Shown piece by piece: positions 1-36,698 of a DNA stretch of 36,698 nucleotides. The notes beneath the pieces are model-generated. The model ran no database searches. It saw only the letters and a list, made by a program, of their open reading frames with translations, and was not told where the DNA came from. Location of the stretch: the IMG/VR virus record IMGVR_UViG_3300027730_000071, positions 1 through 36,698 of that record; one strand, given 5' to 3'. The translations under genes were made by a program, and so were the position numbers. Numbering within the stretch: the stretch's first letter is position 1; each line of letters begins with the position of its first letter. Source of the DNA: a virus.

Positions 1-124
1 TGGAAAACGCCGCGACTTGCTTCCAAAAATACTTGCAAAACATCATATTTCAATGGACTTATTTGAAATAGGTTACAATGAGTATATTGGTGCATTTGAT
101 AGAAATTATTACGAAAATTACTAA
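1..124 (+). CDS. 3' end of an unidentified gene (partial)
   Basis: An open frame runs in from the left edge and stops at TAA 122-124, giving about 40 C-terminal residues ending FDRNYYENY. The piece begins with a basic stretch (GKRRDLLPK) and ends in a tyrosine- and asparagine-rich tail. It lies 10 bases before the annealing-protein gene on the same strand, so it probably belongs to the same early block. I do not recognise the family from this fragment. Confidence 0.6.
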   Translation, partial: GKRRDLLPKILAKHHISMDLFEIGYNEYIGAFDRNYYENY

Positions 125-134
125 ACTAAAATAA

Positions 135-812
135 ATGAAAAAACCAATCCCTAAGATTGCTAACCTTGTTAGGTTGGCAGGAAACGTTAACGAATCATAC
201 GAGAAAGATTCACTAAATGAATTATTAAATCAACCTCCTCATGCTTCTTGGGTAAAAAAGCATCCAATGGCAAAAGTAAAAGACGATGCAGGAAATACGG
301 CTGAAGCACATTATCTTCCAATCGACAAAGTTGAATTTCTACTAACTTACATTTTTCAATCTTGGAAAGTTGAAGTGCTTAGAGAACAAGTAATGTTCAA
401 TTCAATTGCGGTAACAGTTCGACTTCACGTTCAAAATCCTTTAACGGGAGAATGGACTTTTCAAGATGGTGTTGGCGCAGTGAATGTGCAAACGGACGCT
501 GGGAAATCAGCCGCAGACCTTGCCGCAATTAAAGCAGCAGCCGTTCAAATGGCTTTACCTTCAGCTAAATCTTACGCAATTAAAGATGCAGCAGAACATT
601 TAGGGGCAATTTTTGGCCGTGACTTAAACCGTAGAGATATTGTGCAATTTAGCGGCGCACACACTAAAGAAGAAACACAGGAGCCAACAACTGCGAATAG
701 GATGCAGAATACCTCGCCACAACCAGAACGTGAAATGCAATATGGAATTGCCTATGGTGCAGAATTACCGAAACCACAAACCGAAGAAGAATTACTTTTA
801 AACCAACTATAA
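135..812 (+). CDS. Rad52-like single-strand annealing protein
   Basis: A 225-residue protein resembling phage Rad52/Sak-type annealing proteins. These coat single-stranded DNA and pair complementary strands in phage recombination. The core at about residues 55-165 has the family look: YLPIDKVEFLL, a beta-rich middle with GEWTFQDGVGAVNVQ, then AAIKAAAVQMALPSAKSYA and KDAAEHLGAIFGRDLNR. The last 60 residues are low-complexity and polar, typical of the variable tail. An exonuclease (1909-2487) and an SSB-like protein (2517-2837) follow, the usual partners of an annealase. The start is the first ATG after the upstream stop; an A-rich leader precedes it without a clear Shine-Dalgarno. Family placement is by pattern, since Rad52, Erf and RecT types can look alike. 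Confidence 0.75.
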   Translation: MKKPIPKIANLVRLAGNVNESYEKDSLNELLNQPPHASWVKKHPMAKVKDDAGNTAEAHYLPIDKVEFLLTYIFQSWKVEVLREQVMFNSIAVTVRLHVQNPLTGEWTFQDGVGAVNVQTDAGKSAADLAAIKAAAVQMALPSAKSYAIKDAAEHLGAIFGRDLNRRDIVQFSGAHTKEETQEPTTANRMQNTSPQPEREMQYGIAYGAELPKPQTEEELLLNQL

Positions 813-820
813 TTAAAACT

Positions 821-1912
821 ATGCAAACAATCGAAAGCCAAGCACTTGCAAAAATCGAAACGCAATCTTTTCAACCCACACCCGAACAGATGAACGCATG
901 GTCGGTAATGGTCCGCAAGAAAAATGAATTAACTCAAACCCTCACCACCGCAGAATTAGAACTCCAGGGTATTTTATTGTCCGTAAATGTGCAAGACCAC
1001 AAAGCAATTGATGAGGCACTTGCAACTTATCGTAAAAAACACGGTGAATTAAAAGAAAATCGTTTAACTTTTACTAGGCTTATTGAAGAAAAGTTGTTTG
1101 CTCCGCTTATGGCGTTTGAAAAACGCGCGGAGCCAAAAACAAATGAGCAGTATTTAAAATTAGATACCACATCACTTGAACTTAGAAAAGCAGCAAACGA
1201 AGCTGCCGCAAAAAAGCAAGCCTATGAAAATGAAAAAGCGCGATTTTTAGCACATTGCGCTAATGAGTTTATGAGGTTGGAGGCGCAGTATATAAACGAA
1301 CTGAATAATCAGATTGACACCACTTATTCAGCATTTTTAACCGCAGCAATTAATCCGCCACCCATAAGCAACGTTGAGGTAAATATGGGAGCCGTAAAAG
1401 TTGGTGCAATGTATAAGTTTGATGCTTCATTAATTAACAAAGAAGAAATGCAATCATTATATTTAACACTTACGCCACCAAACTACGCTGAATTGCTGGC
1501 AGATAAAATTGAAATGTTGCCGCAAGTGTTCGCAAATTATGAAATTGATTTGGCAAATGCAGTAGCAGCAATTGAAAGGCGTGAACTAGATGCAAAAATA
1601 CAGGCTCAAAAGGTTGCTGAAAAAATAGAGGCTGAAGCGAGTGTTAATAATCTTATTGCAACGGCATCCGCACCTCAAATTGAAACTGCAAAGATTAAAA
1701 AAGAATTGAAAATTGAGCCTATTAATTCTCAAGCATGGGCACAGTTAATTATGACACAATTTATTGCTAATTTGCCAACTCTTGTTTCATATTTACGTGT
1801 TAAGACTTGGGCGAACGTTTCAATTCAACAAATGGCAGATGCAATGGCAAAACACGCTACTGATACAGGTGAAACTTTTAAGGGGATTGTTTATACTGAA
1901 ATTTTAAAATGA
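821..1912 (+). CDS. Coiled-coil protein of the recombination block, function unknown
   Basis: A 363-residue, charged and largely helical protein. Residues about 30-160 are rich in K, E, A and Q with heptad-like spacing, suggesting a long coiled coil. A second helical part lies at about 230-300 (AAIERRELDAKIQAQKVAEKIEAEA). There is no signal peptide or membrane segment. It sits between the annealing protein and the nuclease, 8 bases after the first and overlapping the second by ATGA (1909-1912), so it is probably co-translated with them. Position and build recall the DUF1351-type proteins found beside phage annealases, but I see no diagnostic motif and that link is inference. Confidence 0.65.
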   Translation: MQTIESQALAKIETQSFQPTPEQMNAWSVMVRKKNELTQTLTTAELELQGILLSVNVQDHKAIDEALATYRKKHGELKENRLTFTRLIEEKLFAPLMAFEKRAEPKTNEQYLKLDTTSLELRKAANEAAAKKQAYENEKARFLAHCANEFMRLEAQYINELNNQIDTTYSAFLTAAINPPPISNVEVNMGAVKVGAMYKFDASLINKEEMQSLYLTLTPPNYAELLADKIEMLPQVFANYEIDLANAVAAIERRELDAKIQAQKVAEKIEAEASVNNLIATASAPQIETAKIKKELKIEPINSQAWAQLIMTQFIANLPTLVSYLRVKTWANVSIQQMADAMAKHATDTGETFKGIVYTEILK

Positions 1913-2487
1913 TACGTGTTAGCAATTTAAAATACTACTCCGATTTAGATTTTGATGAATACCTCGATATTAAGGGGTATTCATTCTCAGGAATTAAAAT
2001 GTTGGAATCTGGAATAGCAATCGTACCATCCGAAGGAATGAAACTTGGAACCCGCGTTCATAACTTTTTACTTGAGCCTCATAAATATGACCAAGTAGAT
2101 TATTCAATTGTTACTAAAATTGGAGGTGAATTGAAGAAGTTTCTAGGACCCGCAATTAAATTTCTTGAAAAAGAAGTTGCGTTTACTTGTAAAATGGAAT
2201 GTAACGGTATGCAAATGCAGTACAAAGGCCGCGCTGATTTACTTTATAAAGGCAAACTGATAATTGACTTAAAAGTTTTGGCTGGAACATTAAAGCCAGC
2301 CGTTGAGCGATTTGGATACGAAAGGCAGTTAAGCGGTTACGCAATTGCAACATCAATCAACAATATATTACTACTTTCTTACAATAAATCACTAAAGAAA
2401 GATAATATCGAACATCAAATGTTTTCACCAAATCAAGATTGGTGGATGTATGTAATAACTAAGTATGGGACACCATGCGTACAATAA
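1909..2487 (+). CDS. PD-(D/E)XK exonuclease, RecE/DUF3799-like
   Basis: A 192-residue nuclease-like protein. GTRVHNFLLEP at residues 47-57 matches the N-terminal signature of RecE-type exonucleases. The catalytic pattern follows: YKGRAD with Asp110, then IIDLK with Asp120 and Lys122, and finally YERQLSGYA with Gln140, the usual helix motif of the fold. Its expected role is to resect double-stranded ends so that the annealing protein at 135-812 can load, forming a two-component recombination system. The start overlaps the previous stop as ATGA, implying translational coupling. It is short for a RecE-type nuclease but holds every catalytic residue of the PD-(D/E)XK core. Confidence 0.78.
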   Translation: MIRVSNLKYYSDLDFDEYLDIKGYSFSGIKMLESGIAIVPSEGMKLGTRVHNFLLEPHKYDQVDYSIVTKIGGELKKFLGPAIKFLEKEVAFTCKMECNGMQMQYKGRADLLYKGKLIIDLKVLAGTLKPAVERFGYERQLSGYAIATSINNILLLSYNKSLKKDNIEHQMFSPNQDWWMYVITKYGTPCVQ

Positions 2488-2516
2488 TTAATATAAACCA
2501 ATAAAATAAAAATAAA

Positions 2517-2837
2517 ATGGCACTATTCGCAAATGTATCAATTGAATTAAGTAAGTTAAGGGAAGTATTTAAAGAAAACCCTAATCACTCTGCTTTTACA
2601 GTTCATGCAAACAAAAAAACTTATGTTAATCTTACAATTTGGAGCAATGATGATGTCGACCAATATGGCAACAATGTCTCTCTTCAATTGAATTCAAAAA
2701 AGGATTTTAGAGAATTAGAAGGTAAAGTGTATATTGGAAATGGTAAACGTGCAGGAACGCAGTCGCAAGCCGCATCCCCTAGCAAAAATTACCAAGCACC
2801 AACAGCCGCAAATGTGGAGGATGATTTACCTTTTTAA
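2517..2837 (+). CDS. Small single-stranded DNA-binding-like protein
   Basis: A 106-residue protein with a beta-rich first 75 residues (FTVHANKKTYVNLTIW, VSLQLNSKKDF, KVYIGNGKRAG), a disordered S/Q/A/P linker, and the terminal sequence EDDLPF. In bacterial SSB proteins the acidic DDxPF tip recruits repair and replication partners, while the preceding beta domain binds DNA. The domain is shorter than a classical SSB OB fold and I did not match a defined family, so the call rests mainly on the tip and on the neighbours (annealase, exonuclease, helicase, primase). It begins 29 bases after the nuclease gene. Confidence 0.7.
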   Translation: MALFANVSIELSKLREVFKENPNHSAFTVHANKKTYVNLTIWSNDDVDQYGNNVSLQLNSKKDFRELEGKVYIGNGKRAGTQSQAASPSKNYQAPTAANVEDDLPF

Positions 2838-2847
2838 TTAAAAAAAC

Positions 2848-2954
2848 AAAGTGGTTTAATCTCATATAGGTAGAATGAGAGGGCAGATATAGCCCGTGCG
2901 GAAGCATATCGAAACGCATCCGTTAGAATGTAGGTTCAAATCCTGCCCACTTTG
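2848..2954 (+). tRNA. tRNA-like element with unusual middle (possible type II or degenerate tRNA)
   Basis: AAAGTGG (2848-2854) pairs perfectly with CCACTTT (2947-2953) as a 7-bp acceptor stem, with G2954 as discriminator. GTAGG/CCTGC (closing at 2942-2946) forms a 5-bp T stem around the loop TTCAAAT. TCTCA/TGAGA with an enclosed GGTAGA looks like a D arm. The middle is odd: GGGC-AGATATA-GCCC would be a 4-bp anticodon stem with central triplet ATA (Tyr-like), but without the near-universal U33. It is followed by a long extra arm (GCGGA/TCCGT). At 107 bases it is long even for Leu, Ser or Tyr tRNAs. It may be a divergent phage tRNA or a decayed one; I do not assign an amino acid. CCA is not encoded. 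Confidence 0.5.
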
Positions 2955-2973
2955 CTAAAAAAAACCAATCACA

Positions 2974-4536
2974 TTGAAAAAACAACTATACGATTATCAA
3001 CAGATGCAAGTTGATGCGGCAATTCGTGCCACAAAAAAGCATAAAACAATACTTGTTCAAACTCCAACTGGAGGAGGCAAAACAGTCATGTTTAGTTTTA
3101 TTGCGCATCGTTTTATTTCAGCCACTACACAAGACGTTATAATTTACGTACATCGCCGCGAACTTGCAAAACAAACTAGGCAAACAATATTTGATACTTT
3201 TGGAATATCAGCACAATTAATTAGCGCAGGAATGCGAAATGTGCCAAAATCACGTATTTATATTGCAATGGTTGAAAGTGCTAAAAAGCGAATGCCATCA
3301 AACATTGGACTTGCAATTATTGACGAAGCACATATTGCATCACTTCATAAAGCACACACTTTTACTGAAAATGTTACAATTATAGGCTTTTCAGCCACTC
3401 CAATATCTGCTAATAAAAAGCAGATGTTAATAGATATTTATGAATTATTAATTCAAGGACCTCAAATAAAGGATTTAATTTCACGCGGTAAACTTTGCCA
3501 AAATATTACAATTGCACCGCAAGATGTTGTTAATAGAAAAGCGCTTGCTGTTAAAGGTGGCGATTTTAACAATAAGTTAATGGGCAATGAGTTTTCAAAA
3601 GCTAAACACGTTAAATCAACGCTTACTTATTATGAGAAGTTTTTACTTAATAAAAAAACACTTATTTTCAATTGCAACATTGCCCATTCAATTGAGGTAA
3701 CACGTTACTTTAAGGCAGCAGGATATAATATAAGACATTTAGATTCTGAGAATTGCACAGACTTTGAACGGGAAGAAACCTTACAGTGGCTAAAAAATAC
3801 TCCAAATGCAATTCTTTCAAGCGTTGCAATTTTAACAACTGGATTTGATGAACCGAGTGTAGAGGGTATTATTGTAAACCGTTCAATCATGTCACTTTCA
3901 CTTTGGCTCCAAATTACAGGGAGAGGTGGACGTATTCATCCAAACAAAGATTTGTTTATTATTATAGATATGGGAGCCAACGCCGTAAACTTAGGTGATT
4001 GGTCGGACGATAGAGATTGGATAGATATTTTTGAAAACCCCCCAACTGCCAGTAAAACTATGGGAGTTGCTCCTTGTAAATCTTGCCCACAATGTGAAGC
4101 AATTATTTCAGCACAATCAAATGATTGTAAATATTGCGGGTATCAGTACCCTGCAAAAAAAGTTGCTGAAGAAGTATTGGTAAGTGAAGAATATAGGGTG
4201 CTTACAAAAGGAATTGATGTATCCCGCCTTATTACCTCAGCAAATAATAAAGGATATAAAGAATATGCAAGTTATTATGAAATTGGTAAGCGGTTAATTA
4301 AGAATGCGCCGACAGGTACTAGCCAAAGTACAATTGAACAAACTTATGTTTTGGAAGCCCGTAAATGGTGCGAAGCGAAAGGGAAAAAGTATAACCCATT
4401 TCACAAAAAACTTATAAAGGAATTTATTGAAGCAGAAATTAGTAAATTGCAAGCCCCACCGCCAACCCAAAATTTACAACCACAACTAACTACACTCCAA
4501 CCAATCACTAATATACTCCCGACATGGCTGCAATGA
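2974..4536 (+). CDS. Superfamily 2 DEAH-box helicase with C-terminal zinc-ribbon
   Basis: A 520-residue ATP-dependent helicase. Motifs in order: Walker A TPTGGGKT (30-37), DEAH (117-120), SAT (140-142), and motif VI QITGRGGR (313-320). A cysteine cluster follows at C368, C371, C374, C385 and C388, a zinc-ribbon-like insert, then a helical tail of about 120 residues ending in a P/Q/T-rich stretch. Role: unwinding DNA or remodelling during phage replication or recombination, similar to RecQ-like or UvsW-like phage helicases. The start is TTG at 2974, since no ATG precedes the MKKQLYDYQQMQ-type N-terminus, which is normal for the family. It overlaps the next gene by 13 bases and lies 19 bases after the tRNA-like element. 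Confidence 0.88.
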   Translation: MKKQLYDYQQMQVDAAIRATKKHKTILVQTPTGGGKTVMFSFIAHRFISATTQDVIIYVHRRELAKQTRQTIFDTFGISAQLISAGMRNVPKSRIYIAMVESAKKRMPSNIGLAIIDEAHIASLHKAHTFTENVTIIGFSATPISANKKQMLIDIYELLIQGPQIKDLISRGKLCQNITIAPQDVVNRKALAVKGGDFNNKLMGNEFSKAKHVKSTLTYYEKFLLNKKTLIFNCNIAHSIEVTRYFKAAGYNIRHLDSENCTDFEREETLQWLKNTPNAILSSVAILTTGFDEPSVEGIIVNRSIMSLSLWLQITGRGGRIHPNKDLFIIIDMGANAVNLGDWSDDRDWIDIFENPPTASKTMGVAPCKSCPQCEAIISAQSNDCKYCGYQYPAKKVAEEVLVSEEYRVLTKGIDVSRLITSANNKGYKEYASYYEIGKRLIKNAPTGTSQSTIEQTYVLEARKWCEAKGKKYNPFHKKLIKEFIEAEISKLQAPPPTQNLQPQLTTLQPITNILPTWLQ

Positions 4537-6710
4537 TTTCGATTTATAATGGAGCAAAAGACACCAAGTCAACAGAAACTATTGCAATTGATTTATTTTT
4601 AGAATCAGTTAAAAATGGACGCTGGCAAGATATTGTGTTGCCAATTAGAGCAATTGGAGATAAGGAAATTAGGAACGAAGCTAAAAAGAAAGCGCTAGCG
4701 GTTACAATTAGCGGGGCATTTAAAGAGCGAAAAGACGAGGCAATTGAAAAACACAGTGGTTACATTGGAATTGATATTGATGAAATTACTAATTTTAATG
4801 CTCAGCGCAGAATTTTGCAATCTGACAAATATGTTTACGCGCTTTTTGCTTCAATTTCTGGACGTGGCCTTTGTGCAATATTTAAGATTGCCCCTGCAAA
4901 ACATCGAGATTCTTTTAACGGAATTTCTGAATATTTATTTAAGAATTACAATATCATAATTGACCCTACATCGGTTAATCAATCTAGGGCGCGTTTTGTT
5001 TCTTACGACCCAGAACTTTACATTAACCCTTACGCAGAAAAGTTTACTCAATATCCAACTGCAAAGCCGCCGCGAAAGATTGAAAATGTTGTTTTTCTTG
5101 ATGATGATTTCAAAAACATACTAAATCAAATCACATCAAACCGTATTAACCTTTGCGAAAATTACTATGAATGGTTAAGGATTGGATTTTCATTTGCACA
5201 TCAATTTAATGAAAACGGGCGCGAATATTTTCACTTAGTTTCTCAATACTCAATAAAGTATGATTCTGCAATTTGCGATAAGCAGTACGATGCAATGATT
5301 CGCCACCGCGCTTCAAACATTGTTACAATTGCAACATTTTACTATTACGCTAAGTCGGCGGGGATTGAAATACACTCGCCCCGCACAAGAAAAATTATTC
5401 AAGCTGCGAAGCAAGGTAAAGCCGCCGCCCTTTCTCCATCACAAATCGCAACCAACCTCAAAAAGTTTGAAGATATTGATATTGCACCCGAAAAGATTGA
5501 AGCGATTAATAAGTCGAGCTCTACGCCATCGGATCAATTGGATGAGGTTTCTCAAATGGAAATGTACTTGCGTTCAAATTACAATCTAAAGCGCAATGAA
5601 ATTTCAATGCTAATTGAAAATAATGGTGAGCCTTTACTTGAAGAAGATATTAATACAATGTACTTAGAGTCGGTCAAAGTAATGCCAAAAGCAAAAGATA
5701 ATATTTTTAATAAATTAATACATTCAAGGTTTGTATCTAATTATAATCCTCTTTTAGATTTTATTGAGCAAAACAAGCACTACACAACGACTGGCAATAT
5801 TTCAAAAGTTTGCGCATCTATCCAAACACAAGACCCAACATACGCTGAGTATTTCCTAACTAAATGGCTCATTTCAATTATTGCAACAATACACGGGCAA
5901 CATTCACCCCTGATGTTAATTTTTCAAGGTCCACAAAATGCTGGTAAGACTTGGTTTGAACGTAATATACTTCCAGAACCGCTTAAAAATTATATTGGTG
6001 AAGTTTCCCCTGGAATGAAAGATGTTGATTTTTATCTTTTGATGTGCCAAAAGTTAATAATTATTGACGATGAATGTGGCGGTAAATCAAAGAAAGACGA
6101 TTTGCACCAAAAGGCATTACTTGATAAAGCCCGTTTTGATGTGCGCAAGCCTTACGGAAAAGGTAACGTTACGGTTCAAAGACTTGCCATGATGTGCGGC
6201 AATACAAACGAGAAGGATATTTTAACTGATTTAACTGGAAACAGGCGTTACCTTATTATTGATTTTCAAAGTTATGATTGGGAAGTGTACAATAGCGTTG
6301 ATAAAACTGCGCTACTTATGGAGTGTTACCATTTGTATAAATCAGGATACAATTTTAGACTTACAAAAGACGATATTGCATATTTAAATAAGTACGACTA
6401 TAAATATGCAGCGCCATCTTCAGCAAGGGAGCTTATTCAAAAGTATTTTTCCCCAACAACCGAGCAAAGAGGCACTCCACTTACCGCAACAGATATTGTT
6501 GTGTATATTGAGGCTGAAACAAAATTGCGTTTAACCAGCATTGCAGTTGGGCGCGAATTGACATCATTAGGCTACAATCAGGATAGGGACGAAAAAGGTC
6601 GCCGCGTTTATTATTGCGTACCGCTTTCAACATCTCAAACAACATCTCAATTATTAGTTGGAATTGAGCCGAAACATTTTCCAGACTTAAGCGAAGATTT
6701 GCCATTTTAA
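4524..6710 (+). CDS. Primase-helicase: BT4734/VirE-N, PriCT-2 and VirE-type ATPase
   Basis: A 728-residue replication protein. The N-terminal domain (about 1-180) is BT4734-like/VirE-N with a primase-type acidic pair in GIDIDE (D84, D86) and the later SRARFVSYD motif. Residues about 195-275 resemble a PriCT-2 linker (YYEWLRIGFSFAHQFNENG). The C-terminal half is a VirE-family P-loop ATPase: Walker A GPQNAGKT (469-476) and Walker B LIIIDDE (D515, D516, E517). Expected role: priming and unwinding at the phage origin. The protein ends LSEDLPF, closely resembling the tip of the SSB-like protein (EDDLPF). The start could be ATG 4524 or 4533; both overlap the helicase. It is the last gene before a strong terminator. 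Confidence 0.87.
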   Translation: MAAMISIYNGAKDTKSTETIAIDLFLESVKNGRWQDIVLPIRAIGDKEIRNEAKKKALAVTISGAFKERKDEAIEKHSGYIGIDIDEITNFNAQRRILQSDKYVYALFASISGRGLCAIFKIAPAKHRDSFNGISEYLFKNYNIIIDPTSVNQSRARFVSYDPELYINPYAEKFTQYPTAKPPRKIENVVFLDDDFKNILNQITSNRINLCENYYEWLRIGFSFAHQFNENGREYFHLVSQYSIKYDSAICDKQYDAMIRHRASNIVTIATFYYYAKSAGIEIHSPRTRKIIQAAKQGKAAALSPSQIATNLKKFEDIDIAPEKIEAINKSSSTPSDQLDEVSQMEMYLRSNYNLKRNEISMLIENNGEPLLEEDINTMYLESVKVMPKAKDNIFNKLIHSRFVSNYNPLLDFIEQNKHYTTTGNISKVCASIQTQDPTYAEYFLTKWLISIIATIHGQHSPLMLIFQGPQNAGKTWFERNILPEPLKNYIGEVSPGMKDVDFYLLMCQKLIIIDDECGGKSKKDDLHQKALLDKARFDVRKPYGKGNVTVQRLAMMCGNTNEKDILTDLTGNRRYLIIDFQSYDWEVYNSVDKTALLMECYHLYKSGYNFRLTKDDIAYLNKYDYKYAAPSSARELIQKYFSPTTEQRGTPLTATDIVVYIEAETKLRLTSIAVGRELTSLGYNQDRDEKGRRVYYCVPLSTSQTTSQLLVGIEPKHFPDLSEDLPF

Positions 6711-6735
6711 TATTAAAAACCCGACCATTAAAACA

Positions 6736-6767
6736 AACCTGCATACTTTTGCGGGTTTTTTATTTTT
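6736..6767 (+). terminator. Rho-independent terminator ending the replication operon
   Basis: AACCTGCA (6736-6743) pairs with TGCGGGTT (6750-6757) over 8 bp, with one G-T pair and a 6-base loop, followed by a T-rich run. It lies 26 bases after the primase-helicase stop. Confidence 0.8.
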
Positions 6768-6873
6768 ACAATGTTTGTACGTACAAACAATTTGAATTTT
6801 TAAAAATTGCCATCAATCTTTACTTAAACGTGCTTTATATCTAAATTAGTAAACAATATTACATCTTGGCAGA

Positions 6874-7138
6874 TTTGACAGATAAAAAAAATCTGTCAAA
6901 AGCTGAACGCCTACTATAAGTAAGGATATAGTAGTACTTTTGACAGATGACAGATTTTTTTATAAAAAAGTATATAGAAAAATATATTTATTTATAGCCC
7001 TATTTTTACAATGTTATTTCTATATAACAGAGTCAAAATGCAAATTATCTGTCATCTGTCAAAAAATCGGCTAAAAACGTTGATGCTCTAAGAAGATAGC
7101 TTTTGACAGATGAAAATACATCTGTCCTATCTGACAAA
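6874..7138. repeat. TTTGACAGAT repeat region, candidate origin or operator array
   Basis: Most of the 480-base gene-free stretch between the early block and the VRR-NUC gene. TTTGACAGAT occurs at 6874, 6939 and 7102, and its complement ATCTGTCAAA at 6891 and 7054, with partial copies at 6949, 7047, 7119 and 7129. Two copies form a perfect 10-bp inverted repeat around AAAAAAA (6874-6900). TTTTGACAGATGACAGAT (6938-6955) recurs inverted at 7047-7064. An unrelated inverted repeat, CTACTATA/TATAGTAG, sits at 6911-6934. Between the arms, 6961-7020 is almost pure A/T. This looks like iterons with an AT-rich unwinding segment, or operators for a phage regulator; the sequence does not decide which. 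Confidence 0.7.
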
Positions 7139-7157
7139 AAATTAAAAACTATTATTA

Positions 7158-7190
7158 TTTGTTTTCAATTAAATAATATTGTTATATTTG
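7158..7190 (+). promoter_or_regulatory. Bacteroidota-type promoter before the VRR-NUC gene
   Basis: TTTG at 7158-7161 and TATATTTG at 7183-7190 fit the -33 TTTG and -7 TAnnTTTG elements of Bacteroidota, with a 21-base spacer. The -7 box ends only 3 bases before the ATG at 7194, so the transcript would begin at or near the start codon. Confidence 0.6.
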
Positions 7191-7193
7191 CCC

Positions 7194-7544
7194 ATGAACT
7201 TATCCGAAGACCGATTACAATCCGATTGCTTCCAATGGTTTCATAATACTTATCCTGATTTGCGAGGGTTATTGTGGCACGTTCCGAACGGTGGGAATAG
7301 AAACGCACATGAGGCAAATAAACTTAAAGCAATGGGAGTTGTTGCAGGGGTTGCTGATTTGCATTTTTATTATAATGGCAACCTACACCTATTTGAACTT
7401 AAAACAGAAATTGGTAGGCTATCGCCAGCACAGGAATTGTGGTTAGCAAAAATTGAGTATCAAGGTGCAAAAGTCAACATCGTGCGTGATTTCGCTACTT
7501 TTCAATATATTATTAATAATTTAATATCAAATGGCAGCAACTAA
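7194..7544 (+). CDS. VRR-NUC domain nuclease
   Basis: A 116-residue protein with the compact VRR-NUC fold of the PD-(D/E)XK superfamily. Recognisable elements are HVPNGGNR (about residues 29-36), LKAMGVVAGVADLHF with the catalytic Asp, and the FELKTEIGRLSPAQ block supplying the E-x-K pair. Phage VRR-NUC proteins act on branched or structured DNA, probably during replication or before packaging. An upstream TTG (7179) would add five residues, but it lies within the promoter -7 box, so ATG 7194 is preferred. It is the first gene of the rightward late block and overlaps the next gene by 14 bases. Confidence 0.85.
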   Translation: MNLSEDRLQSDCFQWFHNTYPDLRGLLWHVPNGGNRNAHEANKLKAMGVVAGVADLHFYYNGNLHLFELKTEIGRLSPAQELWLAKIEYQGAKVNIVRDFATFQYIINNLISNGSN

Positions 7545-7761
7545 TCAACGCCCCCACAAACTACCAACCAAGCCCTACAAACCATTATCTGAGCAAATAA
7601 GTATGTTGGGTATAGAATCAGCTTATTTTTCGCACGGTGGAAAGAATTTTGAAATTGTGGCAACAAATGTTAAACCGCATATTCATACAATTAAGAATTG
7701 TGAAACGGGTTCCACGATTGAAATGCTTCATAGTAGATTGATTGCTTTGTCGCAGTCTTAA
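7531..7761 (+). CDS. Small protein, function unknown
   Basis: A 76-residue protein starting at ATG 7531 inside the end of the VRR-NUC gene. The first 25 residues are basic and proline-rich (NQRPHKLPTKPYKP); the rest looks like a small beta-rich domain (KNFEIVATNVKPHIHTIKNC). No signal peptide, membrane segment or known motif is seen. The overlap suggests coupled translation with the nuclease. I do not recognise the family. Confidence 0.6.
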   Translation: MAATNQRPHKLPTKPYKPLSEQISMLGIESAYFSHGGKNFEIVATNVKPHIHTIKNCETGSTIEMLHSRLIALSQS

Positions 7762-7783
7762 TTGTTGTTTTGTATGGTAACTA

Positions 7784-7815
7784 TTGCATCTTATTGTTTT
7801 TTATTATTATCTTTG
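7784..7815 (+). promoter_or_regulatory. Promoter candidate upstream of a short hairpin transcript
   Basis: TTG at 7784-7786 and TATCTTTG at 7808-7815 fit the Bacteroidota -33/-7 pattern with a 21-base spacer. An intrinsic terminator follows about 60 bases later with no gene between. Confidence 0.45.
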
Positions 7816-7878
7816 CCTCATAGTTGAGGTTTAAATTAAATGCGCAGTTTCGTGATTGGTTCTGCGCATTATTTTTTT
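7816..7878 (+). ncRNA. Possible small RNA or attenuated leader ending in a terminator
   Basis: Directly after the promoter at 7784-7815 lies a small hairpin, CCTCA-TAGT-TGAGG (7816-7829). An A/T linker follows, then a terminator hairpin AATGCGCAG (7839-7847) with CTGCGCATT (7862-7870) and a run of T. No reading frame of useful length fits. The segment is either a small RNA of about 60 bases or a terminator closing the two-gene operon before the terminase. The terminator itself is clear; the RNA is inferred. Confidence 0.4.
7839..7878 (+). terminator. Rho-independent terminator before the terminase genes
   Basis: A perfect 9-bp stem AATGCGCAG/CTGCGCATT (7839-7847, 7862-7870) with a 14-base loop is followed by ATTTTTTT. 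Confidence 0.75.
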
Positions 7879-7889
7879 ATGTAAATTTG
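7856..7889 (+). promoter_or_regulatory. Promoter candidate for the terminase operon
   Basis: TTG at 7856-7858 and TAAATTTG at 7882-7889 fit the -33/-7 pattern with a 23-base spacer. The -7 box ends 4 bases before the ATG of the small terminase, again pointing to a leaderless or nearly leaderless message. Confidence 0.45.
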
Positions 7890-7893
7890 CGGT

Positions 7894-8355
7894 ATGTCAG
7901 CACCTAAAGGAAATGAATTTTGGAAGAATAGGTCAAAGCATGGAAGAGATAAGATTTTCTCTTCTCCAGAACTATTTTTGGAAGAATCTTTAAAATACTT
8001 TCAATGGTGCATTGATAATCCATTTATTGAAGTTGATTTTAGAGGTAAAGATGCTAAAGAAGTTTATATTCCAAAGATGCGACCTTTTACTTGGGATGGT
8101 CTTGAATTATTTCTAGGAGTTGAAAGTTTAAGAGAGTATAAAACAAACCCTGATTACAAAGAATTTTCCCAAGTCATAGCACGTATTGGCAAAATCATCT
8201 ACGACCAAAAATTTTCTGGAGCCGCTGCTGGCTTTTTAAATCCAAATATTATCGCTCGCGATTTAGGACTAAAAGAGCAGTCCGATGTAACAAGTGGAGG
8301 CGAAAAAATTAACCAAGTAATAAATTGGGGAGACAAGCAAATACCAATTTCATAA
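7894..8355 (+). CDS. terS: Terminase small subunit (gp3-like DNA packaging protein)
   Basis: A 153-residue protein of the DNA-packaging gp3-like terminase small subunit type. The N-terminus GNEFWKNRSKHGRDKIFSSP and the following SLKYFQWCIDNP are characteristic of this family in Bacteroidota phages. It recognises the phage DNA and delivers it to the large subunit. The middle carries a helix-turn-helix-like stretch (MRPFTWDGLELFLGVESLREY, by pattern only), and a helical C-terminal half ends in FLNPNIIARDLGLKEQ. The gene starts just after a promoter and overlaps the large subunit by 31 bases, so the two are coupled. Confidence 0.82.
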   Translation: MSAPKGNEFWKNRSKHGRDKIFSSPELFLEESLKYFQWCIDNPFIEVDFRGKDAKEVYIPKMRPFTWDGLELFLGVESLREYKTNPDYKEFSQVIARIGKIIYDQKFSGAAAGFLNPNIIARDLGLKEQSDVTSGGEKINQVINWGDKQIPIS

Positions 8356-9617
8356 CTCTTTCACCAAAGCAGTGTGAAGCGATGGATGCTATTGCTTCAG
8401 AAAAATACACCTTTATTTTATTTGGTGGGGCAATGGGTGGTGGTAAGACTTTTTGGGGACTAACTGCACTGCTTATAATGTGTAAGTTATTTCCTAAATC
8501 AAGATGGTGCGTTGTGAGGGAAGATATGGAAAAGATTAGATCAACCACAATTCCATCATTTAGAAAGTTGAATCCGCCAGGGCGATTATTTGAAAGCCCG
8601 TTTCATTATGTTCATACAAATGGCAGTGAAATACTTTTTAAGGGTGAAAATTACAACAACGATAAAGAACTGAATTGGTTGAAAGGTTTAGAGGTTTCTG
8701 GATTCTTGTTTGAGGAAATAAACGAATGCAATCTTGATACTTTACAAATTTCATTTGGTAGGATTGGTAGATGGGAATCGAATCCACGGCCAAAGCCAAT
8801 AATTATGGCAACATGCAACCCATCAAAGAATTGGGTTAAAAAGGAAGTTTACGATAAATATATTAATGGAACGCTTCCTAATAAATGGCTTTACATTCCT
8901 TCAAAGATTACTGACAATCCTTATGTAACTGAGGACTATTTGGAATCACTTAAAAATATGCCGCCGCATAAATACCAGCAGTTTGTTGAAGGTGATTGGA
9001 ATGTTGATGTTCCCGTTGACAATCCATTTTTAGATGATTTCAACGAGCAAAAGCACGTTGCACCATTGCCTTTAAAGTATAATGTACACTTACCATTAAT
9101 TATATCAATTGACTTTAACTTAAACCCATTTTGTGCAATATTAGCGCAAGAACACGTAAGAAATGCTTGGATATTAGAAGAAGTAAGTATTGAAAATGGA
9201 AACATTGGTAAGATGTGCGAAACAATTAGAAAGATATTGGAGCGCGAAGGAATTACTAAAGCAAAGTTAAGAATAACAGGTGATGCGATGGGTAATAGGG
9301 GTGAAATTAGCCAGCGCGATAATGCATCTCTTTACATTCAGATTATGCGCGAACTGGGACTAAGTAAAACACAATTTGAGGTAAAAGCAAATCCGAAACA
9401 TTCAAACTCTCGCGCAGATTGCAATCAAATACTTCGCAAGTTAAATGTACTAATAAGCCCAACATGCAAGGGGTTTATAACAGATTGTTTAAAGGTTGCT
9501 TGTGGTCCTGATGGAGAAATTATAAAGAGTAATAGAAAAATAATTGAGCAAAGAGCCGATTTCTTAGATTGCTTTCGTTACTTTTGCAATACATTTTTAA
9601 AAAAATATATTCAATGA
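8325..9617 (+). CDS. terL: Terminase large subunit
   Basis: A 430-residue packaging motor and nuclease. Motifs: Walker A FGGAMGGGKT (33-42), Walker B-like FLFEEIN with the acidic pair (127-133), and coupling motif ATCNPS (162-167). The RNase H-like nuclease then carries SIDFN (D263), ITGDAMG (D320) and a late DFLDCF near residue 415. These give ATP-driven DNA translocation and headful or site cutting. The start is TTG at 8325 inside terS; the next in-frame Met is residue 20, just ahead of the Walker region, so a later start remains possible. The stop overlaps the next ATG (ATGA). Confidence 0.92.
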   Translation: MGRQANTNFITLSPKQCEAMDAIASEKYTFILFGGAMGGGKTFWGLTALLIMCKLFPKSRWCVVREDMEKIRSTTIPSFRKLNPPGRLFESPFHYVHTNGSEILFKGENYNNDKELNWLKGLEVSGFLFEEINECNLDTLQISFGRIGRWESNPRPKPIIMATCNPSKNWVKKEVYDKYINGTLPNKWLYIPSKITDNPYVTEDYLESLKNMPPHKYQQFVEGDWNVDVPVDNPFLDDFNEQKHVAPLPLKYNVHLPLIISIDFNLNPFCAILAQEHVRNAWILEEVSIENGNIGKMCETIRKILEREGITKAKLRITGDAMGNRGEISQRDNASLYIQIMRELGLSKTQFEVKANPKHSNSRADCNQILRKLNVLISPTCKGFITDCLKVACGPDGEIIKSNRKIIEQRADFLDCFRYFCNTFLKKYIQ

Positions 9618-9949
9618 GTTGTTGCCCAACAGAATGTTACAGAATTAAAGTTGCTGATTCCTGTATAAGCGAGGATAATGTTTTGATTTTCGGAACGATT
9701 GAAGAAATTAACACGCAAGTAACATTTCAACAGTTAAACCAAGCAAGCGGAAGGATTGACCAATTCTTGTTAACTTCTGATGTGACGGGTGAATTAATGT
9801 ATGCGCCAGAAACGCCGCAATACTTTTCGAAGCGCACACCTTTTAGATTTATATTTTACATTTACACTGATGGTTATCCTGAGCAAGTGCCAGTAACAAT
9901 TGATGGAGTTCTGTACGATTGTGTTGAGGTAACATTTGGAGTGATATGA
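9614..9949 (+). CDS. Small protein after the terminase, function unknown
   Basis: A 111-residue protein starting at ATG 9614, which overlaps the terL stop as ATGA; an upstream start in the same frame at 9569 would lie inside terL and is less likely. The N-terminus is cysteine-rich (MSCCPTECYRIKVADSC). The rest is beta-rich with a final VTIDGVLYDCVEVTFGVI, suggesting a compact beta domain, as in head-tail joining or tail-tube-like proteins. No recognised family. It shares the ATGA coupling style of the next gene. Confidence 0.65.
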   Translation: MSCCPTECYRIKVADSCISEDNVLIFGTIEEINTQVTFQQLNQASGRIDQFLLTSDVTGELMYAPETPQYFSKRTPFRFIFYIYTDGYPEQVPVTIDGVLYDCVEVTFGVI

Positions 9950-10143
9950 GCCTACTTAACATACCAAAAGGATTTTATCTAATGGCAACAAACAACAAAG
10001 ATACGATTGCTATGAAGGACGCAAGATTAAAAATTTGCGGTGAATGCCCAAAGGCTAAAGCAGGATTCTGCAAAGAATGCGGCTGTATGTTGGCGGCAAA
10101 GACAAGAGTTAAATCAGAAAAATGCCCGTTGGGTAAATGGTGA
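9946..10143 (+). CDS. Small cysteine-rich, probable zinc-binding protein
   Basis: A 65-residue protein with C-x2-C (GECP), C-x3-C-x-C (FCKECGC) and a late C (EKCPLGKW), a pattern able to bind one zinc ion. Proteins of this size and layout recur beside structural genes in Bacteroidota phages; the role is unknown. It starts at ATG 9946, overlapping the previous stop by 4 bases, and ends 28 bases before the tail-chaperone gene. Confidence 0.65.
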   Translation: MSLLNIPKGFYLMATNNKDTIAMKDARLKICGECPKAKAGFCKECGCMLAAKTRVKSEKCPLGKW

Positions 10144-10171
10144 CATATACCAAGCAAACCAAACCAAAATT

Positions 10172-10768
10172 ATGTTAAAACTATTAAGAAATTTCCGCGC
10201 CAATAAAGCGCAAAAAGAATATAAAGGCAAATTGAAATATTTGTTTACTGCAAGTAACGGTGAAATGTTTTACACATTCCCTTCTGACTTAGCACAGCCT
10301 TTAAATAGATTTGCAAAGGTTCAGTATTTACTTGAAAGATTAAATTCTGGACTAAGCGGTGAAGAGTTAGAAAAGATTACCACAATAATGAAATCTGCTA
10401 TTCATGGAGGACTTAAAGACCCAAAGAACAGCGCACAGATTGCTGCGTGTGTAAGCCTTATTGAAATGCGAAAAGGTGATGTGATACATAAGGATATTTT
10501 ACTCAACATTGCCGCAATGTTAATCATTGGAGAAAAAGAAGATCCAATGATAATTAGCGATGACTACCATCAACACAAACTTGACATCTTCAGCAAAGAA
10601 ATTGAAACGACATCGCCGCACTCTTTTTTTTTGCGAACTTCCTTACATCCGCTACTAGGGTTAACACGTATTTCAGAACAAGAATTGCAAATGTTGTGGG
10701 AGGAAAATCTGAACAAACAGAAGCAGTTGAAACAGATGCTAAACAATTGGATGTCAATGTTAGAATAA
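10172..10768 (+). CDS. Probable tail assembly chaperone (gpG-like, zero-frame product)
   Basis: A 198-residue helical protein immediately upstream of the tape measure, the usual place of tail assembly chaperones. An in-frame extension upstream is open to 10040 but overlaps the zinc protein, and ATG 10172 is the natural start. At codons for S-F-F-L (10622-10633) the message contains nine consecutive T, with the zero-frame reading TCT TTT TTT TTG. The -1 frame is open from there to 10914. This matches the lambda G/GT arrangement, where a minority of ribosomes shift to make a longer chaperone that links tube and tape-measure proteins. Without a shift the protein ends NNWMSMLE. Sequence family not recognised; the role is inferred from position and frameshift layout. 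Confidence 0.65.
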   Translation: MLKLLRNFRANKAQKEYKGKLKYLFTASNGEMFYTFPSDLAQPLNRFAKVQYLLERLNSGLSGEELEKITTIMKSAIHGGLKDPKNSAQIAACVSLIEMRKGDVIHKDILLNIAAMLIIGEKEDPMIISDDYHQHKLDIFSKEIETTSPHSFFLRTSLHPLLGLTRISEQELQMLWEENLNKQKQLKQMLNNWMSMLE

Positions 10769-10914
10769 GCCAGCAGGACAAACAGTTTAAAGAGCATCTA
10801 TTTGACATTGGTATGTTTGCAGAAAAGTCACTGGATGAAATGCTAAGTACTTCTGTTGAAGAATATTTAATTATATTTGCGAAATACTTTAATTTCAAAA
10901 AAAATGGCAGATGA
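10606..10914 (+). CDS. Minus-one-frame extension of the tail chaperone (gpGT-like)
   Basis: An open -1 frame begins after TGA 10603-10605, just before the T run, and ends at TGA 10912-10914. It overlaps the end of the zero-frame chaperone and the first 11 bases of the tape measure. No convincing independent start exists; the only option, GTG 10696, lies 90 codons after the frame opens and has no leader. A slip at 10624-10632 would fuse 153 chaperone residues to about 94 residues from this frame (including KQLDVNVRISQQDKQ and SLDEMLSTSVEEYL). This is the expected T part of a G-GT pair. Confidence 0.55.
   Translation, partial: NDIAALFFFANFLTSATRVNTYFRTRIANVVGGKSEQTEAVETDAKQLDVNVRISQQDKQFKEHLFDIGMFAEKSLDEMLSTSVEEYLIIFAKYFNFKKNGR
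10624..10632 (+). promoter_or_regulatory. Probable -1 slippery site (nine T) in the tail chaperone
   Basis: TCT TTT TTT TTG in the zero frame contains the heptamer T_TTT_TTT, which allows both tRNAs to re-pair one base upstream. A run of nine T could also cause transcriptional slippage. No strong downstream hairpin is obvious. Confidence 0.55.
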
Positions 10915-13369
10915 AGTAATTGTAATCTTAGGGGCTGAGGTTGAAGGTTACACCGCGCAGATTAAATCAGCCATTGGAGCAAATGATAAGTTGGAGCAAT
11001 CCGCAAACGAAACGTCTGCACAAATAAGTAAAGACTTTGCTCAAAGCGGCAAAGCAATTCAACAAGCATTTGCAGGGAAAGAGGTTTCTAAGTCATTAGA
11101 CCAAACAAAAAAGTCAGCAACCGAACTAAAGGCGCAGATTAAGGCACTTTACGATGAGGAAGTTCGATTACTTATGATTTCAAAGAATGTTGCAACAGGT
11201 GGAGTTGGAGCGGTAAGAAAAGAGGCGGCTTTGTTAAGGTCGCAGTTGGGAGTGCTAAGCGGTGAATTAAACAAGACAGGAAGCGAAATAGAAAAGGCTG
11301 CAAAGAAAGGTTTAACTTTAACGGGCCAACTTCGTAATTTAAAGAATGAAATTTCACTACTTGCAGCAAGCGGTCAAGGTGGTTCAAAAGCATTCACAGA
11401 CTTAACAATAAAAGCCGCGCGATTAGAAACCCAAATTGGAGATACAAGGGAAAGGGTGCGTGTTCTTGCCAGCGATACTTTCAAATTCGATGCAGCAGTT
11501 CAAGGAGTTCAAGCTGTTGCGGCTGCTTTTGCAGGGGTGCAAGGAGCAATTGCTTTGTTTGGTGCAGAAAGTGAAGAAATAAACAAAGCATTATTAAAAG
11601 TTCAAGCATCATTAGCACTTGTTGCGTCGGCTCAAGAGTTTGCAAATTTGGTGACGGGGGAAGGAGCATTAAAGGTGGCAATAACTACTGGAGCGCAAAC
11701 ATTATACGCCTCATCACTTGGAGCCACAACAACAGCTTTAAAAATATTTAGAGGCGCTTTAATTACAACTGGTTTAGGGGCTTTAGTTGTTGCACTTGGA
11801 TTTGTTATTGCAAAACTTCAACAATTTGCTGAAAGTTCAACGGCGGCCGCTGCGGCTGTAAAGGCTGCTAATGCCGCACAAATTGAATCATCAAAAGCTC
11901 TTGTAAAAGCACAATTAGAATTAGATGTTACGCGTGGAAAAATTACCCAAGCAGAATTTGATAGACAAATTGCTTTAGCTGATTTTACAAATAAATTATC
12001 TGCTGAGTTACTTGCGCAAAAAAGACGTGTTGCCGATGCTGAATTAGAGATTGAAAGCGCAAAGCAAAAGCGTTTATTATTACTTATTACCGCACCTTTA
12101 GTTGATGCAAACAAAGTTGTAAGAGATGCTGAAGGTAAAAAGGCCGCGATAATTGCGGATGGTGAAAAAACAATAGCTAATTTAAGAGGTGAGTTTAATA
12201 AGCAGGAGCAAAAAAGAATTTTAGATGCGAATAAAAAAGAGATTGAAGATACTAAGAATAAAGAAATTCAAAAAATACAGATTGAACTCACTTACCAAAC
12301 AATAAGAGGTGAACTTATTGTTGCTCAATCTAAGAAAAGATTTGCTGATGTTGCTGTATTGGAAGCAGAATTGGATGTTTTACGTAATAAAGATTCAATT
12401 GAGGCGCAAAAAAATCTTATAAAAGCTAAATTAAAGGCTGATTTACAAGGTTATGAATTAGAATTTGACGCGGCAAAGCAAGCGAATGATGATTTGGAGG
12501 CGGCAAAGGCTACATATTTAGCAAAAATAAAATTAACTCAAGAAAAAGCCTCGCAAGATACAATTGCATTAACCCAAGAGACTAATAAAAAGATTTTAAA
12601 ATCTGATGAAGAATTAACTATAAGCCAAATCGGATTAATTGAATTAAGAAGACGCGCAAGGGAAAAGGAAGCAAATGCCGCACTAGATATTTCTAAACAA
12701 ATAGTAACAGAATTGTTTGAATTTGGCGCACAGCTAAATGCGAATTCTATTGCTGATTTAGAGGCAAGTAAAGAAAAGGAGTTGCAGGCTGCTGGAGATA
12801 ATGCAGCCAAAAGAAAAGAGATTGAAGAAAAATATTTAATTGAAGTAAGGAAACTACAGCGTAAACAAGCGATTTCCGATAAAGCGCAGGCATTGTTTAA
12901 CATCGCAATAAATACGGCAACGGCAATATCTAAGGCAATCCCCAACCCCGCATTAGTTGCATTAGCTATTACATTAGGTGCTATCCAAGCAGCGACAGTT
13001 GCAGCGCGTCCAATTCCAAAATTTGAAAAAGGTGGATTGGTTAAAGGTGCGCGTCACTCACAAGGTGGTGTATTGGCTGAATTAGAAGGCGAAGAATACA
13101 TTACAAACAGAAACGCAACAAGAAAAAACCGCGCACTACTTGAAGCAATTAATACAGGCAAAGAAAAAGAATTTATTTACAAACGTTTTCAAGTCCCAAT
13201 CATTCAAGCCTCACAATCTGCATCAATAAATCAAAAGTTGAACGCTAAGTTAGATTCATCAAGAATGGAGCGCGAACTGCAAACAAGTAGAAAAGCTGAA
13301 AAGCAAAACACTAAAGAAATGATAAAAGCTATTGCAAACAACAAATCATTAAGAAGTACTTGGAACTAA
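10904..13369 (+). CDS. Tail tape measure protein
   Basis: An 821-residue protein, the longest in the window, as expected for the ruler that sets siphovirus tail length. The N-terminal 200 residues are helical and A/K/Q-rich. Hydrophobic helices lie at about 220-260 and 280-310 (ALITTGLGALVVALGFVIAK). A long coiled coil fills 330-600. A hydrophobic stretch near 670-705 precedes GGLVKGARHSQGGVLAELEG at about 709, a C-terminal signature common in tape measures. The start is ATG 10904, following the chaperone frames; an in-frame upstream start at 10877 would only lengthen the overlap. The stop shares a base with the next ATG. The length suggests a tail of roughly 120 nm by the usual 1.5 Angstrom per residue rule. 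Confidence 0.88.
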   Translation: MADEVIVILGAEVEGYTAQIKSAIGANDKLEQSANETSAQISKDFAQSGKAIQQAFAGKEVSKSLDQTKKSATELKAQIKALYDEEVRLLMISKNVATGGVGAVRKEAALLRSQLGVLSGELNKTGSEIEKAAKKGLTLTGQLRNLKNEISLLAASGQGGSKAFTDLTIKAARLETQIGDTRERVRVLASDTFKFDAAVQGVQAVAAAFAGVQGAIALFGAESEEINKALLKVQASLALVASAQEFANLVTGEGALKVAITTGAQTLYASSLGATTTALKIFRGALITTGLGALVVALGFVIAKLQQFAESSTAAAAAVKAANAAQIESSKALVKAQLELDVTRGKITQAEFDRQIALADFTNKLSAELLAQKRRVADAELEIESAKQKRLLLLITAPLVDANKVVRDAEGKKAAIIADGEKTIANLRGEFNKQEQKRILDANKKEIEDTKNKEIQKIQIELTYQTIRGELIVAQSKKRFADVAVLEAELDVLRNKDSIEAQKNLIKAKLKADLQGYELEFDAAKQANDDLEAAKATYLAKIKLTQEKASQDTIALTQETNKKILKSDEELTISQIGLIELRRRAREKEANAALDISKQIVTELFEFGAQLNANSIADLEASKEKELQAAGDNAAKRKEIEEKYLIEVRKLQRKQAISDKAQALFNIAINTATAISKAIPNPALVALAITLGAIQAATVAARPIPKFEKGGLVKGARHSQGGVLAELEGEEYITNRNATRKNRALLEAINTGKEKEFIYKRFQVPIIQASQSASINQKLNAKLDSSRMERELQTSRKAEKQNTKEMIKAIANNKSLRSTWN

Positions 13370-15423
13370 TGCCTATTCAATTTTTCATTAACGGACAAGA
13401 GTATGAAGACCCATTAAATTGGAGGGATTTTACTATTAAGTTACAGCTTGATAAGCAAATTAATGCTGTTGTTACAACTTATGATATTGATTTAGAAATG
13501 GGAGGCGATGCTTACCAATACTTAACAAATATAAGAGTTAATGGGAGTTATTGTGAGCCAATTCCAGTGCTTATAAAGTACAGTTGTAATGGAATAGGCT
13601 ACATAAATTTGGTTGAAGGGAATATTTTTATTACCGAATGCAAATTTAATTTAAGTCGGTGTACAGTTGCAACACGGGTATTTGATAAGACTTTTTCAAG
13701 TTACATTAACACAAATAAGAACGTAAAATACATTTCAGACGCGCTATTTACAAAGGACTTAGTGCCAATGATTGCCCCACCAATAAGTATTGTTGAAATG
13801 TTTATTCCGCGTAACGGTGCAACTTCTGCTAATATTATTTTTGGAATAAAAGTATTTGATTATTTTACAAAAATTATTGAGTTTATTTCTAATGGAACAG
13901 TAAATTTTGTTTCAAATTTTTTTCAGAATGATGCAATTGGAAAAGAACACATAATTACCTCTGGACTTGCTTTGCGCAATAACGTTTCAACACCTTTCAC
14001 ATCTTCATTTGCTGATATGTTTGAGGTGTTTAGAAGTAAGTATAATTTAGGGATGGCTTTTTCTACAATCAACGGACAACCAACATTGCAAATTGAAAAA
14101 GTATCTGACTTGAATCAAGACCAGCTCTCAACAATTATAAATGAAGTTGACCCTGTATTTTTAAATTATGAGATACCTCAACTTTTTAACAGAATTGCAC
14201 TTGGCAATAGAAGTATTTTAGAACAATTCCAATCAAGCAATCCAAATGTCTATTTACAATTTCCTCAGTCAAGGTTTAGAGGATTTAGAGAAGAATCATT
14301 TTTTTTTGTTGGCCAATGTAACATTGATAATGCTTACGATGCCTTTAACGAAACTGAAGTTATTGTTTGCCCAAATGTTATTGAAGATACATTTATAAAC
14401 AATAACACTTCTTACGACCTTAATCCAATTATAATTCAGACCGAAGATATTGACACGGCTCCAAAAGCAAAAAGAACAGACCCTTATTTTATAAATCAAA
14501 CTGTTTATAATGGTGGCTTAACAAATGCAATATCTTCATTAAATGCAATTGGAGGTGTTCCAAATAGTGTGATTTCAACCAATGATGGTTATCCTGATAC
14601 GGACTTGGAATTTTTCACAGACATGAACGTTCCGCCGCCGTTTAACACGCCTTGCAGTGAATCAGACCCACCTGTGGATGCTTTTCCTATGCTTATGCCT
14701 GCTGGAGTTGGATTAATTGAGTTTGGTAACGATGCTTTTTACACGGAAATTACAGGGCAAAATATACCATTTGGCGATGTTGTAACTGATGTTGGATTAA
14801 ACTATGACCCAATATTGTTTAGATGGAAGGCTCCAGATGTTTGTAATATTGTTTTTAGGGTAAGATTGAACGTTTTAAAAGACCCTTGTGCAATTGCTTT
14901 TCAAATAATTGTAATAAAAATTTGTTTAAGAATTTACGATGCTGGAGGTAATATTGTTTTTACCATAATTGGAGATCCTGTATTTTACACACCATTATTA
15001 GCTCCTTTGAACTTTCAGCTAGAACAATTTTTCCCTTTAGTACCTTTAGAGGGTGGTTTTTCAGTAGGAGTTGATGTATTGGCAAATAAAGCATTCGATG
15101 ATGATGCGGCTTTGTATTTTCAACCTACAATTGATGATTTTGGGGTAGAATTTTTTAGCGACTTTACATCTGCAATTTATATTGCAGTATCTCCAAATGA
15201 TTTACCTTTGTACGACCCTGCAACTAGAAAAACACTTTCTTATGGATTTGAACAGCCTATTTCTTTTGAGCAGGTGCAACTATTAATCAATAACCCTTCA
15301 AAAAGAGTAGATTTCACCTATGGATTCATTCAACTTATTAAAGGCTCTGGCTATATCGACACGGTACAAATTAATAACCTCGATAGCTTTGAAACTAATT
15401 TTAAACTTCTTACTAATCAGTAA
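13369..15423 (+). CDS. Tail or baseplate protein (distal tail-like), function inferred
   Basis: A 684-residue, beta-rich protein directly after the tape measure, where distal tail and tail-lysin or hub proteins are normally encoded. The first 200 residues (PIQFFINGQEYEDPLNWRDF, TKIRVNG-type strands) look like a tail-hub N-terminus with an antiparallel beta domain. The remainder has many aromatic and Pro-rich loops and no catalytic motif I can identify. The start ATG overlaps the tape-measure stop (TAATG). It is followed after 4 bases by another virion protein. The role is inferred from position. Confidence 0.68.
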   Translation: MPIQFFINGQEYEDPLNWRDFTIKLQLDKQINAVVTTYDIDLEMGGDAYQYLTNIRVNGSYCEPIPVLIKYSCNGIGYINLVEGNIFITECKFNLSRCTVATRVFDKTFSSYINTNKNVKYISDALFTKDLVPMIAPPISIVEMFIPRNGATSANIIFGIKVFDYFTKIIEFISNGTVNFVSNFFQNDAIGKEHIITSGLALRNNVSTPFTSSFADMFEVFRSKYNLGMAFSTINGQPTLQIEKVSDLNQDQLSTIINEVDPVFLNYEIPQLFNRIALGNRSILEQFQSSNPNVYLQFPQSRFRGFREESFFFVGQCNIDNAYDAFNETEVIVCPNVIEDTFINNNTSYDLNPIIIQTEDIDTAPKAKRTDPYFINQTVYNGGLTNAISSLNAIGGVPNSVISTNDGYPDTDLEFFTDMNVPPPFNTPCSESDPPVDAFPMLMPAGVGLIEFGNDAFYTEITGQNIPFGDVVTDVGLNYDPILFRWKAPDVCNIVFRVRLNVLKDPCAIAFQIIVIKICLRIYDAGGNIVFTIIGDPVFYTPLLAPLNFQLEQFFPLVPLEGGFSVGVDVLANKAFDDDAALYFQPTIDDFGVEFFSDFTSAIYIAVSPNDLPLYDPATRKTLSYGFEQPISFEQVQLLINNPSKRVDFTYGFIQLIKGSGYIDTVQINNLDSFETNFKLLTNQ

Positions 15424-15427
15424 CGCA

Positions 15428-17074
15428 ATGGCATTCACTCCAATAAAAAATCAGCCTTTCATTTTTAATCAAGTTATACCTTGTTATGTTGACCAGCAGC
15501 CATACAAGTATGAAGTCTTAAACAATGATACTAATCAAATTAGTTTTGAGTTAACACCATGCGAAGGGGTAGAGCCAAACTTATTTAATACAATTTCTGC
15601 GGGTGAAGGATGGACAGTTGATGACCAAATTTACACTTCATCAGGTGGTACGGGAACAATAACTTTAACATTTGATGCTAACCTAAACAGTGAATTACTT
15701 TGGAAGGTAACATTTAAGGTTGAGGAATTAACCGCAGGAAGTTTATTATTCAGCGTAAGTGGTTGGGGTTCTTACACAATTACAAGTAATGGGATATTTG
15801 AGTTTTATATTACCACGGCAACAAGCACAACAAACATAAATATCACATCGCAAGGTTTTGTAGGTAACATTTTACTTGAAAACTCTGGTACAATTAACCC
15901 ATTGATTCAGCCCGTTAATACCTCAAACCTTGTTCATTTATTGGATAATGAAGATAATATTATTGACACTATTCCAACTACCATTTACGGCAACCTTGCA
16001 CTTTATAATATTAATTGGAACGATTATGCAGCAGGATGCTACAAACTTGCTTACATTGATGGATGCACAGACTTTGCAGGAAGGTTTACGGGGATTTGTA
16101 ATGGGATTCCAACAGATGACTTAACGTGTTGGACAAATAATGGCATTGGCGGTTGGAGCGAGGACGATTCTTTCTTTTTTGAAGCTGATGGAGAAACGGG
16201 GGTTGCTGTGCTTTCAAACGGTACAATTTTAGAAGCTGGCTACACTTACCAAGTGTCATTTGATTTATTTTCTATGAGCGGTGCGCAGTTTTATGTTACT
16301 TATTTAAGAGAAGATGAGACGGTTCAAATTTTAGATGGTCCATATTCAACGGCTGATTTGGGTGACCATTCATTTACATTTACACCTACTCAAAATGGCG
16401 TAATTCAATTACAATTTGTTGCACCTTCTACAAGTTCTGAAGGTAAGATTAAAGATGTAGTTGTTGCCTTAACAGGACCATTCGATTATGATGGAATTAC
16501 CCCTTGCATTTGTATTGGAGGAGCGACTTGTAGCACATTAGAATTTAGCGGGTGTTTTGCTGACACGTTTGTTATGGAAGGGGTGATACTTGACAATCAT
16601 TATCAACCGTCATTGAGATTAAATGCTTTGAATGGTTATCCGATTGCACGTTTATTTAAAAAGCAATACCTAACCGAGCAAATAAAATACAGAAGTTCAT
16701 TAGGTAAGAATCAACTTAACTTTTTTGATGTTCAAAACACTTACATTTTAAGAATTGAGCAGCAGCCAGAATTTATATTTGATTTCATTTTTAAGACTTG
16801 GGCAGGATTTGATAATATGCTTATTAACGGCTTGCCTTACCGTTTAAACTCTGACCAATTCCCAGTAATTGAATGGAGCGATAAAACAGGACTTGGAAGC
16901 GTAGATATTGAAGTCTTGCCGTTCCAAGAGCGCACAAGAAAAGTTTTATGCGGATTTAGAAATCAACTTTGTGAACCTTTAACACCTACCAATTTAAGCG
17001 GAATGCTTTATGAGGATGGAGTAGGTAGATTGCTCGAAGATGGTGAAGGTATGGTTTATAATTTGGGGGAATAG
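15428..17074 (+). CDS. Tail protein with two beta-sandwich (carbohydrate-binding-like) modules
   Basis: A 548-residue virion protein. Two similar beta-sandwich modules can be seen: about residues 45-150 (GWTVDDQIYTSSGGTGTITL, LLFSVSGWGSYTI) and about 225-350 (CWTNNGIGGWSEDDSFFFEA, AGYTYQVSFDLFSMSGAQF). This jelly-roll pattern is frequent in carbohydrate-binding modules and phage baseplate proteins, so cell-surface glycan binding is plausible. The C-terminus is glycine- and acid-rich with repeated (L/Y)YEDGxG-type units (LYEDGVGRLLEDGEGM). ATG 15428 lies 4 bases after the previous stop; the frame is open upstream to 15320, inside the prior gene, but that extension is unlikely. It ends before a promoter for the tube gene. 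Confidence 0.7.
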   Translation: MAFTPIKNQPFIFNQVIPCYVDQQPYKYEVLNNDTNQISFELTPCEGVEPNLFNTISAGEGWTVDDQIYTSSGGTGTITLTFDANLNSELLWKVTFKVEELTAGSLLFSVSGWGSYTITSNGIFEFYITTATSTTNINITSQGFVGNILLENSGTINPLIQPVNTSNLVHLLDNEDNIIDTIPTTIYGNLALYNINWNDYAAGCYKLAYIDGCTDFAGRFTGICNGIPTDDLTCWTNNGIGGWSEDDSFFFEADGETGVAVLSNGTILEAGYTYQVSFDLFSMSGAQFYVTYLREDETVQILDGPYSTADLGDHSFTFTPTQNGVIQLQFVAPSTSSEGKIKDVVVALTGPFDYDGITPCICIGGATCSTLEFSGCFADTFVMEGVILDNHYQPSLRLNALNGYPIARLFKKQYLTEQIKYRSSLGKNQLNFFDVQNTYILRIEQQPEFIFDFIFKTWAGFDNMLINGLPYRLNSDQFPVIEWSDKTGLGSVDIEVLPFQERTRKVLCGFRNQLCEPLTPTNLSGMLYEDGVGRLLEDGEGMVYNLGE

Positions 17075-17113
17075 TTTACAATAAACAAACAACGCTCGCT
17101 TAAAAAACGTGCG

Positions 17114-17147
17114 CTTGCTATTGTATAATTATTTTTCCTTATATTTG
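17114..17147 (+). promoter_or_regulatory. Promoter candidate for the tail tube gene
   Basis: CTTG at 17114-17117 and TATATTTG at 17140-17147 fit the -33/-7 pattern with a 22-base spacer. A leader of about 65 bases (17150-17217) precedes the ATG, A-rich at its end. Confidence 0.55.
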
Positions 17148-17217
17148 CCCGTCCGATATTTAGTGCCGATTCTTCACAGCAAAAAAGAGAAGTTCAAAAT
17201 TTTAATATTTTTTTAAA

Positions 17218-17766
17218 ATGGGAAATTGCGTAAGCTATTGCTCTTCTGAATTATTAGAACATGAATTAATTAATTGTGAAGCATACGTTGAAGGCGCATC
17301 TTCTGAAATTGTAATCGGTTCATGTTCTTCGGATTTAATTGACCCTTCAGATGGGACGGCAGTGTTAGCAGAAATTGCGGCAGGTCGTGCAAGATTGATA
17401 AAAAATGTACGTGTTGACATTCCGCTTCCAAGCGCAGTGTTAGCAGATTCGCCTGTTGGCGGAGGCGCACAGATTCCTACAACTTATGACCGTACAATTA
17501 ATTTATTTGATGCAAATGTTACCACCGAAAACGTTGACTTTTACAATCAGGTAAAAAATGATCGTATTGGATATATAATTGTAAAAGAATTTGGTGCAAA
17601 TCGTGTAACATTTATTTCTCCTACAAATGGATTAGGAATTAAATTTAGCGGTGGTCGTATTATTCCTGCAACAAAGACTGAATTCCAAAGATTCGAGTTG
17701 ATTGGTGCTTGGAGTGAAAAAGACGATGCGGGAATTTTTCCAACACCTGCGGGAGTATTTAGTTAG
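17218..17766 (+). CDS. Probable major tail tube protein
   Basis: A 182-residue, soluble, beta-rich protein with its own promoter, a leader and a strong terminator, the pattern of a highly expressed virion subunit. Seen in the sequence: a cysteine-containing N-terminus (MGNCVSYCSSEL), a middle beta hairpin (IKNVRVDIPLPSAVLADSPV) and a C-terminal FELIGAWSEKDDAGIFPTP. Size and expression fit a siphovirus tail tube, and it lies beside other tail genes. There is no diagnostic motif; it could instead be another abundant structural protein such as a decoration protein. Confidence 0.6.
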   Translation: MGNCVSYCSSELLEHELINCEAYVEGASSEIVIGSCSSDLIDPSDGTAVLAEIAAGRARLIKNVRVDIPLPSAVLADSPVGGGAQIPTTYDRTINLFDANVTTENVDFYNQVKNDRIGYIIVKEFGANRVTFISPTNGLGIKFSGGRIIPATKTEFQRFELIGAWSEKDDAGIFPTPAGVFS

Positions 17767-17770
17767 TATT

Positions 17771-17800
17771 GGGGGTGTTGAACCCCCTCTTTATTTTTAT
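17771..17800 (+). terminator. Rho-independent terminator after the tail tube gene
   Basis: GGGGGT (17771-17776) pairs with ACCCCC (17782-17787) around GTTGA, followed by TCTTTATTTTT. It starts 4 bases after the stop codon. Confidence 0.8.
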
Positions 17801-17820
17801 TGCCGCGAATTATTTTTATT

Positions 17821-18711
17821 ATGACTACATCAATTATCTTAATGGCATTTGGGAAAAACGGCTACTACTTTGCGGCCTATAACCTTGCATTTTCCATTAA
17901 AGAACAAGGTTGTATAACCCCAATACATTTGATTACCGATTCTTATGAGAAATTGGCTAAGAATATTGGTGAGCGCATTAATGTTTTTGATTTGATTGTT
18001 GAAATTGAACCGCAACACTTCAAAGTTGGTGAACCAGCATTTGCAAAATTAAACTTACATCATTACATTACAACTGACCGCGCGCTCTATTTAGATGTTG
18101 ACGCGGTTGCAGTTAAAGACATTTCTCCTTTAATTAAATTGTTAGAGGACGCAAACAAGCCGTATATTTCGCATACAGTAGGGTATCACACAATTGATAA
18201 AGGTAACGATATTCCATCAATGCAATGGGCTTGGGCTAATGACATTTGGAATCAATATGCGCTTCCAACAGATGCTGTGCTTCCCGCAATAAACTCTTCG
18301 CTTGTATTTATCAACAGAGTTGGAGCAGAACCAATCTATAAAAAAGCATTGGAATTATACGCAAATCCAATACCTGTTAAAAAATTACGCATGCCGTGGG
18401 GAGGTTCTCAGCCTGATGAACTATACATGAACATTGCCTTGTCGATTTGTAATATTGACCCATCACTTGACGGCAAAGGAAACGATGATAAGACGGGAGT
18501 AATTCATTTTGCAATGAAGCGCACGTTAACCACGGTTGAGGTAAGAGAACGTTTTTATTTACAATCATATTACGGCGGCCTTGGATTTACCAATTCATTT
18601 TACACAAATTGGTGCGATAAGATATTGCGTGATTTACACGCAGCAAAAGGATTAAGACACGATTTTACAATGAATCATATTTTAAAAGATAAACACGCAA
18701 ATAAGAAATAA
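17821..18711 (+). CDS. GT-A fold glycosyltransferase (GT8-like)
   Basis: A 296-residue sugar transferase. The N-terminal Rossmann-like strand (TSIILMAFGKNGYYFAAYNLAFS) is followed by ALYLDVDAV, with the metal-binding D-x-D at residues 92-94. SQPDELYMN (about 196-204) and the late IHF (228-230) also fit retaining GT8-like enzymes. Expected reaction: moving a sugar from a nucleotide-sugar donor to an acceptor. The acceptor cannot be read from the sequence; phage candidates are capsid or tail proteins, phage DNA bases or host surface glycans. The start is ATG 17821; TTG 17800 would add a leader inside the terminator region. It is followed by a SAM methyltransferase 8 bases on, suggesting one modification unit. 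Confidence 0.82.
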   Translation: MTTSIILMAFGKNGYYFAAYNLAFSIKEQGCITPIHLITDSYEKLAKNIGERINVFDLIVEIEPQHFKVGEPAFAKLNLHHYITTDRALYLDVDAVAVKDISPLIKLLEDANKPYISHTVGYHTIDKGNDIPSMQWAWANDIWNQYALPTDAVLPAINSSLVFINRVGAEPIYKKALELYANPIPVKKLRMPWGGSQPDELYMNIALSICNIDPSLDGKGNDDKTGVIHFAMKRTLTTVEVRERFYLQSYYGGLGFTNSFYTNWCDKILRDLHAAKGLRHDFTMNHILKDKHANKK

Positions 18712-18719
18712 AATAACGA

Positions 18720-19277
18720 ATGGAACTAAGCAGCGAACAGGTTAAGGCAATGGCAAAAGAAGTTGAGGGGGGCGAGCGTCACTTATGGAATAGCGAACCT
18801 GAAGTATGTGATTTTATTGGTAGCCTTGTTGCTATGATTAAGCCTAATCGTGCGCTTGAAATTGGTGTTTTTCAAGGTGAAACAAGTGTAAAAATCATTG
18901 AAAATATGCCGAAAGATTCATATTTTGCAGGCGTTGACATTGAAGATTTTCGCACTCATAATTGGGCGGGCACTCAACATAGAGGTAGTGCATTTGATTT
19001 TATAAAAGGTAGTTCATCCGATTCCTCCACCTACAAAGGATTTAGCGATAAATTTGATTTTATATTTGTAGACTCAATGCACCATTGGCAGCACATTTTA
19101 CCTGAATGGAAGATTGTTGAAAAGTGGCTTGCACAAGGCGGTGTAATTGTATACCATGACACTCATCATATTGAAGACGTTGCAAGGTTAATGGAATATA
19201 TTGAAAATTACGGATACAACATAATTAAACTACAAACACCCTATAATAGAGGATTAACTTTAATAACAAAAGCATGA
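18720..19277 (+). CDS. Class I SAM-dependent methyltransferase (Methyltransf_24-like)
   Basis: A 185-residue methyltransferase. Motif I is ALEIGVFQGETS (45-56), the acidic ribose-binding residue lies in VDIE (72-75), and the motif IV-like DFIFVDSMHHW spans 113-123. This layout fits the Methyltransf_24 group, whose members often methylate sugars or small molecules. Lying 8 bases after the glycosyltransferase, it probably caps or modifies the sugar that enzyme adds. It has no DNA-methylase DPPY/NPPY motif. The stop overlaps the next ATG (ATGA). Confidence 0.82.
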   Translation: MELSSEQVKAMAKEVEGGERHLWNSEPEVCDFIGSLVAMIKPNRALEIGVFQGETSVKIIENMPKDSYFAGVDIEDFRTHNWAGTQHRGSAFDFIKGSSSDSSTYKGFSDKFDFIFVDSMHHWQHILPEWKIVEKWLAQGGVIVYHDTHHIEDVARLMEYIENYGYNIIKLQTPYNRGLTLITKA

Positions 19278-19408
19278 AAAATAAACCAAATTACAAAAAG
19301 CCAAGCCACAGATTATTTTACAACTGTGGCGGCAAAAAAGGCGGCTGCAATTGGGCTGGTGCTACTGAAAGCAAGACGCAAATAAAAGTAATTGCTAAAT
19401 TAAAGTAA
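19274..19408 (+). CDS. Tiny basic protein, function unknown
   Basis: A 44-residue frame from ATG 19274 to TAA 19406-19408, overlapping the methyltransferase stop as ATGA and ending one base before the portal ATG. The sequence is basic (MKNKPNYKKPSHR) with FYNCGGKKGGCNW, two Cys in a glycine-rich loop that could hold a metal with the nearby His. The tight packing between two real genes argues that it is translated. Confidence 0.6.
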   Translation: MKNKPNYKKPSHRLFYNCGGKKGGCNWAGATESKTQIKVIAKLK

Positions 19409-19409
19409 A

Positions 19410-21296
19410 ATGCTAACAACAGAGGAAATAACAGCCATAGTTGACCGCTATGTTGAGCATACAAAAGATTGGGCGCAGGCGCAAGCACAAAAGCAGTACG
19501 GCGGTATGATTAAATCCCTTAATGCTTTGTTCCCGTCAAGCGATGCAGTTAATACTAACACCATTCCTAATCAATTACCTGAGTATTGGGTTGGTTACAA
19601 TTATGTAGTTCAGCAAATGCAATCAATTGAGCCGCATACAACACGCGCGTTATTTCCCGAAAGACTTTTTAATTTACGCACTCCAAATCAAACTACTGAA
19701 GAATTAGAATACATAAAACAAACTTTTAAAAGTGTTACACTACCAGTTTGGCAAGATTTTATAAGCACATTATCACGAGGGGCGAACCGTTCAAATTACT
19801 CATTAAGATTTGAAGGTGATGAAGCAAAAGTAAAAGACTTTGAAGATTATTTAGAGTATTACTTACCAATTTACAATTCATTTTATAATTGGATACTGCA
19901 ATACGAAATCCCACTTGCTCAAAAAGATGCAAACGGATATATTGCCGTAATGCCTTACGAAATACCTACAACAACAAATGAGGCGGGCGATATTGTGATG
20001 TCTGATGAAATGGTAAAGCCATTACCTTATTATTTTTCATGTAAAAACACTATTGGAAAAGGTGAGCATTACTATTTGTTTTTATCACCAAATGAATATT
20101 CGGTAGTGCTTGAAAATGATAAGCCTAAAAGAATAGGGCAAGTGCTTTACTTGTTTGATGACACTTACATTTACCGAATTGAACAAACGGGCAAACGTGT
20201 TGATTTTAAATTTAGTGAGCAAGTTATTTACTTTGAGCATTTATGCGGTGAAGTTCCTGTTCAACAGTTGGGAGGTGTTCCAAATTATGTGAATGACAAA
20301 GTTGTTTTTGATAGCGCATTTAGCTTTGTTTCTGACATTTTAGATTTGGTATTACTTGACCAAAATAATTTAAACATTGCAAAGACTAAATGCATTTATC
20401 CATACCGAATAATGCTTGGTTCAATTTGTGATTTTGAAATTGACGGAGCAAAGTGTGATAATGGTTATATATTAAGCGAAACAGGAACTAAAAACACATG
20501 TCCAGCTTGTAAAGGGCGAGGAAGTGTACCTCGCATATCTCCTCTTGGTGAATTGCTGATAAACCCTGAAGATGTTTTTGGAAATGGAGATAAATTAACA
20601 ACAGCGCCAATTCAGTATGTCAGCCCATCCACAGAAACGGTTGAATTCTTGAAAAAAGAAATTGCGGACAATGAAATTAGAGCGCGCAAAATTGTACACT
20701 TAAACGATAGTGATGCAAAAGTTGCAGGAAATGAAAGCACAACCGCAACGGGGTCTTTAAATAAATTACGCTCAACATACGCATTTATTAAGCCTATCAA
20801 CAGCCAAACATTTAAAGTTGCATTTAAGGTTTTAGATTACATTTCCATCCAAAGAACGGGAGGTGCGGTTAATGTTTACGGTACAGAGCCGACAAGTTTT
20901 GATATTAATACACCATCTGACTATTTAGATGCAATTAATGAAGCTAAATTAAGCGGAGTTGCACCTTTTATAATGTATCAACTTTATTCTGCTTACTTGA
21001 TGTCAATTTCAAAGACAGATCCGTTACAAGCATCAGCTTACGATTTATTACTTAATACAGATTTGTTACTTGGAAACACACAAGAAGAAATTGCACTTAG
21101 AATTGCAAGCGGAACTGCTGAAAAATGGATGGATATTGTGCATAATTCTGGACTTGTTTTAATTTATCAATTGCATGACGCAAATGAAAGGTTCTTTAAG
21201 TTAAGTATGGAGGAGCAAAAAACGCAATTGGTTGATTTAGCTAAAAAACTTGTTGAAACGCCTCCGACAAATATGCGCGCTGATGTTATTGTGTAG
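19410..21296 (+). CDS. Portal protein
   Basis: A 628-residue protein of portal size, located directly before the head morphogenesis, scaffold and capsid genes. The alpha-beta-alpha layout fits: a helical N-terminus, a beta wing (YYLFLSPNEYSVVLENDKPKR), and a helical stem and crown near the C-terminus (EEIALRIASGTAEKWMDIVH). Portals form the dodecameric ring for DNA entry and exit. An unusual cysteine set at about 341-372, including C-x2-C in TCPACKGRG, looks like a zinc knuckle inserted in the middle. No catalytic motif. The family call rests on context and length, with moderate sequence support. Confidence 0.8.
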   Translation: MLTTEEITAIVDRYVEHTKDWAQAQAQKQYGGMIKSLNALFPSSDAVNTNTIPNQLPEYWVGYNYVVQQMQSIEPHTTRALFPERLFNLRTPNQTTEELEYIKQTFKSVTLPVWQDFISTLSRGANRSNYSLRFEGDEAKVKDFEDYLEYYLPIYNSFYNWILQYEIPLAQKDANGYIAVMPYEIPTTTNEAGDIVMSDEMVKPLPYYFSCKNTIGKGEHYYLFLSPNEYSVVLENDKPKRIGQVLYLFDDTYIYRIEQTGKRVDFKFSEQVIYFEHLCGEVPVQQLGGVPNYVNDKVVFDSAFSFVSDILDLVLLDQNNLNIAKTKCIYPYRIMLGSICDFEIDGAKCDNGYILSETGTKNTCPACKGRGSVPRISPLGELLINPEDVFGNGDKLTTAPIQYVSPSTETVEFLKKEIADNEIRARKIVHLNDSDAKVAGNESTTATGSLNKLRSTYAFIKPINSQTFKVAFKVLDYISIQRTGGAVNVYGTEPTSFDINTPSDYLDAINEAKLSGVAPFIMYQLYSAYLMSISKTDPLQASAYDLLLNTDLLLGNTQEEIALRIASGTAEKWMDIVHNSGLVLIYQLHDANERFFKLSMEEQKTQLVDLAKKLVETPPTNMRADVIV

Positions 21297-21298
21297 TA

Positions 21299-22171
21299 AT
21301 GACTATTGACGAACTAATAAAAAAAAAGATTGAAATACTGGAGAATGAGCCTGAGAAATTGGGCGAAGCTGCGGTAAAATCACAACTTTATATTTGGGAG
21401 CAAGTACAAGAGCAAATTGATAAATTTGAAACTGTTGATGGTAAAATTGTAGTTAATAACAAAAATATCCGCATACTTTACAAAGTAATTGACACGCTAA
21501 AAGAATCTATTAACAATACCGATTTTCAAGAAGCAATGAAAGCGTTTGTTAATTCATTTGATGAGGCGACCACAATATCAGATAGGCTTGCAAAAGAAAT
21601 TGAGAAAGGGTTTAAGCCGAATAAAGCACAAAAAGATTTAGTTCAATTAGCAAAAGATAACGCAGTTGCAACATTGATTGGTGAAGGATTGGCCGCAAGA
21701 TTAACTCAGCCGTTTGTTGAATTGTTGGCCGCAAATGTAAGTGCAGGAAATAGCTTACTTGAAACGCGTAAACAGTTAAAAAAGTTTGTTCTTGGAACAA
21801 AAGATTCGGATGGAAGGTTACTTGCAAATGTGCGGACAAATTCAGCCACAGCTTTAGCCGTTGCGGATGCTTCATATTCAGCCGCAGTTGCCGAACAAGT
21901 TGGTGCGGTTTGGTTTAGATATGCAGGAAGCGTTATTGACACAACAAGACCATTCTGCAAAGATCGCGCGGGTAAATATTACCACAAAAAAGAGATTGAA
22001 TCATGGGCTGATGGCGATTGGAAAGGGGAAATCGCAGGCACTACTTCGCGTACAATTTTTAGTTTTAGAGGCGGGTGGAATTGCAGACACTCAATAAATA
22101 TGTTAAATATTCGAGTAGTTCCACAGTCAGTTATACAAAGAAATATTGATAATGGTAATTATAAACAATAA
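21299..22171 (+). CDS. Phage head morphogenesis protein (Mu F/SPP1 gp7-like)
   Basis: A 290-residue minor head protein next to the portal. The first 150 residues are helical. The C-terminal domain has the family pattern: RYAGSVIDTTRPFCKDRAGK near 218, then FRGGWNCRHSINMLNI near 262, with paired Cys and a His that may form a small metal site. Such proteins sit inside the head and help DNA ejection or portal assembly. ATG 21299 lies 2 bases after the portal stop. A promoter box follows within 5 bases of its end. Confidence 0.8.
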   Translation: MTIDELIKKKIEILENEPEKLGEAAVKSQLYIWEQVQEQIDKFETVDGKIVVNNKNIRILYKVIDTLKESINNTDFQEAMKAFVNSFDEATTISDRLAKEIEKGFKPNKAQKDLVQLAKDNAVATLIGEGLAARLTQPFVELLAANVSAGNSLLETRKQLKKFVLGTKDSDGRLLANVRTNSATALAVADASYSAAVAEQVGAVWFRYAGSVIDTTRPFCKDRAGKYYHKKEIESWADGDWKGEIAGTTSRTIFSFRGGWNCRHSINMLNIRVVPQSVIQRNIDNGNYKQ

Positions 22172-22175
22172 TTTG

Positions 22176-22183
22176 TATATTTG
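22176..22183 (+). promoter_or_regulatory. Possible -7 box before the head accessory gene
   Basis: TATATTTG lies 41 bases upstream of the ATG at 22225. A clear -33 TTG at the usual distance is missing, so this is a weak call. Confidence 0.35.
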
Positions 22184-22224
22184 TATCCAATTAATGTCAA
22201 ACTAAACCATAAAAACTATGTAAA

Positions 22225-22515
22225 ATGCCAGAAAAAATGATATTATGTATCCGTTATGCGGATGGAATGCAAAGGGAATTTCCCGAACATCTTGTAAAAA
22301 AAACAGGCTATCTTTCAAGAATGGGTTGGTCTGTTTTGGAGGAGGTTGAAATGCCACCTGTAAATGAACTGAAAAAAGTAGTTGAAGAAAAACCAAAACA
22401 AACTAAAGCACGCAAAGTTGCTAGTCATGCTGCTGAAGCTATTTTGAATGAAGATGAATTTCAGCCCTTACCTGAAGATGAAGAAAACGAAACCGACAAA
22501 TTAAACAATCTATAA
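22225..22515 (+). CDS. Small acidic-tailed protein of the head block, unknown
   Basis: A 96-residue protein with a folded-looking first 50 residues (MILCIRYADGMQREFPEHLV, KTGYLSRMGWSVLEEV), a lysine-rich middle (KKVVEEKPKQTKARK), and an acidic tail (LPEDEENETDKLNNL). It sits 3 bases before the scaffold gene. Proteins of this type beside portal and scaffold are often assembly accessories; I see no family motif. Confidence 0.6.
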   Translation: MPEKMILCIRYADGMQREFPEHLVKKTGYLSRMGWSVLEEVEMPPVNELKKVVEEKPKQTKARKVASHAAEAILNEDEFQPLPEDEENETDKLNNL

Positions 22516-22518
22516 ACC

Positions 22519-23361
22519 ATGCCAATAAAACCAGAAGAAGCAATTGAAATATTGCAATTTATCGGGATTGACCCTGAAAAAACAGAAACGATTGATGCTG
22601 CCAAAGAAAAATTTGGAGCCGATTTTATTTTAAAAAGTGAAGCGATAAAGGATGATGTAATTGCAAGCAAGATAGTTGGCTCACGTATGGGCGCACTTGA
22701 AACAGAAGCAAAGCGCACATTTAAAGAAATCGGTGTTGAATTTGAAGGTGAAGAAATTAAGGGTAAAAAGTTAGAGGATATCTTAAAACTTGGAGCCACA
22801 AAAGTAAAAGAACAATTTGAGCAAATTAAAAAGCTAAACACGGGCGGAGATGATGCTTCAAAAGAATGGGAAAAGAAATACACAGCCCAACAAAAAAAGT
22901 TAGCCGACACTCAAGAACTTGCTAAAAGTCTAGAAGAACAGTACACATCACTTGAAGGTACTTACAAAACCGAAAAGAAACAAGCTAAACTTACTGACTA
23001 TAAAAAGTCACAGATTGCGGATATAAAATTTAAATCTGACATTAATACTTTAATGCTTGATGGCTTTCATGCAAACATTGAAAAGAAATACGGAATTGAT
23101 TTTGATGAAAAAGACGAACCATTTGTAATTGATAGGTCAACAAATAGCCGCATTCAATCAAAGAAAAATGCGGGTAAATTTGCGGATTTTGGAGAAATTT
23201 TTGAACTTGAAGCCGCGGCAAATAAACTTATTGCAGAATCGCCGCACGGAGGTAAACCTGTATTCACATCTAAGCCCGCAGGAAATCCGCCCGCAGGAAA
23301 TCCGCCCGCAACAAATCAAAATGTATCTTCAAGAGCTTTGAGAGCCGCAGGGAAGTTTTAA
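22519..23361 (+). CDS. Capsid scaffolding protein
   Basis: A 280-residue, highly charged, helical protein just upstream of the capsid gene. A coiled coil covers about residues 85-165 (EQFEQIKKLNTGGDDASKEW, QQKKLADTQELAKSLEEQY). The tail holds a duplicated GNPPAGNPPA stretch and ends RALRAAGKF, a short basic end of the kind that binds the capsid inner face. Scaffold proteins guide procapsid assembly and leave before or during packaging. A strong terminator follows, separating it from the capsid transcript. Confidence 0.78.
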   Translation: MPIKPEEAIEILQFIGIDPEKTETIDAAKEKFGADFILKSEAIKDDVIASKIVGSRMGALETEAKRTFKEIGVEFEGEEIKGKKLEDILKLGATKVKEQFEQIKKLNTGGDDASKEWEKKYTAQQKKLADTQELAKSLEEQYTSLEGTYKTEKKQAKLTDYKKSQIADIKFKSDINTLMLDGFHANIEKKYGIDFDEKDEPFVIDRSTNSRIQSKKNAGKFADFGEIFELEAAANKLIAESPHGGKPVFTSKPAGNPPAGNPPATNQNVSSRALRAAGKF

Positions 23362-23391
23362 AATAAAGCAACAATTACCTTTTGACGCTTT

Positions 23392-23430
23392 AAAGTGCAA
23401 TCGAACTCTAATTCTGTTGCGCTTTTTTTA
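23392..23430 (+). terminator. Rho-independent terminator between scaffold and capsid genes
   Basis: AAAGTGCAA (23392-23400) pairs with TTGCGCTTT (23417-23425) over 9 bp, one G-T pair, 16-base loop, then TTTTATTTT. Confidence 0.72.
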
Positions 23431-23431
23431 T

Positions 23432-23459
23432 TTTGTAATTAATATTTTTTCTATATTTG
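23432..23459 (+). promoter_or_regulatory. Promoter for the major capsid gene
   Basis: TTTG (23432-23435) and TATATTTG (23452-23459) fit the Bacteroidota -33/-7 elements; the 16-base spacer is slightly short. It lies between a terminator and the capsid leader. Confidence 0.55.
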
Positions 23460-23460
23460 C

Positions 23461-23557
23461 AGTATTGGACATTGTGCCTACATCGGCAAAAATGATGTAA
23501 ATCGTGGTGAATCGCCCCGCCATTAATTGGAGCGCAAATTCATAAAATTTACATATC
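23461..23557 (+). promoter_or_regulatory. Structured 5' leader of the major capsid gene
   Basis: A leader of about 90 bases. ATGATGTAAAT (23492-23502) can pair with ATTTAC-AT-ATCAT (23547-23559), 11 bp with a 2-base bulge. The stem includes the first two bases of the capsid start codon. It could control or protect translation of the most abundant virion protein. Pairing was found by eye, without an energy calculation. Confidence 0.4.
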
Positions 23558-24628
23558 ATGTCTGCATTAAATCAGATTTATTCAGAATGCCCTGCGATTC
23601 AGGCAGGTATCAATGATGCTTTTGGCTTTCAAATGGCTCAAGAAGCATTGCCTCAGTTAGAGTTTGTTAACTCCGAATTAAATACACGTAACATTAAACA
23701 ATTAGTTTCTCCAGGCGGCGCAAAAAAGCGCAAGGTTAAACTTTCATTTTTCCCACGTTTACCTGAATCACAAGCTGTTGAAGGTGCTGCTGTTTGCGGT
23801 CCTTTCGATCCAATTGGCGATAACACGGCAGAATATGAAATCACTGCAAACCCTGTTACTTCAGGAGAATCTTTTACACCAGAAGATTTAGCAGAATATT
23901 GCAGCGGAAATTCAAGCATATTAAATGAGAAATTAGCACTTCACTTAGATGTAATTGATAGAGCTATTGCAACAAGACTTGCTGAAGAAACCTTTGCTTT
24001 AGTTGGTGGATATTCTCAAGATGCAAAAGATTACTATGTTGCCCCAAATCCAGACGGTATAATTACCAATTTGGAAGTATTGGAAATGCCTACAAGAATT
24101 GCATCTTCTCAAGAGCAATCTGGATGGTTAGAAACATTGCAACAAGCTTTAATGATGACAGGTTACACAGGTGGAGTTGTTGGATTTGGTGGTGCTGCAA
24201 TTAACACAGCCTTTAGACGCGCCCTTGCAGGATGCTGCACAAATTCTGGTCTTAATATGCAAGAATTGTTAAGACTTTACGGTATTTCATTTGCTTACGA
24301 CAAGCGCGTTGCGGCTGCTTTTGGTGGTCAAAACGAGGCTTTTTCAACTGTGCCTGGTGCAATTCAATTGCTTTCTTATCAGTTAGCTGGTTGGAAAGAT
24401 GGTTTTCCTCCTGCTGCTCAAATGGGTTCTAATTACGTTCGTTTAAGCGCTTCCACTCGCGCTGGTGTTCCTGTTGATATTATTTTCAAAGACGAGTGTC
24501 CAGGCAATTTGCAAATATCTGTAACGGCAGATGTTCAAACAATTGCACTACCTTCTAATATGTTCTACGAAGGGGATAATTTCTTTGGAGTTAATTACAT
24601 TAATCATTTCCGCGCAAAAAACTCATAG
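23558..24628 (+). CDS. Major capsid protein
   Basis: A 356-residue protein after the scaffold gene, with its own promoter and leader. Typical capsid features: a long N-terminal segment leading to LVSPGGAKKRKVKLSFFPRL, an acidic loop (EITANPVTSGESFTPEDLAE), the central helix ALHLDVIDRAIATRLAEETF, and an A/G-rich core (TGGVVGFGGAAINTAFRRAL). Codons are richer in GC3 than in the neighbours, as expected for a highly expressed gene. The zero frame ends RAKNS-TAG; the last codons GCA AAA AAC form a slippery heptamer that would add 30 residues in the -1 frame (see the next entries), as in T7 gp10A/10B. Confidence 0.85.
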   Translation: MSALNQIYSECPAIQAGINDAFGFQMAQEALPQLEFVNSELNTRNIKQLVSPGGAKKRKVKLSFFPRLPESQAVEGAAVCGPFDPIGDNTAEYEITANPVTSGESFTPEDLAEYCSGNSSILNEKLALHLDVIDRAIATRLAEETFALVGGYSQDAKDYYVAPNPDGIITNLEVLEMPTRIASSQEQSGWLETLQQALMMTGYTGGVVGFGGAAINTAFRRALAGCCTNSGLNMQELLRLYGISFAYDKRVAAAFGGQNEAFSTVPGAIQLLSYQLAGWKDGFPPAAQMGSNYVRLSASTRAGVPVDIIFKDECPGNLQISVTADVQTIALPSNMFYEGDNFFGVNYINHFRAKNS

Positions 24629-24689
24629 ACCCGATTGAGTATATTGGCAAGCTGTTTGAAAGTGGAGCGGGCTTTTTATACGAATCGGG
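24616..24689 (+). promoter_or_regulatory. Programmed -1 frameshift signal at the end of the capsid gene
   Basis: The heptamer A_AAA_AAC (24616-24622) is in the correct phase over codons GCA AAA AAC. After a 7-base spacer, CCCGATT (24630-24636) pairs perfectly with AATCGGG (24683-24689). A small internal loop is followed by 5 more pairs, GTATA (24639-24643) with TATAC (24677-24681). This is the standard bacterial -1 frameshift design. Confidence 0.72.
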
Positions 24690-24714
24690 CGAAGGGTACG
24701 AATTTAACGCATAG
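24622..24714 (+). CDS. Minus-one-frame C-terminal extension of the major capsid protein
   Basis: After a -1 slip, ribosomes would read 30 further residues beginning LIDPIEYIGKLFESG and ending TAG at 24712-24714. The peptide is acidic, glycine- and tyrosine-rich and resembles the C-terminal units of the tail protein at 15428-17074 (both have LYE-D/S-G-x-G). There is no ATG, GTG or TTG at the head of this frame, so it makes sense only as an extension. A minor capsid form of about 387 residues is expected. The biological role is inferred by analogy with T7 10B. Confidence 0.62.
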   Translation, partial: LIDPIEYIGKLFESGAGFLYESGEGYEFNA

Positions 24715-24759
24715 AAACGCATAATTTAATTCATAGTAAATTAAATTTCATAGTTTGAT

Positions 24760-24812
24760 TGGTTTGAGGGGGTTTGTCGTGTACTTACCCCCAACCATTC
24801 AAATTTTTAAAA
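24760..24812 (+). terminator. Probable terminator after the capsid gene
   Basis: TGGTT and GGGGGT (24760-24764, 24768-24773, with a TGA bulge) pair with ACCCCC and AACCA (24787-24797), followed by AAATTTTTAAAA. The tract is not pure T, so efficiency is uncertain. It ends about 10 bases before the next ATG. Confidence 0.5.
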
Positions 24813-24822
24813 CACAAACACC

Positions 24823-25821
24823 ATGTCAAATTGCTTTTCAAAAATAATAGGAATAAAAGAGGCGTGTTCGCAAGACTACGTACCTAAATTATTCATTAAT
24901 CAAATTGGAATGAATTTGGAATTACTTGACCAATATGCAGGAAGTAATTATTCTTCGGGGCTTGACTTATTTAATGAGAAGTTAGAATTCGCAGGGGATG
25001 CAATGGCAAGTGAAATGCTTGCTCAATTATCAAAGAAAATTAAAGGAACTACCATTATTGCAAATATTGCAATTGGTTACATTCCAAATCAAAGCGGTAA
25101 CAATACTGCTTTAGGTGATGGCAATTGGGTTGGAATTAGAATTAGACAAGATTCGCCTTCATTTATTGCGCTCACTTTAAAAGATATTAAATTGAATATT
25201 GATACTACGGGAAATATTCCCCTTAAAATATTCGATTACAGAACAAAAAAAATAGTTAAGGACATAACAGTTACGGCTAATGATTGGAGCCAACTTAATG
25301 AAGTTATTCAATCTTTAGGGCGTGACATCGACATAGTAATTGGTTATGAATCACTTTTTACCTCAACGCGCACGCTCGTTAACAGAAATGTTTGCACAAA
25401 CGGTTGCCCGCCTTCATTTATTAGCTGTTCAGACTATACAGATGTTGTTGGGGTTAGGTTTGTTTTAAGTGGTGCAGATTTAGGGACTTTAAGTAACGTT
25501 GGAAACACTTACGGTATGCAATTAAATTACAATATCACATGTAATTATCAATCATGGCTTTGCTCCCTTTCACAAGTTACAGCCCTACCATTACTTTATA
25601 AAGTTGCGGCTGACATAACAGAATACGCAATTCACTTTGCGCCAAATGAGCGAGTAAATAATAGTGTTGATAATAAAGAAAATTTAAAATCTCAATATCA
25701 GTTTTTTACTCAGAAATATAATGAGGCGTTAAACACGTTGCTTACTAATATGCGATTGCCTGCGGGTGACGATTGTTTTTATTGTAAGGAAAATTTGAGA
25801 TATACAATTTCATTAACATAA
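24823..25821 (+). CDS. Virion-block protein, function unknown
   Basis: A 332-residue protein with many Cys in its second half (RNVCTNGCPPSFISC, CNYQSWLCSL, CFYCKENL). The first part is helical (NLELLDQYAGSNYSSGLDLF); the middle is beta-rich (IRIRQDSPSFIALTLKDI). No membrane segment or export signal. It follows the capsid gene and precedes two connector-sized proteins, so a head-completion or connector role is likely by position. No family recognised. The stop shares one base with the next ATG. Confidence 0.65.
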   Translation: MSNCFSKIIGIKEACSQDYVPKLFINQIGMNLELLDQYAGSNYSSGLDLFNEKLEFAGDAMASEMLAQLSKKIKGTTIIANIAIGYIPNQSGNNTALGDGNWVGIRIRQDSPSFIALTLKDIKLNIDTTGNIPLKIFDYRTKKIVKDITVTANDWSQLNEVIQSLGRDIDIVIGYESLFTSTRTLVNRNVCTNGCPPSFISCSDYTDVVGVRFVLSGADLGTLSNVGNTYGMQLNYNITCNYQSWLCSLSQVTALPLLYKVAADITEYAIHFAPNERVNNSVDNKENLKSQYQFFTQKYNEALNTLLTNMRLPAGDDCFYCKENLRYTISLT

Positions 25822-26384
25822 TGACGCGGGATATGGCACAGACAATAGAACAATTAAATAAAAGATTATTAGAATTAACAGAATCGCAGAAATTTAATGA
25901 TGCGTTGACGGAGGCGGCTTTAACTGTGCAAGATGAAATGAGTAATAGAATATTTATTGAATTAGAAAATATTGCAGGAAACAAAGCGTCAAGTGCAGAT
26001 TATTCAACTAAAGAAATTTGGGTTGAACCGTTGACATTACCACGCAATGCAGGCAGCGCAATTGGTAAAAGAGGCAAACCAATTCAAACAAGATATTTTG
26101 CTGGAGGTTGGGCTGATGTTAAATCGCAAGTTGGTCGCCCAAATTATGAATTAAACGGAGTATTGTTTCGTGATTTCAATTCTGCTTTAGTTTCATTTGG
26201 AAGTAATTTACGTGTTGCGTTAACCTTAAAAAATCCTGAAAACTTTGGAAAGGTAAAAGGACTTAATAAAAAATACGGACGTACTTTTGGCGTAAATGAT
26301 AAAGAGCGCGAACTGTTTGGGTTAGTGCTTGGTGATTTAGTTACAAAACAAATTAATGAAGACATAAATACTACAACTACATAG
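25821..26384 (+). CDS. Probable head-tail connector or tail completion protein
   Basis: A 187-residue protein. A helical N-terminus (TIEQLNKRLLELTESQKFND) is followed by DYSTKEIWVEP and GKRGKPIQTRYFAGGWADVK, a pattern seen in small phage proteins that finish the head-tail joint. The beta middle contains FGSNLRVALTL. The ATG at 25821 overlaps the previous stop; a second Met (residue 5) is an alternative. Function is inferred from size and place. Confidence 0.6.
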   Translation: MTRDMAQTIEQLNKRLLELTESQKFNDALTEAALTVQDEMSNRIFIELENIAGNKASSADYSTKEIWVEPLTLPRNAGSAIGKRGKPIQTRYFAGGWADVKSQVGRPNYELNGVLFRDFNSALVSFGSNLRVALTLKNPENFGKVKGLNKKYGRTFGVNDKERELFGLVLGDLVTKQINEDINTTTT

Positions 26385-26391
26385 TGTGTAA

Positions 26392-26928
26392 ATGGACATC
26401 CTGACCCAAATAATTACTTACGGAAATAGCAAGATTGCTACAAGCGGCCTAATTGAGCGCGCGTTTAATTTAGCTGTTTTGCAATCAGGAAATTATTCTG
26501 TTTACGAAAAGGATGGACAAATGATACTGGTAAACAATATTGATAATTACCGAGGTCAATCATTTTGGATATTAAAAACGCTTAACGTAGTTGTTGAAGA
26601 TGATGATTTAAAAGGTGGAGGCGAACTTTACACGCATACTTTTAACTTTGACTTAATTGTTTCAAAGCGAAAAAATGAACTTGCTTGCGATAGTTTTGGA
26701 GCCGACTTTGAAATTTACCAACGTATTTTAAAGTCACTTGTTGAAAATGGAAGCGATGAAGCGTTGCGATTGGTAACAACAAGCAGACAAGCAACAATGC
26801 GCGTGCGTGGGTATGGAGCTGCGCCGAAAGAGGTCACACAAAAAATAGACTACTCAACAATCGCAATAAAGATTGAAGTAATTTTAAAAGCAAATATTAA
26901 CTGCATAGCTAATCTATGCGCAAATTAA
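26392..26928 (+). CDS. Probable tail terminator or connector protein
   Basis: A 178-residue alpha/beta protein: a helical start (MDILTQIITYGNSKIATSGL), strands SVYEKDGQMILV and HTFNFDLIVSKR, a helix YQRILKSLVENGSDEAL, and a last strand ATIAIKIEV-type. The mixed fold and length fit tail terminators, which cap the tube at the head end, but no motif proves it. It is 7 bases from both neighbours and clearly co-transcribed with them. Confidence 0.55.
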   Translation: MDILTQIITYGNSKIATSGLIERAFNLAVLQSGNYSVYEKDGQMILVNNIDNYRGQSFWILKTLNVVVEDDDLKGGGELYTHTFNFDLIVSKRKNELACDSFGADFEIYQRILKSLVENGSDEALRLVTTSRQATMRVRGYGAAPKEVTQKIDYSTIAIKIEVILKANINCIANLCAN

Positions 26929-26935
26929 ATAAGAT

Positions 26936-29062
26936 ATGGCAACTCCATCAGAATTTAAAAAATTAACAGACCCAACAATTCCTTTTCAAAGCGGAACCGT
27001 TGCGCTAAATGATTTAGCACATATAGTTGATGTAAGTGATACTTCAGGAGGTGCTGCGGGGACTTCTAAACGTACAACAGTTCAAAAGATTGTTGATGTT
27101 GTGGCTGCAAACATTGATACATTTGTTCCACTTGCAGGAACAGATGTTGGAGCGCCTATTACAGGGCAAATTGAAATGCAAAACGATGCGGTTACTTCAA
27201 TTTATAAAAAAACGGAACTCCAAAAGTGGCAACTGTATATGCCTGATGAGGCAATTATAGCATTAAGAAACGATTTAATTGAAGATACTGAAGGAACAAT
27301 TTTTTTATTAACACCCGATAGTATGTTAGCTTCTGCGCCTGGCGTAACAGGATTTAGAGGTGTTGAATATGGTACAGACTATTCGGCTAATTATACACTT
27401 CTCAGCCTCATCGACAAAGGTTATTTATTTAAAACTGCGGCTACAACATTATTAGCAACAGCGCCAACAGTAGATGAAGATGACCAAGATGGTTATGTAG
27501 TTGGAAGCAGAGTAATTGCACAAGACACCCAAATCGAATATAAATGTAACGATAACTCAACAGGCGCAGCGGTTTGGCAGGCGCAAAGTTTTAATATAAT
27601 TTCAATCACCTATTCAGATTTAGTTACGGCAATATCAAATTCAACATTAGTAAAATTAGGGTGGTATTTGCTAACAGACTTTGAATTAACACATGAAATA
27701 CCTAATAGTGAAGGGGCTACTTGGACATCTCCTGTTGAGCCGATTTTAATCCAAGCTATTGACGTTAATAAATTAGCTGATTACGGCCACTCTCAAACAT
27801 GGTTAGGCGAGGTTGTTTATTATACAACTGATAATAATCAATCTGCGGTGTTAGGGTGTACAAAAGGTTATGTAAGAAGGAGGGTAAATAATAGATGGAA
27901 ACTTGATTTTGGAACTGATTACAGAAATAATAGATATAGGAGGTTTGCGGTTAATGTTACAAATACTTATGATGGTGCAACTACTTACGCTCAATATGAT
28001 GTGGTTGAAGATGGTAGCGGGGTTGTGTATGGAAGTTTGCAAGCTGGAAATTTAGGAAATGCTTTGGCCGACGAATTGTTTTGGGTTAATTTAGGATATA
28101 ATAAAGGTGAATATTGGGGGGTAACTGGCACAACTTGGAATATTGGAAATTATACCATTGACACCGATGCTGCTGATTTTGAAGATAGACCTATGTTAGA
28201 CCCAACTGATTTAGATAGTGGAAATTACTTTAACGGAACAATTGAACAAAGCGCAGATGAAACAGGGTTTAATTTTGGGTTAAATCAATTAAACAATATT
28301 GTTGTTAAACTCGGCAGCACCATGTACGGCTTCACAATGAGTAGCAACAGCGCCATGTACAACTTCACATTGAGTGGCAACACCAGCCTGTACGGCTTCA
28401 CATTGAGCGACAGCAGCACCATGTACGGCTTCTCATTGAGTGGCGGCAGCCTGTACGGCTTCACAATGAGCTACAGTAGCCTGTACGACTTCACATTGAG
28501 TAGCGGCACCAGCCTGTACGGCTTCACATTGAGTGGCTACAGCACCATGTACGACTTCACATTGAGTGGCAACAGCAGCCTGTACGGCTTCACATTGAGT
28601 GGCAACAGCACCATGTACGGCTTCTCATTGAGTGGCGGCAGCCTGTACGACTTCACATTGAGTAGCGGCATCACCATGTACGGCTTCACATTGAGTGGCT
28701 ACAGCACCATGTACGGCTTCACATTGAGTGGCTACAGCACCATGTACGACTTCACATTGAGCAACAGCAGCCTGTACGGCTTCACATTGAGCGACAGCAG
28801 CCTGTACGGCTTCACAATGAGCTACAGTAGCCTGTACGGCTTCACAATGAGCTACAGTAGCCTGTACGGCTTCACAATGTCTTTACAAACAATTCGAAAA
28901 TTCTCAATGGAGGGCGTAACGGTAAATACCCTCGACACCACAATAGCAACAATAATTTTCGGAAATTACTCTAAAACAATAACGTCAAGGAAAGATGGAG
29001 CACCAAGAATTAGTTACATAGATAATTCGGACGCATTACAAATTGTAGATATAAACATATAA
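26936..29062 (+). CDS. Tail fibre with an 18-unit beta-solenoid-like repeat
   Basis: A 708-residue fibre or receptor-binding protein. The N-terminus (SEFKKLTDPTIPFQSG, ALNDLAHIVDVSDTS) is of the type that attaches fibres to the tail. The middle (about 200-460) is beta-rich with KGYVRRRVNNRWKLDF and FWVNLGYNKGEYW. Residues 463-649 are 18 tandem units of 10 or 11 residues, consensus (M/L)-Y-G-F-T-L-S-x-x-S-(T/S), probably a beta-helix shaft or binding face. The last 60 residues (ISYIDNSDALQIVDINI) are a short cap, perhaps for trimerisation. Repeat DNA is much richer in GC than the flanks and near-identical from unit to unit, implying recent expansion. No enzymatic motif. Confidence 0.8.
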   Translation: MATPSEFKKLTDPTIPFQSGTVALNDLAHIVDVSDTSGGAAGTSKRTTVQKIVDVVAANIDTFVPLAGTDVGAPITGQIEMQNDAVTSIYKKTELQKWQLYMPDEAIIALRNDLIEDTEGTIFLLTPDSMLASAPGVTGFRGVEYGTDYSANYTLLSLIDKGYLFKTAATTLLATAPTVDEDDQDGYVVGSRVIAQDTQIEYKCNDNSTGAAVWQAQSFNIISITYSDLVTAISNSTLVKLGWYLLTDFELTHEIPNSEGATWTSPVEPILIQAIDVNKLADYGHSQTWLGEVVYYTTDNNQSAVLGCTKGYVRRRVNNRWKLDFGTDYRNNRYRRFAVNVTNTYDGATTYAQYDVVEDGSGVVYGSLQAGNLGNALADELFWVNLGYNKGEYWGVTGTTWNIGNYTIDTDAADFEDRPMLDPTDLDSGNYFNGTIEQSADETGFNFGLNQLNNIVVKLGSTMYGFTMSSNSAMYNFTLSGNTSLYGFTLSDSSTMYGFSLSGGSLYGFTMSYSSLYDFTLSSGTSLYGFTLSGYSTMYDFTLSGNSSLYGFTLSGNSTMYGFSLSGGSLYDFTLSSGITMYGFTLSGYSTMYGFTLSGYSTMYDFTLSNSSLYGFTLSDSSLYGFTMSYSSLYGFTMSYSSLYGFTMSLQTIRKFSMEGVTVNTLDTTIATIIFGNYSKTITSRKDGAPRISYIDNSDALQIVDINI
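28322..28882 (+). repeat. Tandem 30/33-base repeats inside the fibre gene
   Basis: Seventeen full units (ten of 33 bases, seven of 30) plus a partial one, built on ATGTACGGCTTCACATTGAG. The Tyr, Phe and Gly codons are fixed as TAC, TTC and GGC, although neighbouring genes prefer A/T endings. Variable codons are almost all NNC (GGC, AGC, AAC, GAC, TAC, ACC, ATC), so change is at first and second positions. Confidence 0.92.
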
Positions 29063-29093
29063 CAATGAACATAGCAAAGACAATAATAAACAA

Positions 29094-29312
29094 ATGGCAT
29101 CAATGGAACAAAATACAGACAGTAATAACGGAATACTTGGATGGGCAATATTCGCAGTAAGTTTTATTGGTTCGTTTTTAGAGCCGCTAACTGATGGATT
29201 AAAATTTATAGCTGCGTTTACCGCCGCACTTATTGGTGTTGTAAAGGTTGTTCAATGGATAAGAGTTGAATTAAACAAAAGAAAAAAGGCGCAACAAAAA
29301 GGCGGTATTTAA
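29094..29312 (+). CDS. Small membrane protein, holin candidate
   Basis: A 72-residue protein with a short polar N-terminus, a hydrophobic segment at about 14-30 (ILGWAIFAVSFIGSF), a second at about 36-55 (LKFIAAFTAALIGVVKVVQW), and a strongly basic tail (RVELNKRKKAQQKGG). Two membrane spans with a charged C-terminus are typical of class II holins, which open the inner membrane for lysis. No endolysin is seen nearby, so the role is a suggestion. Met-4 (29103) is an alternative start. It ends exactly where the minus-strand block ends, with no base between the two stops. Confidence 0.55.
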   Translation: MASMEQNTDSNNGILGWAIFAVSFIGSFLEPLTDGLKFIAAFTAALIGVVKVVQWIRVELNKRKKAQQKGGI

Positions 29313-30020
29313 CTACCGTATCAACCTACCCGCCAAATCGTATCTAAGCGTATCAATAACAATTTCCTTGCATAATACATAGATTGGCTGCGATATTGTC
29401 ATTTCACCGTTGTAATCGTATTCTAATATTTGCAAATAATAAACCCCCAAATAATTAAAAGGCACACGTAAATAATAATTCTGCTGCGTTGAGGTGTTGC
29501 CGAATGCATTTTTACTGCCAATTCGCTGCCAACTAATCATATCACTTGACACCATAATATCAAAATAATTCGCGTTTGTTTCTGACATTGTTTGCCAGTT
29601 AATCACCAAGTATCCATTGTTTTGATATCCTTGTATTGCTCCGAAATTCACAGCCAAAGCTACGTAAGGAATGAAATATGGGCAAAAATTATCTATGTAT
29701 GAATTAGTGATTGTAAAGCAAATGTTCAGCGTGTCGTTGCCTAATTGTACATAGTTGCCTTGTTGAATTAGTGTTGCGTTTTGGTATTGGTTTATTTCGC
29801 TAATATTTAAACTACCATTTTGCGGTGAAGAATAAGCCACGTAAATATATCCTTCTGCGCCGTTTGTATTAAGGTCAAAGCAAAGTGTAGTGTCTCCTAT
29901 AATTAATTGCTCAAAGCAAAATGAAGCATTGTAGATTTGGATGAAACTTGGAACAGTGGGAGTGGTAAAAATTTGGCAAGTAACAAGCAATGGCGCAAGT
30001 AATAGTAGCAAAGTTTTCAT
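29313..30020 (-). CDS. Exported Bacteroidota-type protein with FN3-like domain
   Basis: A 235-residue protein with a clear signal peptide (MKTLLLLLAPLLVTCQ). After a first beta domain there is VINWQTMSETNANYFDIMV (about 146-164), the hallmark of the FN3-like domain that precedes sorting signals in many Bacteroidota secreted proteins. The C-terminus ends LRYDLAGRLIR, similar to the YDLxGR motif near the end of T9SS cargo. It is probably exported, perhaps to the cell surface. ATG 30020 is chosen because it starts the signal peptide and overlaps the upstream stop as ATGA; the open frame upstream (to 30083) is not needed. Confidence 0.7.
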   Translation of the reverse strand: MKTLLLLLAPLLVTCQIFTTPTVPSFIQIYNASFCFEQLIIGDTTLCFDLNTNGAEGYIYVAYSSPQNGSLNISEINQYQNATLIQQGNYVQLGNDTLNICFTITNSYIDNFCPYFIPYVALAVNFGAIQGYQNNGYLVINWQTMSETNANYFDIMVSSDMISWQRIGSKNAFGNTSTQQNYYLRVPFNYLGVYYLQILEYDYNGEMTISQPIYVLCKEIVIDTLRYDLAGRLIR

Positions 30021-30526
30021 CTTACCAACGTCACCCTCCCCAAATCTCTTAATTTCAAACCCGTAATTGTAGTGTAGTCGCAAGTGTAAACGTACACGCC
30101 GCCCATAAATTCACCACCATCCCATTCACTCACACCTTCAAATATTACTTGCCCTTCCCGTGTAAAAATCCTTATCATATCTATTGTAATATTTTCTCCA
30201 ACGGGAATCCAAGTTTTATTCGTCCCGTCTGGCACAAATGCATTCGGGGCGTAGTAAGTCCACTCTTTGCAATTGTCGACAAATAGAATACGTTTATCAA
30301 TTGATGTGCATCCGTATTCATTTGTAATCTCCAACTCCACAATAAAACTACCTTCACGATTAACTACTAATGTTGCATCTTGTTCGGTACTTATAAATCC
30401 ATCTACATTCCAATTGTACCCGTATGCAGTTTGAGTAGTAAGATTTATTATTATATCCTTGTCGCAGTAGTTAATCTGTGCAATAATTGAGTAACATAAA
30501 AAAAGCAGCACAAGGGTTATTCTCAT
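30017..30526 (-). CDS. Secreted protein with gliding-motility C-terminal (CHU_C, T9SS type B) domain
   Basis: A 169-residue protein. Signal peptide MRITLVLLFLCYSIIAQ is followed by a PKD-like beta domain (YGYNWNVDGFISTEQDATLV). The C-terminal half matches the CHU_C/type B sorting domain: YYAPNAFVPDGTNKTW (about 91-106), IRIFTREGQVIFEG, and EWDGGEFMGGVYVYTCDY. In Bacteroidota this domain sends cargo through the type IX secretion system to the outer surface. It is coupled to the next minus-strand gene by ATGA. A CHU_C protein this small, in a phage context, is unusual. A possible -7 box (TAAATTTG on the minus strand) lies about 10 bases before the ATG. Confidence 0.8.
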   Translation of the reverse strand: MRITLVLLFLCYSIIAQINYCDKDIIINLTTQTAYGYNWNVDGFISTEQDATLVVNREGSFIVELEITNEYGCTSIDKRILFVDNCKEWTYYAPNAFVPDGTNKTWIPVGENITIDMIRIFTREGQVIFEGVSEWDGGEFMGGVYVYTCDYTTITGLKLRDLGRVTLVR

Positions 30527-30552
30527 GCTACAAATTTAATCCAAAAAAGTTA

Positions 30553-30882
30553 CTATAATGTTAATTCTTTGCCCGTTAAAGCAAAATAAAGGTTTTGAAA
30601 AGTATGAACGTATTCGCACATTATTTCCATTTTATTAATCCATATATAAACCTTTTGAAAATTTACAGATTCATCGGAGGAGAATTTTAAATACCTATAT
30701 TTTAAATGCAACCATGCGTTATCTTCATCAAATATATCTTTTACAAACCCTAACTTTAATAACCATTCTTCATTAATTTGAATTGGTTTACACTAACTTC
30801 TTATAGTATTTGGGGTTGCTTTTGTAATGATTCCATTATTATCAAAATAATTTCCTACTCTTAATTCATTTGCTTGTATCAT
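30553..30882 (-). pseudogene. Phage accessory gene interrupted by an in-frame TAG
   Basis: On the minus strand a frame opens with MIQANELRVGNYFDNNG, meets TAG at codon 30 (plus-strand 30793-30795), and continues in the same frame as PIQINEEWLLKLGF through YVHTFQNLYFALTGKEL to TAG at 30553-30555. The N-terminal IQANELRxGN and C-terminal QNLYFALTGxEL ends are those of a widespread small phage protein of unknown function. The reading frame is otherwise intact over 110 codons, so this is a recent nonsense mutation or, less likely, a read-through stop. Confidence 0.7.
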
Positions 30883-30892
30883 GGTCTTATTT

Positions 30893-31159
30893 TTAATTAC
30901 ACACCGCCACAACACACGCAATAACACCAAATGCAAGCCCTATTACAAACCAAGTGAAGCTGAAATATGATTTTTGTAAGGGTGGGATGTCTTTGATGTT
31001 TTTGTTGGCACGTACTAAAGCCTCTTTTAATACAGTTCTTGTAAATTGAAAAGGTAAAATTCTACCATCTTCAAGTTTTATGTAGGTTGTTTGATATTGT
31101 AAGCCCGCACCAAACTCGTGATGCTTGTTCTCGATTGTTTTTAATTCGCCTTGTTTCAT
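30893..31159 (-). CDS. Small C-terminally anchored membrane protein
   Basis: An 88-residue protein. The first 65 residues are soluble and charged (ELKTIENKHHEFGAGLQYQT); a single hydrophobic span follows at about 67-86 (FTWFVIGLAFGVIACVVAV). This tail-anchor layout places most of the protein in the cytoplasm. It lies between the interrupted gene and the exported WD40-like protein. I do not recognise it; superinfection exclusion or lysis control are possible roles for a phage membrane protein of this size, but nothing here proves them. Confidence 0.55.
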   Translation of the reverse strand: MKQGELKTIENKHHEFGAGLQYQTTYIKLEDGRILPFQFTRTVLKEALVRANKNIKDIPPLQKSYFSFTWFVIGLAFGVIACVVAVCN

Positions 31160-31178
31160 TTTATATAAATTTAGTTAT

Positions 31179-32648
31179 TTAAAAGCCTATAATACCTGCG
31201 AGTATCCCCCCACTAACATTTACAATCTGAACCCTACTTGTCGTTTCACAATCACAAATCCTTTCCAAAGTAACTGAATGATTTCCGTTTGGCAAATTAA
31301 CAGTTACATTAAGTCCATTAGCAACACCAAAACTACCTATCCATCTATACGTGCAAGGCTCAAAACAAGTGCGAGGAACAGCGTTTAAATTAGCTTGAGC
31401 GCAAGAAGATGTGTAAGTAAATGGTAACATTGCGGGCCGTGTGTATGGCATTGAAATATTTTGCAGACCAAACATAGTGTTTCCGTTTGCAATTGCAGCG
31501 TTGAAAACAAAATTACAACCTACTCCTGGGGTTAATGGATTGTTGATTCGTGCAATGTCTGTATTGTTTCCGCGTGAAATGTAAATGCGTCCGTCGTCTG
31601 CATACCAACCTGTTCCAAGACTCGCAACAGTCTGAGGCGTTGAACCAACTTGTGTTATTGTTCCTGTACAAACATTAATTTGCCTTACTGCTCCATTGTT
31701 TGAAAAGGTGTAAAGTAAGTTCTCAGCAAACTTTGAATCGTAAACACCATTTATAGTATAGTTATTTTGAAATGTTACTACTCCCGTTGACTTGTTAAAG
31801 CCGTAAGTTTCAATTTGATTTACTCCATAGTAACAAACTGCGAATCTATTGCCGTCTAAATGAAAACCAAGTGTACCTTGTGATCCGTTTGCGCCTCCAT
31901 TTAGTCCTGCACTACTTATGATTGCTGGACCTAATCCGCCTGCTGTTAATGGGTAAGCGTAGAAATTAGTTGATTGAAAACGCTTAGTTACAATCCATGT
32001 CGTGTCGCCGCCGCAAGTAGTTACAGCACTTACCGATTCGCGCATATTAAAAGCCGCATTTAAAGCAACGTTTTTTACTGCTGTAACGGCCCCTAAACCT
32101 CCATTAAGTGTCATGTCAATTACGCTGTATGCCAAAGGTGCTAATCCCATTTGACCAAGTGTAAATAAATACAAAATATTTGGCGTGTTTGGTTGATCAA
32201 CTATTAAAGCTGATTGCGTTGTGGAATTGCTGCCCGTTAAAAAGTTTCCATTTGGCATTGCGTTATTGTTCCTATCGTATGCCGTTAGACCATCGCTGTA
32301 AGCAAGTATTTGACCTGCGGCATTTGATAGGCAACTTGTACCCTCAATGGTATTAATTGCGCCAAATTGAAATGCTGCGGGAGGGTTGAGCCTTACGTTA
32401 CGCCCAAATGTCCAGTTTTGGTTTTGGGCGGTGCAGAATAAGGGCAATAAAAACAGCACTAGAAATACTTTAGATTGAAGCCATTTAACAGTTCTTAAAT
32501 ACCTTCTTAATTGCTTAAATCCTTTGCTACTTACTTTAAATTCAGCGTTACTATTAAAAGCTGGATAATAAAATGAAGCATAACCAAAATTATAAACTTC
32601 AACTTTAAAACCATCAACTTCTATTTCTCTTATGTTAATGTTTGCCAT
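31179..32648 (-). CDS. Large exported-type protein with internal signal peptide
   Basis: A 489-residue protein. Residues 1-57 look cytosolic (FKVEVYNFGYASFYYPAF, KGFKQLRRYLRTVKW). A signal-peptide-like stretch follows at about 60-75 (KVFLVLFLLPLFCTAQ). After it comes NWTFGRNVRLNPPAAFQFG and CLSNAAGQILAYSDGLTAYD, the typical start of large Bacteroidota surface proteins with a beta-propeller. Cys pairs near the end lie in an Ig-like region, with a hydrophobic last stretch ILAGIIGF. No clear sorting domain is present. The internal signal is odd: either translation begins downstream (a GTG is near the hydrophobic core) or a short gene has fused in frame to the export protein. Confidence 0.7.
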   Translation of the reverse strand: MANINIREIEVDGFKVEVYNFGYASFYYPAFNSNAEFKVSSKGFKQLRRYLRTVKWLQSKVFLVLFLLPLFCTAQNQNWTFGRNVRLNPPAAFQFGAINTIEGTSCLSNAAGQILAYSDGLTAYDRNNNAMPNGNFLTGSNSTTQSALIVDQPNTPNILYLFTLGQMGLAPLAYSVIDMTLNGGLGAVTAVKNVALNAAFNMRESVSAVTTCGGDTTWIVTKRFQSTNFYAYPLTAGGLGPAIISSAGLNGGANGSQGTLGFHLDGNRFAVCYYGVNQIETYGFNKSTGVVTFQNNYTINGVYDSKFAENLLYTFSNNGAVRQINVCTGTITQVGSTPQTVASLGTGWYADDGRIYISRGNNTDIARINNPLTPGVGCNFVFNAAIANGNTMFGLQNISMPYTRPAMLPFTYTSSCAQANLNAVPRTCFEPCTYRWIGSFGVANGLNVTVNLPNGNHSVTLERICDCETTSRVQIVNVSGGILAGIIGF

Positions 32649-32729
32649 TCTGATTAGTTTTTAGTGTTGGTTTTGGGGGTTATTAATTGTACATTTTATT
32701 TACAAAACTTTCGGTTTATATCTTATTTT

Positions 32730-32785
32730 GGCACGCTTGCCGAAGGTTTGTTGCGGGTAGCGGGTAGTTACCTGCAGGTGCTACA
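32730..32785. repeat. Palindromic boundary element a
   Basis: Contains the hairpin GGCA-CGCT-TGCC (32730-32741), GTTACCTGC at 32767-32775 and the perfect palindrome ACCTGCAGGT. It shares GCAGGTAAC with element b and GTAAC plus a TTCGGC/GCCGAA core with the others. It lies between the exported protein and the first methyltransferase. Confidence 0.45.
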
Positions 32786-32852
32786 TTAGTGCTTCGTATT
32801 GACATTTTCGGTTCAAAAATTTTAAATAAAAAGCCACCGCACTTTTGTTTTT

Positions 32853-33689
32853 TCAAAACAATTTGGTTTTTTGTTCTCGTTCCCATTCAAGTATTCGTTT
32901 TAATCCTTTGTTGTAGTATTCCTTTTCTTGCTCCATTACAATATATTTTCTGTTTGTTTCTAAACAAGCTATTGCAGTTGTAAATACTCCAGCAGTATTG
33001 TCAAGTACAATATCATTTTCATCTGTGTATGTTTTAATTAAATACTCAAATAATTCAGTTGGCTTTTGTGTTGGGTGTATTGCTTTTGAGCCAATCACAT
33101 TTGGGTATTCTAAAACATTGTGCGGAAATCCTGTAAATGCTTCGTATTCCACTCCAATTTGGTTGGGTCTTGCACCCATCATTTCTCCGTGTGCTACGGC
33201 AGTTACTTTTTTGTTTCCAATACTAACTATTCCTTGTGGGTTATATCTCATTCTCTTTTCTCCAAGTTGTGATATATGCCCCATTGGTGCTTTGCTAAAT
33301 ACACAACATTCTTCAATGGCTGTCATTGGTCTATTTTTGCTATGTTGCCATCCATTCGGTTTGCTTTTCTTCCAATACCAGCAATACTTAAATAATTTAA
33401 AGTTTGAGTTTATCAATACAGTTGTAAATGGCTGTGAAGCGGCAAGTATTATTACTCCATTAGGCTTTATTATCCTTTCGTATTGCTCCCAAAGTTTATC
33501 AAATGGTAGTATCACATCCCATTTACAAGCAATAGTTCCGTAAGGCAAATCGCAAAGTATCATATCAATACTTTCATCAGCTATCAATGGCATCAATTCT
33601 AAACAATCTCCTAAGTGTTCACTACTTCGATTAGTGCTTATACTATACCATTCTTTTTGTTCGTCTGTATCTAAGTTAAAATTTCCCAC
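32853..33689 (-). CDS. DNA amino-methyltransferase (N6-adenine or N4-cytosine type)
   Basis: A 278-residue DNA methyltransferase of the N6_N4_Mtase family. The catalytic motif IV is DLPYG (47-51), followed by the target region and then HPTQKPTELFEYLI and motif I VLDNTAGVFTTAIACLETN. That order (IV before I) is the beta class. Motif I normally reads DPFxGSGTT or DNxxGSGTT; here the glycine pair has become G-V-F, which may weaken cofactor binding. A stand-alone enzyme with no restriction partner nearby suggests a protective phage modification. It is flanked by elements a and b. Confidence 0.85.
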   Translation of the reverse strand: MGNFNLDTDEQKEWYSISTNRSSEHLGDCLELMPLIADESIDMILCDLPYGTIACKWDVILPFDKLWEQYERIIKPNGVIILAASQPFTTVLINSNFKLFKYCWYWKKSKPNGWQHSKNRPMTAIEECCVFSKAPMGHISQLGEKRMRYNPQGIVSIGNKKVTAVAHGEMMGARPNQIGVEYEAFTGFPHNVLEYPNVIGSKAIHPTQKPTELFEYLIKTYTDENDIVLDNTAGVFTTAIACLETNRKYIVMEQEKEYYNKGLKRILEWEREQKTKLF

Positions 33690-33750
33690 GCTTTTTTTAT
33701 TTAAAATTTTTGTTTCGTTCTTCGTATCAAGTTTCTCCTAAATTAACCGC

Positions 33751-33833
33751 ACCAGCAGGTAACACCACCTATACGCAAGTTTTGTGAAAAACAAAACCTG
33801 ACGTATAGCTGTAAACGTTATAGGCAATAGGGC
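33751..33833. repeat. Palindromic boundary element b (attC-like)
   Basis: GGTAAC at 33758-33763, then CTATACG-CAA-GTTTTGT, loop GAAAA, ACAAAAC-CTGA-CGTATAG (33769-33808), then GTTATAGGCAATAGGG (33817-33832). The AAC...GTT ends pair, and the arms differ by one extra base, the style of an integron attC. The 16-base end faces the Mom-like gene. Confidence 0.6.
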
Positions 33834-33892
33834 AGACGTTCTTCGTTTCAACATTTGTGGAAGAAAAAAAAGAAAAAAAGCCCACCGCACTT

Positions 33893-34582
33893 TTAAAACA
33901 TTTTAAGTTGAGCCGTTTCAATCGGCATAAATTCTTGATTTGGTTTGTCGCTATGTTCATTGTTAAATGGTGCTTTTTGTTCCCCTTTTGGATATGGTGC
34001 TTCCTGCCATATTGTTTTTATTTTATCATCGTAAATTATCAAATATCGGTGCTTTCTGCTTTTATCCCTCCATTCTCCATCAAGGTGTCGGCATTTGCCC
34101 CTTTGCAATTTCTTGAATGTTCCATCGTGTTGGTCAATAAAAAAATCTTTCTTTTGGTCGGTCAATCCGTAGTATTTAAAATTACAAGCCTGATAAATAT
34201 ATCCTTGATGGTGGTCGCTATCTGCATAAGTCAATAATGCAACTACCTTTTCAATTTTGCGAAGTAATTTTATACTACCTGATAAAAAGAATGAAGTAAG
34301 ATTTTTTTCGTGCCTATGTGGGTTCATACACAATCTGCCAAGTTCATAAAATCCTTCAAGTTTATAAGCATCAATAGCAAAGCATCCTTTCACTCCTTCT
34401 TTAGCTGAATTTGTATGAAACACAATTACACCAATAAGCAATTTACTTTGTGCATCAAATAAGCCAAAGTTTATACCGCTTCTAAAATTACCTTCTTCGT
34501 GCAAGTAATGGTATTCATCAAGCAGTTTCTTTGCAGTATTTCTGCTTATTTTTTCAATAAAATAATTATCCTTTAATGCCAT
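33893..34582 (-). CDS. Mom-like DNA modification protein
   Basis: A 229-residue protein matching the phage Mu Mom family, a GNAT-fold group that adds a carbamoylmethyl-type group to adenine and shields DNA from restriction. Shared features: the N-terminal HYLHEEG (25-31), GINFGLFD and LLIGVIVF strands, FYELGRLCMNP (78-88), and the signature TYADSDHHQGYIYQACNF (118-135) followed by YYGL. In Mom the equivalent S/TYAD..H.G.IYQA.N block is strictly conserved. The C-terminal 45 residues are polar and variable. It is flanked by inward-facing GTTATAGGCARTAGGG repeats. Function by family; actual modification untested. Confidence 0.75.
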   Translation of the reverse strand: MALKDNYFIEKISRNTAKKLLDEYHYLHEEGNFRSGINFGLFDAQSKLLIGVIVFHTNSAKEGVKGCFAIDAYKLEGFYELGRLCMNPHRHEKNLTSFFLSGSIKLLRKIEKVVALLTYADSDHHQGYIYQACNFKYYGLTDQKKDFFIDQHDGTFKKLQRGKCRHLDGEWRDKSRKHRYLIIYDDKIKTIWQEAPYPKGEQKAPFNNEHSDKPNQEFMPIETAQLKMF

Positions 34583-34638
34583 CGCTTCTTTTTTTCTTTT
34601 TTTTCTTTAGTGCTTCGATTAAACATTCTGCTAAAAAT

Positions 34639-34748
34639 CCCTACTGCCTATAACAGCGGTTTTGTGCTATTTGCCCCATTAAGTTTGTTGGTGAATTGAA
34701 GCCTTGTGCAAGGGTCAAACAGACACAAAGCCGCAAAATGTTAGGTGC
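34639..34748. repeat. Palindromic boundary element c (attC-like)
   Basis: On the minus strand: CCTAACATTTTGCGGCTTTG (34745 downward) pairs imperfectly with CACAAAACCGCTGTTATAGG (34666 to 34647), about 57 bases apart, ending GTTATAGGCAGTAGGG (34654 to 34639). ACCTAAC fits the attC core RYYYAAC. It ends 17 bases before the neighbouring methyltransferase stop. Confidence 0.55.
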
Positions 34749-34764
34749 AATGTCAGCGGACACC

Positions 34765-35445
34765 CTAAAACATTCGGAGTTGGCTGGCAAAATCTTTAAA
34801 ACGCTTTTCTTGTGCTTCATAATAATCTTTGTTAAGTTCAAAACCTGTAAAGTTGAAATTTCCTTTAGCACAAGCAATTCGGCTACTTCCAGAACCTAAA
34901 TGAGTGTCTAAAATCAAATTGCCTTGCTCTGCATAATTTTGTAAAATCCAATCGTAAATATTTATATGCTTTTGGCAAGGATGTATTTTGCCTTTAAATG
35001 TATAATCAACTTTCAATTTGCCGTCAAATCCATTCATATTCCCAATATCTGAAAACCGTATCATTTTACATTTGCCATCAAAAGAAGTCCAAGCCAATTC
35101 AAATTCATCAAATTCTCGTTTACCTAAATATCCAGCTTTTATAACTGATTTGTCCCAGCATATCCATTGGCGTTTTATTGGCAAATTAAAGTAGTTTCCA
35201 CCCCACACAATTTGATTTTTAGAAACCCTAAATAATTGTTCCCAATATTCGTCTGTTGGTCTTTCTTTGTCCCATTCGGCTATTTCAATTCCGTAAGGTG
35301 GGTCAACAATAGCTAAATCAAAATGATTATCAGAAAAGCGTTTTAAACCCTCTACACAATCCTCGTTATACACCACAGAAGGCACTGCACCTAACACGGT
35401 ATTGGCAAAATTGCCGTTCTGTTTTTCAATTAAACTTTCGTCCAT
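34765..35445 (-). CDS. DNA amino-methyltransferase, second copy type
   Basis: A 226-residue beta-class DNA methyltransferase. Motif IV is DPPYGI (48-53); NQIVWGGNYFNLP (about 77-89) and KIHPCQKH follow; motif I near the end is ILDTHLGSGSSRIACAKGN, complete with the G-S-G core. It differs in sequence from the enzyme at 32853-33689, so target sites probably differ. N6-adenine is the likelier product because of the DPPY motif. No restriction endonuclease lies beside it. Elements c and d bound it. Confidence 0.87.
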   Translation of the reverse strand: MDESLIEKQNGNFANTVLGAVPSVVYNEDCVEGLKRFSDNHFDLAIVDPPYGIEIAEWDKERPTDEYWEQLFRVSKNQIVWGGNYFNLPIKRQWICWDKSVIKAGYLGKREFDEFELAWTSFDGKCKMIRFSDIGNMNGFDGKLKVDYTFKGKIHPCQKHINIYDWILQNYAEQGNLILDTHLGSGSSRIACAKGNFNFTGFELNKDYYEAQEKRFKDFASQLRMF

Positions 35446-35472
35446 AATTTCAACTTTTGTTTTTCAATTTAG

Positions 35473-35518
35473 CTTTCGGTTCGGCAACTTCGCCAATACC
35501 CATACGTTACAGGCAATA
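35473..35518. repeat. Palindromic boundary element d (short)
   Basis: GGCAAC (35483-35488), CGCCAATACCCATAC, then GTTACAGGCAATAC (35506-35519), ending directly at the stop codon of the C5 methyltransferase. The GTTACAGGCARTAC end is also in element e, facing it from the other side of the gene. Confidence 0.5.
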
Positions 35519-36496
35519 CTACGACTGTGCATAATTTGAACATTCTACTTCTATGAATGAAAAAATATGTGCAATAGTATCAATTGTCCAGCCGTCACCC
35601 AATAAACAAGCTGCTTCATTTCGTTTTAGTATGCTTGTATATCCATTGGGTACTGTTTGTAATCGCTCCATTTCGTTTTGATTAAGTTTTCTAATATCGC
35701 CATCAATAAAATTTGCCCTCATTTCATCTTCGGTCATTTTAGAATACTTTTCAAATGTTTCTTTGTCTTTGAAAATTACATTTATAAATCCTTGTATCAT
35801 ATATCGTCTTAATGATGAAAATGTACTGCCCGGATTTCTACTTTCACTTTCAAGTAAGCATCTTGCTTTTAATCTGTCAGTATATCCATTATCCAATAAA
35901 TCTTGAAACTTTATTTTTTTGTTTCTTGGTTGTGGTATCATTGAATATCTATTGCCAAATAAATCAAAACTTCCCGGACCTATATTAGTCCAATAACTTC
36001 TTTGTCTTAATTGCCCTGATACTAATTCACTATTTATGTTTGTTGGATAAGTTCCAAGCATTTCGCTTATTGCTGCATAACTATAATCATCCATTGCTAC
36101 ATTTTCAAGTAAAAAGTATTTTGGTTCACATTCTTTTAAAAGTCTTAAATACTCATAAAACAATCCTGATTTTTCGCCTTGCAATCCTAATTTTTCTTTA
36201 TTAGCTGAACTAAAATCTTGACAAGGACTTCCACCAATCAATAAATCAATTTTAGGCAAATCACTTGCTTTTACATCTAATACACTACCTAATTGTATTG
36301 TATTGGGGAAATTGTGTTGCGTTACTTTTATTGCGTGTGGTTTTATTTCACTTGCAAAGTATTGATTAACTTTTATCCCTGCCTTTTGTAAAGCAATTTG
36401 ACCACAAGACATACCATCGAAAAGAGATAGTACATTTAAACCCGTACTGCCTGTAACACGTGTTTGGCAAAATGGGGGCTGACTGCTTTCTATCAT
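35519..36496 (-). CDS. C5 cytosine DNA methyltransferase, Dnmt3-like
   Basis: A 325-residue C5 methyltransferase. Motif I is LSLFDGMSCG (23-32), motif IV GGSPCQDFS with catalytic Cys92, motif VI ENV (131-133), and motif VIII QLRQR (162-166). The wording around IV and X (ASE, GGSPCQDFSSANK, GLFYEYLRLL, LLENVA) is closer to the Dnmt3 branch than to Dcm/HhaI. It transfers a methyl group to C5 of cytosine in DNA. The first 18 codons lie inside repeat element e; ATG 36496 is the only ATG before motif I, so the repeat seems to supply the start. No matching restriction enzyme is seen. Confidence 0.88.
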   Translation of the reverse strand: MIESSQPPFCQTRVTGSTGLNVLSLFDGMSCGQIALQKAGIKVNQYFASEIKPHAIKVTQHNFPNTIQLGSVLDVKASDLPKIDLLIGGSPCQDFSSANKEKLGLQGEKSGLFYEYLRLLKECEPKYFLLENVAMDDYSYAAISEMLGTYPTNINSELVSGQLRQRSYWTNIGPGSFDLFGNRYSMIPQPRNKKIKFQDLLDNGYTDRLKARCLLESESRNPGSTFSSLRRYMIQGFINVIFKDKETFEKYSKMTEDEMRANFIDGDIRKLNQNEMERLQTVPNGYTSILKRNEAACLLGDGWTIDTIAHIFSFIEVECSNYAQS

Positions 36497-36580
36497 CTTT
36501 TATCTGTTATTGAACATTAGTAATTCTAATCGGCTTTTGTGGGTATAATTCCCCCACTTCGGCAATCTGCAACTCGTTAC
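36441..36580. repeat. Palindromic boundary element e (attC-like) overlapping the C5 methyltransferase start
   Basis: On the plus strand, GTAAC...AATGGGGG (36453-36478) pairs imperfectly with CCCCCACTTCGGCAAT...GTTAC (36551-36580) around a 72-base centre. Its inner end on the minus strand reads GTTACAGGCAGTACGGG (36457 to 36441), matching element d. The outer end lies 4 bases from the stop of the next gene. Confidence 0.55.
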
Positions 36581-36583
36581 TCC

Positions 36584-36698
36584 CTAAAATCCAATCACAG
36601 AACCATTAGGAGAAGGCAAACCAACAACAATATCACTTACCGAACCACTACAACCATTCGCGCCTGCCGTTGTATATGTGATTGTTTGACCAATCATA
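36584..36698 (-). CDS. 3' end of an exported-type protein (partial)
   Basis: A minus-strand frame enters from the right edge and stops at TAG (plus 36584-36586). The visible 37 residues include TITYTTAGANGCSGSVSD, typical of Ig/HYR-like repeats in Bacteroidota surface proteins, and end PSPNGSVIGF. The large exported protein at 31179-32648 also ends in IGF. The gene is cut by the window edge, so start and full function are unknown. Confidence 0.55.
   Translation of the reverse strand, partial: MIGQTITYTTAGANGCSGSVSDIVVGLPSPNGSVIGF

Follow-up and report, generated by a model that had tools for sequence, protein, structure and literature searches.

A conserved tRNA-shaped RNA, very probably non-decoding, in three lineages of bacterial viruses

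An uncultured bacterial virus, represented by a 36.7-kb virus record that we analysed as one stretch of 36,698 nucleotides (hereafter the window), carries a tRNA-like element of 108 nt which is very probably a conserved, structured and non-decoding RNA. Judged by comparison of its sequence with relatives, a tRNA shell, i.e., acceptor stem, D loop and T arm, encloses a core foreign to tRNAs, in which a D stem of 6 bp and fixed linkers are combined with two hairpins, the first short and with no usable anticodon, the second with a large loop. The element was found in four records belonging to three lineages, otherwise very different (the window with L002, L074, and L225), which we group as family A. 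Its shape being kept in at least these three, it probably functions as an RNA and is not a tRNA in decay.

The element is housed in the intergenic interval 2838–2973, between the SSB-like and helicase genes, which is where an initial annotation of the window had placed it; it starts 9 nt past the stop of the former and ends 19 nt ahead of the latter (Table 1). Open reading frames overlapping it are all 46 aa or shorter, so that no plausible gene is overlapped. The parts named in the initial annotation were recovered with small amendments: the perfect acceptor stem, first read as 7 bp, gains an eighth pair, C2847-G2954; the T arm is intact, with four Watson-Crick pairs and one G-U; the non-standard loop at the anticodon position has G at the place of U33; and the extra arm is present. 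To these we add the 6-bp D arm, whose loop has a normal-looking GGTAGA, the 5-nt and 6-nt linkers, and the start at 2847.

The label SSB for the upstream gene derives from its acidic tail and gene context, with no named family behind it. The helicase is nearest, among the phage matches listed, to those of Cellulophaga, Flavobacterium and Nonlabens phages (33–37% identity), which suggests that the host is probably a member of the Bacteroidota. A protein search of genome contigs for the neighbouring primase gave no match. Elsewhere in the window, a DNA methyltransferase gene cluster with a Mom-like DNA modification gene occupies 32853–36496 (−). Use of the element as an integration site, i.e., a tRNA 3′ end serving as att, is unlikely, because none of the 20 window proteins scanned matched a PHROG named as an integrase and because the tRNA-like gene is complete and surrounded by genes of replication.

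Table 1. Positions in the window of the tRNA-like element, its parts and the two flanking genes
Feature	Positions	Strand	Basis or remark
SSB-like gene, 106 aa, acidic tail ending DDLPF	2517–2837	+	PHROG 24909; directly upstream
Whole tRNA-like element	2847–2954	+	Fold; covariation; model match 128.6 bits (element used in building the model)
Acceptor stem, 5′ strand, 8 bp with 2947–2954	2847–2854	+	Outermost pair is −1:73; paired in 3/3 lineages
Linker TTTAA, consensus TTYRR	2855–2859	+	Sequence comparison
D arm, 6-bp stem and 9-nt loop, ATAGGTAGA	2860–2880	+	Loop ATWGGTAGA in all
Hairpin h1 at the anticodon position, GGGC-AGATATA-GCCC, without U33	2881–2895	+	Stem GGGY/GCCC nearly invariant
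GT joint, invariant	2896–2897	+	Sequence comparison; in L225 GT belonged to the search pattern
Hairpin h2 (extra or variable arm), 5 bp, 16-nt loop AG...GCA	2898–2923	+	3/5 pairs doubly changed
Linker TAGAAT, consensus YAGRAT	2924–2929	+	Sequence comparison
T arm GTAGG-TTCAAAT-CCTGC	2930–2946	+	Fold and sequence comparison
Acceptor stem, 3′ strand	2947–2954	+	Fold and sequence comparison
Superfamily 2 helicase gene	2974–4536	+	Pfam ResIII, DEAD, Helicase_C; directly downstream

One fold, tRNA-like and with five helices, dominates at 2847–2954. The minimum free energy over 2846–2956 is −35.4 kcal/mol against a shuffle mean of −22.9 (z −3.8; 1/200 shuffles as good), and for 2848–2954 none of 200 shuffles folds as well. 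The L225 element folds mildly better than its shuffles (z −1.8; 8/200 as good); the minimum-energy folds of L225 and L074 deviate slightly, in L225 around h2, and their centroids agree. ARAGORN, named in the initial annotation as a check, called no gene in the window, neither the element nor a tmRNA, and Rfam gave no match over the window at gathering score, tmRNA included. The Rfam tRNA model (RF00005) scores the element at 19.4 bits, below its gathering score of 29 (E = 0.0035 with the whole record searched), the L225 element at 22.4 bits, and the L074 element at 15.3 bits as a partial match only.

The closest copy, in L002, differs from that of the window at 1/108 positions and follows an upstream block that is nearly the same (6/579 and 1/321 differences), while the helicase gene right 3′ of the element differs at 31/90. 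A mosaic junction thus lies at window positions 2974–3063, where near-identity to L002 runs through the element and the 19 nt after it, then gives way immediately to helicase divergence. The comparison of window and L002 sequences is, as such, uninformative on selection. L074 is a distant relative (helicase 42% identical, SSB-like protein 30%), obtained from a tRNA-shell scan of 143 sequences amounting to just over 1 Mb. Its element starts 7 nt past the stop of the SSB-like gene, on the same strand, and has the same architecture as that of the window with only 9/38 acceptor, D and h2 stem positions in common. Since the scan demanded a paired acceptor and T arm, the D, h1 and h2 pairings of L074 are the independent ones. 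Shell scanning of related and other phage loci, which allowed at most one acceptor mismatch, demanded a perfect T arm and a D-loop motif, and excluded the tRNA-bearing loci L049–L062 (n = 14), returned eight matches, six of them copies of the window or L074 elements and two that look like chance in AT-rich DNA.

L225 came from a later pattern scan of viral contigs in which 24 loci matched. Its element is the sole DNA similarity to the window found by blastn (E 4.6e-10), and tblastx gave no match to L225 among the 30 matches listed; proteins of the record include an SSB of the classical type and a connector (PHROG 578). Some of the second linker and of the T arm was fixed by the pattern, together with the h1 3′ strand and its GT; independent of the search are the acceptor, the first linker, the D stem and its loop, the h1 5′ strand and h2. 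A model built without L225 scored it at 90.6 bits (E 2.4e-20), the next best of the 67 sources searched, many of them rich in real tRNAs, reaching 26.5. Around the L225 element, 861 nt of its strand are free of ORFs of 60 aa, and the SSB gene follows 826 nt downstream on the same strand. Directly downstream of the element, at L225:10408–10459 (−), is a 52-nt tRNA-like sequence which seems to lack a T arm and scores 27.6 bits to the tRNA model.

The family was sparse in the other searches. Among 39 loci with a related SSB-like gene (L010 being the record of L002), the stretches inspected held an element downstream only in the L002 record, and model R1 found no further copy at the other 38. Pattern scans matching 4 loci and 15 loci each contained only L006, again the L002 record, and those matching 12 loci and 20 loci each contained only L006 and L148, the latter being the L074 record. 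A pattern scan of genome contigs matched 5 loci with no family member, one of the five being a canonical tRNA-Arg. Model R1 gave no match at E ≤ 1e-4 in 395 whole genomes of the phylum of G003, a result which, having no positive control, shows little. With blastn against phage records, the window element found only short matches of at most 26 nt in 12 records, some at annotated tRNA-Met genes, the L225 element only T-arm and acceptor matches in 8 records, and the L074 element none; blastn against plasmids gave no match.

Compensatory changes in the stems of relatives were the test set by the initial annotation, and they are present. With a segmentation set explicitly by hand, 28/28 pairs are intact in every one of the three lineages; 17 have changed on both sides, 2 on one side only, and 9 are invariant. 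Double changes are concentrated in the acceptor (7/8) and D stem (6/6), followed by h2 (3/5), T (1/5) and h1 (0/4). An automated count, which takes only the two outer h2 pairs because MAFFT misplaced a gap in h2, finds 100/100 cells paired over 25 pairs in the four-row alignment and 14 pairs double-changed; none of 500 shuffles is as high, and slid controls of the same count are 39–48% paired.

Swapping 3′ strands between lineages separates the helices further. Swapped acceptor strands pair at only 18/48 positions and D-stem strands at 12/36, against 24/24 and 18/18 with their own partners, whereas the swap leaves h1 intact (24/24) and T nearly so (28/30), and as such h1 and T are supported by conservation and not by covariation. 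On these sequence counts h2 is intermediate between the two kinds (23/30). Linkers, D loop, h1 stem, joint and T arm are identical between lineages at 38–42/47 positions, h2 loop ends uncounted, and the acceptor, D and h2 stems at just 9–15/38. The h2 loops measure 16, 19 and 18 nt, with ends fixed as AG...GCA. A fixed core with varying stems is the pattern expected where the three-dimensional core of an RNA matters. A kissing interaction between the loops was rejected as a shared feature: complementarity between the h1 loop (GATAT) and the h2 loop (ATATC) exists in the window, and by eye it is missing from L074 and L225.

These counts bear on the origins that the initial annotation had offered. 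Decay is ruled out, because all 28 pairs are kept, 17 of them double-changed (14 of 25 in the automated count), and linkers, D loop, T loop and the h1 stem are nearly fixed; a tRNA pseudogene is likewise rejected on the unbroken stems of the relatives. A related reading, in which a former phage tRNA with inserts is drifting and is common to these records only through recent exchange, could draw on the inserts or deviant loops in tRNA-like genes of other phages in the set, and on the abrupt end of the shared window and L002 block, which does indicate exchange. It is scarcely credible for the three divergent lineages together, where 17 pairs are compensated and none is broken. A tRNA with an inserted segment is possible as the origin, given the hairpin inserts in tRNA-like genes of further phages in the set, and it misdescribes the present conserved RNA. 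The remaining suggestion, a structured RNA using a tRNA shell, is the one that gains support, shell and fold being preserved across the three lineages.

Little in the element is suited to decoding. The h1 loops are AGATATA, AAAGCA and GACCACA, without U at 33, without a common triplet and in one case of six bases, on a stem of 4 bp; a canonical anticodon arm has a 5-bp stem and a 7-nt loop with U33. The canonical 5-bp T stem with a TTCRANY-type loop after the acceptor is found in all four records. Each lineage has its own −1:73 pair (C:G, G:C and U:A), and since acceptor sequence and residue 73 differ per lineage, no common synthetase identity can be read from them. It is still conceivable, if very unlikely, that the element is a real tRNA, charged and read through its odd anticodon loop or after partial removal of the h2 loop. 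The tRNA-like elbow motifs would fit, as would L225, where A-CCA follows a 7-bp acceptor as in a charged tRNA, and allo-tRNAs of different structure are described as functioning in translation (PMC7609411). This reading must contend with the h1 loops, with h2 loops of 16–19 nt that start AG, and with acceptor ends and a residue 73 that vary by lineage and are pairable in all.

Among known tRNAs, the class II molecules (Leu, Ser) share with the element their five helices, GGTAGA D loop and T arm, and have a D stem of 3–4 bp; the element differs in its 6-bp D stem, 4-bp stem at the anticodon position, missing U33, h2 loop of 16–19 nt and long linkers. tRNA-Sec has a 6-bp D stem and a D loop of about 4 nt. 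All lineages resemble it in their 13-bp (8+5) acceptor branch, 6-bp D stem and long arm ahead of the T arm, and depart from it in the 9-nt D loop, the 4-bp stem at the anticodon position, the 6-nt linker before the T stem and the lack of a UCA anticodon in all three h1 loops.

The nearest published kind, as far as its description goes, is the group of irregular allo-tRNA-like RNAs of soil metatranscriptomes (PMC7609411). These are reported to have a five-stem junction and a −1 base, to occur in polycistrons (Mukai et al. 2017, via PMC7609411), and to remain uncharged by E. coli enzymes (PMC7609411). Compared by description only, they share with the element a tRNA shell with an extra stem, −1 pairing and the company of other irregular tRNAs; they differ in having 8/4 or 9/4 acceptor branches against 8/5, and an extra loop in the gap between acceptor and D stem, where the element has only a 5-nt linker, its own extra hairpin lying between the D and T arms; no phage origin is given for them in that description. 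Allo-tRNAs are defined there by a 12-bp acceptor branch, 8/4 or 9/3 (PMC7609411), and the element, with 8/5 in all lineages and its extra hairpin elsewhere, is for these reasons not filed with them. tRNA-Other of Bacillus cereus, described as a pseudo-tRNA recruited to regulation (PMC3399842), offers a likeness by description, as a tRNA-like RNA outside translation, and differs as a single bacterial locus inside a larger regulatory RNA. In the literature covered, i.e., titles and the beginnings of abstracts, with most subscription papers outside this scope, there was no report of the element or of families of non-decoding phage tRNA-like RNAs.

Our best explanation, to which we give a little short of an even chance as a whole, is a non-decoding tRNA mimic that is excised and acts in trans, with a defence target leading. 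The RNA would be made as part of an early replication transcript, since the element begins only 9 nt after the SSB-like gene and no promoter was recognised between them with a sigma-70 or a Bacteroidota pattern; no intrinsic terminator was found within 2400–3100. Host RNase P and the tRNA 3′-end enzymes would then recognise elbow and acceptor and cut the RNA out, as suggested by the intactness of both and the missing room for a promoter, and the product, of about 110 nt, would persist as a stable RNA. It would not decode, and would act by occupying a protein that binds tRNA shells. Excision and action in trans, taken by themselves and argued from sequence, seem to us slightly more probable than the contrary.

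The same cuts could also serve in cis: RNase P and RNase Z would sever the polycistronic early mRNA at the tRNA shell, between the SSB-like and helicase genes, so that the 3′ end of the SSB message would be both defined and protected and the excised RNA left idle. The position of the element 9 nt (window and L002) and 7 nt (L074) past the SSB-like stop, on the same strand, favours such a signal, and what keeps it alive is that in L011, L012, L013 and L014, close SSB relatives without the element, a terminator-like hairpin fills its place at that junction. We nevertheless regard a purely cis role as unlikely and prefer trans action, because the L225 element lies away from gene ends and because the core is fixed beyond the needs of cutting: a bare acceptor and T arm would be enough, and the fixed h1 stem, joint, linkers and h2 loop ends ask for more. 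The L225 stretch free of 60-aa ORFs, with its second irregular tRNA-like sequence, suits a trans-acting RNA better than a signal in a single mRNA.

For a mimic acting in trans the target may be a host tRNA-targeting defence nuclease or toxin, our leading candidate. This step is a guess, and a doubtful one, drawn by analogy from reports, as far as the parts consulted describe them, that phage tRNAs counter tRNA-cutting defences, i.e., VapC, PrrC and retron effectors (PMC11555353, PMC10264068). The element shares with those tRNAs its carriage by phages and a possible counter-defence role; they are described as decoding, replacing or resisting the loss of host tRNAs (PMC10264068, PMC11555353), whereas an element without an anticodon could only be a mimic or decoy. 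A mimic could equally be aimed outside defence, at EF-Tu, a tRNA-modifying enzyme, a synthetase or the ribosome, redirecting host translation, or could prime replication. The retained tRNA elbow agrees with this, as does the company of early replication genes in the window, L002 and L074 and the location on the SSB strand in L225; nothing specific points to any of the listed targets, however, and in the case of EF-Tu the 8+5 bp acceptor branch matches that of tRNA-Sec, a poor ligand of ordinary EF-Tu. Such a non-defence mimic we consider improbable, to the same degree as the cis signal.

Other phages in the set carry irregular tRNA-like genes of their own. The tRNA model, run on 120 virus records reached mostly through helicase and SSB searches, gave 15 above-cut-off matches in 12 records, six of them forming three near-identical pairs. 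ARAGORN assigned an amino acid to 3/15, the rest being '???' or uncalled, as against 55/55 of the tRNAs listed for tRNA-bearing phage loci found by pattern, which makes deviant genes the usual kind among tRNA-like genes of this phage group. Several, though not all, lie near SSB-like genes on the same strand. Near the SSB-like gene of L074 are a 70-nt gene at 951–1020 (+), called tRNA-??? by ARAGORN, and another of about 117 nt with an extra hairpin at approximately 1870–1996 (+).

A second design, of about 92 nt with a D-loop hairpin insert and a short anticodon loop, occurs at L196:1501–1592 (+) and L044:395–486 (−); by eye its stems have changed on both sides, and it seems conserved. A further group (L239–L243, L248 and L249, from 1501 onward; L185:1501–1639; L198:1501–1590) has acceptors close to AGTCAGG...CCTGACT, a Leu-like D arm and anticodon regions that are scrambled or carry inserts, with several in a row in record G484; a search for a host tRNA source of these shells gave no match in 198 genomes. 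In L207, a permuted tmRNA (RF04321, 55 bits) at 3005–3315 (−) lies 0.6 kb from an irregular tRNA-like gene. In the cultured Klebsiella phages KP8 and phi1_146050, a tRNA-shell element with several hairpins, about 114 nt long, lacks annotation (L262:313–426 and L263:309–425, +); one of its stems differs between the two phages and pairs in both, and in KP8 an annotated tRNA-OTHER is near it.

The reason for tRNA genes in phages has been under debate for decades, and to our knowledge nearly all answers presuppose decoding. A conserved tRNA shape that does not decode parts shape from decoding, and would make the non-translational hypotheses testable with one molecule. Given that ARAGORN and the Rfam cut-off both miss the element, such RNAs may be common and unseen, and the cultured Klebsiella phages, with a different but comparable element, provide a laboratory entry. 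We put forward, as a speculation that may well prove too broad, that family A represents a new class of non-decoding tRNA mimics, encoded by phages and moved horizontally among unrelated ones, and is part of a wider and largely unannotated repertoire of tRNA-shell RNAs with altered anticodon regions, which would be carried in early operons and would blunt tRNA-directed host defences.
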